Source: Bacteroidota bacterium
GTDB lineage: Bacteria; Bacteroidota; Ignavibacteria; Ignavibacteriales; Ignavibacteriaceae
NCBI GenBank assembly: GCA_021824145.1
Contig: JAKALM010000020.1
Span: forward strand, 1-46,825
Direction: 5' to 3'
DNA length: 46,825 nt
Positions 1 to 46,825 of this stretch are shown piece by piece (the first letter of the stretch is position 1; every line of letters begins with the position of its first letter). A program made the translations under genes and the position numbers. Under the pieces are notes generated by a model. That model ran no database searches. It was not told where the DNA came from and worked only from the letters and a program-made list of their open reading frames with translations.

Positions 1-803
1 TCAAAAACATTTTGCTGTGCGGCAGCGTTCAAGCTGTCTAATCTATATTGCGTTAAAAAGTTTGAAGACTCATCCGGCTTAACGAGACTTAAATTTACAG
101 TATCAATAATGACTGTTTGAGTATCTTCTATACCGCAGAGAGAGTAAAGGTGTGCAAGTCCGCTTTTGTAGTTTTGCCAAGTCTGATCCATATCTATCGC
201 TTGAGTTTTCATTTCAATCTTAAGCTGAAGATAATCAGAAGCTTTTGCGTAGCCCTTTTCAACAAGGTTGCCGGTAATCTTTAACTGGCTGTTAAGATTG
301 CCTTCAATACTTTTTGAAAGATTATAAAGCTGAAGATACTGAAGTGTATTTAGATACTGATCGGTTACCTGCTTTTTAAGATCATGTTTTTTTACTTCGG
401 ATTTATTTTCATAGCTTTTACCCTGAATTTGTCTCTGTTCATTTAAAGCATCAAGCAAACCGCCGTTAAAAATATTTTTCTCAAAATTAATTTGGGCAGA
501 GTACAAACCGCCGTTCGTAACTGCCGCATCATATCCAATTGCATTTGGGGCCGGGTTGGGGGTAAACAAAACTCCGCCATTATTAAAGTACGGCGAAAAC
601 AGTAAATTGCTCGACAGGTAAACTTGAAAAGCTGAGTTCTGTGCGTAGTCTAATTTCTTTTGGAGGTTATTTATTAAATATAAATTGCCAAAATCTTTAA
701 TAACCGGAGAGTTATTCATCGCCTTGTCTATAAAGTAATTTAGATTGTACTGCGCAAAGGCGAAATTACTAAGTAATGCAAGTATTAATATTATTTTCCG
801 CAA
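1..803 (-). CDS. TolC-family outer membrane efflux protein, N-terminal part (runs off window)
   Basis: The open frame runs off the left window edge, leaving about 267 N-terminal codons. The product starts with a signal peptide (LRKIILILALLSNFAFA, then QYNLNYFIDKA), followed by long alpha-helical stretches rich in Gln, Leu and Asn (for example QVTDQYLNTLQYLQLYNLSK and LVEKGYAKASDYLQLKIEM). This is the pattern of the outer membrane efflux protein repeat, in which a TolC trimer forms the exit duct of a type I or RND exporter. In-frame stops lie just upstream (about 822-827), and the only reasonable start is TTG at 803, with no evident SD. It is separated from the PepSY gene by a terminator, so it is probably its own unit; the partner pump lies outside the window. 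The family call is fairly sure, the substrate unknown. Confidence 0.75.
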   Translation of the reverse strand, partial: MRKIILILALLSNFAFAQYNLNYFIDKAMNNSPVIKDFGNLYLINNLQKKLDYAQNSAFQVYLSSNLLFSPYFNNGGVLFTPNPAPNAIGYDAAVTNGGLYSAQINFEKNIFNGGLLDALNEQRQIQGKSYENKSEVKKHDLKKQVTDQYLNTLQYLQLYNLSKSIEGNLNSQLKITGNLVEKGYAKASDYLQLKIEMKTQAIDMDQTWQNYKSGLAHLYSLCGIEDTQTVIIDTVNLSLVKPDESSNFLTQYRLDSLNAAAQQNVF

Positions 804-856
804 CGTATTGAATAAAAAATTTTATTATTTACAAGTTATGTTAATTTGTTAAGTAG

Positions 857-879
857 AGGATTTTTTATAAAAAAATCCT
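857..879. repeat. AT-rich perfect hairpin upstream of the TolC-type gene
   Basis: A 10-bp inverted repeat (AGGATTTTTT and its complement) encloses a 3-nt loop. It lies about 54 nt upstream of the presumed TTG start of the TolC-type gene. It has no T-tract on the minus strand beyond its own arms, so it is not an obvious terminator for that strand. It could be a leader structure or simply AT-rich sequence. Confidence 0.3.
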
Positions 880-913
880 GGAAAAAGATTTCGTCTTCTA
901 TGTTCTGTATTAT

Positions 914-955
914 AAAAGAAATAAGGGCAAGGTGTTTAACGTCCTTTGCCCTTAT
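914..955 (-). terminator. Rho-independent terminator after the PepSY-like gene
   Basis: A 10-bp stem (ATAAGGGCAA at 921-930 pairing with TTGCCCTTAT at 946-955) has a 15-nt loop and is followed on the minus strand by the T-rich tract TTCTTTTATA. It begins 16 nt after the stop codon of the PepSY-like gene and separates that gene from the downstream TolC-type gene. Confidence 0.7.
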
Positions 956-971
956 AACCTAGTGAGTACAA

Positions 972-1472
972 TTAATCTCCATCGCTTTCTTCTGCAGACG
1001 CTTTTTGGCTCTTAATAAGCTTTCCTTCTTTATTGAGAACTACAACGAATTTACCATTCTTAGCGGTAATAGCCAGTTCATAAGTTACTTTTGAACCGCT
1101 GATATTTCTTTCTGCTTTTTCAATCTTTGCACTAGGAAATTTCTTTTCGATTAACTTCATCGACATTTTGGGCAGTTCGGAGGATGGGATTGTCTCTTCA
1201 ATCTCGGCAACTTTTCCGGTTGCCGTATAGAGTAGGTCTCTATTTACATTTCCATCTACGCTTTCGATTTCGAAGTACGTCTTACCCTTTTCGGTTTCTG
1301 TGCTCATTCCTTTAATTACAGCTTTTGGATATGTTTTGTGGAATGAGTTCAATACTGCTTGCGGTACATTTTTCTTCGATATCTTTTTATCTTGTGCAAA
1401 CATTCTTGAATATATACCGATAAGAGAAATTGAAAGGACAAAACATGCTAAAAAAATTTTTAATAATTTCAT
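972..1472 (-). CDS. Exported PepSY-like domain protein
   Basis: The 166-residue product has a signal peptide (residues 1-27, ending MFAQ). Two successive repeats resemble the PepSY-like/DUF2874 fold: VPQAVLNSFHKTYPKAVIKG followed by KTYFEIES, and LPKMSMKLIEKKFPSAKIEK followed by VTYELAI. Such small periplasmic proteins are often linked to two-component systems in the FCB group, but their molecular role is mostly unknown. The start is ATG with a well placed SD (AGGAG). A predicted response-regulator operator lies 52 nt upstream, matching sites before the receptor and the regulator genes, so this gene probably belongs to the same regulon. A terminator follows. The C-terminus is acidic (EESDGD). 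Family fairly sure, function inferred. Confidence 0.75.
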   Translation of the reverse strand: MKLLKIFLACFVLSISLIGIYSRMFAQDKKISKKNVPQAVLNSFHKTYPKAVIKGMSTETEKGKTYFEIESVDGNVNRDLLYTATGKVAEIEETIPSSELPKMSMKLIEKKFPSAKIEKAERNISGSKVTYELAITAKNGKFVVVLNKEGKLIKSQKASAEESDGD

Positions 1473-1531
1473 AATCGCTCCTAAATTAATTTTATAATCA
1501 ATATAACTAATCTAAAGAACGATTATGAAAT
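1466..1531 (-). repeat. 12-bp inverted repeat enclosing the 5' leader and start codon of the PepSY-like gene
   Basis: ATTTCATAATCG occurs at 1466-1477 and its exact complement at 1520-1531. On the minus strand the downstream arm contains the ATG start codon, while the SD lies in the 42-nt loop. Folding would sequester the start codon. The upstream arm overlaps the predicted operator, so the match may instead be a by-product of the ATGAAA motif. Confidence 0.4.
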
Positions 1532-1541
1532 CAAGATGAAA
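1509..1541 (-). promoter_or_regulatory. Predicted response-regulator box and -10 of the PepSY-like gene
   Basis: On the minus strand TTTCAT-N5-TTTCAT occupies 1541-1525, followed 10 nt later by the -10-like hexamer TAGATT (1514-1509). The tandem hexamers have an 11-bp period, one helical turn, as in OmpR-family operators. The same box with the same spacing to TAnnTT stands before the TonB receptor and the response regulator. The hexamers and spacing are seen directly; regulator identity is inferred. Confidence 0.6.
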
Positions 1542-1555
1542 GAATTATTTTTTCA

Positions 1556-2542
1556 TCAATTCCTTTCGAGTATTAGCACGCCAAAGCTTTTAGCATTATT
1601 TTTTTCTTCAAGCATGCCAGGTAAATAAATATTATGGTTCTTCAAATCGATCTCCATCGTTCTGCAGCCTTGCTGAGTCGCAACATTATCAATTACTTTA
1701 AATTCTTTTGGAGATACTTCGTGAATAACAGTTAATGTCCCCTCGCCATTAGAACTAAAAGCAAAATTAGTTTTAGGATCAAACCGGCAAGCATCTACAT
1801 GTCCACCAATCTGAAGAGAGGTGATTACCTTACCTGTTTTAGCATTACTAATTACCATCAAATTATTACGGCAGCCTGAAAATAATATATCATGTTTTAT
1901 ATCGATAGCTAAGCCGGCTGGTCCTTTCCCCGGTGTAATTGACCATTCTTTTACAATCTTTAACGTATTTGGATTGAATTCTACAACTTGATTTTTATCC
2001 TCAATATTCAAAAACATTGAGCCTTTACCGTTAGTTACGCAAAATTCCGGACTGCCTTCAAGAGGAATAGTTCCCACAATTTTATCGGTTTTAGCATCAA
2101 TTGCAGTTATGTTTGAACTCCTTCCATTTATCGTAAAAACTCTTTGTGAGAAGGGGTCGTAAACAATTCCGTCAGGATTTTTTCCGGTTACGTGAATTTC
2201 TGCAATCTTTTTTAAAGTTTTTAAATTGAAGACTGTAACCGTGTCGCTTCTTCCGTTGCTGATAAATCCCTTTCCTAAGGCATCGTCAAAAACTTCACCG
2301 TGAACTCCGCTAAGTCCGTCAATTTCGCCAACAAATTTATTTGTTTTTAAATTGATTACGTGAATACGGTCGGCATGAGAAATGTAAAGTCTTTGCATTG
2401 GTTCATCAATGGAAGCGTAATCCCACCAGCCTTTGCCGCCAATATTTACAGTTCCCGAAATTTTATATCCTGAATTTTGCGCAAACAAAACAATTGGTAT
2501 TATGATAAAAAATGAACAAAGTGTTATAATAATTTTTTTCAT
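1556..2542 (-). CDS. YncE-family YVTN beta-propeller, exported
   Basis: A 328-residue protein with a signal peptide (residues 1-21, ending LFA). It is built from about seven repeats of the form xVxVIDxxTxKxVxxI, for example RIHVINLKTNKFVGEIDG, TVTVFNLKTLKKIAEIHVTG and NITAIDAKTDKIVGTIPL, the 40-residue YVTN beta-propeller pattern. Family members bind ligands or partners in the periplasm, and no enzymatic residues are evident. It begins 41 nt after the TonB receptor stop, so the two are probably one transcript and act on the same substrate. The pairing recalls YncD/YncE of Escherichia coli, although the receptor here is of a different subfamily. Family sure, ligand unknown. Confidence 0.8.
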   Translation of the reverse strand: MKKIIITLCSFFIIIPIVLFAQNSGYKISGTVNIGGKGWWDYASIDEPMQRLYISHADRIHVINLKTNKFVGEIDGLSGVHGEVFDDALGKGFISNGRSDTVTVFNLKTLKKIAEIHVTGKNPDGIVYDPFSQRVFTINGRSSNITAIDAKTDKIVGTIPLEGSPEFCVTNGKGSMFLNIEDKNQVVEFNPNTLKIVKEWSITPGKGPAGLAIDIKHDILFSGCRNNLMVISNAKTGKVITSLQIGGHVDACRFDPKTNFAFSSNGEGTLTVIHEVSPKEFKVIDNVATQQGCRTMEIDLKNHNIYLPGMLEEKNNAKSFGVLILERN

Positions 2543-2583
2543 ATTAATTCTTGAACAATAAAAATAATTTTTAACTAAGTAAG

Positions 2584-5001
2584 TTAATCATTTGAAGAGC
2601 CGTTATTGTCGTCATGTTCTTGCTGATTATCTTCTTTATAATTGTTGAAATTATATTTAAAATCAAGCATCACAATAGGAGCTTTTCTATAAAAATGATT
2701 ATAATTATAAAAGTCTAATCCCTGCGAAGTAAACTCACGTTTTCCTGTTTTAAATAAATCATTTATTTGTAAAGTAAGAGATAATTTTTTTTCTATTATA
2801 TCCTGTTTTATACCAAGATCTGTGGTAAAATATCCATTCCAAGTACCTTGTGCAGTAACTGAAGGGCTATAATATCTTGTATTTATTTGAAGTTCGGTTG
2901 ATGAAGTTATTTTAAATCCATTATTATTTTTTATACTCCAGTCAAAACTTTCTCTTGCAAATGATTGATCAAACAAAGCACCACTAATTTTGTAATCATA
3001 AAGATCACCCATTAAATTAAAATCCCAAATTTTAATTGGATTAAACATTAACATGAACTCAGCGCCAATTGATTGGTCTGTACCAACATTAGCGGTTGTT
3101 CTCAGTGTAACATTTTCTGCATAAACAGAATTTACATCTTCCATTTTATTATGTGTAAAGCGATAATAGAAATCTGTTGAGAGAGAAATTTTACCTAAAA
3201 AAGTTTGAAATCCAATTTCATATGAATCTATAAGCTCTGGCACTAATGAAGGATTACCAATACGAACATTATTTGCATCAAACCATGTATAAAACGGCTC
3301 AAGGTCTCCACCATCTGGCCTTTCAATTCTTCTCGTGTAACTAGCCATTATTTGCGTACCACCAGAAAAGTTATACGATGCATGAATTGATGGAAAATAG
3401 TCCCATCGATTTAGAGAAAACTGCTGATTTGTTTCGTCTAATTTTACAAGTTGATAAGTATATTCTGTACGAAAACCGATTTGAACTCCTAAACTATCCC
3501 ATTGTTTGGAAAATATTGAATATGCTGCAAACCTTGTTCTATTAAAATCATTTGTATGACTATACAATGGTTGGAATAGATAGTTACCACTTACTGTGTC
3601 AAACATATAAAGTTGATTTACATCTTGATATACTCTGCTAAAAAATTCTGAACCAGCAGAAAATTTTTCAAATTTATTAAAAGGTAATGTGTAATCAATT
3701 TTTCCTCTTAATTCGTTTTGCGGTCCTAATTCTGTTGTCTTTGTTCCGCTTATTTGATCTATGCTTTCTAAAGCAGCATTTAATGAAGCTTCATTTGAAT
3801 TGTTGTGTCTAAAAGAAAGCTCGGCATTTATTTCATGTCCATTATTGTTAAACTTATGAGTATAATCAGTATTTAATTCGTAAAAAGTTCCAGAATGATT
3901 ATGGTTGGTATTATCGATATAAAAAATTTTTTGAGGTTCCGAATATGACCATTGCATATAATTTAAAATAGAATTTCTATGGAATTCTCTATTTCCGTAT
4001 CTGCCTCCAATCGAAAGATTATCAAAATCGCTAAAGTCAAAATCAAGACTTCCTTGAATTCCAGCCATAATTCGTTGCCAGGTAAAAGCCCCGTTAGAAT
4101 TAAGAAATGAAGTATTATCTCCGAGGATAAATTGTTTTTCCTGTTGATTAGAGCCTGGAAAAGTTCTACGATTAAAATTTACTCCAAAGTTATAATTAAC
4201 CGATGAAGTTCTATATTGGAAAATAAAATTACCGCCGTACTTATCATTTAATCCGCCGGTTAAATCAGCCATTCCACTCAAACCAAGATTGGAATCTTTT
4301 TTAAGAATTATGTTTATAATTCCTGCTGTTCCGGTTGCATCATATTTAGCAGATGGATTAGTCATAATTTCTATATTTTTTATTGAACCTGCTGGTATTT
4401 GCTGAAGTGCATCTTGAGCGCTTAAAACAGAGGGACGTCCATCTATTAAAACTGAAAAATTTGTGCTGCCTCTTAAACTTACAGTTCCATCTACATCAAC
4501 ACTTACCGAAGGAACATTTTGAAGAATATCTGCGGCAGTGCCAGATACAGCTGTTTGCATTTGACTGACATCTATTACTTTTTTATCTAGTTCATAAGAA
4601 ATTGGAGATCTTTTACCTTCAACCACAACATTTTGTAAAGTAATTGCTGTAGACTTTAAGTAAATTGTTCCTAAATCCTTTATTGGATTTTTACTTGTTA
4701 GGGAAATATTTCTGACAACTTTCTTTTCATATCCAACAAACTGAATATTTAGAATATATTTTCCTTCCGCCAAATTAGATAAATTGAATTTTCCATCTGA
4801 GTTAGTGACAGAACCACCAACTTGTTTATTATTTTGATTAAATAAAATAACATTGGAAAATTCAATCGGCTTTTTTGTGGATAAATCCAACACTCTTCCA
4901 ACAATCGAACCTCGATTATTTTCATTTTGTTTTTGCTGACTATACGAAATGTTAATAAAGATAAGAAGTAATAAAGAAACAATGAATGAACTTTTAATCA
5001 T
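2584..5001 (-). CDS. TonB-dependent outer membrane receptor with N-terminal carboxypeptidase-regulatory-like domain
   Basis: An 805-residue protein with a signal peptide (1-21). A CarboxypepD_reg-like domain (about 31-115, GSIVGRVLDL to DLGTIYL) is followed by a plug domain (about 135-233, with AADILQNVPSVSVDVDG and VLIDGRP) and a long beta-barrel of the OMP_b-brl type to about residue 790. Such receptors use TonB/ExbBD energy to import a bound ligand. The last residues (HDDNNGSSND) form an acidic, polar tail instead of ending at the aromatic last barrel strand. It is first in a likely operon with the YncE-like propeller. A predicted response-regulator operator lies 68 nt upstream of the ATG. 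The substrate cannot be read from the sequence; a metal chelate or cofactor is possible. Confidence 0.88.
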   Translation of the reverse strand: MIKSSFIVSLLLLIFINISYSQQKQNENNRGSIVGRVLDLSTKKPIEFSNVILFNQNNKQVGGSVTNSDGKFNLSNLAEGKYILNIQFVGYEKKVVRNISLTSKNPIKDLGTIYLKSTAITLQNVVVEGKRSPISYELDKKVIDVSQMQTAVSGTAADILQNVPSVSVDVDGTVSLRGSTNFSVLIDGRPSVLSAQDALQQIPAGSIKNIEIMTNPSAKYDATGTAGIINIILKKDSNLGLSGMADLTGGLNDKYGGNFIFQYRTSSVNYNFGVNFNRRTFPGSNQQEKQFILGDNTSFLNSNGAFTWQRIMAGIQGSLDFDFSDFDNLSIGGRYGNREFHRNSILNYMQWSYSEPQKIFYIDNTNHNHSGTFYELNTDYTHKFNNNGHEINAELSFRHNNSNEASLNAALESIDQISGTKTTELGPQNELRGKIDYTLPFNKFEKFSAGSEFFSRVYQDVNQLYMFDTVSGNYLFQPLYSHTNDFNRTRFAAYSIFSKQWDSLGVQIGFRTEYTYQLVKLDETNQQFSLNRWDYFPSIHASYNFSGGTQIMASYTRRIERPDGGDLEPFYTWFDANNVRIGNPSLVPELIDSYEIGFQTFLGKISLSTDFYYRFTHNKMEDVNSVYAENVTLRTTANVGTDQSIGAEFMLMFNPIKIWDFNLMGDLYDYKISGALFDQSFARESFDWSIKNNNGFKITSSTELQINTRYYSPSVTAQGTWNGYFTTDLGIKQDIIEKKLSLTLQINDLFKTGKREFTSQGLDFYNYNHFYRKAPIVMLDFKYNFNNYKEDNQQEHDDNNGSSND

Positions 5002-5053
5002 AAAGTATTTTTAGAATTTTAGAAAATTGGTTTCAAGATTTTATTAAATGAGA

Positions 5054-5086
5054 AAATTACTTTTGTTATATGAAAATAATATGAAA
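5054..5086 (-). promoter_or_regulatory. Predicted response-regulator box and -10 of the TonB receptor gene
   Basis: TTTCAT-N5-TTTCAT on the minus strand at 5086-5070 is followed after exactly 10 nt by TAATTT (5059-5054). The arrangement matches those before the PepSY-like and response regulator genes. A possible independent promoter, TTGTCA (5131-5126), 18-nt spacer, TATTAT (5107-5102), lies just upstream; if that one is used, the box would fall downstream of its start site and could act in repression. Confidence 0.6.
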
Positions 5087-5209
5087 ATTCTTTAGAACGG
5101 TATAATAAAAGTAATATTATGAATTTGACAAATTTGATGGTTAAAGAGTTTAAGAATTAAATTTGAAAATCATGAGTAAAGTTACTTTATAATTTTTGTT
5201 TGTTCTAAA

Positions 5210-6592
5210 TTAAACATTAATAACTGGTAAGCTAACTACAAAAATTGTCCCCTCTTCAACCTTGGTTTCAACTTTAATTTCACCTTTATGAAGTTCAACT
5301 ATTTCTTTTGCAATTGCTAGACCTAATCCGCTGCCATTTATATCAGAACGGATTTCATTTGATCTGTAAAATCTATTAAAAATATAAGGGACATCATCTT
5401 TAGATATTCCGAATCCAGAATCTTTTACGGTTATGTTAACTTTGCTATCAAAAACTTTTTCTATCTCAACTGAAATACTAGAATTTTCATTTGAATATTT
5501 GATTGAATTATCTAAAAGATTGGCAAATACACTTTTTAATTTTTCTTTATCTGCTTCAATTTCTATTGCTTCGCTTAATAAAAGATTAATTTGTATATTT
5601 TTTTTCTTAGCGAATTGATTCATCGATTGAATACATTCTATTAAAAGCTCATCAATTCTAAATCTATTCAAATTTAATTTCATTTCTGAAGAATCAAGCT
5701 TGGCAATTGTTAAAAGAGAATTTGTCAAATTTGTTAAATCATCAATTTCAGTTAAAGCAATTTTTATGCTTTCCTTAGACTCTGGATCAATTAATTTCTT
5801 TTCCAAAATCTCAAGTTCGGTTTGAATAACAGTAAGCGGAGTCCTTATTTCGTGGGATGCATTCGCTATAAATCTTTTTTGATTATTAAACGCATCATCA
5901 ATTCTTTCAATCATCTCATTCAAAGTTTCTCCAAGTGCCCTTACTTCATCTTTTGCTTTCGGTAATTCAAGACGTTTATCAAGATTTTTAATTGAAATTT
6001 TCTTAGCTGTATTAGACATTTTAGCTATTGGCTTAAATGCCTCTTTTGAAATAAAGTATGCTGAAATACCTGTTATAATTAATCCTGCTGGTATAATTAT
6101 TAAAAAAAGATAAAATAACCTATCAAGGTCATCATAAACATCTTTTACTGACGATGCTGTTTCTAAAACATAAATTGAATCATTTTCAGTCTCGAACTTA
6201 CTCCATAAAATATGATATTTTTGATGAGCAATTTTTTTTCTTTCAATTTCATTTTTTTTATCAACCACAGTATTGATATTTGATATTGCAATTTTAGAAA
6301 GCAGTGAATCCTTTATTATTATATTTCCTTTATCATCAAATAGTTGAAATCTTTCTCCAACTAATCCTTTACCTCTAATTGAAGTTAAAGTTTTTAAATC
6401 TAAACTTGAATTATCATCAATTTCATCTTCAATTTCCGTTTGTAATGAAATCGCATAGTTTTTAAGATTTGTATTTAACCTAAAAAAATTTGTTTCTTTT
6501 ATGTTGTTGTAAATAATAAATGCAAACACTATCAGCATTATTCCAAACACAATTGTGTATGCTAAAATTATTTTAAATTTGATTGAAAGCAT
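5210..6592 (-). CDS. Sensor histidine kinase, membrane, HAMP type
   Basis: The 460-residue protein has TM1 (about 5-28), a periplasmic domain of about 130 residues, TM2 (about 158-182) and HAMP (183-236). The HisKA box has phospho-accepting His247 (NASHEIRTPL). The HATPase domain has an N-box (N358 to S367, NLLDNSIKYS), G1 (391-396, DSGFGI), F-box (FNRFYR, 405-410) and G2 (420-426, GSGLGLA). All catalytic boxes are intact. It autophosphorylates and passes phosphate to the response regulator encoded 30 nt upstream in the same operon. The periplasmic signal is unknown; the PepSY-like protein or the receptor's ligand are candidates (inference). The length is normal for an EnvZ/CusS/PhoQ-like kinase. 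Confidence 0.92.
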   Translation of the reverse strand: MLSIKFKIILAYTIVFGIMLIVFAFIIYNNIKETNFFRLNTNLKNYAISLQTEIEDEIDDNSSLDLKTLTSIRGKGLVGERFQLFDDKGNIIIKDSLLSKIAISNINTVVDKKNEIERKKIAHQKYHILWSKFETENDSIYVLETASSVKDVYDDLDRLFYLFLIIIPAGLIITGISAYFISKEAFKPIAKMSNTAKKISIKNLDKRLELPKAKDEVRALGETLNEMIERIDDAFNNQKRFIANASHEIRTPLTVIQTELEILEKKLIDPESKESIKIALTEIDDLTNLTNSLLTIAKLDSSEMKLNLNRFRIDELLIECIQSMNQFAKKKNIQINLLLSEAIEIEADKEKLKSVFANLLDNSIKYSNENSSISVEIEKVFDSKVNITVKDSGFGISKDDVPYIFNRFYRSNEIRSDINGSGLGLAIAKEIVELHKGEIKVETKVEEGTIFVVSLPVINV

Positions 6593-6622
6593 TTTTTTAG
6601 AATTTTGAAATAACTGCTAGAA

Positions 6623-7300
6623 TTAAGGATTTTCTTTTTTAAAGATATAGCCTGATCCTCTAATAGTGTGAATTAGCGGCGTGTTAAAATCCTTATCAAT
6701 CTTTTGCCGAAGAAATTTTACAAATGACTCAATTACATTACTACGAGGGTCAAAATTCATATCCCACAAATGTTCCGAAATTTCTTCTCTGGATAATATC
6801 TTATTCGGATTCATCATAAACAATTCAAGCAGTGCAAATTCTTTTGTTGAAAGCTGAATTTCTTTTCCATCTCGATACGCAATATGTGTATTTAGATCCA
6901 ATTTTAAACCAAATTTTTCCAGAATTGCAGATCTAATTTCCTTACCTCGTCTCAATAAAGCGCGCATTCTTGCAAGAAGTTCACCAAGATGAAAAGGTTT
7001 GGCAAGGTAATCATCTGCACCGCTGTCTAAACCTTTAATTTTATCAGAGACATCATCAAGCGCTGTTAACATTAAAATTGGAGTAAGAATTTTTTGCTTG
7101 CGAAGATTAGCACACGTCTGCCAGCCATCTTGCTTGGGAAGCATTATATCAAGAATAATCAAATCGTAATTATTTATTGTGGCAAATTCTTCGCCTTTAA
7201 CACCGTCGAATGCAGTATCAACAGCATAACCTTCTGCTTTTAATCCTTTACATAATGCAGAAGAAATTTTTTTATCATCTTCAACTAAAAGTATACGCAT
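6623..7300 (-). CDS. OmpR/PhoB-family response regulator
   Basis: The 225-residue protein has a receiver domain with acidic pocket E7/D8/D9, phospho-acceptor D51 (LIILDIMLP), T79 and K101 (LAKPF), then a winged-helix Trans_reg_C domain (about 128-222, ending IRGSGYIFK). It is a DNA-binding transcription factor for the adjacent histidine kinase. The ATG start lies 36 nt from a TTTCAT-N5-TTTCAT box, so autoregulation is likely. Identical boxes precede the TonB receptor and the PepSY-like gene, which are probable targets. OmpR-family proteins bind tandem direct repeats with an 11-bp period, which fits. Confidence 0.93.
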   Translation of the reverse strand: MRILLVEDDKKISSALCKGLKAEGYAVDTAFDGVKGEEFATINNYDLIILDIMLPKQDGWQTCANLRKQKILTPILMLTALDDVSDKIKGLDSGADDYLAKPFHLGELLARMRALLRRGKEIRSAILEKFGLKLDLNTHIAYRDGKEIQLSTKEFALLELFMMNPNKILSREEISEHLWDMNFDPRSNVIESFVKFLRQKIDKDFNTPLIHTIRGSGYIFKKENP

Positions 7301-7320
7301 TACAATTTAATGTTTTTACA

Positions 7321-7353
7321 AAAATAAGAAGTAATTATGAAAAGAGAATGAAA
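7321..7353 (-). promoter_or_regulatory. Predicted autoregulatory box and -10 of the response regulator gene
   Basis: TTTCAT-N5-TTTCAT on the minus strand at 7353-7337 is followed after 10 nt by TATTTT (7326-7321). With the next two bases the hexamer reads TATTTTTG, which fits the TAnnTTTG -7 element described for Bacteroidota. The predicted transcription start lies about 14 nt before the ATG. Confidence 0.6.
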
Positions 7354-7371
7354 AGATTTATTTCAATTGAA

Positions 7372-7801
7372 TCATCTTGCCAGTCTTTTGAAAATAATTT
7401 TCTCGGTTGATTGTGAAATTGTAAATATAAACACCACTTGCATACCATCAGTGTCCCATTCTAGCTTATATGGACCTTTTTTCTGATCGCTTTCATAAAG
7501 CTTTTTGATGTGATGCCTAAGAATATTAAAAATATCAGTCCGGATGTATGCATCTTGATGAATATTATAGCTTATTGTGGTGCTGTTATTAAATGGGTTG
7601 GGATAATTTTTATATAATTCATAAAAAAGTCGTTGCTGATAATGTATCATTTAAGTTTATTTCTCCACCTCTTTGAGCCATTATATCTAATCGCTGATCT
7701 GTTGCCGTATTTGCTATAGCAAATCTAATAATTTCCGGGTACCAATCCTTATGTTCTCTTTTTGTTAATTCACAAACGCCAACAAAATAAGGTATCACCA
7801 T
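7372..7801 (-). pseudogene. Frameshifted remnant with a type IX secretion (type A) C-terminal sorting domain
   Basis: Two overlapping frames join into one protein remnant. The upstream part ends NLNDTLSATTFL and stops. The next frame continues YELYKNYPNPFNNSTTISYN, the typical T9SS type A sorting tag, and ends FKRLAR. The break coincides with an A6 run (7623-7628; T6 on the coding strand), where a one-base change restores one frame. The tag itself looks damaged: the segment after WDTDGMQV lacks the usual SGVYFY turn. There is no full-length protein upstream. It is the decayed 3' end of a secreted or surface protein gene whose cargo domain is not identifiable. Confidence 0.65.
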
Positions 7802-8047
7802 TGCAGTGCAGCTTAGGCGTTTATAGCTGCAATATATAGTTAATATTAGTCCCTCGCTAAAACTTCAGGCATAACAGTATCATCTCCTTTGACAAGTACT
7901 TTTGTACTAAAGCTAGCGATCGTTGTTGAAAATTATTTATTCAAATATTTTTCACTTGAAGTAGGAAAAATTCTATAAATTATATTCCGCATAACATCAT
8001 AATACGAATTCAGAATATTCAAAAACACATTTTATTTCTATATAACT
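7802..8047 (-). other. Intergenic decayed sequence upstream of the sorting-domain remnant
   Basis: No intact gene is visible. In one minus-strand frame, two short open stretches separated by a single TAA are readable: VMRNIIYRIFPTSSEKYLNK, then FSTTIASFSTKVLVKGDDTV continuing MPEVLARD and a stop at 7846-7848. They look like further relics of the degraded secreted protein, but no family is recognisable. Part of the segment may hold the end of the rhodanese transcript; no hairpin terminator was seen. Confidence 0.35.
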
Positions 8048-8593
8048 TCATTTTTCAGTAGGATATCCTTTCCCCTTCCAATCTTTGGCAAAAGAATTGG
8101 GCAAATAAAGTGCTTTTACATTTGTAAAACCCATTTCTTTCAAAGTCTTAAAAGCTGGACGAATATTGGGGCAATCATTCCATGGACAACATCCGCAATA
8201 AATTATTATCGGCTGATTTTTCTTTATTTTTTTTGCCTCATTTTTTAATGCTTGAATACCATTCGTTCTTGAAGAAGGTCCAATAAATTTAGATCCAGGA
8301 ATATGTTCTTGGTTGTATAAAAAATCAAAACCGACTTGCAGTAAAATTGGCTTATTACTTTTTGCAGAGGATAGTTCTTTTGAAAGTTCCCCGGCTGTGA
8401 TTATTTGATTTATTGTCCATGGATCAGATGGTTTTGTACTTTCTGATTTTATATTTAAAGATTGTGTGTCTTTCTTTAACTGTTTTAGTGAACTTAATTG
8501 TGCAAATGAATAATTAGTTGAAATTATTATTAAACTAAGTACTAAACATATATAAATTTTTTTCCTCAATAAAAATGATTTCTTTTGAAACAT
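8048..8593 (-). CDS. Exported rhodanese-like domain protein
   Basis: The 181-residue protein has an N-terminal signal sequence (about 1-32, ending NYSFAQ) and a single rhodanese domain (about 60-175). The presumed active-site Cys is C133 in IIIYCGCCPWNDCPN; C135, C136 and C141 make an unusually Cys-rich loop. HIPGSKFIG precedes it, as in rhodaneses. The family moves sulfane sulfur or binds thiols; with this loop a metal- or thiol-binding periplasmic role is also possible. It follows the NlpC/P60 gene by 126 nt, so cotranscription is uncertain. Domain sure, substrate unknown. Confidence 0.8.
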   Translation of the reverse strand: MFQKKSFLLRKKIYICLVLSLIIISTNYSFAQLSSLKQLKKDTQSLNIKSESTKPSDPWTINQIITAGELSKELSSAKSNKPILLQVGFDFLYNQEHIPGSKFIGPSSRTNGIQALKNEAKKIKKNQPIIIYCGCCPWNDCPNIRPAFKTLKEMGFTNVKALYLPNSFAKDWKGKGYPTEK

Positions 8594-8719
8594 AAAAAGC
8601 CCTTTCGGAATACTTAAAAAAGTTGAATGTCTATATTAAAATAGTTCAAACATTAAATTTAAATATACTTTTAAATCACAATTTATTTAGTGAAGAGATA
8701 TGGATTAAGTTTGAGATGA

Positions 8720-9448
8720 TTAATTATTTCCCGAAGTTGTTCCGGATTCTAAAGAATTTTCGATTCTTCTTCCGCCCATATATCTTTTTGAATAATAAGC
8801 TTCGTCCAATGAAGAAACTGTTACGCCATTTCTTGAGCTAGCATGTGCAAAGAGATGATCTCCCAAGTAAATACCTACATGTCCTGGTTTTATACGTCGT
8901 CTTGTATTGAAAAAGACCAAATCGCCAAATTGTAAATTATCAATATTGTTGATTGGTTCGCCCTCATGATATTGTTCTCTAGCGCTTCTTTCAAGATCGA
9001 CTGATAAACTTTTTTCATATACCGCTTTTGTAAAAGCCGAACAGTCAATGCCTGATTTAGTGTTTCCGCCGTATTTGTATGGAGTATCGAGATACTTAAT
9101 TATTTCCATCAGCATTTTGTCTCTTTCGTTAATTTGTTCCGGCGACAAATCAGTTTTGGGACTATTGCCATATTTTTTCAAAAGAGAATTTACATCAATT
9201 TTATTCGTACTGGGAGGAATGTCGTCAATATCAGAAGTGTCAATATCAGATTCAGTTGTATCAATTTGCTGGTTTACTACAACATTATTATTTCCATTTT
9301 CATCACTAAATCTTACACTAGATTTATTTTCTTCTGAAGTTTTTTCAGAATTTCCATACCGCAATGAATTGGAAGAAGCAGCACATCCGTTATAAAGGAC
9401 TAAACTTATTGTGCATATTAAAAATACTATCAGAAATTTCAACCGCAT
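8720..9448 (-). CDS. NlpC/P60 family peptidoglycan endopeptidase, probable lipoprotein
   Basis: The 242-residue protein has a hydrophobic N-terminus ending in NGC (C22), a plausible though non-canonical lipobox because Tyr is at -3. A low-complexity acidic linker (about 35-80, many Asp, Ser and Thr) leads into an NlpC/P60 domain (about 105-230). The catalytic triad is visible: C136 (SGIDCSAFT), H190 (KPGHVGIYLG) and H202 (LFAHASSRNG). The family cleaves D-Glu-diaminopimelate bonds in peptidoglycan, here probably from the inner face of the outer membrane. It starts 8 nt after the sigma factor stop, so it probably shares its transcript. Confidence 0.85.
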   Translation of the reverse strand: MRLKFLIVFLICTISLVLYNGCAASSNSLRYGNSEKTSEENKSSVRFSDENGNNNVVVNQQIDTTESDIDTSDIDDIPPSTNKIDVNSLLKKYGNSPKTDLSPEQINERDKMLMEIIKYLDTPYKYGGNTKSGIDCSAFTKAVYEKSLSVDLERSAREQYHEGEPINNIDNLQFGDLVFFNTRRRIKPGHVGIYLGDHLFAHASSRNGVTVSSLDEAYYSKRYMGGRRIENSLESGTTSGNN

Positions 9449-9456
9449 TTTTTACG

Positions 9457-10311
9457 CTAGCCCAAATATGCTTTCAAATTTTTACTTCTGGAAGCATGCC
9501 TTAGTCGGCGAATCGCCTTCTCTTTAATTTGTCTAACTCTTTCTCTCGTCAAATTAAATTTTTCTCCAATTTCTTCTAATGTTAAGGAATGTTCTTTATT
9601 TAACCCGAAATATAATTTTATTACTTCAGCTTCTCTTTCGGATAGAGAAGATAATGCTCTTTCTATTTCGGTTTTTAACGATTCAGTCATAAGTCCATAA
9701 TCTGGATTTGGCTCTTCTTCATTTTCAATAACATCAAGCAATCTATTTTCTTCACCTTGTGCAAATGGTGCGTCCATAGAAACATGACGGCCTGAAATTT
9801 TAAGTGTATCTGCAACTTCGTTAATATCCATATCCAGTTCTTGAGCAAGCTCAGCGGCGCTTGGCTCTCTTTCAAATTCTTGTTCTAAATTGCTGTAAGC
9901 TTTTCCAATTTTATTTAAAGCTCCTACACGATTAAGTGGAAGCCTGACTATTCTGGATTGTTCAGCTAACGCTTGAAGTATCGATTGGCGAATCCACCAG
10001 ACAGCATAAGAAATAAACTTAAAACCTCTTGTTTCATCAAAGCGTTTAGCTGCTTTTATTAAACCTAAATTGCCTTCATTAATCAAATCGCCAAGTGATA
10101 AACCTTGGTTTTGATATTGCTTGGCAACGCTTACGACAAATCTTAAATTTGCTTTTGTTAATGTTTCTAAAGCTGCTTGATCACCTTTTTTTATACGAAC
10201 AGCAAGTTCAATTTCATTTTCAGGTTTTAATAATTCAACTTTACCAATTTCTTGCAAATATTTATCAAGTGATTGGCTTTCACGATTTGTAAACTGTTTG
10301 GTAATTCTCAC
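9457..10311 (-). CDS. rpoD: Primary RNA polymerase sigma factor (sigma-70 family, short form)
   Basis: The 284-residue protein has region 1.2 ([15 protein letters not shown]), region 2 ([18 protein letters not shown], then [19 protein letters not shown] and [10 protein letters not shown]), region 3 and region 4 ([15 protein letters not shown], with helix-turn-helix [20 protein letters not shown]). Region 1.1 is absent, as in Bacteroidota and Chlorobi primary sigma factors of about 287 residues. It directs core polymerase to housekeeping promoters. The start codon is GTG, supported by GAGGTG a few bases upstream. It sits 15 nt after a microcompartment vertex gene and 8 nt before the NlpC/P60 gene, an odd setting for a housekeeping sigma factor. 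Confidence 0.92.
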
Positions 10312-10326
10312 TGTTCACCTCGTTGA

Positions 10327-10596
10327 TTATTTTTCCAAATTTATTGTATCTACAATTCCAACAATTGAAGCATCAACTGGAGCCATATCAACCGGCAAAG
10401 GTATAACTGCTTCTGAAGCTGTTATATAAAATATTATTTCTCCTGGACCAGCACCTACCGTATCAACTGCAACTAAAGGCTCACCACAATTTTCTAATTC
10501 AGCATTTAATGGTTGAACAAACATAAGTTTAAAACTTTGTAAAGCTTCGTATTTTTTTGTTGCCCAAATATTTCCTATAACTTTACCTAAAAACAA
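10327..10596 (-). CDS. EutN/CcmL-family microcompartment vertex protein, copy 2
   Basis: The 89-residue product fits the whole EutN/CcmL family: FLGKVIGNIWATKK at the start, VAVDTVGAGPGEIIFYITAS in the middle, and a hydrophobic C-terminal strand (VDASIVGIVDTI). Family members form pentamers that cap the vertices of protein-shelled bacterial microcompartments. Two TTG codons are possible (10602 and 10596). The second gives better spacing to AGG and matches the start of the neighbouring paralogue. It lies 63 nt after that paralogue and 15 nt before the sigma factor gene. No hexameric shell protein (BMC-H) or encapsulated enzyme is in the window, so its partners must be elsewhere or lost. Confidence 0.88.
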   Translation of the reverse strand: MFLGKVIGNIWATKKYEALQSFKLMFVQPLNAELENCGEPLVAVDTVGAGPGEIIFYITASEAVIPLPVDMAPVDASIVGIVDTINLEK

Positions 10597-10665
10597 TTTC
10601 AAAACCTACAATTTTATTTTCGCAATAATGCCAATAATACTTTTAAAAATTTAATTGAATTAAAA

Positions 10666-10962
10666 TTAATTGTTTTGTTTGGATAAATATTCTTTAAGAG
10701 GTATATCAAGTTTATCAACAATTGCCATAATAACGGCATCAACAGGTTTATTTTTTGTAATTTCAGTTTGTCTAGAAGAACTGCCTGTAGCTACTAAAAC
10801 TATTTCTCCTTCTCCAGCTCCAACGCTATCAACAGCTACAACAAAAGAATCTTTTTCATTTAAATTTAAATCTAGCTGTTTAACTATTAATAATTTTGCT
10901 CCAACTAAATTTTCATCTTTTTTTGTAGACCAAACTGTTCCAATTACTTTTCCTAAAAACAA
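10666..10962 (-). CDS. EutN/CcmL-family microcompartment vertex protein, copy 1
   Basis: The 98-residue protein is paralogous to the next gene downstream, sharing FLGKVIG, (T/S)KK and VAVDSVGAGEGEIVLVATGS. It carries a longer C-terminus (DIPLKEYLSKQNN). It is a predicted pentameric vertex of a microcompartment shell. The start is TTG with AGAGGA just upstream. It lies 83 nt after phosphopentomutase, an enzyme of (deoxy)ribose phosphate metabolism, which could feed a sugar-aldehyde compartment (inference). Two differing copies suggest distinct vertices or mixed pentamers. Confidence 0.88.
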   Translation of the reverse strand: MFLGKVIGTVWSTKKDENLVGAKLLIVKQLDLNLNEKDSFVVAVDSVGAGEGEIVLVATGSSSRQTEITKNKPVDAVIMAIVDKLDIPLKEYLSKQNN

Positions 10963-11045
10963 TTTATCCTCTTTTTATGGTGTGATAATTAAACTTATTG
11001 CGAATATAATTTACAAAATTTAAAGATACAATTCTAAACAGACTT

Positions 11046-12206
11046 TTAATTTAGAAAGCTTTCACCTTTTAAATTATTATTCAAATTAAAAAATTCGGCG
11101 GCAGTTTTTCCCGCATCAGAAAATGTTTTTCTAATTCCAAGGTCAATAGATAGTTTATTTTTTCTGTAAAACAATATCGGAACATACTCACGACTATGAT
11201 CAGTACTTGGAGTTGTAGGGTCATTTCCGTGATCAGCAGTAATTAAAACAGCATCTGTATTATCAAGCCTATTTAAAAATTCCGGAATGAAATCATCAAA
11301 TTGTTTTAGAGCTTTTGAAAACCCAACTGGATCATTTCGGTGGCCGAAATAAACATCAAAATCAACTAAGTTAGCCATAATAAAACTATTGGAAACTCTT
11401 GACGAATATTCGAGCAGTTTATTGCAGCCTTCTTCATTTGATTTGGTTTTTTCTCGGTGAGAAATCCCCCTATAATTAAATAGATCATTTATTTTTCCGA
11501 TTGCTACTGTATTAATTTTATTTTTTTGGAGAAGATCAAGTATAGTATCGGCAGGCGGATCGAGCGAAAAATCTTTTCTATTTGTAGTTCTAGTAAAATT
11601 ACCCGAATTACCAATAAATGGCCTCGCTATTACTCTTCCAATAATTACCGGTGGAGTTAAAACTTTATCGCGTGTAATCGAACAAATATTATATAACTTA
11701 TCAAGCGGAATTACTTCTTCGTGAGCAGCAATTTGAAATACGGAATCTGCTGAAGTGTATATAATTGGATAGCCTGTTTTTACATGCTCATCGCCAAGCT
11801 CTTTAATAATTTCAGTACCAGATGCAGCTTTGTTTCCAAGAATTCCCTTACATTTAGTCAACGATAAAAATTTATCAATTATTTCTTTGGGAAATCCGTT
11901 TGGGAAATATGAAAAATCTGTATCGACAAATAATCCGCCAAGTTCCCAATGTCCGGTTGTGGAATCTTTTCCTTTAGAAACTTCGCTCATTTTTCCATAT
12001 GAAGCTAAAGGATTATTATTTTTTTCAATTCCCAAAATTTCACTAATGTTGCCAAGTCCTAACTTTTGAAAGTTAGGAAGATTTAATCCTCCAACAACTT
12101 TTGAAATATTATAAAGTGTATTACTTCCTTCATCGCCATAATTTTTTGCATCAGGAAGTTCACCAATGCCAACGCCATCAAGAACTATAAAATAGAAATT
12201 GTTCAT
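11046..12206 (-). CDS. deoB: Phosphopentomutase
   Basis: The 386-residue protein of the alkaline phosphatase superfamily interconverts (deoxy)ribose 1-phosphate and 5-phosphate in nucleoside catabolism. Visible motifs are the metal ligand D10 (FIVLDGVGIGELPDA), the phospho-Thr nucleophile in KGKDSTTGHWE (T84), and C-terminal ligand motifs (FDVYFGHRNDPVGF, TADHGNDPTTPSTDHSRE). Length and motifs are normal for DeoB. It begins 23 nt after the GAF/GGDEF gene and precedes two microcompartment vertex genes, with no other nucleoside gene (deoA, deoC, deoD) in view. The start is ATG at 12206. Confidence 0.95.
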   Translation of the reverse strand: MNNFYFIVLDGVGIGELPDAKNYGDEGSNTLYNISKVVGGLNLPNFQKLGLGNISEILGIEKNNNPLASYGKMSEVSKGKDSTTGHWELGGLFVDTDFSYFPNGFPKEIIDKFLSLTKCKGILGNKAASGTEIIKELGDEHVKTGYPIIYTSADSVFQIAAHEEVIPLDKLYNICSITRDKVLTPPVIIGRVIARPFIGNSGNFTRTTNRKDFSLDPPADTILDLLQKNKINTVAIGKINDLFNYRGISHREKTKSNEEGCNKLLEYSSRVSNSFIMANLVDFDVYFGHRNDPVGFSKALKQFDDFIPEFLNRLDNTDAVLITADHGNDPTTPSTDHSREYVPILFYRKNKLSIDLGIRKTFSDAGKTAAEFFNLNNNLKGESFLN

Positions 12207-12229
12207 GGTAAATAATGTTTAGTTAAAAA

Positions 12230-14086
12230 TTAATTAATATTTCGGACTGTATTGCCGCCGCGTTCTAATGCTTTTTGAAGTGCAAGATTAGCATTATAAA
12301 TAACTTCATCTGGATCGGTTTTGGAATTAGTTGAGGCAACTCCTATCGAAACAGTATAAGTAGTTTGTTTTGAAACTACAGCAATTGGCATTCTTGCAAT
12401 TTTAACTCTTAACTTTTCAGCCCAAAGGAATGCATCTTTAGTTGTTGAATTAAAGAAATAAACTCCAAATACTTTTTCAGAAATTCTTCCTAACAGATTT
12501 AATGGGGTCATTTCCTGCGAAATTGCTTCGGACACTGATGTAAGCACTTTTGGCAAAGGATTTCCATCAAAAAGAGATTCTTGTTCAAGGAAATCATCTA
12601 TTCTGATTAATGCAATTGCTCCCGGAATTTTTAGTTGCAAAGTTTTATACAAGTCTGAAGCTAATCGCTCTTTAAATGTAGCTTCATTCAAAACTTTTGT
12701 TTCAATATCAATTGCAAGATAACTTTTAAGGACTAGCTGAGTTGAATAGGAATGAATTATAAAAGAAAAGATGTTGACAACTTCTTTAAGAAATTGAATA
12801 TCAGAGTTTGAGTAAGCATTTTTTTTCAAACTTTCAAAACATAAGACACCATAATTCTGATTGAAATATACAATCGGAACCGCAATGAACGAACCATCAA
12901 AGCTTACGCTTTCAATTTTAGAAAATCTTTTATATTCTCCTGTTGAAGTGTCATCAATTTTTATTGGGATTCCAGTTACTATTGATTTGCCAACAAGAGT
13001 TCCAGTTAATTCAATTTCTAAATTTTCACCAACGTATTTTAACGAAGTGTTATTAATTATTTTTTTAGTCTTGAAACATTTTTCTACCGGATGATAATAA
13101 ATGAATGCAAAAGCATCCCACGTTAAAAGAAGATTTATACTATTTTGAATAGAAGAAATTAAGTCATCTTCGCCTTCAAATTTTTTATCTTGTCCAATTA
13201 AACTTAAAATTCCTTTTAATCTTTGTTGAGAAATTGTATCTGAATGTTTCTCTTCAAAAATTGCAATGATCATTGTAATTACTCTTACAAATCTTCCAAG
13301 TGAATAAATTGTTTCAATCCCAAAAGCATCGCCAATTTTTGAATCTACTGCAATAACTGCAATCAAGGATTTATCGTAAAATATTGGAACTCCTACAAAG
13401 CTTCTAATGTTTTGAGTAGAATTGTAATATCTAATTACATCAGCTTCTGCAGCTGGCGAAATATCGCTTAATAATTCCGGTTCGCCTTTTTCAATGATCT
13501 TGCTTAAAATGTCATCTTCAATATCAAATTTTCTTTGAGCAATATCGGTTGAATTGCTAACGTATTTTTCAATTGATAATTTTTCTTTCTTTTTATTATA
13601 CCAGAAAAAGATTGCAGTGTTTGCAGAATAAGCTTCTTTTATTACTGCCAACATTTTTTCAAGTACAAAAGTAAATTGGCCGTCATGCCCAATTCCTTTA
13701 GGAAGAGATTCATTCGCAATTTCTTCAAATCTTTCTTTTAAATCGGGAGGTTTTAAAGTTGTTTTGGAAAGTCTTAATTCAGGTGTGTAATTTTCTGCTG
13801 TTATAATTTCAAGATTTTTGTTTTTTGAAATAATCTCAAATGATTCATCAAAATCTCCTGCTACTGAATTATCTGAAATTGGCGGTTCTTCATCGCTTAA
13901 ATCTTGAGATACATAAGGGCCCTCAAATTTTATTGAATCTCGAAGAAAAATTATGAAGGCAACATATATTACAATTAATGCAATTGTAATAATTCTAATT
14001 ATTAATTCATCAGTGAATAGTAAAACCGCAGCTAAAAGCGGAACGAATAAAAAGATTAAAATTCTTCTTTTCTGTCTGCGATCCAT
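12230..14086 (-). CDS. Membrane protein with two GAF-like domains and a degenerate GGDEF domain
   Basis: The 618-residue protein has two transmembrane helices near the N-terminus (about 8-25 and 29-49), an acidic linker, GAF-like domain 1 (about 120-280, with IRSFVGVPIFYDKSLIAVIAVDS), GAF-like domain 2 (about 300-445, with GSFIAVPIVYFNQNYGVLCF) and a C-terminal domain with the GGDEF fold (about 460-618). The GGDEF signature is SEKVF at 536-540 (GRISEKVFGVYF), and the usual DxLTGLxNR entry reads DIETKVLNEATF. It is therefore probably not a working diguanylate cyclase, but may bind a nucleotide or act as a signal-responsive partner. It lies 78 nt after engB and 23 nt before deoB. Confidence 0.78.
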   Translation of the reverse strand: MDRRQKRRILIFLFVPLLAAVLLFTDELIIRIITIALIVIYVAFIIFLRDSIKFEGPYVSQDLSDEEPPISDNSVAGDFDESFEIISKNKNLEIITAENYTPELRLSKTTLKPPDLKERFEEIANESLPKGIGHDGQFTFVLEKMLAVIKEAYSANTAIFFWYNKKKEKLSIEKYVSNSTDIAQRKFDIEDDILSKIIEKGEPELLSDISPAAEADVIRYYNSTQNIRSFVGVPIFYDKSLIAVIAVDSKIGDAFGIETIYSLGRFVRVITMIIAIFEEKHSDTISQQRLKGILSLIGQDKKFEGEDDLISSIQNSINLLLTWDAFAFIYYHPVEKCFKTKKIINNTSLKYVGENLEIELTGTLVGKSIVTGIPIKIDDTSTGEYKRFSKIESVSFDGSFIAVPIVYFNQNYGVLCFESLKKNAYSNSDIQFLKEVVNIFSFIIHSYSTQLVLKSYLAIDIETKVLNEATFKERLASDLYKTLQLKIPGAIALIRIDDFLEQESLFDGNPLPKVLTSVSEAISQEMTPLNLLGRISEKVFGVYFFNSTTKDAFLWAEKLRVKIARMPIAVVSKQTTYTVSIGVASTNSKTDPDEVIYNANLALQKALERGGNTVRNIN

Positions 14087-14164
14087 ATTTAGTATTATTT
14101 AAGAGATTTTAATAATGATTGTTAATATAAATTTACAATTTTATAATAGCAAACTGCCAAAATA

Positions 14165-14755
14165 TTATTTATTATAAAACAATTCAGACAATAAATTTAA
14201 TACCTGTTTTCTTCCGGTATTTTTAACTGATGAATAAAATAGAATTCCGTCATCTATTTTTATATCTGTAAAAATATTCTTTAGCTGATCGACAGATTCT
14301 TTGAATTCTGCTTGCTTAAGCTTATCGGATTTATTTAAAACAATTACAAAAGGAATCATTGTAGATTTTAATAAATCATTTAATTTAATATCCAATTCAG
14401 TTGGTTTATGCCTGCTATCTATCAAATGGAATGCTAAAGAAATATTTTGGGATGAGGAAATAAAATCACCAATCAGCTTAGCCCAAAATTTTCTTTCTTT
14501 CTGACTAGTTTTTGCATAGCCATAACCTGGTAAATCAACTACATAAAACTTATCATCTACAAGATAATAATTAATCGAGCGCGTTTTACCTGGCGTTGAA
14601 CTTGTTTTTGCTAAATTTTTTCTGTTGAAAAGAGAATTGATAAATGATGATTTTCCAACGTTTGAACGGCCGCAAAGAATAATTTCCGGTAGTTTATTTT
14701 TGGGAAGCTCAGAAAGATTATATACAGATTTAATGAATTCTTGTTTTTCAAACAT
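14165..14755 (-). CDS. engB: Ribosome biogenesis GTPase EngB (YsxC/YihA)
   Basis: The 196-residue TRAFAC GTPase has G1 GRSNVGKSS (29-37), switch I TPGKTRS, G3 DLPGYGYA (74-81) and G4 NKSD (141-144). EngB assists late assembly of the large ribosomal subunit. It begins only 3 nt after the T-run of the terminator that closes the ribosomal protein operon, and no SD is visible ahead of the ATG. Expression must come from readthrough or from a promoter in the rplQ 3' region (a weak candidate is TTGAAG, 18-nt spacer, AATAAT). Function sure, expression mode unclear. Confidence 0.95.
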   Translation of the reverse strand: MFEKQEFIKSVYNLSELPKNKLPEIILCGRSNVGKSSFINSLFNRKNLAKTSSTPGKTRSINYYLVDDKFYVVDLPGYGYAKTSQKERKFWAKLIGDFISSSQNISLAFHLIDSRHKPTELDIKLNDLLKSTMIPFVIVLNKSDKLKQAEFKESVDQLKNIFTDIKIDDGILFYSSVKNTGRKQVLNLLSELFYNK

Positions 14756-14758
14756 GGC

Positions 14759-14784
14759 AAAAAAAATCCCGACGAATCGGGATT
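14759..14784 (-). terminator. Rho-independent terminator at the end of the ribosomal protein operon
   Basis: A perfect 8-bp stem (AATCCCGA at 14765-14772 with TCGGGATT at 14777-14784) has a 4-nt loop and runs on the minus strand directly into eight T residues (14766-14759). It lies 23 nt after the rplQ stop and 3 nt before the engB start codon. Confidence 0.88.
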
Positions 14785-14807
14785 ATTAAATTAAACTTCA
14801 GAAATTA

Positions 14808-15293
14808 TTATTTTTTCGAATTAGATTCTTCAACTACTTTCGCATCTTCAACTTCTGCTTCTTCCTTTTCCTTTTTAGCTTTTGCTTTAGCTTCTTTCTT
14901 TTCTTTATTAGCTTCAGCTTTTGCATTAGCTACGTCATTGTAATCAACCAATTCTAATATAGCTACTTCAGCAGCGTCGCCGGATCTATTGCCTAGTTTT
15001 ACAACTCTAGTATAACCGCCAGGCCTATTACCAATTTTTTCAATTATTTCGCCGAATAATTCTTTAACAACTTCTTTATCTTTTATTAAATTCATAACAT
15101 ATTTTTTAGCACTAAGATCATTCTTACGTGCTTTTGTTATGATTCCTTCTACAAAAGTTCTTGTTTCTTTCGCTTTTGCAACTGTAGTTTTAATTCTTTT
15201 ATGCTTTAATAAAGAAGTTGCAAGCGATTTTAAAAGTGCTTGGCGATGGCTTGCTGTTCTTCTAAGTTTTCTACCTTTAACTCTGTGTCGCAT
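14808..15293 (-). CDS. rplQ: 50S ribosomal protein L17
   Basis: The 161-residue protein carries the L17 core (MRHRVKGRKLRRTASHRQAL to about residue 120), which binds 23S rRNA near the exit tunnel. A charged Ala/Lys/Glu tail of roughly 40 residues (AKAEANKEKKEAKAKAKKEK onward) is probably helical or disordered and is longer than in Escherichia coli. It is last in the alpha part of the operon, 20 nt after rpoA. The terminator at 14759-14784 follows. Confidence 0.96.
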   Translation of the reverse strand: MRHRVKGRKLRRTASHRQALLKSLATSLLKHKRIKTTVAKAKETRTFVEGIITKARKNDLSAKKYVMNLIKDKEVVKELFGEIIEKIGNRPGGYTRVVKLGNRSGDAAEVAILELVDYNDVANAKAEANKEKKEAKAKAKKEKEEAEVEDAKVVEESNSKK

Positions 15294-15313
15294 GAATAAA
15301 CCTTTTTCAAAAT

Positions 15314-16309
15314 TTAATTATTTTCAGTTTCATCTTTTAAGAATTTGTCAACGTCCATTCCAAATTCTAATCCGAGATTCTCAACAATCTCCATAAGTTC
15401 AGCTAAAGATTTTCTGCCAAAATTTCTGAACTTTAACATTTCTGATTCATCTTTTCTTACAAGTTCGGCAAGATTTTTAATGTTGGCAGCTTTTAAACAA
15501 TTATGAGATCTAACGCTTAATTCAAGATCATCAACTCCGGTAAGAAGAATTTTTTTAATTCTTTCTTTTTCACTATCCTTTTGACTGACTGCTTGTTCTT
15601 CTTCCTGTTCTATATCAAAATTAATAAATAGCTGAACATGTTCTTTAAGTATTTTTGCAGCTTGTGTTAAAGCATCGTCTGGTGTAATTGAACCATCTGT
15701 TGAAATTTCTAAAGTTAATTTTTCAAAATCATTTTTGTCGCCTATTCTAACATTCTCAACTTCATATTTTACATTTTTAATTGGTGTAAAAATAGAATCA
15801 ATAGGAATAACTCCAATAGTTTGATCCGGAGCTACATTTTCAGAAGCAGGTACATAACCCTTGCCTCTTCCAATTCTAAGCTCAATATCGAATTTTGCAT
15901 TTTTATTTAACGTAGCGATATGAAGATCAGGATTTAGAATTTCGACATCGTTGCTATGCTTCTGAATATCAGCAGCAGTAAATTCTCCTTCGCCATTAAA
16001 AGATATGTCTATCTTATTTGGTTTTTTATTGAGAAGTTTTAATCTAACTTGTTTTAGATTAAGTATAATTTCTGAAACATCTTCAACAACTCCTTCAATG
16101 GTAGTAAATTCATGCAACACACCAGAAAATTTAACAGAAACAATTGCTGCACCAGTTAACGATGAAAGCAAAACTCTGCGCAGTGAATTTCCTAGAGTTA
16201 CTCCGTAACCTCTTTCTAACGGTTGAAGAGAAAATTTACCAAAAGTATTAGTATAACTTACTTCATCTAGAACTACTGCTTCCGGCATCTTTAAGTTTGA
16301 TACACTCAT
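15314..16309 (-). CDS. rpoA: DNA-directed RNA polymerase alpha subunit
   Basis: The 331-residue protein has the N-terminal assembly domain (about 1-235; LERGYGVTLGNSLRRVLLSS is the dimer/beta contact region). A linker leads to the C-terminal domain (about 255-325; DDLELSVRSHNCLKAANI, RNFGRKSLAELMEI) that touches UP elements and activators. Length and domains are normal. ATG start, 37 nt after rpsD; rplQ follows after 20 nt, the usual alpha-operon order. Confidence 0.98.
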   Translation of the reverse strand: MSVSNLKMPEAVVLDEVSYTNTFGKFSLQPLERGYGVTLGNSLRRVLLSSLTGAAIVSVKFSGVLHEFTTIEGVVEDVSEIILNLKQVRLKLLNKKPNKIDISFNGEGEFTAADIQKHSNDVEILNPDLHIATLNKNAKFDIELRIGRGKGYVPASENVAPDQTIGVIPIDSIFTPIKNVKYEVENVRIGDKNDFEKLTLEISTDGSITPDDALTQAAKILKEHVQLFINFDIEQEEEQAVSQKDSEKERIKKILLTGVDDLELSVRSHNCLKAANIKNLAELVRKDESEMLKFRNFGRKSLAELMEIVENLGLEFGMDVDKFLKDETENN

Positions 16310-16346
16310 TTATTAATCCTCTAAAAATTAGTCAAAAAATTTGATT

Positions 16347-16973
16347 TTATTTGGAATAAAGCTCAACAACCAATTGTTCGTTGGCATTTAGAGGAACGTC
16401 GGCTCTTTCGGGAACTTGCATAAATGTTCCTGACAATGAGGCTTTATCTATTGTTAACCAAGAATAAGTGCTGTCTTTCATTTTCTTAAGTGAACTATGA
16501 ATAACATCTAGTTTCTTACTTTTATCTTTTATCTTGATAATATCACCAGCACCAAGAATAAAAGAAGGGATATCAACAAGATGACTATTTACAATAATAT
16601 GTCTGTGCCTTATCAATTGTCTTGCTTGCTTTCGCGAAGAAGCAAATCCAAGTCTATAAACAACATTATCCAATCTGCATTCCAATATTTTAACTAGGTT
16701 GTCGCCTGTAATACCTTTTTGGCGGCTTGCTTTTTCAAAATAATTTCTGAATTGAGTTTCAAGTAATCCATAAATTCTTTTGATCTTTTGTTTTTCTCGA
16801 AGCTGAATACCATATTCAGAAACTTTAGCTCGTCTAGTATTTCCATGTTGGCCCGGCGGGTAATTTCTTACTTCAATCGGGCATTTTTCTGTAAAACACT
16901 TTTGTCCTTTTAAAAATAATTTTTGTCTTTCTCTTCTGCATAATGTGCATACTGAGTCTGTATATCTCGCCAT
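16347..16973 (-). CDS. rpsD: 30S ribosomal protein S4
   Basis: The 208-residue product starts MARYTDSVCTLCRRERQKLF. The N-terminal Cys set (CTLC, then KCFTEKC) marks the zinc-binding S4 form. The S4 RNA-binding domain follows (about 95-160, CRLDNVVYRLGFASSRKQAR). S4 is a primary 16S rRNA binder and assembly initiator. An in-frame extension upstream to 17030 would overlap rpsK; the ATG at 16973, 22 nt after the rpsK stop, is the better start. Confidence 0.97.
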   Translation of the reverse strand: MARYTDSVCTLCRRERQKLFLKGQKCFTEKCPIEVRNYPPGQHGNTRRAKVSEYGIQLREKQKIKRIYGLLETQFRNYFEKASRQKGITGDNLVKILECRLDNVVYRLGFASSRKQARQLIRHRHIIVNSHLVDIPSFILGAGDIIKIKDKSKKLDVIHSSLKKMKDSTYSWLTIDKASLSGTFMQVPERADVPLNANEQLVVELYSK

Positions 16974-16995
16974 TAATAACTCTCCAAAATAAAAT

Positions 16996-17382
16996 TTAAA
17001 CTCTTCTTTTCTTTGGTGGCCTACAGCCATTGTGTGGAATAGGCGTTACGTCTTTAATTGAACTAATATCCAATCCAGCCGTATTTAATGCTCTAATTGC
17101 AGCTTCGCGCCCAGAACCAGGGCCTTTAACTAAAACATCAACTCTTCTCAATCCCAAATCAAAAGCCTCTTTTGCGGCAGCTTCAGCAGAAACTTGTGCA
17201 GCAAATGGTGTATTTTTTCTTGAACCTTTAAATCCATTTTTCCCTGCTGATGACCAAGCAATTACATTTCCATAAATATCTGTAATGGTAACTATAACAT
17301 TGTTAAAAGTTGCTTTAACATGAGCAACACCATTAGCATCAACATGAGTTCTTTTTTTTGTCTTTTTTACAACTTTAGCCAA
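16996..17382 (-). CDS. rpsK: 30S ribosomal protein S11
   Basis: The 128-residue S11 has conserved [32 protein letters not shown] and the C-terminal [15 protein letters not shown]. It forms part of the 30S platform around the E-site mRNA path. The start codon is TTG, supported by GGAGG 7 nt upstream. It lies 25 nt after rpsM and 22 nt before rpsD, the normal order. Confidence 0.97.
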
Positions 17383-17407
17383 GTTTAAACCTCCAAGTTA
17401 ACAAACA

Positions 17408-17791
17408 TTATTTCTTAGCCGGTGTTTTCTTTTTGCCAGCAACTGTTTTTCTTTTTCCTTTACGAGTTCTGGAATTAGTCCGGGTTCTTTGTCCTCTAGC
17501 AGGAAGACTTTTTCTGTGCCTTACACCTCGGTAGCTTCCGATGTCCATCAATCTTTTTATATTCTGTTGAATTTCAGATCGAAGTGCACCTTCAACTTTA
17601 TAATCTGCAGTTAGGACTGCTCTTATTTCAGCAACTTCTTCGTCAGTCAAATCCGCAACTTTTTTTTCCGGATTTACTTTTGCTTTTGTTAGAATTTCCG
17701 AAGAAAATGTTGGGCCTATTCCGAAGATGTATTGCAGGCCGAATAAGACTTTTTTATTTTTTGGTAAATCAACACCAGCTATACGAGCCAA
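17408..17791 (-). CDS. rpsM: 30S ribosomal protein S13
   Basis: The 127-residue S13 starts [14 protein letters not shown] and has the conserved [20 protein letters not shown] followed by a Lys-rich tail. It sits in the 30S head and contacts the P-site tRNA and bridge B1. The start is TTG with GGAG upstream. It follows rpmJ by 23 nt, as in many spc/alpha junctions. Confidence 0.97.
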
Positions 17792-17814
17792 TTAAATTCT
17801 CCTTAAAATTTTTA

Positions 17815-17928
17815 TTAACCTTGACGTTGTTTATGTTTTGGATTTTTACAAATTACTTTTACAACGCCTTTTCGTTTTATAATTTTGCAATTTTCACAAA
17901 TTTTTTTTACAGATGCTCTAACTTTCAT
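17815..17928 (-). CDS. rpmJ: 50S ribosomal protein L36
   Basis: A small gene of 37 codons: [20 protein letters not shown], then [17 protein letters not shown]. It is the zinc-containing form, with ligands C11, C14, C27 and H32. It binds 23S rRNA at the base of the L7/L12 stalk region. ATG start with GGAG upstream, 10 nt after infA and 23 nt before rpsM, the standard infA-rpmJ-rpsM arrangement. Confidence 0.96.
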
Positions 17929-17938
17929 TTCAACTCCA

Positions 17939-18157
17939 CTATTTGTATCTATAGGTAATTCTACCTTTTGTTAAATCATATGGAGACAATTCAATCGAAA
18001 CTTTATCTCCTACAAGTATTTTGATAAAATGCATTCTCATCTTACCGGAAATATGAGCAAGAATTTCATGGCCATTATCCAATTTAACTTTAAAATGAGC
18101 ATTTGGTAATGTCTCAGTAATTATTCCATCTACTTTTATAGGTCCTTGCTTTGCCAT
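17939..18157 (-). CDS. infA: Translation initiation factor IF-1
   Basis: The 72-residue OB-fold (S1-like) protein starts [16 protein letters not shown], with conserved [20 protein letters not shown] and the ending KGRITYRYK. It occupies the 30S A site during initiation with IF-2 and IF-3. An in-frame TTG two codons upstream exists, but the ATG at 18157 shares its A with the TGA stop of map, suggesting translational coupling. rpmJ follows after 10 nt. Confidence 0.97.
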
Positions 18158-18921
18158 CAACAAACTGTTAAAATTTCCGGTTCGCCATTTGAAATTAATA
18201 TTGTATGTTCAAAGTGAGCTGAAGGTAACCCGTCTACAGTTACAACAGTCCAGCCATCATAATTTGTCTTTACACTATATTTTCCAAGATTAACCATCGG
18301 CTCAATTGCTATTGTCATTCCAGATTTAAGTTTAGGACCTGTTCCTTTCTTACCATAATTTGGAACTGACGGTTCTTCATGCAAAAACTTACCAACTCCG
18401 TGTCCGCAAAGATCTCGTACTACCGAAAAACCATTAGCTTCTACATAAGTTTGAACTGCTGCAGAAATATCATGAACTTTATTATTTGCAACAGCTTGCT
18501 CAATTCCTAAATATAAAGACTTTTCAGTTACATCCATCAGTCGTTTTTTTTCTTCAGAGATATTTCCAACAGCTACAGTTAATGCTGCATCTCCAAAATA
18601 TCCATTCTTCAAAACTCCAACATCTAAAGAAATTATTTCACCATCTTTAAGAACTCTGTTTCCGGGAATCCCGTGAACAACTTGTTCATCTATTGAAGCA
18701 CAAATTGCAGCTGGATAATCAATTGATGAACCACCTTGTGAATATCCTTTGAACGCTGCTAAACCACCATTACTTAATATATAATCTTCTGCAATCTGAT
18801 CAAGTTCTTTAGTTGTAATTCCAATTCTAACGTATCGTTTCAAAAGTTGAAGAGTTTCTGCAACAATCTTACAACTCTCACTAATATAATCTATTTCTTT
18901 TTTTGTTTTTATATAAATCAC
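18157..18921 (-). CDS. map: Methionine aminopeptidase, type I
   Basis: The 254-residue enzyme removes N-terminal Met from nascent proteins. The five metal ligands are visible: two Asp ([18 protein letters not shown]), His ([12 protein letters not shown]), Glu (AIEPMV) and Glu (HFEHTILI). The start is GTG (18921), 9 nt after the secY stop, with only weak SD signal. The adk gene that usually lies between secY and map is absent. Its stop overlaps the infA start by one base. Confidence 0.96.
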
Positions 18922-18930
18922 AAAACCGTT

Positions 18931-20265
18931 TCATTTTCTTGCTTTAATTTTGCCGGTTTTCATAAATCCATCGTAATGACGCATTAATAAATGCGACTCA
19001 ATTTGCTGTAAAGTATCAAGTGCAACACCAACAACAATCAACAAACTTGTTCCGCCAAAAAATTGAGCAAACCTTATAGTAACACCCCAACCAGAGACAA
19101 ATGCTGGAAGTATTGCAATTATTGCAAGGAAAAAAGATCCCGGCAAAGTTATTTTTGTCAAAATATTATCAATAAATTCCGAAGTTTGTTTACCTGGCCT
19201 AATTCCAGGAATAAATCCACCTTGTTTTTTCATAGTGTCTGCAACATCTTTAGGATTGAATGCTATTGCAGTATAAAAATAGGTAAAGAAAATTATCATT
19301 ACCGCATAAATAACAGAATATATTGGCGAATTGTAAACAAAATATTGAGATAGCTCTTGTAAAAATTCGTTATTTGGGAAAAATGATAAAACCGTACTGG
19401 GTATAAACATAATCGATTGAGCAAATATGATTGGCATTACTCCAGCTGTATTTACGCGAAGTGGAATATATTGAGTTACTCCGCCATAAACTTTTCTTCC
19501 AACAACTCTCTTTGCATATTGAACAGGAATTCTTCTAGTTCCTTGTGTAACCAAAACAACACCAGCAATTATTGCAACCATTAAAGCTAAAATTATAAAC
19601 TCAACAATAATATTGCTATTTCCTTGGCTTAAGCGCTGATATTCATCAAGAATTGCAAATGGAAAACGGTCAATAATTCCTATAAAAATTATTAATGAAA
19701 TTCCATTACCAATTCCTTTATCAGTAATTTGCTCTCCAAGCCACATCATAAAAATAGTTCCGGCAGTAAGAATAAGTACTGAGGAAATTGTCCATGAAAT
19801 TCCTTGAACGCCAAGTGGAACTACTGGAATACCTTGAACATTGGTATTAATTAATTTTATTGTTACGCCCCATGCTTGAAGTGCAGCAATCAAAACAGTT
19901 CCATAACGTGTCAATTGTGTAATTTTCTTTCTGCCATCTTCACCTTCTTGCTGTAATTTTTGAAAGTAAGGAACAACAGCTCCCAGCAACTGAATAATAA
20001 TTGATGAAGAAATGTATGGCATTATTCCTAATGCAAATATAGCTGCATTATGGAAAGCGCCCCCAACAAATAAATCATATAAACCAAACAAAGTATCAGA
20101 AGATTGATTTCTTGTACTTTCTGCAAGCACAGCGGAATCAATTCCAGGCAGCGTAATGTGAGCGCCAAGTCTAACAATTACAAGCAAAGCCAAAGTATAA
20201 AGTATTCTTTGGCGAAGTTCGTGTATCTTAAAAATATTTCTAAAAGTTTCTGTAATTTTTGCCAT
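18931..20265 (-). CDS. secY: Protein translocase subunit SecY
   Basis: The 444-residue inner membrane protein has about ten transmembrane helices. Conserved stretches include GIMPYISSSIIIQLLG, RRIPVQYAKRVVGRKVYGG and FIPGIRPGKQT. It forms the protein-conducting channel with SecE (encoded here at 45168-45350) and SecG. ATG start, 10 nt after rplO. Its place at the end of the spc segment is standard. Confidence 0.98.
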   Translation of the reverse strand: MAKITETFRNIFKIHELRQRILYTLALLVIVRLGAHITLPGIDSAVLAESTRNQSSDTLFGLYDLFVGGAFHNAAIFALGIMPYISSSIIIQLLGAVVPYFQKLQQEGEDGRKKITQLTRYGTVLIAALQAWGVTIKLINTNVQGIPVVPLGVQGISWTISSVLILTAGTIFMMWLGEQITDKGIGNGISLIIFIGIIDRFPFAILDEYQRLSQGNSNIIVEFIILALMVAIIAGVVLVTQGTRRIPVQYAKRVVGRKVYGGVTQYIPLRVNTAGVMPIIFAQSIMFIPSTVLSFFPNNEFLQELSQYFVYNSPIYSVIYAVMIIFFTYFYTAIAFNPKDVADTMKKQGGFIPGIRPGKQTSEFIDNILTKITLPGSFFLAIIAILPAFVSGWGVTIRFAQFFGGTSLLIVVGVALDTLQQIESHLLMRHYDGFMKTGKIKARK

Positions 20266-20275
20266 TTATTTCAAA

Positions 20276-20734
20276 TTAAATTTTTTCTATTGAGCCGCCA
20301 GCAGCTTCAATTTTACTTTTAGCTGATTGACTAAATGAATTTACTTGAATTTTTACTTTAGTTTTTATTTCTCCATTACCTAATAATTTAACAGGTACCT
20401 TTGTTGAAGAAATTAATCCAAATTCTTTTAATATTTCTGGAGTAACAATTTTGTCGCCTAATTTTTTTGTAGCAATAACTTTTTCAAGCGAATCAATATT
20501 AACTATTTGGTAATAAACTTTAAATTTATTTGTAAATCCGAATTTAGGAATTCTTCTTTGCAACGGCATTTGCCCACCTTCAAACCAAGCTTTATGGTTT
20601 GCACCTGAACGAGACATCTGGCCATTCATACCTCTTGTTGCAGTTCCGCCGTGTCCAGAGCCTTCGCCTCTAGCTACTCTTTTTCTTTTCTTTCTTGAAC
20701 CTTCAGCGTATTTTAAATTACTTAGAATATCCAT
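20276..20734 (-). CDS. rplO: 50S ribosomal protein L15
   Basis: The 152-residue L15 has a Gly/Arg-rich extended N-terminus (GSRKKRKRVARGEGSGHGGT), MSRSGANHKAWFEGGQMPL and the conserved C-terminal fold (SFSQSAKSKIEAAGGSIEKI). It is a late-assembly 23S rRNA binder. Two adjacent ATG codons exist (20737, 20734); the second has better spacing to AAGG. It lies 12 nt after rpmD and 10 nt before secY. Confidence 0.96.
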   Translation of the reverse strand: MDILSNLKYAEGSRKKRKRVARGEGSGHGGTATRGMNGQMSRSGANHKAWFEGGQMPLQRRIPKFGFTNKFKVYYQIVNIDSLEKVIATKKLGDKIVTPEILKEFGLISSTKVPVKLLGNGEIKTKVKIQVNSFSQSAKSKIEAAGGSIEKI

Positions 20735-20746
20735 CATAAAACCTTA

Positions 20747-20932
20747 TTACTTCTTAATTTCTTCTACTTTAACTAAGTGTGAAACTTTTCTAATCATTCC
20801 TCTTATCTGAGGAGTGTCGTTGTGAATTATTTCCCAATTTGGTCTGCCTAAGCCCAAAGCTTCAATTGTTAACTTTTGATCTTTGGATCTGTCAATAACA
20901 CTTTTTGTCTGTGTAACTTTAATTTTTGCCAT
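20747..20932 (-). CDS. rpmD: 50S ribosomal protein L30
   Basis: The 61-residue L30 starts [18 protein letters not shown], with [10 protein letters not shown]-type core sequence ([20 protein letters not shown]) and [11 protein letters not shown]. It is a small 50S protein of the ferredoxin-like fold. ATG start, 11 nt after rpsE and 12 nt before rplO, the usual rpsE-rpmD-rplO order. Confidence 0.96.
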
Positions 20933-20943
20933 ATCATCCTCTC

Positions 20944-21450
20944 TTAAGCACTAAAAAGTTCGCTAACTGTCATACCTCTTTTTCGAGCCATTCTCTTAGC
21001 ATCAGTAATATTCATCAAACCATTTAGAGTAGCTTTAACTTGATTGTGCGGATTACTTGAACCTAATGATTTAGTAAGAATATCTTGAACACCGGCTGCT
21101 TCAAGAACTGCGCGAACGCCGCCGCCAGCAATTAATCCAGTGCCAGGAGAAGCAGGTTTTAATAAAACTCTTCCGGCGCCAAATTTTCCTATAATTTCGT
21201 GAGCAACTGTTCCTTTAATAACCGAAACACTAACTAAATTTTTCTTTGCATCGTCAATGCCTTTTGAAATTGCATCTGTAACTTCATTTGCCTTGCCTAA
21301 GCCAACGCCAACAATACCTTGCCCATTTCCAACTACAATAATAGCATTGAAACTAAATCTTCGTCCACCTTTAACAACTTTTGCAACACGATTTATGTGA
21401 ACTACTTTTTCTTTTAGTCCTTCTATTTCACTCGACTTTACATTTTTCAA
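20944..21450 (-). CDS. rpsE: 30S ribosomal protein S5
   Basis: The 168-residue S5 has the double-stranded RNA-binding-like N-domain ([40 protein letters not shown]) and the C-domain ([20 protein letters not shown]). It lies at the mRNA entry site and affects decoding fidelity. Upstream in-frame TTG codons occur at 21462 and 21450. Only the one at 21450 leaves GGAG at a proper 6-nt distance, so it is the preferred start. It is separated from rplR by a tRNA-Gln gene, an unusual arrangement. Confidence 0.95.
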
Positions 21451-21476
21451 TTGAATCTCCAAGTACCACTATTTTT

Positions 21477-21504
21477 ATTAAAACTTATTTAATTATAATT
21501 TCAA
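21477..21504 (-). promoter_or_regulatory. Weak candidate promoter between tRNA-Gln and rpsE
   Basis: TTGAAA (21504-21499), 16-nt spacer and TTTAAT (21482-21477) on the minus strand lie just downstream of the tRNA 3' end. Such a site would restart transcription of rpsE onward after tRNA processing. The region is very AT-rich and a chance match is quite possible. Confidence 0.25.
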
Positions 21505-21525
21505 AATATACACCGGCAAATCAAG

Positions 21526-21596
21526 CTGCCGGGAGAGGATTCGAACCTCTGCAGACGCCTCCAAAGGGCGTAGTCCTACCATTAGACGACCCGGCA
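21526..21596 (-). tRNA. tRNA-Gln (anticodon TTG)
   Basis: The 71-nt cloverleaf has acceptor TGCCGGG/CCCGGCA, a D arm with AATGGTAG, anticodon stem ACGCC/GGCGT around loop CTTTGGA (anticodon TTG, reads CAA), T loop TTCGAAT and discriminator G, typical for Gln. CCA is not encoded. It begins 19 nt after the rplR stop on the same strand, inside the spc ribosomal protein array, so it is probably cut out of the ribosomal mRNA by RNase P and a 3' nuclease. Confidence 0.95.
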
Positions 21597-21615
21597 GTTT
21601 TAGTTATATTCATAA

Positions 21616-21981
21616 CTAGAATTTCAAGCCCCCTTCACGTGCACCATCAGCAATTGCTTGTATGCGGCCATGATATCTATAACCGTTTCGATCAAAAACA
21701 ACAGTTGAAATATTTTTTTCTAAAGCTTTTTTAGCTAAAATATTTCCTACTATTTTGCTTCTTGAAATTTTGCCTTTTGAATTTTTTAACTCTTCAGAGA
21801 TTTCCTTCGATAGTGACGAAGCTGAAACAAGTGTACTTCCTGTTGTGTCATCTATAATTTGAGCATAAACATTGTTTAAGCTACGGTAAACAATCAATCT
21901 AGGTTTTTCCGGAGTTCCAGAAATAGTTTTCCTAATTCTAGTTTTTGATCTTAATCTTGAATTTTCTTTTCTTTTAATCAT
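21616..21981 (-). CDS. rplR: 50S ribosomal protein L18
   Basis: The 121-residue L18 has [37 protein letters not shown] and the C-terminal [20 protein letters not shown] with AREGGLKF. It binds 5S rRNA with L5 in the central protuberance. ATG start, 23 nt after rplF. A tRNA-Gln gene follows after 19 nt in place of rpsE. Confidence 0.97.
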
Positions 21982-22004
21982 CTTAAAAATTATCTCCCTA
22001 AAAA

Positions 22005-22544
22005 TTATTTACCAGCAGTTTTACCAGCTTTTCTTATAATCTGTTCGTCTGAGTATTTAATGCCTTTTCCTTTATAAGGTTCTGGCGGTCTAATTGATCT
22101 AATTTTTGCAGCAACCAAACCTACTAATTGTTTATCAATTCCAGAAATAATAATTTGAGTTTGTACAGGTGTTTGCAAAGTTACTCCATCCGGAGGCATA
22201 AAAAATATTGGATGGGAATATCCAATATTTAAAAGTAAATTTTTACCTTTCATTTCTGCCCTATAGCCAACTCCAACTATATCTAAAGTTTTGGAATATG
22301 CCTCGGTAACTCCGTTAATCAAATTTTGCAAAAGAGCCCGTGTTAATCCATGCAAAGCTTTATTTTCTTTTAAATCGTTAGGTCTTTTTACAAAGATTTC
22401 GTTGTCCTTAATTTCAACACTAATATTTGGATGAACATTATTCTCCAGTTCTCCTTTGGGACCTTTTACCTTTATATATTGACCATTCTGTGTAACAGTT
22501 ACACCTTTTGGAACTTCAATTGTTTTTTTACCTATTCGAGACAC
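22005..22544 (-). CDS. rplF: 50S ribosomal protein L6
   Basis: The 179-residue L6 starts [16 protein letters not shown], with two L6 domains and the C-terminal signature [20 protein letters not shown]. It sits near the sarcin-ricin loop and the factor-binding site. A TTG at 22550 is in frame, but it directly abuts GGAG. GTG at 22544 leaves 7 nt to the SD and gives the canonical MSRIGKK start. It lies 50 nt after rpsH; a short hairpin occupies the gap. Confidence 0.96.
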
Positions 22545-22569
22545 TTTCAAACTCCATTAAATTTTAATC

Positions 22570-22587
22570 TTCCCGTTATTGCGGGAA
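22570..22587 (-). repeat. GC-rich hairpin between rpsH and rplF
   Basis: TTCCCG (22570-22575) pairs with CGGGAA (22582-22587) around a 6-nt loop. There is no T-tract, so it is not a terminator. It resembles the TCCCG/CGGGA hairpins before rpsJ and after rplQ, and may be a leader structure or RNA processing site. Confidence 0.5.
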
Positions 22588-22594
22588 CTGGATT

Positions 22595-22990
22595 TTACCA
22601 AATATAACAAACTACTTCTCCACCCAAGGCTTCACGTCTTGCTTCTTTATCCGTCAATAAACCTTTTTGAGTAGAGATAACTGCAATTCCTAAACCATTT
22701 AAAACCTTAGGTAATTCTTGAGAACTTTTATAAACTCTCAATCCAGGTGTGCTAATTCTTTGCAAGCCGTTTATAGCTGGTACACCGTTAGAATATTTGA
22801 GCTGGATTCTTAATAAATTTTGTTTGTTGTCTTCAACAACCGAAAAATCTTCAATAAATCTTTGCTGTTTTAAAATTCCAGCTAAACTTTTTTTCATGTT
22901 AGAAGCAGGAATATCAACTCTAACTTTTTTGGCTTTTGAGGCATTTCTCAATCTTGTTAAAAAATCTGCAATCGGATCTGTTACTGGCAT
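22595..22990 (-). CDS. rpsH: 30S ribosomal protein S8
   Basis: The 131-residue S8 has [20 protein letters not shown], an N-domain, and the C-terminal signature [20 protein letters not shown] ending GEVVCYIW. It is a primary 16S rRNA binder, and in some bacteria the translational repressor of the spc operon. ATG start, 13 nt after rpsN. No S8-type target site was identified here. Confidence 0.97.
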
Positions 22991-23003
22991 AAATTTTCTC
23001 CTT

Positions 23004-23273
23004 CTACCAACTTGACTTTTTTAATCCTGGAATTTCGCCTTTTAATGCCATTTCTCTAAGCACCAATCTCGATACACCAAATTTTCTGTAATAACCTCTT
23101 GGTCTTCCAGTAAACATACATCTATTATGTAACCTCACCGGAGAAGCATTTCTTGGCAATTTCTGAAGAGCATCGTAATCACCTTTTTCTTTAAGCTCTT
23201 TTCTAATTTTATCATATTTATCTACAGCACGTTGCCGTTTTTCTTCTCTTGCGATTAAACTTTTTCTCGCCAT
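23004..23273 (-). CDS. rpsN: 30S ribosomal protein S14 (zinc-independent long form)
   Basis: The 89-residue S14 starts [20 protein letters not shown] and has the conserved [20 protein letters not shown] and [20 protein letters not shown] ending KKSSW. It lacks the CxxC pairs of the short zinc form. It sits in the 30S head. ATG start, 12 nt after rplE. Confidence 0.97.
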
Positions 23274-23285
23274 TAAATCTCCTGC

Positions 23286-23939
23286 TTAAGCTGTTTTAAT
23301 TTCTTTTTTTCTAAATGGAAAACCGAATGCTTGAAGTAGTTCATAAGCTTCATTATCGGTTTTCGCTGTAGTAACAAATGTAATGTCCATTCCCAAAACT
23401 CTTGTAATTTTATCTACATTTATTTCTGGGAAAATTATCTGTTCTTTAACTCCTAAAGTATAATTTCCTCTTCCATCAAATGATTTATCTGATAAACCTC
23501 TAAAGTCCCTTACTCTTGGCAAAGCTATGTTTAATAACCTATCCATAAACTCAAACATTTTTTCTCTTCTCAAAGTTACCATAGCACCAATGTTTACGCC
23601 TTCTCTAAGTTTGAAGTTAGAAATGGCTTTTTTTGCTTTTCTAATACTTGCTTTTTGACCAGTAATTGTTTCTAATTCCTTAACAGCCTCTTCAAGTATT
23701 TTTTGATCAGCAACAGCAGCTCCAACTCCCATGTTCACAACAATTTTATGAAGTTTCGGGACCTGCATAATGCTTTTATAATTAAATTTCTTTTGTAATT
23801 CAGAAACAATTTCTTTCTTATATAGCTCAGCCAATCTTGTTTTTATTTTTTGTTCTTTAACTGCAGCTTCTTTTGTTTCTTTCTTTGCTGCTTTAGGCTG
23901 TTTTTCTATAGTTTCTTTTTTAGTTTTTTTATCTGCCAT
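23286..23939 (-). CDS. rplE: 50S ribosomal protein L5 with Lys-rich N-terminal extension
   Basis: The 217-residue protein has a normal L5 core from about residue 37 ([40 protein letters not shown]). The core is preceded by about 35 residues rich in Lys, Glu and Ala that typical L5 (about 180 residues) lacks. L5 binds 5S rRNA and contacts P-site tRNA. ATG start at 23939, 33 nt after rplX. Later in-frame Met codons fall inside the core, so the extension appears real. Confidence 0.95.
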
Positions 23940-23972
23940 TATTCAATTAAACCTTGAGTATAATTTTGATTA

Positions 23973-24296
23973 TTAAATCATTTCTCCACTAGTTCTGCTA
24001 ATGCGAACACGTTTCTTTTTACCAGTCTTTTCATCCAAAATAATTTGTGAACCAAGTCTAGTCGGTTTGCTATTATTTGGATCTATCAACATTACATTTG
24101 AAAAATGAATCGGAGATTCTTTCTCCAAAATTCCTCCTTGAGGATTACTTTGACTTGGCTTGGTGTGTCTTTTTCTTAAATTAATTCCTTCAACAATGAC
24201 ACGGTTATCTTTACGAAAGACTTTTAATATTTTACCGGTTTTACCTTTATCATTACCGGCAATAACTACTACGTTATCATTTTTTCTGATTTTCAT
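23973..24296 (-). CDS. rplX: 50S ribosomal protein L24
   Basis: The 107-residue L24 has the KOW motif near the N-terminus (KNDNVVVIAGNDKGKTGKIL), VEGINLRKRHTKPSQSNPQG and a C-terminal KKKRVRISRTSGEMI. It initiates 50S assembly and lies at the tunnel exit. ATG start, 15 nt after rplN. Confidence 0.97.
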   Translation of the reverse strand: MKIRKNDNVVVIAGNDKGKTGKILKVFRKDNRVIVEGINLRKRHTKPSQSNPQGGILEKESPIHFSNVMLIDPNNSKPTRLGSQIILDEKTGKKKRVRISRTSGEMI

Positions 24297-24311
24297 TTAT
24301 CTTCCAAAACT

Positions 24312-24680
24312 TTATAATACTTCTGGTGCTAACGAAACAATTTTCATAAATTGTTTTTCTCTTAATTCTCTTGCAACTGGTCCAAAAATACGAGTTCCTC
24401 TTGGCTCATTTTGGGCATTTATTAGAACTGCAGCATTTTCATCAAATCTTATATAGGAACCATCTTTTCTTCTAACTTCTTTTTTAGTTCTAACAATTAC
24501 TGCTCTAGAAACTTCGCCTTTTTTCACTGTTCCATTTGGAATTGCTGTTTTAACTGAAACTACAATAAGATCACCAACACTAGCATATTTTCTTCCGCTT
24601 CCGCCAAGCACGCGAATGCATCTAACTTTTTTTGCGCCAGAGTTATCGGCAACAACTAAATTCGTTTCTTCTTGAATCAT
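24312..24680 (-). CDS. rplN: 50S ribosomal protein L14
   Basis: The 122-residue L14 starts [20 protein letters not shown] and has conserved [20 protein letters not shown] followed by [20 protein letters not shown]. It forms inter-subunit bridges with 16S rRNA. ATG start, 23 nt after rpsQ, in standard order. Confidence 0.98.
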
Positions 24681-24703
24681 TTCTACTTATTCTCCTTAGC
24701 TTG

Positions 24704-24961
24704 CTACTTGGCTTTTTCAACAATTTCTACTAAACGCCATCTTTTCTTTAAGCTTAGAGGGCGTGTTTCCATAATTTTTACTTTATCTCCAATCTGACAT
24801 TCATTTTTTTCATCATGAGCCATTAGCTTAGTCGTTTTCTTAAAATATTTTTTATAGATTGGATGAGACACTTTACGTTCAATTGCTACAGTAATTGTTT
24901 TTTGCATTTTATTACTGGTTACAACACCAACTCTAGTTTTTCTTAATGAACGCTGTTCCAT
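24704..24961 (-). CDS. rpsQ: 30S ribosomal protein S17
   Basis: The 85-residue OB-fold protein has [40 protein letters not shown] and [20 protein letters not shown]. It is a primary 16S binder. The ATG at 24961 lies 2 nt after the rpmC stop; an in-frame TTG two codons earlier overlaps that stop and is less likely to be the start. Confidence 0.97.
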
Positions 24962-24963
24962 AA

Positions 24964-25200
24964 TCAAGCCTTAACTCCTTCTTTTTTGTCCCTGGCTTCA
25001 GATTTTTGATTAGCAAATTGTCTTTCGCGATCAACAGTTTTCATTCTTGCAATGTCTTTTTTAGTCAATTTAATTTTAGATGTATTTGTCAATTGCTTAA
25101 GCTGGTGTGCAAATCTTAAATCCAATAAATTTTTTTGTTCTTCCTGGATTTGCTTCTTTAATTCTATGTCTTTTAATTCTCTTACTTCATGAATTTTCAT
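24964..25200 (-). CDS. rpmC: 50S ribosomal protein L29
   Basis: The 78-residue two-helix protein has [40 protein letters not shown] and [16 protein letters not shown]. It lies at the tunnel exit near the SRP and trigger factor sites. ATG start, 15 nt after rplP and 2 nt before rpsQ. Confidence 0.96.
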
Positions 25201-25215
25201 TTCACACCTTAAATA

Positions 25216-25632
25216 TTATTCGAAATCTGGTCGCGATACAACTTTAGTTTTTATAGGCAATTTATAGGCGCATGTTTTCAAAGCATCGTTAGCCAATTCC
25301 TTGGAAACACCGGCAACTTCAAATAGAACTCTGCCTGGTTTAATTACAGCTACCCAAAATTCTGGAGCGCCTTTTCCTTTTCCCATTCTAGTTTCAAGAG
25401 GTTTTTTAGAAACCGGTTTATCTGGGAAAATTCTAATCCAAACTTTTCCATCTCTTTTCATTTTTCTTGATAAAGCAACACGGCACGCTTCAATTTGCCT
25501 ACTAGTAATCCAGTGTGGTTCAAGAGCTTTTAAACCAAAATCACCGAAAGCAATTGTGCTTCCGCGTTTAGCTTTACCAGCCATTCTACCGCGCTGCGCT
25601 TTTCTAAATTTAACTCTTTTGGGCATTAACAT
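25216..25632 (-). CDS. rplP: 50S ribosomal protein L16
   Basis: The 138-residue L16 starts [20 protein letters not shown], the usual start for the family, so the first ATG is kept. Conserved segments are [40 protein letters not shown] and [19 protein letters not shown]. It contacts A-site tRNA near the peptidyl transferase centre. It follows rpsC by 21 nt. Confidence 0.97.
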
Positions 25633-25653
25633 GATTAAAAAACTCCGGTGTAA

Positions 25654-26295
25654 TTATTCAGTAAATCTTTTTCCTAAAATTTCTCCACGGCAAATCCAAA
25701 CTTTTATTCCGATAGATCCATAAATAGTTTCAGCTCTGCCATTTGCATAATCTATATCGGCTCTAATTGTATGAAGCGGAATTCTACCTTCTTTGTACTG
25801 TTCTGTTCTAGCCATTTCAGCCCCGCCTAATCTTCCCGAACACATAATTCTTATTCCTTCTGCACCCATTCTCATAGCCGCAGTAATTGCCATCTTCATT
25901 GCTCTTCTAAAAGAAACTCTTCCTTCAATTTGACTTGCTATGTTTTCTGCCACTAAATAGGCATCTAATTCTGGTCTTTTTATCTCAGATATTTGAACTT
26001 TAACTTCTTTATCAGTTATTTGTTTTAATTCTTGTTCAAGCTGAGTAATTTCTTTTCCACTTTTTCCAATTACTACTCCTGGTCTTGAAGTATGAATTGT
26101 TAAAATAATATTCTTGGAGGTTCTATCAATTACTAATCTCGCAATACCAGCTTTTTTCAAACGACTACGTATATAATTTCTAAGCTTTTCATCTTCTTTC
26201 AACTTAACTGAGTATGATTTATTTTCATACCAATTAGAGTCCCATCCTCTAATAATTCCTACTCTTAATCCAACCGGGTTTGTTTTTTGTCCCAA
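25654..26295 (-). CDS. rpsC: 30S ribosomal protein S3
   Basis: The 213-residue S3 starts [20 protein letters not shown], with a KH domain ([20 protein letters not shown]) and C-terminal signature ([20 protein letters not shown]). It forms part of the mRNA entry helicase. The start codon is TTG, with a strong AGGAGG upstream. It lies 17 nt after rplV. Confidence 0.97.
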
Positions 26296-26312
26296 AAATT
26301 ACCTCCTAAGAA

Positions 26313-26654
26313 TTATGCCTTTTTAGCAACTATAATTGTTAAATGACATGATCTTTTTCTAATTCTATATGCACGTCCCATAGGTGCAGGTGAAATTCTT
26401 TTTAATGTTGGGCCTTGATTTACAAATGCCTCTTTAACAAACAATTCTTCAGGCTCAACTTTTGATTCTTCTTTATTCATTAAATTTGAAATTGCAGATC
26501 TTAAAACTTTTTCAGCATCTTTAGAAGCATGCTTTGGAGAAAAGTGTAAAATCTCCAATGCTTTACTAACCGAAACACCACGTATAAGATCTATAACCAA
26601 ACGCATTTTTCTTGGTGATGAACCAATATATCTATGTACTGCTCTTGCTTCCAT
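26313..26654 (-). CDS. rplV: 50S ribosomal protein L22
   Basis: The 113-residue L22 has HRYIGSSPRKMRLVIDLIRG and the loop/C-terminal signature PTLKRISPAPMGRAYRIRKR with CHLTIIV. Its long loop lines the exit tunnel. ATG start, 20 nt after rpsS. Confidence 0.97.
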   Translation of the reverse strand: MEARAVHRYIGSSPRKMRLVIDLIRGVSVSKALEILHFSPKHASKDAEKVLRSAISNLMNKEESKVEPEELFVKEAFVNQGPTLKRISPAPMGRAYRIRKRSCHLTIIVAKKA

Positions 26655-26674
26655 TTATCTTAAAACCTCTCAAT

Positions 26675-26992
26675 TTATTTTCCACCAGGTGCTGCAGGTG
26701 CTGCAGATACTGGCTTTGATGCTTTTTCAGCTTTAGTCCCAGGATGACCTCTAAAAATTCTTGTCGGTGAAAATTCACCTAATTTATGCCCAACCATATT
26801 TTCAGTAATATAAACAGGAATCATTTTATTTCCATTGTGAACAGCAATTGTATGTCCAACAAATTCTGGAGTAATGGTTGAAGCCCTGGACCAAGTTTTA
26901 ATAATTTTTTTCTGATTTGAAGCATTTAGCTGATTAATTTTTTCAGCTAATTTGAAACTTACAAATGGTCCTTTTTTAACCGACCTAGGCAT
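26675..26992 (-). CDS. rpsS: 30S ribosomal protein S19
   Basis: The 105-residue S19 has [39 protein letters not shown] and [18 protein letters not shown]. It ends with an Ala/Pro-rich tail ([11 protein letters not shown]). It lies in the 30S head beside S13. ATG start, 13 nt after rplB. Confidence 0.97.
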
Positions 26993-27005
26993 ATAATCTC
27001 TCTAT

Positions 27006-27830
27006 TTATTTCCGTCTTTTAATAATTAATTTATTCGATTCTTTTTTACGTTTCCTTGTTTTCAAACCTTTAGCTTTTTGGCCCCAAGGTGAAACTGGAT
27101 GACCACCGCCAGAAGTTTTTCCTTCTCCACCACCCATTGGATGATCAACAGGATTCATTGCAACACCTCTAACATGAGGACGTTTACCTTTCCATCTAGT
27201 TCTTCCGGCTTTACCCAAACTAATATTTTCTTGTTCGGCATTACCAACTGCGCCATAAGTAGCAAGACAATTTAGCCTAACCATTCTTACTTCGCCAGAA
27301 GGCATTTTTAACTGAGCATAATCTCCTTCTTTTGCCATAAGTTGAAGCGATGAACCAGCGCTGCGGCCAAGTTGTCCACCTTTGCCAGGTTTTAATTCAA
27401 CATTATGAACAAAACTACCAAGCGGCATCTCTTTCAATGGCAATGCATTGCCAACCGTAATATCACTGCCAGAACCAGATTGAATTTTATCGCCAACTTT
27501 TAAACCTTCAGGAGCAATTATATATCTTTTATCGCCGTCGGCATAATGAAGGAGCGCAATTCTAGATGAACGGTTGGGGTCATATTCAATTGAAAAAACT
27601 TTTGCTGGAACACCAAATTTGTCGCGTTTAAAATCAATTATTCTATATCTTCTTTTATGACCGCCGCCCAAATGTCTGGCTGTAACTCTCCCAAGATTAT
27701 TTCTACCGCCAGATTTTCTTAACGAAACCGTTAAAGATTTTTCAGGAGTAGATTTTGTAATTTCCTCAAAAGAAGGAACTGACATAAATCTAGTTCCGGG
27801 AGTAATTGGTTTTAATTTATTTATAGCCAT
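27006..27830 (-). CDS. rplB: 50S ribosomal protein L2
   Basis: The 274-residue L2 has an SH3/OB RNA-binding core ([20 protein letters not shown]) and the C-terminal signature [20 protein letters not shown] followed by [10 protein letters not shown]. The conserved His in the GGGHPVSPW region lies near the peptidyl transferase centre. ATG start, 21 nt after rplW. Confidence 0.98.
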
Positions 27831-27851
27831 CTAATCGACCTATTTCAATTT

Positions 27852-28145
27852 CTATACTTGTTCGAAAATTTCTATTGTTTCGCCTTTTTTTAGCGTAACA
27901 ATTGCTTTTTTGAATTTGGAAGTTTTACCAGTAAATCTTCCACTTTTTCTAAACTGAGTTTTCATTTTACCTGGATGATTTATGGTTCTTACGCTTTCAA
28001 CATGAACATTAAACTTTTTTTCAATTGCTTTAGCAATTTCTATTTTATTTGATTCTGGATTCACTAAAAAACCATACTTACCTTTATCGGCAGTTAAATT
28101 AGTCATCTTTTCAGTAATTAACGGGCTAATCAATATATCATGCAT
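27852..28145 (-). CDS. rplW: 50S ribosomal protein L23
   Basis: The 97-residue L23 has ILISPLITEKMTNLTADKGK, VNPESNKIEIAKAIEKKFNV and VESVRTINHPGKMKTQFRKS. It docks trigger factor and SRP at the tunnel exit. Its ATG lies one base after the rplD stop, suggesting coupled translation. Confidence 0.97.
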   Translation of the reverse strand: MHDILISPLITEKMTNLTADKGKYGFLVNPESNKIEIAKAIEKKFNVHVESVRTINHPGKMKTQFRKSGRFTGKTSKFKKAIVTLKKGETIEIFEQV

Positions 28146-28146
28146 G

Positions 28147-28794
28147 TTAATTCACCGATTCTTTCTTATTCTTAAATGAATTACTTATAACTTCAACCGC
28201 ACTCTTTTGCAAAACCAATATTTGATTATTCAAAATATCATATGTTGATGCTTTTTCTGCTTCTAAAATTTTTACTTTTGGAATATTTCTTCCTGACTTA
28301 TAAACAGAATCTTTCTTTCCGTTGGTCAGCAACAAAATCTTTTTGCCAGAAAATTTGAAAGCATTCAGGAAGTTAACAAAATCTTTAGTCTTTGGTTTTT
28401 CAAAATCAAAATCTTCAACTACTACTAATTGTTCATCCTTCACTTTATAACTTAAAGCAGATTTTTTAGCTAAGCCTTTCACTTTTTTAGGAAGTTCCTG
28501 TCTATAATCTCTTGGACGGGGACCAAAAATTGTTCCTCCCCCAACCCATAATGGTGATCTAGTTGTACCAGCTCTAGCACCACCTCTTCCTTTTTGTTTC
28601 CAAGGCTTTTTACCGCCACCGCTTACTTCTCCACGTTCTTTAGCTTTATGAGTCCCTTGTCTCTGGTTAGCTAAAAACGCTTTTACCATTAAGTATATAG
28701 CGTGGTCATTTGGTTCAATTCCAAAAATTTCATCAGCTAGCTCTAATTGCTCGCCAGATTTTGAACCATCTATTTTGAAAATATCTAATGTCAT
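28147..28794 (-). CDS. rplD: 50S ribosomal protein L4
   Basis: The 215-residue L4 has VKAFLANQRQGTHKAKERGE and the extended loop KKPWKQKGRGGARAGTTRSP with GTIFGPRPRDY, which reaches the exit tunnel. In Escherichia coli L4 represses the S10 operon; no leader of that kind was recognised here. ATG start, 12 nt after rplC. Confidence 0.97.
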   Translation of the reverse strand: MTLDIFKIDGSKSGEQLELADEIFGIEPNDHAIYLMVKAFLANQRQGTHKAKERGEVSGGGKKPWKQKGRGGARAGTTRSPLWVGGGTIFGPRPRDYRQELPKKVKGLAKKSALSYKVKDEQLVVVEDFDFEKPKTKDFVNFLNAFKFSGKKILLLTNGKKDSVYKSGRNIPKVKILEAEKASTYDILNNQILVLQKSAVEVISNSFKNKKESVN

Positions 28795-28806
28795 TTTAAT
28801 ACCAAA

Positions 28807-29430
28807 TTACTTCTTTAACAATTCAACGTAAGAATTTATTGCGCCAGGAACTGAACCTTTAATAAGAATTAAATTTTCTTCAGGAAGAATTTTAACAACT
28901 TTTAAGTTGGAAACAGTAACATTTTCATAACCGGTTCTTCCCGCCATTCTTTGTCCCTTAAATACACGTGATGGATAAGAGCTTGCACCAATCGAACCTG
29001 GTGCTCTTAAACGATCACTTTGACCATGAGTAGTACCGCCAACGCCACCAAAATTATGACGTCTCATTACACCTTGAAATCCCTTACCTTTGCTTTTTCC
29101 TTTAACTTTAATTACTTCGCCTTCGCTAAACAATTCAACTTTTACTTCATCACCAATTTTTAATTCACTAGTATTTGGAAATTTAAATTCTTTAAGAACA
29201 GCAGCAGGAGTTAAATTATTTTTCTTATACTGTCCGGCAACTGGCTTAGAGATATTTTTTTCTTTCTTCTGTCCAAAACTTAATTGAACAGCTTCATATC
29301 CATCTTTTTCTTTAGTTCTGATTGAAACAACTTTGCATGGGCCAGCAAGAATAACAGTCACGGGAATAACTTCACCGTTAGAATTAAAAATGCTAGACAT
29401 ACCTATTTTTTTACCAATTAAACCAGCCAT
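28807..29430 (-). CDS. rplC: 50S ribosomal protein L3
   Basis: The 207-residue L3 starts AGLIGKKIGMSSIFNSNGEV and has conserved GKGFQGVMRRHNFGGVGGTT, RAPGSIGASSYPSRVFKGQR and MAGRTGYENVTV. It initiates 23S folding near the peptidyl transferase centre. ATG start, 17 nt after rpsJ. Confidence 0.98.
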   Translation of the reverse strand: MAGLIGKKIGMSSIFNSNGEVIPVTVILAGPCKVVSIRTKEKDGYEAVQLSFGQKKEKNISKPVAGQYKKNNLTPAAVLKEFKFPNTSELKIGDEVKVELFSEGEVIKVKGKSKGKGFQGVMRRHNFGGVGGTTHGQSDRLRAPGSIGASSYPSRVFKGQRMAGRTGYENVTVSNLKVVKILPEENLILIKGSVPGAINSYVELLKK

Positions 29431-29447
29431 TGCAACTCCAAAATTCC

Positions 29448-29756
29448 TTAAAGCTTAATCTCAATATCAACACCCGCCGGTATATCCAATTTACTCAATG
29501 AATCGACGGTTTTGTTATTTGAATTATGAATATCAATTATTCTTTTATGTGCCCTTGTTTCAAATTGTTCTCTCGATTTTTTATCAACATGAGGAGATCT
29601 GAGTACAGTGTAAACAGTCCTTCTTGTTGGTAGTGGAATAGGACCAGATACAATTGCACCAGTACTTCTAACTGTTTTAATAATTTTTTCAGTCGATTTA
29701 TCTATCAAAATATGATCGTACGATTTCAATTTTATTCTAATCTTTTGACCAGGCAC
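29448..29756 (-). CDS. rpsJ: 30S ribosomal protein S10
   Basis: The 102-residue S10 has [40 protein letters not shown] and [19 protein letters not shown]. It is also the partner of NusB in antitermination. The start is GTG, with GGAGT upstream. It lies 69 nt after tuf, across a GC-rich hairpin that may partly separate str from S10 transcription. Confidence 0.97.
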
Positions 29757-29787
29757 TTAAATACTCCTTATTATTTTTACACAGAAA

Positions 29788-29804
29788 TCCCGCCTGAGGC
29801 GGGA
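29788..29804 (-). terminator. GC-rich hairpin between tuf and rpsJ (possible weak terminator or processing site)
   Basis: A 7-bp stem TCCCGCC/GGCGGGA (29788-29794 with 29798-29804) around a 3-nt loop lies 21 nt after the tuf stop. On the minus strand it is followed by ATTTCTGTG, a poor T-tract, so partial termination or RNA processing is more likely than full termination. Confidence 0.5.
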
Positions 29805-29825
29805 ATCTGCTGAATACAAATAAGC

Positions 29826-31031
29826 TTACTCTATAATCTTTGTTACTACACCAGAAGCAACGGTTCTTCCGCCTTCACGAATAGCGAAACGTAAACCTTC
29901 TTCCATAGCAATTTCAGAAATCAATTCTACTGTAAGATTTACATTATCACCAGGCATAACCATTTCGGTTCCCGCTGGTAAAGTAGCAACTCCTGTAACA
30001 TCAGTTGTTCTGAAATAAAACTGAGGCCTATATCCATTAAAGAATGGTGTATGTCTTCCACCTTCTTCTTTTGAAAGAACATATATAGAACCTTCAAATT
30101 TTTTGTGAGGCGTAATTGAACCAGTTTTAGCTAAAACCATTCCGCGTTCAATTTCCTTTTTATCAACACCTCTTAAAAGAAGACCAGCATTATCACCAGC
30201 CATTGCTGAATCGAGTTCTTTTCTGAACATTTCGATACCGGTAATAACAGTCTTTTTATGAACACCAAGACCGATCAATTCAACTTCTTCTGCTAATTTT
30301 ACCTGACCTCTTTCAACTCTACCAGTTGCTACTGTACCACGACCGGTAATTGAAAATACGTCTTCAACAGGCATCAAGAATGGTTTATCTGTATCTCTTT
30401 GTGGAATTGGGATGTAACTATCAACAGCATCCATAAGTTCCCAGATACAATTATATCTTGGATCATCAGTTGGTGCATTGCTTGCGCCAGCTTCTAATGC
30501 TTTTAATGCAGAACCTTTTATAATTGGAATTTCATCGCCAGGGAATTCATAATAATTTAACAAATCTCTCAATTCAACTTCTACAAGTTCAATTAATTCT
30601 GGATCGTCAACCATATCTACTTTATTTAGAAATACAACTATTTTAGGAACACCTACCTGACGAGCAAGAAGAACGTGCTCTCTTGTCTGAGGCATTGGAC
30701 CATCAGTTGCAGCAACTACAAGTATAGCACCATCCATTTGTGCAGCACCAGTAATCATGTTTTTAACATAATCTGCGTGGCCTGGGCAATCTACGTGTGC
30801 ATAGTGTCTGTTTGCAGTTGAATATTCAACGTGTGCCGTAGCAATAGTAATACCTCTTTCTCTTTCTTCAGGCGCATTGTCAATACTATCAAATGTTCTA
30901 ATTTCTGACAAGCCTTTTTTTGCGAGAGCCATTGTGATGGCAGCTGTTAATGTAGTCTTGCCATGATCTACGTGACCGATTGTACCTACGTTAACGTGAG
31001 GTTTACTCCTATCAAATTTTTCTTTTGCCAT
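29826..31031 (-). CDS. tuf: Elongation factor Tu
   Basis: The 401-residue GTPase delivers aminoacyl-tRNA to the ribosome. It has G1 GHVDHGKTT, switch I ([12 protein letters not shown]), G3 [13 protein letters not shown]4 NKVDM, and barrel domains 2 and 3 (from about residue 215). It is the only tuf in the window. A second copy is not present at the tRNA-secE site, where many bacteria carry it. ATG start, 41 nt after fusA. Confidence 0.98.
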
Positions 31032-31072
31032 CTAATTCTCCTTTGAAATTAGTTTTCTTTTTTAATTCTTTC

Positions 31073-33172
31073 TTATGTTGTTATTACTGATTTCTTACCT
31101 AATGATTTTTCTGCAATCTCTTCTGCAATAGATTTTGGAACTTCGTTATAATAAGCAAACTGCATAGTATAAATTGCACGACCTTGAGTCATCGATCTAA
31201 GTATAGTTGCATAGCCAAACATTTCTGCAAGCGGAACAGTAGCTTTAATTACTTGAGCATCTTTTCTTGCGGAAAATCCTTCAATCTTTCCTCTTCTTGA
31301 ATTTAAATCTCCCATAACGTCACCCAAATATTCCTCTGGGGTTACAACCTCAACATCCATAATTGGTTCCAGAAGAATTGGTCGTCCTTTTTTTGCCGCT
31401 TCTTTAAATGCAATTGAGCCTGCAACCTTAAATGAAATTTCATCGGAATCAACATCATGGTAAGAACCATCATAAATTTTTGCTTTAATATCTACAACTG
31501 GAAAACCTGCAATTACACCATTTCTCATTGCTTCTTGAATTCCAGCAGATACTGCAGGAATATATTCTTTAGGAACAACTCCGCCAACTATTGCATTTGT
31601 AAACTCATATCCTTTACCAGGTTCATTAGGACTAAATTCCACCCAAACGTGGCCATATTTTCCTCGACCACCGCTTTGCTTGATAAACTTTCCTTCGGCA
31701 TTTACGGCTTGAGTAATAGTCTCTCTGTAAGCGACTTGTGGTTTCCCTACATTTGCTTCAACTTTAAATTCTCGCTTCATTCTATCAACAAGAATTTCTA
31801 AGTGTAGCTCGCCCATACCGCTAATTAATGTCTGTCCAGTTTCTTCATCAACTTTCACTTTAAATGTTGGATCCTCATCAGACAATTTTGAAAGTGAATC
31901 AGATAATTTATCTTGATCAGCTTTTGTTTTAGGTTCAATTGCAATTTGAATGACAGGTTCTGGGAAAACAATTTTTTCTAATATCACCGCATCATGTTCA
32001 TCGCAAAGAGTATCACCAGTCTTTGTATATTTTAACCCAACAGCAGCAGCTATATCGCCCGCCTTCACTTCTTCAATTTCTTCTCTATGGTTTGCATGCA
32101 TCTGAAGCAAGCGGCTAATTCTTTCTTTCTTTCCACTAACAGCATTATAGATATATGAACCTGATTTTAGAGACCCAGAATAAACTCTGAAAAAGGTTAA
32201 CTTACCGACATAAGGATCATTCATAATTTTAAATGCAAGCGCCGTAAATTTTTCTTTTTCATCAATTTTTCTTTTAACAGTATCGTTAATACCGATATGA
32301 TGCGCTTCAATTTCCTTAAAGTCTATTGGTGCAGGAAGAAAATCAATAATTGAATCGAGTAACTTTTGTACTCCTTTATTCTTGAATGCCGATCCACAAA
32401 GAACAGGAATAATAGTTAAGTCTATAGTAGCTTTTCTTAAAGCAACTTTGATTTCATCTTCAGTAATTTCTTTTCCCTCTAAATATTTTTCTAGAAGCGT
32501 ATCATCAATATCTGACACGGCTTCAAGCATTTGAGTTCTATATTTATTTGAAATTTCCGCTAGATCTTCTGGAATATCAAATTCATCATAAGTCGCACCC
32601 ATCGTTTCTTCATGGTACATTCGAGCTTTAAACGTAATCAAGTCAATTACTCCAGCAAACATGTCACCTTCACCAATAGGTAACGTAATCGGGATTGCAT
32701 TTGCACCAAGTCTATCCTTCATCATTTGCAAAGCGTTGTAAAAATCAGCTCCTGTGCGATCCATTTTATTAATAAAAGCAATTCTTGGAACACGATATTT
32801 ATCTGCTTGTCTCCAAACAGTCTCAGATTGCGGCTCAACACCACCTACTGCACAGAATAAAGCAACAGCACCATCTAAAACTCTTAAAGATCTTTCAACC
32901 TCAACAGTAAAATCAACGTGACCGGGAGTATCAATGATGTTAATTTGGTGATTATCCCAATAACAAGTAGTGGCAGCGCTTGTAATAGTAATTCCACGTT
33001 CTTTTTCTTGTTCCATCCAGTCCATAGTAGCAGCACCATCGTGTACTTCGCCAATTCTATGCAACTTTCCGGTATAATAAAGTATACGCTCGGTAGTTGT
33101 TGTTTTACCGGCGTCAATATGAGCCATAATTCCAATATTACGAACTCTGTCTATAGGTAGTCTTGCTGTCAT
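31073..33172 (-). CDS. fusA: Elongation factor G
   Basis: The 699-residue translocase GTPase has G1 [20 protein letters not shown], switch I ([14 protein letters not shown]), G3 [13 protein letters not shown]4 NKMDR, domain IV ([20 protein letters not shown]) and a domain V C-terminus ending [11 protein letters not shown]. All domains are intact. It drives ribosomal translocation. ATG start, 36 nt after rpsG, followed by tuf. Confidence 0.98.
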
Positions 33173-33208
33173 AACTTAATTATATTCTTTCTAATTCTAA
33201 TTTCATCA

Positions 33209-33676
33209 TTACCATTTGAAATGAGCAAATGCTTTATTTGCTTCTGCCATTTTATGTGTATCTTCTTTTTTCTTTACTGCAGATCCTTCATTATTAGAAG
33301 CCGCCAAAAGTTCAGAAGCTAATTTCAAAGACATAGATTTTTCATTCCTAGCCCTAGCATATGTTTTAATCCACCTCATAGCTAATGCACTTCTTCTTTC
33401 AGGCCTAACCTCTGTAGGTACTTGATATGTTGCACCGCCTACTCTTCTACTTCTAACTTCAATTACAGGTTGAACATTATTTAAAGCTTTTTTAAACACT
33501 TCCAATCCTGGTTTCTTAGATCGCTCTTCAATAATATCAAAGGCTTTATAAACAACATTGCGCGCCTTTGATTTTTTACCATCGTACATAATTGCATTAA
33601 TAAACTTAGCAACCAAAACTTCATTAAATTTTGGATCTGGTTTTAAACTATTCTTTTCAGCTCTTTTCTTTCTCAT
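33209..33676 (-). CDS. rpsG: 30S ribosomal protein S7
   Basis: The 155-residue S7 has [20 protein letters not shown], conserved [20 protein letters not shown] and [16 protein letters not shown]. It nucleates the 30S head and in some bacteria represses the str operon. ATG start, 5 nt after rpsL, so translation of the two is likely coupled. Confidence 0.98.
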
Positions 33677-33681
33677 AAAAC

Positions 33682-34059
33682 TTATTTAGCCTTTGGTTTT
33701 TTAGCGCCGTATTTTGATCTTCCTTTTTTTCTATCTTCAACACCACTGGTATCTAATGTCCCTCTAATAATGTGGTATCGAACTCCTGGCAAGTCCTTTA
33801 CCCTCCCACCTCTAATTAGTACAATAGAATGCTCTTGAAGATTATGTCCTTCACCAGGAATATATGCTGTTACTTCCATGCTATTTGTAAGCCTAACCCT
33901 TGCAACTTTTCTTAAAGCTGAATTAGGTTTTTTGGGAGTTGAAGTATATACTCTAGTACAAACTCCTCTTTTTTGTGGACAAGCATCGAGCGCCGGGGCT
34001 TTCTTCTTAGCCAAAATCCTTATCCGGCCTTTTCTTACTAGCTGATTAATTGTGGGCAC
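33682..34059 (-). CDS. rpsL: 30S ribosomal protein S12
   Basis: The 125-residue S12 has [60 protein letters not shown] and [20 protein letters not shown]. It lies at the decoding centre. The Lys of [10 protein letters not shown] is the wild-type residue at the classic streptomycin-sensitivity position. The start is GTG with GGAG upstream. It is the first gene after the promoter at 34104-34132. Confidence 0.98.
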
Positions 34060-34103
34060 TAATTACTCCTAATATACAAAATCTAAAAAAATTTCAGACT
34101 TCT

Positions 34104-34132
34104 AATATAGATTATAGTTTAAATTTTGTCAA
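34104..34132 (-). promoter_or_regulatory. Sigma-70-type promoter of the str/S10/spc/alpha array
   Basis: TTGACA (34132-34127), 17-nt spacer and TATATT (34109-34104) on the minus strand are nearly perfect. The predicted start is near 34097, giving a leader of about 38 nt to the rpsL GTG. It lies just after the rpoC terminator in the direction of transcription. Confidence 0.85.
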
Positions 34133-34173
34133 GAAAACTATAAAATATTTTTGATTTAATAATAATTTCAAGT

Positions 34174-34209
34174 AAAAAAATCCGACTAGATTTTAATCCG
34201 AGTCGGATT
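34174..34209 (-). terminator. Rho-independent terminator after rpoC
   Basis: A 9-bp stem (AATCCGACT at 34179-34187 with AGTCGGATT at 34201-34209) has a 13-nt loop and is followed on the minus strand by a T-run (34180-34174). It lies 12 nt after the rpoC stop and separates the rpoBC unit from the ribosomal array. Confidence 0.88.
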
Positions 34210-34221
34210 AAGTTAATTAAT

Positions 34222-37200
34222 TCAAGCTTGAATTTCTTGGGTCTCTGTTTTTTCCTCAATTGATTCTTCTGAGGTTAAGATTATATCTCTATATTTCTTT
34301 AATCCGCTGCCTGCTGGAATAAGATGACCCATCACTACATTTTCTTTTAGTCCAAGCAGATAATCAACTTTTGCCTCAGTTGCAGCATTTGCCAAAACTT
34401 TAGTAGTTTCCTGGAATGATGCTGCCGAAATGAAACTTTCGGTAGATAATGCAGCCTGAGTAATTCCTAAAAGAATATGCTCGAAAGTTGCAGGTTCGGC
34501 ATCTCTAGCTACAATTAGTTTTTTATTCTTTTTCTTTAGGTCAGAATTAATTTCTCTAAGTTTACTTTTTGAAATAAGCTGACCATCCTTGAATCGTGAA
34601 TCGCCCTTATCTTCAATATGAACCATTGCCATAACTTTGTTGTTTTCTTCAATAAACTCATTTCTATCAACAACATCTTCTTCAAGGAATTTTGTATCAC
34701 CAGGTGAAACAATTTTTATTTTTTGAAGCATTTGTTTAACAATTACTTCAATATGTTTATCATTAATTTTTACACCTTGCAACCGATAAACATCCTGAAT
34801 TTCATTTACAAGATATTCCTGAACCGCGCTTGTTCCTTTTATTTTCAAAATATCATGCGGGTTTATTGGACCATCAGTAATCTTTTCACCTGCAGGAATT
34901 TCATCACCTTCCTGAACGAGTATATGCTTGCCTAATGGTACGTTATACCTTTTCTCATCAGATTTGTCTGGAGCAATAACAATGATTTCACGTGAACCTT
35001 TTTTTCTAGCACCAAACTTTACAGTTCCTTCAATTTCAGAAACAATAGCTGTTTCTTGAGGGCTTCTTGCTTCGAATAATTCTGTCACTCTAGGAAGACC
35101 ACCAGTAATATCCCTACTCTTTGTCTGCTGTTTAGAAATCTTTGCTAAGATGGTACCTGCATCAATTGATTCACCTTCCTCTACCGATAGATAGGCTCTA
35201 GTTGGTATATTGAAAGATTTTTTATTACCATCTTCTGATTCAATCGAAATTGTTGGTGTTAGGTTTTTATCCTTAGATTCTATAACAACTTTTTGAACGT
35301 GACCAGTCTGTTCGTCTGTGACCTGCTGAAGTGTAGATCCATCAATCATATCTACAAATCTAACTTTTCCCGATACATCGGTTAGAATAACAGCGTTGTA
35401 AGGATCGTGATTATATAACGGCGAGCGTTTCTTCACATGCTGACCATCATTAACAACTAATTCAGCGCCATAAGGAACTTCATATTTTTTAACTTGCCTA
35501 TTATTTTCATCATAGATTCCAATAATTCCTCGACGCCCAGTAACAACTTTTACTTTTCCAAGGAAATCAGATTTTTCTACAAATGTTATACGATCATATT
35601 TTGCAATACCTTCTACTGCTGATTCAACTTGAGATTGGCTTGCAATTCTTGATGAAGTTCCACCTAAGTGGAAAGTTCTAAGTGTCAACTGAGTTCCAGG
35701 CTCACCAATTGATTGAGCCGCAACAATACCAACAGCTTCTCCAATCTCAACAATTTTACCGTTTGTTAAATTTCTTCCATAGCACTTAGCACAAACACCT
35801 CTTTTAGATTCACAAGTAAGAACCGTTCTAATATAAACCGAATCTATACTTGCATCTTCAATCTTTTCAGCAATCTCTTCAGTAATCATTTCACCAGATG
35901 CAATTATCAATTCATCAGTTCTTGGATCATAAACATCTTCTTGAGCAACACGACCAGTAATTCTTTCTGCCAATGGTTCTCTTTCTTGCTCAACATCTTT
36001 TAATGCTGTAATTTCAATTCCCAAAATTGTTCCGCAATCAATCTCACTTATTATTACATCTTGGGAAACGTCCACTAGTCTTCTTGTCAAATAACCTGCA
36101 TCTGCTGTTTTAAGAGCAGTATCTGCAAGACCTTTTCTTGCACCATGAGTTGAAATAAAATATTCAAGTACTGACAAACCCTCTTTAAAATTTGCAACAA
36201 TTGGATTCTCAATAATTTCTCCAGCTTGACCAGATAAACTTTTTTGCGGCTTCATCATCAATCCGCGCATACCGGCAACCTGTCTTACTTGTTCTTGAGA
36301 ACCTCTAGCGCCTGAGTCAACCATCATGTGCAAAGAATTGAATCCATTGTCTGCAACTTTAATTTTTTCCATCAATGCTCGAGCAACATCGTTTGTGGTG
36401 TGTGTCCAAACGTCTATGATTTTGTTATAACGTTCAGCATCAGTAATAACACCTTGCTCGTGCTCATTTAAAATTCCTTCAACTTTTTTATTAGCTTTTT
36501 GAATGAGAGATTCTTTTTCTTCTGGAATAATCATATCGCCATAGCTAACTGAAAGTCCACCCGCAGTTGAATACCTGAAGCCAAGATCTTTTAAATCATC
36601 CAAGAACTTTGCAGTTACTTTATTTCCCATCTTCATAAACATTTGGCCGATAAATCCGCCAAAAGTTTTTTTGATAAGAAGCTGGTTAAAATAGCCCATT
36701 TCTTTGGGAACTATTTGATTGAAAATAACCCGACCAGTTGTAGTTTCAACCATTTGTTTATCAATTCTAACTTTTATTCTAGCATGCAAGCCAATAATTT
36801 TAGAATTATAAGCGATTAGAACTTCTTCGGGTGAACCGAAAACTAAGCCTTCACCTTTATCGCCTTCTTTTAGTTTTGTAAGGTAATAACATCCTAGAAC
36901 TATATCTTGAGTTGGGACTACAATAGGACTTCCATTTTGTGGCGAAAGAATATTATGGCTGCTAAGCATAAGCAAAGAAGCTTCTAATTGGGCTTCATAT
37001 GAAAGAGGCACGTGAACAGCCATTTGGTCACCGTCAAAGTCAGCGTTGAATGCTGTACAAACCATTGGGTGAAGCTGAATTGCTCGACCATCAATCAATA
37101 CCGGTTGGAAAGCTTGAATACCTAATCTGTGCAAAGTTGGAGCTCTGTTTAACATTACAGGATGGCCATCAATAATTTTAGCAAGCATGTCCCAAATTAT

Positions 37201-38451
37201 CGGGTCTTTTCTGTCAACAACTTTTCTAGCACTTTTTACTGTTTTGTTATGCCCGCGTTCAATTAATTTTCTAATTATAAATGGTTTGAAAAGTTCAACA
37301 GCCATATCTTTTGGCAAACCGCATTGATGTAATTTCAATTCTGGACCAACTACGATTACCGAACGACCTGAATAATCAACTCTTTTACCAAGTAAATTCT
37401 GACGGAAACGTCCTTGCTTTCCTTTCAGCATATCGCTTAAAGATTTTAAAGGACGATTGTTATCACTTCTAACTGCGCTGCCTCTTCGCGAATTATCGAA
37501 TAAAGCATCAACAGATTCTTGAAGCATTCTTTTTTCGTTTCGTAGAATTACTTCAGGAGCTTTAATGTCAATCAATCTTTTAAGACGATTATTTCTAATT
37601 ATTACTCTTCTGTACAAATCATTCAAATCGCTTGTAGCAAATCTTCCGCCTTCAAGTGGAACAAGCGGTCTTAATTCAGGTGGAATTACAGGAATGTAAT
37701 TTAGAACCATCCACTCTGGTTTATTGATAGCTTTGCCTTCTTCTTCTTTAAATGATTCGAGAACTCTTAGTCTTTTTAATAAGTCAGCTTTTTTCTGCTG
37801 CGAAGTTTCAACTTGCAGTTGATCTCTAAGTTCCTTTGAAAGTTTTTCAACATCAGTTTTTTTAAGAAGTTCTTTTACTGCATCGCCGCCAATCTTAGCG
37901 ACAAATTTTTTCGGATCTTCGTCTTCTAATTTTTCATTTCCTTGCGGAAGTGAATTTAAAACTTCAAAATATTGATCTTCAGAAACTAAATCTAAACGAT
38001 TTAAACCAGTTGGACCTGGATTAATTACTACATAAGACTCATAATAAATAATTTTTTCTAGCTCTTTCAAGCTAAGTCCAATTATATTTCCAATTTTTGA
38101 AGGTTGAGCTCTGAAAAACCAAATGTGAACAATAGGAACTGCAAGAGCAATGTGTCCCATTCTTTCACGTCTTACACTTTTCTGGGTTACTTCAACGCCG
38201 CATCTATCGCAAATAATACCTTTGTATCTAATTCTTTTATATTTACCGCAGAAGCATTCCCAGTCGCGCGTTGGCCCAAATATTTTTTCGCAGAACAATC
38301 CGTCTTTTTCAGGACGGAACGATCTGTAATTAATAGTTTCAGGTTTAGTTACTTCACCATACGATCTTGATAATATATCATCAGGGCTTGCTAAACCAAT
38401 GGTGATACTATTTATCTCACGCATTGCATTTTCTTGAACTCTAAATGGCAT
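34222..38451 (-). CDS. rpoC: DNA-directed RNA polymerase beta' subunit
   Basis: The 1409-residue catalytic subunit has the N-terminal zinc ribbon ([20 protein letters not shown]), the Mg-binding active-site loop [16 protein letters not shown], and the second zinc site ([16 protein letters not shown]). The trigger loop region [20 protein letters not shown] and the C-terminal assembly segment ([20 protein letters not shown]) follow. Length is typical for the FCB group. ATG start, 44 nt after rpoB with AGGAG upstream; the terminator at 34174-34209 closes the unit. Confidence 0.98.
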
Positions 38452-38495
38452 TTTTCATCTCCTAAATTCTTAGTGAAAAAATTGTTCTAAAAGTG

Positions 38496-41400
38496 TTAAT
38501 TAATTTTTATATCCAGACCTAAGCCCTGGAGTTCTTTAATCAACACATTGAACGATTCAGGAATATTTGGTTCCTGTAAGTTTTCACCCTTAACAATCGC
38601 TTCATATACTTTTGCTCTACCAGCAACATCGTCGCTTTTTACGGTTAATATTTCTTGAAGAATATGAGCTGCACCGTAACCTTCTAGCGCCCATACTTCC
38701 ATTTCTCCAAACCTCTGACCGCCAAATTGTGCTTTTCCACCCAAAGGTTGTTGAGTAATTAACGAGTATGGCCCAATCGAACGAGCATGAATTTTATCAT
38801 CTACTAAGTGGCTTAATTTAAGCATGTAGATGTAACCACAAGTAACTTTCTGATGGAACTTTTCGCCAGACCTTCCATCGTATAAGTCTGATTTACTGCC
38901 TTTTTCTAAACCAGCTTTTTCAAGCCATGCATCAACGTCCTCAACTTTAGCTCCATCAAAAATTGGAGTTGCGAATTTCACTCCCAACTTTTTACCTGCC
39001 CAGCCAAGCGCAGTCTCGTACAACTGGCCAAGATTCATACGTGAAGGCACGCCAAGTGGATTTAACACTATATCAACTGGAGTTCCATCTGGTAAAAATG
39101 GCATTTCTTCAGCTGGAACAATTTTAGCTACAACGCCTTTGTTTCCGTGTCGGCCGGCCATTTTATCTCCAACTGAAAGTTTACGTTTTTTAGCAACATA
39201 AACTTTTGCAAGTTGAACAATTCCCGGAGGAAGTTCATCGCCGCTTGTTATTTTTATTTTTTCTCGTTTATAGTCCTCTTCAATATCTAATAAGACATCG
39301 AAATAATTTTTATATAAAGTTTTAATTAGATTATTAGTTCTTTTTGTTTCGAACCAATCTAGAGTATAATCTAATTTAGTAACATCTTCCATTGAAGAGA
39401 AAGTACTGTCTTTTATTGTTGTACCACTTCTTAATACCACACTACCATCAAGATCACGAATACCAGTAGTTGTTTCGCCTTCAGTAATCTTAGTAAGCTT
39501 CTGAACTATTTTTTCATAATGTTCAGTTAAAGCTTGTTTGTGCTGAAGTTCTAAATTATCAAGTTGTTTCTTTTCTATTTTCTTAGCTTCAGCATCTCTC
39601 TTTTTACGACTGAAAAGTCTTGTTTTTATAACAGTTCCTTTCAATCCCGGAGGTGCTTTCAACGAGGCATCTTTAACATCGCCTGCTTTATCTCCAAATA
39701 TTGCTCTCAACAATTTTTCTTCCGGAGTCGGATCAGTTTCACCTTTCGGTGTAATCTTTCCAATAAGAATATCACCTTCTTTTACTTCGGCTCCTTCGCG
39801 AACAATTCCATTTTCATCAAGATTTTTTACAGCTTCTTCACTTACGTTTGGAATTTCGCGAGTTAATTCTTCCTCGCCTCTTTTTGTTTCTCTAACTTGC
39901 AATTCAAATTCTTCAATATGTATTGAAGTATAAACATCTTCGCTAACTACTTTTTCGCTAATAATTATAGCGTCTTCAAAATTGTAACCGCGCCAAGGCA
40001 TGAATGCTACTAAAACGTTTCTGCCAAGAGCTAAATCTCCATGGTCAGTAGAGCAACCATCAGCAAGCACTTCACCTTTTACAACTCTTTGTCCTTCTTT
40101 TACGATTGGACGCTGATTAACCGAAGTTTCTTGGTTTGTACCATGAAATTTTGTTAGCGTATAAGTTGTTCTCCTAACATCATTAAAGCTTGTCAGAGCT
40201 TCAACGCTGTTTGGGCTAATATCATATTTTACTACAATCTGATTTGCATCTACTAATTCAATAACACCGTTATCTTCGGCTACTATTACAGCTCTAGAGT
40301 CCGTTGCAACTTTTCTCTCAAGTCCGGTACCAACAATAGGGGCTTCTGGTCTTAATAAAGGAACAGCTTGACGCTGCATGTTTGATCCCATCAATGCTCT
40401 GTTTGCATCATCGTGTTCAAGGAAAGGAATTAAAGCTGCAGCAGCGCTTACTATTTGGGCAGGAGCCACATCCATATATTGAATATGATCAGGTGTAATA
40501 ATTGGGAATTCACCTTTGTAACGCGATTTTACTCTTTCTTGAACAAACTTTGATTGCTCAGTTAAGGGAGCGTTTGCTTGTGCAATTGTATAAAGATCTT
40601 CCTGTTCAGCAGTTAAATATTCAACTTGATCTGTAACTTTTCCTCTTTCAACTTTTCTATAAGGAGATTCTAAAAATCCGTATCTATTTACTCTTGCATA
40701 AATTGTTAGCGATGAAATAAGACCGATGTTCGGGCCTTCTGGAGTTTCTATTGGACACAAGCGGCCATAGTGAGTGTAGTGAACGTCTCGAACTTCAAAT
40801 CCTGCTCTTTCTCTTGTTAAACCGCCAGGTCCTAATGCGGACATTCTTCTTTTGTGAGTCATCTCTGCCAATGGATTTGTTTGATCCATGAATTGAGATA
40901 ATTGATTTGTACCAAAGAAAGCATTAATTACACTGCTTATTGTTCTTGCATTTACTAAATCTTGCGGAGTAAAGTTTTCTGTATCGCGCATGTTCATTCT
41001 TTCTTTTATTGTTCTAGCCATACGCGACATGCCGACATTAAACTGCTGAGCTAATTGCTCGCCAACAGTTCTAATTCTTCTATTACCTAAATGATCAATA
41101 TCATCAACAGCTTCATTACCATTTCTTAATTTGATTATATATTTCATTATTGAAATAATATCGTCAATTGTAAGAACTGTAATATTCTCAGCAACATTAA
41201 CTTTTAATTTATCGTTCATTCTATGACGACCTACATCGCCAAGATCATATCTTTTATCATTGAAGAATAATTTATCAATTAGAGCTTGGGCTGTGTCTAG
41301 ATCGGGGGCTTCACCGGAACGCAACTGTCTATAAATTGAATAAAGCGCTTCTTCTTTTGTACTTGAAGTATCTTTGCGAAGTGTATTAACAATTAAATCT

Positions 41401-42254
41401 TGATCTGGTGAAGTTTCGGAACTAATAAATTTTAATTTATCTACTTCAGCTTCTTTTAATCTTTCGATATCTTCTTCAGAAAGAACACTGTCTTTAGTAA
41501 GGAAGATTTCACCCGTCGACATATCGAAGACATCGCTTGCAATTGTTCTACCAACATAATTTTCAATTTTAACTTTCTTTACTACAACTTCTTCAACCAA
41601 ATTAAAAAGGTTAAGAATTTCTTCATCTGATGCAAAACCTAAAGCTCGCAATAAAGTAGTTGACGGGAATTTTTTTCTTCTATCAATATAAACATACATT
41701 ACATAATTTATATCGGTCGCAAATTCCACCCACGATCCACGCAGCGGAATAATTCTAGCAGAATAAATTGGAGTTCCGTTTGGGTGAACAGTTTGAGAAA
41801 AAGCTACCCCTGGTGAACGATGAAGCTGAGAAACTACAACTCTTTCAGCGCCATTGATTACGAAAGTACCTTTTTCAGTCATATAAGGAAGATTACCCAA
41901 ATAAACTTCCTGTTCAACACTATTAACAAATTCTTGTGTTTCCGGATCTTTAGTTGAAAGCCTAAGTTTTCCTTTTAATGGGGCTGCAAAAGTTAACCCC
42001 CGCTCCAAGCATTCTTGAACAGAAAAACGTGGTTTTTCAATATAATATTCTAAAAAATCTAATCTATAATTTTCTTTATTATCAAAAATTGGGAAATTCG
42101 CAGTAAATACTTGCTGCAAACCCTTATTTTCTCTTTTATTTGGCTGCGTTTTGAGCTGAACAAACTCTTCAAATGCAGCAGTTTGAATATTTAATAAATC
42201 CGGTGGCTCAACAACTGAAGAAATTCTACTAAAGGAAATTCTTGTATTGTCCAA
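38496..42254 (-). CDS. rpoB: DNA-directed RNA polymerase beta subunit
   Basis: The 1252-residue subunit has the rifampicin-pocket region (FFGTNQLSQFMDQTNPLAEM, HKRRMSALGPGGL), catalytic-side GYNFEDAIIISEK and C-terminal GGKAQFGGQRFGEMEVWALE. The reading frame is open upstream to a TTG at 42269, but the only good SD (GGAGG) lies inside that stretch. The TTG at 42254 (start DNTRISFSRISSVVE) is therefore preferred. It lies 142 nt after rplL across a strong hairpin. Confidence 0.97.
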   Translation of the reverse strand: MDNTRISFSRISSVVEPPDLLNIQTAAFEEFVQLKTQPNKRENKGLQQVFTANFPIFDNKENYRLDFLEYYIEKPRFSVQECLERGLTFAAPLKGKLRLSTKDPETQEFVNSVEQEVYLGNLPYMTEKGTFVINGAERVVVSQLHRSPGVAFSQTVHPNGTPIYSARIIPLRGSWVEFATDINYVMYVYIDRRKKFPSTTLLRALGFASDEEILNLFNLVEEVVVKKVKIENYVGRTIASDVFDMSTGEIFLTKDSVLSEEDIERLKEAEVDKLKFISSETSPDQDLIVNTLRKDTSSTKEEALYSIYRQLRSGEAPDLDTAQALIDKLFFNDKRYDLGDVGRHRMNDKLKVNVAENITVLTIDDIISIMKYIIKLRNGNEAVDDIDHLGNRRIRTVGEQLAQQFNVGMSRMARTIKERMNMRDTENFTPQDLVNARTISSVINAFFGTNQLSQFMDQTNPLAEMTHKRRMSALGPGGLTRERAGFEVRDVHYTHYGRLCPIETPEGPNIGLISSLTIYARVNRYGFLESPYRKVERGKVTDQVEYLTAEQEDLYTIAQANAPLTEQSKFVQERVKSRYKGEFPIITPDHIQYMDVAPAQIVSAAAALIPFLEHDDANRALMGSNMQRQAVPLLRPEAPIVGTGLERKVATDSRAVIVAEDNGVIELVDANQIVVKYDISPNSVEALTSFNDVRRTTYTLTKFHGTNQETSVNQRPIVKEGQRVVKGEVLADGCSTDHGDLALGRNVLVAFMPWRGYNFEDAIIISEKVVSEDVYTSIHIEEFELQVRETKRGEEELTREIPNVSEEAVKNLDENGIVREGAEVKEGDILIGKITPKGETDPTPEEKLLRAIFGDKAGDVKDASLKAPPGLKGTVIKTRLFSRKKRDAEAKKIEKKQLDNLELQHKQALTEHYEKIVQKLTKITEGETTTGIRDLDGSVVLRSGTTIKDSTFSSMEDVTKLDYTLDWFETKRTNNLIKTLYKNYFDVLLDIEEDYKREKIKITSGDELPPGIVQLAKVYVAKKRKLSVGDKMAGRHGNKGVVAKIVPAEEMPFLPDGTPVDIVLNPLGVPSRMNLGQLYETALGWAGKKLGVKFATPIFDGAKVEDVDAWLEKAGLEKGSKSDLYDGRSGEKFHQKVTCGYIYMLKLSHLVDDKIHARSIGPYSLITQQPLGGKAQFGGQRFGEMEVWALEGYGAAHILQEILTVKSDDVAGRAKVYEAIVKGENLQEPNIPESFNVLIKELQGLGLDIKIN

Positions 42255-42342
42255 TTTATAAACCTCCAATTATTTTACTTTTTCTTAACTTTCCTGGAGT
42301 ATAACAACGCTATCAAATCATTTTCTACTTTCAGGTAGACAT

Positions 42343-42374
42343 AAAAGCGATCCCAAATTATTTGGATCGCTTTT
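42343..42374 (-). terminator. Strong hairpin between rplL and rpoB, probable attenuator
   Basis: An 11-bp perfect stem (AAAAGCGATCC at 42343-42353 with GGATCGCTTTT at 42364-42374) has a 10-nt loop. On the minus strand the 3' arm ends in TTTT followed by ATGTC, a short T-tract, suggesting partial termination so that rpoBC is made in smaller amounts than rplJL. A processing site is an alternative. Confidence 0.7.
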
Positions 42375-42396
42375 CAAAAAATCATTCTTATCTAAA

Positions 42397-42777
42397 TTAT
42401 TTAATTTCTACAGTAGCGCCAGCTTCTTCAAATTCTTTTTTCAGTTTTTCTGCTTCATCTTTAGAAATTGCTTCTTTTACAGTTTTTGGTGCGCCGTCAA
42501 CAAGATCTTTAGCTTCTTTCAAACCTAAGCCTGTATGTGCTCTAACAACTTTAATAACGTTAATTTTCTTTTCGCCAGCAGCTTTTAAAATAACATCAAA
42601 TTCTGTTTTTTCTTCTGCTGGAGCTGCCGCTGCTGCTGGAGCTGCACCGCCTGCAACAACAACCGGAGCTGCTGCTGTAACTCCAAATTCTTCTTCCAAA
42701 GCTTTCTTTAATTCAGATGCTTCTAAAAGTGATAAAGCTTTTATTTTTTCTACTAATTCAGTTACTTTCTCTGACAT
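42397..42777 (-). CDS. rplL: 50S ribosomal protein L7/L12
   Basis: The 126-residue stalk protein has an N-terminal dimerisation helix pair ([20 protein letters not shown]), an Ala-rich hinge ([19 protein letters not shown]) and a C-terminal factor-binding domain ([33 protein letters not shown]). It recruits translation GTPases. ATG start, 38 nt after rplJ; the attenuator hairpin follows. Confidence 0.98.
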
Positions 42778-42815
42778 TTTATTTTTCTCCTAGTATTAAA
42801 TTTTCTTAATTTATT

Positions 42816-43337
42816 TTATGCTGCTTTCTTCTTCGAGATTTCATCAATTACACTAACGAGATCTCTCATAACAGCATTCAAGGCGCCTACAATTCCCGAT
42901 GCTGGTGAATTTAGACTGCCCAAAATTCCCGCTACAATCTCATTCTTAGTTGGCAAAGTAGCCAGCACAGATAATGAACTGCCAGGGTAATACTGGTTTT
43001 CAATGTAGCAAGCTTTGAGTTCTAATTTTTGTTTATCATCAAAATATTTTTTAATGATTTTAGCTGGTGCAACTGGATTTTCAGATGCGAAAACATATCC
43101 AGTCATTCCAACTAAGTGGTCTGCTAATTTCTCATATTTACCAGTTTCATTAAGTGCTCTTTTGAATAAAGTATTTTTAATTACTTTATACTTAACACCT
43201 TCTTTACGAAAATCGTTTCTGATGGCGCTAATATCGGCAACATTAATTCCGGTATAATCTGTAAGATAAACAGCAGATGAATTTTGAATCATTTCTTTTA
43301 CTTCAGAAATGATATCTGATTTTTCATTCTTATTCAT
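42816..43337 (-). CDS. rplJ: 50S ribosomal protein L10
   Basis: The 173-residue L10 has VYLTDYTGINVADISAIRND, FRKEGVKYKVIKNTLFKRAL and a C-terminal helix that carries L7/L12 dimers. It may repress its own mRNA as in other bacteria; the 79-nt gap upstream is short for a full leader and no clear structure was resolved. ATG start at 43337. Confidence 0.97.
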   Translation of the reverse strand: MNKNEKSDIISEVKEMIQNSSAVYLTDYTGINVADISAIRNDFRKEGVKYKVIKNTLFKRALNETGKYEKLADHLVGMTGYVFASENPVAPAKIIKKYFDDKQKLELKACYIENQYYPGSSLSVLATLPTKNEIVAGILGSLNSPASGIVGALNAVMRDLVSVIDEISKKKAA

Positions 43338-43416
43338 TTTATTCCCATAACAGATTATAAGTAATCGTATTGGTTAGAAGCATTTATTTTTATGAGTGCG
43401 TAAACTTTTTTTTAAA

Positions 43417-44112
43417 TTAATGAACCGCAACTTCATCTTTAATTATTTTAATCCCAGGTCCCATTGTACTGGAAAGGTAAAGGCTCTTAACATATTGACC
43501 CTTAGCAGATGAAGGCTTTAATTTAACAATAGTATTTAAGAAAGCTCTAGTATTTTCCGCAAGCTTATTAACTTCAAAATTTAATTTTCCTAAAGAAGTA
43601 TGTACAATTCCAGTTTTTTCAACTCTGAATTCTATTTTACCAGCTTTCACTTCATTTACGGCTTTTGCTACATCCATAGTAACTGTGCCGCTTTTAGGAT
43701 TAGGCATAAGTCCTTTTGGACCTAAAACTCTTCCAAGTTTACCAAGTTCAGCCATTGTATCAGGAGTAGCAACAATAACATCAATATCAGCCCAGCCGCC
43801 TTTAATTTTTTCTAAATATTCTTCAAATCCAGCAAAATCTGCACCTGCATCAAGAGCTTCTTGAGCTTTGGATCCTTTAGCAACAACTAAAACTCTAACT
43901 TGTTTTCCAGTACCATTTGGAAGAGAAACAGTTCCTCTTACCATTTGATCGGCATGTCGCGGGTCAACACCTAATCGAATTGCACAATCCAAAGTTTCAA
44001 CAAATTTAACTTTGGATTGATCTTTTAAAATTTTAATAGCTTCTTCAATTGTATATTCTTTTGATTTATCAAAAGATTTGCTAATCTCTTTATTTCTTTT
44101 AGAATTCTGCAT
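43417..44112 (-). CDS. rplA: 50S ribosomal protein L1
   Basis: The 231-residue L1 has [40 protein letters not shown] and [20 protein letters not shown]. It forms the mobile L1 stalk that guides E-site tRNA. GTG at 44115 directly precedes ATG at 44112; the ATG is preferred. It lies 47 nt after rplK, in the common order. Confidence 0.97.
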
Positions 44113-44159
44113 CACTCTATTCCTTTTGAACTTTTGCTTTTTCTTAAAGTTACTTCTGA

Positions 44160-44585
44160 TTATTCTTCAACAGTTATGCCCATACTTCTAGCAGTACCAG
44201 CAACCATACTCATCGCATGGTCAATATCAAAAGCATTTAAGTCTGGCATTTTTAATTGAGCAATTTCTTTAACTTGATTTTTGCTGACTTTAGCTACTTT
44301 ATTCCTATGCGGTTCAGCAGATCCTTTTTCAACCTTTGCAGCTTTTTTCAATAATTCTGCAGCCGGTGGAGTTTTTGTAATAAATGTAAATGATTTATCA
44401 GAGAATACAGTTATTACAACCGGAATAATTAAACCTTCTTTATCTGAAGTTCTTGAATTAAACTGTTTACAAAACTCCATTATATTTACGCCTTTTTGGC
44501 CTAATGCTGGGCCAACCGGCGGAGATGGATTTGCTTTACCAGCTGGTATTTGTAATTTGATATATCCTGTTATTTTCTTAGCCAT
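44160..44585 (-). CDS. rplK: 50S ribosomal protein L11
   Basis: The 141-residue L11 has [37 protein letters not shown] and the C-terminal rRNA-binding domain ([20 protein letters not shown]). It forms the base of the GTPase-associated centre. ATG start, 32 nt after nusG. Confidence 0.98.
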
Positions 44586-44617
44586 ATGACTTTCCTACAA
44601 GTATAAATACTAAAATA

Positions 44618-45163
44618 TTATTTTTCTAATTCTGCTTGAACAAAATCGATTTCTACTGGAGTTTTTCTGCCAAATATTGAAACCATAACTTTAATTTTCA
44701 TTTTCTCTTCATTTACTTCTTGAATAGTACCGGTAAAATTATTGAATGGGCCATCTATTATTTTAACAACATCGCCATTTCTGAAAATTGTTTCCATTCT
44801 TTCGGTTGTTTCATCTTGTGTTATTCTGCCAACAATTCTTTTAACTTCTTCAGGTTGAAGTGGATTTGGATTGTTTTTAGTCCCCAAAAATCCCATTACT
44901 GAAGGAGTATTTAGAATAAAATCCTTTACTTGATTATCTAAATCAGCATGGACTAAAATATATCCGGGAAAAAAGTTTTTAGTTTTACTTTTTTTCTTTC
45001 CGTCTTTTACTTCAAAAACTTTTTCTGTTGGGACAAGAACATCTTCAATTTTAGCTTTTAATCTATCGTTATCAGATAGTTCAGCTTCGATGAGGTTTTT
45101 TACTTTAGCCTCATGTCCAGAAAAAGTTCTAACTACATACCATTTTAATTCGGCTTCGCCCAT
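44618..45163 (-). CDS. nusG: Transcription termination/antitermination protein NusG
   Basis: The 181-residue NusG has the NGN domain (KWYVVRTFSGHEAKVKNLIE, FFPGYILVHADL) and a C-terminal KOW domain (GDVVKIIDGPFNNFTGTIQE). It links RNA polymerase with the ribosome or Rho. ATG start, 4 nt after secE, so they are cotranscribed and probably coupled. Confidence 0.97.
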   Translation of the reverse strand: MGEAELKWYVVRTFSGHEAKVKNLIEAELSDNDRLKAKIEDVLVPTEKVFEVKDGKKKSKTKNFFPGYILVHADLDNQVKDFILNTPSVMGFLGTKNNPNPLQPEEVKRIVGRITQDETTERMETIFRNGDVVKIIDGPFNNFTGTIQEVNEEKMKIKVMVSIFGRKTPVEIDFVQAELEK

Positions 45164-45167
45164 AAAT

Positions 45168-45350
45168 TTAGAATATTCCTTTAAATATTTGAGTGATTAA
45201 CATATCTATCAAATAAGTAAATGCGGCTAACATTAAGCACGAAACAATAACAACGGTAGTAGATTCCTTAAGTTCATCCATTGTTGGCCAGGTAACTTTT
45301 TTCATTTCCTTGACCACGTCATCAAAAAAAGCAATTATTTTTTCTTTCAT
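45168..45350 (-). CDS. secE: Preprotein translocase subunit SecE
   Basis: The 60-residue short SecE has an amphipathic N-terminal helix (FFDDVVKEMKKVTWPTMDEL) and one transmembrane helix (about 31-52). It clamps the SecY channel. ATG start at 45350, 27 nt after the tRNA-Trp gene on the same strand. Confidence 0.95.
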   Translation of the reverse strand: MKEKIIAFFDDVVKEMKKVTWPTMDELKESTTVVIVSCLMLAAFTYLIDMLITQIFKGIF

Positions 45351-45377
45351 TTATTACTCTTTAATTCTTTTAGTCTG

Positions 45378-45451
45378 CACGTCAGGAGGGACTCGAACCC
45401 CCAACCTGCGGTTTTGGAGACCGCTGCTCTAGCCAATTGAGCTACTGACGT
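45378..45451 (-). tRNA. tRNA-Trp (anticodon CCA)
   Basis: The 74-nt cloverleaf has acceptor ACGTCAG/CTGACGT, anticodon stem GCGGT/ACCGC around CTCCAAA (anticodon CCA), T loop TTCGAGT and discriminator G. CCA at the 3' end is not encoded. It lies between rpmG and secE, as is common in many bacteria. Confidence 0.96.
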
Positions 45452-45460
45452 AGCTAAAAT

Positions 45461-45610
45461 CTATTTAGTTTCTTTATGAATAGTATGCTTTTTATCCCAA
45501 CGGCAGTATTTTTTATATTCTACACGATTAGGATGAAGCCTTTTATTCTTCGTTGTAGTGTAATTTCTTCTTTTACACTCAGTACATTCTAAAGTTATTA
45601 TTTCTCTCAT
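45461..45610 (-). CDS. rpmG: 50S ribosomal protein L33
   Basis: A 49-codon gene: [20 protein letters not shown], then [20 protein letters not shown] and KHTIHKETK. It is the Cys-containing form, but only three of the four usual zinc Cys are present (C9, C12, C36). The fourth position, after YCRW, is Asp39. L33 lies near the E site of the 50S subunit. ATG start. It sits between tRNA-Thr and tRNA-Trp, upstream of secE. Confidence 0.94.
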
Positions 45611-45634
45611 GATAAATTACCTAATAATTTTTCG

Positions 45635-45707
45635 AGCTGACGACCGGGATTGAACCGGTGACCTCATCCTTACCAAGGATGTGCTCTACCAACTGAGCTA
45701 CGTCAGC
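45635..45707 (-). tRNA. tRNA-Thr (anticodon GGT)
   Basis: The 73-nt cloverleaf has acceptor GCTGACG/CGTCAGC, D arm with CAGTTGGTAGAGC, anticodon stem CATCC/GGATG around TTGGTAA (anticodon GGT) and T loop TTCAATC. CCA is not encoded. It lies 19 nt after tRNA-Gly and 24 nt before rpmG. Confidence 0.96.
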
Positions 45708-45726
45708 AAAAAATAATTTTTGCTTG

Positions 45727-45800
45727 AGCGGGAGACGGGACTCGAACCCGCGACCAACAGCTTGGAAGGCTGTGACTCTAGCCAACTGAGTTACTCCCGC
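45727..45800 (-). tRNA. tRNA-Gly (anticodon TCC)
   Basis: The 74-nt cloverleaf has acceptor GCGGGAG/CTCCCGC, anticodon stem ACAGC/GCTGT around CTTCCAA (anticodon TCC, reads GGA) and T loop TTCGAGT. CCA is not encoded. It is the first gene of the unit leading to secE-nusG-rplKAJL. Confidence 0.96.
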
Positions 45801-45805
45801 TTGTC

Positions 45806-45834
45806 ATTTTATCTCAACCTAAATAGGTTGACAA
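45806..45834 (-). promoter_or_regulatory. Candidate promoter of the tRNA-Gly/rpmG/secE unit with an internal palindrome
   Basis: TTGTCA (45834-45829), 17-nt spacer and TAAAAT (45811-45806) on the minus strand lie right before tRNA-Gly. The predicted start would fall at about the mature tRNA 5' end. An 18-bp perfect palindrome (TCAACCTA, AA, TAGGTTGA at 45814-45831) fills the spacer and overlaps the -35, so a repressor could bind here. Palindrome seen; promoter use inferred. Confidence 0.5.
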
Positions 45835-45906
45835 TCATTCAATTATTTATTGAGAACACCTATGAATAAATTCTCTTAAATTTATTCACTAATTTTCAAA
45901 AGGCAT

Positions 45907-45955
45907 AAAAAAATAAGGGAACCAAAAACAATTTTTCTATTTATCATTCCCTTAT
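45907..45955 (-). terminator. Rho-independent terminator after tRNA-Tyr
   Basis: A 9-bp stem (ATAAGGGAA at 45913-45921 with TTCCCTTAT at 45947-45955) encloses a 25-nt loop and is followed on the minus strand by a run of seven T (45913-45907). It ends the tRNA-Tyr transcript 28 nt after the tRNA and isolates it from the tRNA-Gly unit. Confidence 0.75.
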
Positions 45956-45983
45956 CAAATATCCATAACAAAAAATTAAGCTG

Positions 45984-46067
45984 TGGGCGGCGAGGGATTC
46001 GAACCCCCAAAGGCGTCAGCCAACGGATTTACAGTCCGCCCCGGCTCTCCAACTCCGGCGTCCGCCC
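45984..46067 (-). tRNA. tRNA-Tyr (anticodon GTA)
   Basis: An 84-nt class II tRNA has acceptor GGGCGG/CCGCCC (the seventh pair is an A-G mismatch), anticodon stem GCGGA/TCCGT around CTGTAAA (anticodon GTA), a long variable arm and T loop TTCGAAT. Discriminator A; CCA not encoded. It has its own promoter and terminator. Confidence 0.95.
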
Positions 46068-46087
46068 GGTTTTATAAACGAGCAACA

Positions 46088-46116
46088 AATATATTTTTAT
46101 TCCAAGAAAAATGCAA
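46088..46116 (-). promoter_or_regulatory. Promoter of tRNA-Tyr
   Basis: TTGCAT (46116-46111), 17-nt spacer and TATATT (46093-46088) on the minus strand place the start near 46081, about 14 nt before the tRNA 5' end. Spacing and position are ideal. Confidence 0.7.
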
Positions 46117-46214
46117 ATTAAAAATAAGAGGATTTTTTAAAATATTTTAAATATTCTGTATTAAATAATCATTTTAAACCACCTAAGACATAAATTTAGC
46201 TACATTATTCATTT

Positions 46215-46825
46215 TTAATGTTTCCATAGTTCCCTATCAAGACTTCTATATTGGATTGCTTCACTTAAGTGCTGAGGCAAAATATTCTCAGAATCATCTA
46301 AATCAGCAATTGTTCTACTTACCTTTAATATTCTATCATATGCCCTTGCCGAAAGTCCTAATTTTGTCATTGCCATTTTTAATAATTCTGCACCTGCTAA
46401 ATCTATTTTGCAGAACTGTCTAACTTCTTTTGAACTCATATCTCCATTATTAAAAACATTTTTAAGATTTGAAAATCTTTCCAACTGAATTTGCCTTGCT
46501 TTAATTACTCTTTCTCTAATTTTAACCGAGCTTTCTCCTTTTGCTTCGCCAGAAAGTTCATTGTATTTTACAGCGGGAACCTCAATATGTATATCAATTC
46601 TATCTAATAATGGTCCAGAAATTCTTGCCATATATTTTTGAATTTGTGGCGGTGTACAAGTACATTCTTTATTTGGATCAGTATAGTATCCACATGGACA
46701 AGGATTCATTGCTGAAGCCAGCATAAAGTTAGCTGGAAATTCTAAAGTTAGCTTCGATCTGCTGACAGTAACTTTTGAATCCTCAAGAGGTTGACGCAAG
46801 ACTTCTAAAACATTTTTCTTAAATT
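46215..46825 (-). CDS. Mg-chelatase-like AAA+ ATPase, ComM/YifB family (C-terminal part, runs off window)
   Basis: About 202 C-terminal codons are present; the frame is open through the right edge. The segment has [20 protein letters not shown], a Cys set (CPCG, then KECTCTPP) typical of YifB/ComM, the sensor/arginine region [20 protein letters not shown], and the C-terminal Mg-chelatase lid ([20 protein letters not shown]). ComM is a hexameric helicase that promotes branch migration during natural transformation. The Walker A and B motifs lie outside the window. It is separated from tRNA-Tyr by 147 nt. Confidence 0.9.

Follow-up and report, generated by a model that had tools for sequence, protein, structure and literature searches.

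Operator-like tandem sites at an envelope locus

On the minus strand of the window (the whole stretch of 46,825 bases analysed here), the tandem TTTCAT-N5-TTTCAT occurs exactly three times, each time upstream of an envelope unit (Table 1). These sites are very probably direct-repeat operators through which the response regulator of the same cluster activates its own unit, the TonB receptor/propeller unit and the PepSY_like unit. The window holds no other exact tandem, and in 100 dinucleotide-preserving shuffles the mean number was 0.14 and none reached three. With up to two mismatches allowed, the pattern is no commoner than in the shuffles (31 versus 34.6), and therefore only the exact form is informative. 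A TAnnTT box follows each tandem at a distance of exactly 10 nt. The original prediction had described an identical tandem with an 11-bp period at three coding-strand positions, each followed by TAnnTT after 10 nt, and had held three such matches to be unlikely by chance; all of this proved accurate to the coordinate, and the gene identities assigned there (PepSY_like PF11396, TonB receptor, YncE-like propeller, OmpR-type response regulator, HAMP/HisKA kinase) hold as well.

Table 1. Genes and putative regulatory elements of the locus, in window coordinates
Feature	Position	Strand	Basis
Putative tandem operator, promoter of the response regulator/kinase unit	7337..7353	-	exact match and order-wide conservation
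Putative -10 (-7) box TATTTT(TG), 10 nt past the operator	7321..7326	-	fixed spacing
OmpR/PhoB-family response regulator, receiver and Trans_reg_C	6623..7300	-	PF00072, PF00486
Sensor histidine kinase: HAMP, HisKA, HATPase_c; predicted WalK-like extracytoplasmic domain	5210..6592	-	domain matches
Putative tandem operator, promoter of the TonB receptor/propeller unit	5070..5086	-	exact match
Putative -10 box TAATTT, 10 nt past the operator	5054..5059	-	fixed spacing
TonB-dependent receptor, CarboxypepD_reg domain, OMP_b-brl_3	2584..5001	-	domain matches
YncE/YVTN-type beta-propeller, separated from the receptor by 41 nt; signal peptide assessed by eye	1556..2542	-	
Putative tandem operator, promoter of the PepSY_like unit (in relatives PepSY_like-TolC-MFP-RND)	1525..1541	-	exact match, conservation
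Putative -10 box TAGATT, 10 nt past the operator	1509..1514	-	fixed spacing
PepSY_like protein (PF11396, DUF2874), predicted DUF2874-type fold	972..1472	-	Pfam, fold prediction
RNA hairpin between PepSY_like and TolC	923..953	-	folding
TolC-family outer-membrane efflux protein, truncated at the end of the contig	1..806	-	domain match; MFP and RND genes next in relatives

The regulator, with its receiver and Trans_reg_C domains, adjoins a histidine kinase, as is characteristic of OmpR/PhoB-type pairs. The PepSY_like gene is the third after the kinase and so lies within four genes of the regulator-kinase pair; its product, judged by eye to be secreted, has PF11396 as its sole Pfam match. The stretch between PepSY_like and TolC folds well (z -3.5), and a hairpin was found in this gap in all six clusters folded, out of 12 PepSY clusters in total. 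Since a scan of positions 1-9500 for intrinsic terminators found none, yet the folding is good, the element is termed a hairpin and not a terminator.

The genome scan proposed with the original prediction came out in its favour for the tandem combined with its box and against it for the bare tandem. Over the whole 3.48 Mb assembly the bare exact tandem is not enriched (7 occurrences versus 5 for the backwards control). The composite of exact tandem and TAnnTT box occurs four times, namely at the three window sites and once on contig C17, in front of a further TonB receptor; the remaining three bare tandems lie within open reading frames.

Architecture and conservation of the site

We compared 42 unit heads that had been selected as already showing a site; left out were genes inside units and the regulators of Cal145, KSB148 and Lat149, which have no site within 450 nt (in Cal145 a one-mismatch site heads the row two genes upstream of the regulator). 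Among hexamers repeated with an N5 spacer, TTTCAT came top with 39 of the 42 heads, which, because the heads were chosen for having a site, is a description and not a frequency; the one-base-shifted TTTTCA was found in 27, and none of the other TTTCAT spacers from 0 to 20 in more than two. In 41 of 42 sites the tandem is followed by TAnnTT after exactly 10 nt, as it is in 33 of the 34 not found via the box. Direct-repeat half-sites about 11 bp apart precede both the targets and the regulator itself, and the distance to the -10 box is fixed. Judged from its sequence, tandem plus box is a conserved promoter-operator, and its layout is, by analogy, that of OmpR/PhoB-family operators over the -35 region. 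Chance occurrence in A+T-rich DNA is ruled out by the conservation, the exact spacing and the presence of some sites in regions of 50-61% G+C.

An ortholog of the regulator (at least 66% identity; next best 58%) is present in 18 of 164 genomes of the order, and in all 18 a site heads the regulator transcription unit (15 exact tandems, three with one mismatch), the regulators having been taken from a protein search and the unit head judged by gene spacing in G026, G028, G031, G032 and G139. Where the regulator leads its unit, the site lies 46-63 nt before the start in 13 of 13 genomes of the order (11 exact, two with one mismatch). The composite motif has 40 sites in the 18 regulator genomes and 15 in the other 146, against 1 and 4 for the backwards control; two of the 15 (G007, G116) belong to cluster fragments, and five genomes of one genus, without the regulator at the threshold, share a conserved composite site. 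The site is thus conserved before orthologous units in relatives, one of the checks suggested at the outset. In relatives the PepSY unit continues into TolC, an adaptor (MFP) and an RND pump, whereas here the contig ends inside TolC. The regulon reading of the original prediction is therefore supported by conservation, by the tracking of the regulator and by paralog controls that lack an exact site, and is amended: the putative regulon is wider than was held, since in relatives the PepSY unit opens an RND efflux unit.

The survey of the class covered 391 genomes, a close regulator being a best match of at least 60% identity (E<=1.2e-84). The exact composite was found in 29 of the 35 genomes with a close regulator, spanning nine families, in 11 of 18 with a regulator at 53-59% identity, and in 15 of 338 without a regulator match at E<=1e-74, one of these (G426) being a cluster fragment. 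The difference between 29/35 and 15/338 gives a Fisher P of 2e-26, uncorrected for kinship. Sites are also present in G+C-rich genomes, one of which (G418) has three composite sites against about 0.0004 expected (independent bases, G+C of the fetched region). Six close-regulator genomes have no exact composite: G031 has an exact tandem with TAnnTT missing, G390, G302, G211 and G203 have imperfect sites with one or two changes, and G185 has no site in the heads examined.

Outside the order, 28 of 53 composite sites have a same-strand PepSY, TolC, TonB, propeller or regulator start in reach, as labelled by similarity to proteins of the window or its relatives, a home-made PepSY profile and mechanical ORF starts; one of the four regulator labels is a mere 37% relative, and one PepSY head in G376 was missed because its start was called too far upstream. 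The other 25, two of them divergent from the regulator, have no such start, and some are therefore chance occurrences or targets not yet recognised. Regulators in KSB1- and Latescibacterota-named bins lack any coding-strand site over 450 nt; both have an exact tandem behind the kinase, in the Latescibacterota one without TAnnTT after it. An exact tandem is also found behind the kinase at an Ignavibacteria locus with a 55% regulator (L152), and no exact tandem was found at the 15 loci L153-L167 (regulators of 44-56% identity) to which the scan extended.

Proposed mechanism and alternatives

From these data we infer that a pair of regulator protomers occupies the operator head to tail, each on its own TTTCAT half-site, the two lying a helical turn (11 bp) from each other. 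In this arrangement the operator would replace the -35 element, and its downstream edge is separated by 10 nt from a -10/-7 box of Bacteroidota type (TAnnTTTG), which would let the phosphorylated dimer recruit RNA polymerase. It would thereby activate its own regulator-kinase unit (autoregulation), the TonB receptor-propeller unit and the PepSY_like unit, the latter in relatives including TolC, MFP and RND. An envelope signal may be sensed by the kinase through its predicted WalK-like extracytoplasmic domain, and the PepSY_like protein probably serves as a periplasmic modulator or feedback subunit.

That the sites are bound by a paralogous OmpR-type regulator, the neighbouring one being a bystander, is quite unlikely. 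Such a reading could appeal to the 62 matches to the regulator in the genome and to the C17 composite site, which lies near a second regulator-kinase-propeller set, but the site and the ortholog of the neighbouring regulator co-occur over the class. Moreover, seven promoters of the second-best, paralogous regulator have no exact tandem, that of G026 showing only a one-mismatch copy overlapping the start codon, and none of 21 paralogous receptors has a site at up to one mismatch (of 22 homologs tried, one had no sequence upstream). Across 20 aligned orthologs the presumed recognition-helix segment SNVIESFVKFLRQKI hardly varies, and in the nearest own paralog it is different. In a hand alignment with the PmrA sequence, PmrA Asn188, Arg198 and Arg210 seem to be kept and Thr187 to be replaced by Ser, and His193, His195, Asn196 and Glu199 presumably correspond to Phe, Lys, Phe and Gln.

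The rigid 10-nt distance to the box would also suit an alternative sigma factor that reads the tandem as -35 and TAnnTT as -10, with no regulator operator involved. This is very improbable, since identical hexamers at an 11-bp period suit a head-to-tail dimer, the two-component genes travel with the site, and TAnnTTTG is described as the flavobacterial sigma-A -7 box (PMC9723704). A site overlapping the expected -35 position might also let the regulator block RNA polymerase as a repressor, and the sign of regulation cannot be read from sequence. Repression is nevertheless unlikely, because direct-orientation PhoP boxes act as activators when placed 11-13 nt from the -10 but not when out of phase, and PhoB is said to act likewise over the -35 (PMC3335776). 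Activation by the neighbouring regulator is thus the reading we prefer.

As to the signal, a heavy-metal system was considered and rejected: models for CzcR/CopR, CztS/SilS/CopS and CusA/CzcA match, but each misses its curated cut-off (TIGR01387 on the regulator, 252.5 of 279.2 bits; TIGR01386 on the kinase, 209.9 of 292.55; TIGR00914 on the pump of the relative G012, 521.9 of 701.45). Across 38 kinases no His, Cys or Met column is conserved at 70% within residues 30-165, and a metal signal is therefore unsupported. The RND TM4 motif was found in 11 of 17 relatives' sequences, always as Asp-Asp, which we take to mark a drug-type pump, and in none of the other six. The window genome gave no RND match at E<=1e-100 to the partial G001 pump, the sole type tried.

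Comparison with known systems

The operator layout recalls PmrA and PhoP, and the gene content recalls DbfQRS, HaeRS and the locus BT2063-BT2065, which is presumably XusABC. The hexamer-N5-hexamer layout is shared by the operators of PmrA and PhoP (PMC3973317, PMC3335776). The PmrA/BasR box of Klebsiella pneumoniae is likewise bound by a head-to-tail OmpR/PhoB-family dimer, but has CTTAAT/CCTAAG half-sites instead of TTTCAT (PMC3973317, PMC4660055). The Salmonella PhoP box of architecture I is also a hexanucleotide direct repeat (spacer of 5 nt) that covers the -35 and lies roughly one turn from the -10, and is found at the regulator's own promoter too; unlike the present site, it has (T/G)GTTTA half-sites and 12 nt (11-13) to the -10 in place of 10 nt (PMC3335776).

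DbfQRS of Vibrio cholerae and DbfQRS-like modules share a small secreted PepSY-type gene near an HK/RR pair (PMC12714742). The PepSY family used in that study is IPR025711 (PMC12714742). The protein here matched only PF11396 (PepSY_like) by Pfam, and efflux and TonB genes belong to the putative regulon. HaeRS of Porphyromonas gingivalis, from the same phylum, has a DUF2874 gene in the neighbourhood of its regulator and kinase, and its regulator binds its own promoter as well as TonB-receptor and efflux promoters (PMC3764172). It is, however, a hemin system, and a tandem operator is absent from the description on which our comparison rests (PMC3764172). The Bacteroides xenosiderophore locus BT2063-BT2065, as described, also pairs a PepSY-domain protein with a TonB receptor, next to a DUF4374 protein, but is an iron-starvation locus of three genes without a two-component system or RND pump (PMC10434189).

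In the open-access papers searched the tandem was not found in print under four spellings, and those on Ignavibacteria together with two-component systems, regulons and binding motifs concerned, by title and start of abstract, only CRP/FNR regulons and a metagenome screening method. We tentatively suggest, as a possibility less likely than not, that the regulon extends over the class and perhaps across phyla, that a single WalK-like kinase and OmpR-type regulator use one rigid promoter-operator to couple TonB/propeller import at the outer membrane with RND efflux, and that the PepSY_like protein feeds back on the WalK-like kinase as a DbfQ-like ligand sensor, made in excess because of the hairpin between its gene and the pump genes. 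If true, a signalling function could be assigned to the PF11396 family. With an operator defined by sequence, the regulon becomes readable from uncultured genomes and an uncharacterised sensor is linked to genes of efflux and import; both the signal and the role of PF11396 proteins become directly testable.

Results

The original prediction placed TTTCAT-N5-TTTCAT tandems, each followed after N10 by a TAnnTT box (together the composite site), before the response regulator, TonB receptor and PepSY_like (PF11396, DUF2874) genes as operators of this OmpR/PhoB-type regulator. All three lie exactly where predicted, and the window contains no other exact tandem (0.14 expected). In the whole genome, the bare tandem was hardly more frequent than the same motif reversed (7 versus 5 matches), whereas with the box 4 exact sites were found, three of them in the window. 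The fourth (G000:C17:11862-11894, locus L053), likely marking a distal regulon member, precedes a 724-residue TonB receptor by about 213 nt; the receptor's top NCBIfam matches are siderophore and heme receptors, all far under the cut-off. The site is close to a paralogous regulator-kinase-propeller set, and the gene behind the receptor resembles a methyltransferase by eye.

Features of the cluster (contig C2, present in full with 46,825 bases; assembly total 3.48 Mb) and of a genus-conserved site
Feature	Location	Strand	Remark
Response regulator	6623-7300	minus	first of cluster in transcription order
Kinase	5210-6592	minus	after regulator
TonB receptor	2584-5001	minus	after kinase
Propeller	1556-2542	minus	after TonB receptor
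PepSY_like protein	972-1472	minus	after propeller
Stable RNA hairpin	923-953		gap PepSY_like/TolC
TolC, cut by contig end	1-806	minus	after PepSY_like
TTTCATAATTCTTTCAT site	G063:C58, G065:C60, G066:C1, G067:C1, G068:C387		genus-conserved

Comparison of upstream regions in relatives supported the proposed operator. Among 164 genomes of the order Ignavibacteriales, 18 encode a regulator ortholog of at least 66% identity (next best match 58%), and the tandem heads the regulator's unit in all 18. In 13 of these holders the regulator leads its unit and has the tandem 46-63 nt ahead of its start (exact in 11, one mismatch in 2); in the other five, a propeller or receptor gene precedes the regulator and has the tandem upstream (exact in 4, one mismatch in 1). 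Receptor and PepSY units, some on other contigs, are also preceded by the tandem. The holders contain 40 composite sites versus 15 in the 146 other genomes, the reversed motif giving 1 and 4 matches, respectively. One conserved composite site (TTTCATAATTCTTTCAT) is common to five genomes of one genus without a close regulator; in G066, the one genome inspected, a 290-codon frame lies downstream.

The spacer is 5 in 42 sites, and any other spacer from 0 to 20 occurs in at most 2 heads (upstream regions of transcription units). Of the hexamers repeated with N5, TTTCAT is present in the most heads (39); the shifted register TTTTCA comes next with 27. In 41 of the 42 sites TAnnTT lies at 10 nt, and in 33 of 34 when the box was no search criterion; the most frequent site sequence is TTTCATCTTATTTTCAT. 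The exact tandem was absent from the second-best regulator's promoters in 7 genomes, one of which has a one-mismatch tandem across the start codon, and, with one mismatch allowed, no site precedes any of 21 receptor homologs at 45-53% identity. Across 20 regulator orthologs the presumed recognition-helix segment is nearly invariant; the genome's own paralog has a different one.

Across 391 genomes of the class Ignavibacteria, 85 composite sites were counted versus 10 control matches. The site is present in 29 of 35 genomes whose best regulator match reaches at least 60% identity, in 11 of 18 at 53-59%, and in 15 of 338 with no match at E<=1e-74. Outside the order there are 53 sites. For 28 of them a labelled gene start is in reach on the strand of the site (TonB receptor 10, PepSY 9, regulator 4, one of these only a 37% relative, propeller 3, TolC 2), and for 25 there is none; in genomes G189 and G281 the site stands in front of a TolC-MFP-RND-regulator-kinase row. 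The box is commonly TATCTTG in G+C-rich genomes. Bins named KSB1, Latescibacterota (locus G+C 67%) and Caldithrix (names as labelled) carry the regulator at 69-76% identity, with an exact tandem behind the kinase. An Ignavibacteria bin with a 55%-identity regulator has, behind the kinase, a denser TTTCAT array with a TATATTTTTG stretch (L152:5752-5800), perhaps a sister specificity.

The regulator's nearest named relatives are in bins labelled Bacteroidetes, Ignavibacteriaceae and Ignavibacteriales. Compared with relative G001, the partial TolC is 97% and the regulator 85% identical, an unevenness along the cluster that hints at recombination. A short frame adjoining the regulator promoter (7372-7650) weakly matches the C-terminal part of a T9SS-dependent protein (21.5 bits, cut-off 600) and is perhaps a gene remnant.

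Discussion

We propose that the regulator would be an activator bound over the -35 region, inferring both binding and sign from the box spacing; the flavobacterial sigma-A -7 box TAnnTTTG (PMC9723704, excerpt); the hexamer-N5-hexamer plan that the tandem shares with PmrA and PhoP boxes, as excerpted; and activation by PhoP boxes placed 11-13 nt from the -10 (PMC3335776, excerpt).

AlphaFold models of the kinase's N-terminal 240 residues (pLDDT 75, 12 sequences) and of PepSY_like (pLDDT 82, 6 sequences) resemble the WalK extracellular domain (4ywz, TM 0.64 by target) and periplasmic DUF2874-type proteins (4hbr, TM 0.71 by target; 4k61), respectively. Excerpts describe DbfQ, a PepSY protein adjoining DbfRS, as binding the sensor domain of its kinase and gene neighbourhoods of this type as widespread (PMC12714742), and P. 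gingivalis HaeRS as having a DUF2874 gene nearby and binding at TonB-receptor and efflux promoters (PMC3764172). Because of this fold, the DbfQ-kinase binding and the HaeRS neighbourhood, PepSY_like may, by analogy, have a feedback role. The hairpin between PepSY_like and TolC recurs in all six clusters folded (window and five relatives, z -2.9 to -4.9), almost identical in sequence in G001 and of other sequence in G012, G028, G005 and G008, suggesting an attenuator or stabiliser; it may set the PepSY_like to pump ratio.

The regulon as originally predicted (regulator, receptor-propeller pair, PepSY protein) holds in its main point, and its reach was understated: in relatives the PepSY unit continues into TolC, adaptor and RND pump genes. 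The mechanism class is already known; within the limits of our paper searches, the operator, the regulon and their distribution appear new to the literature.
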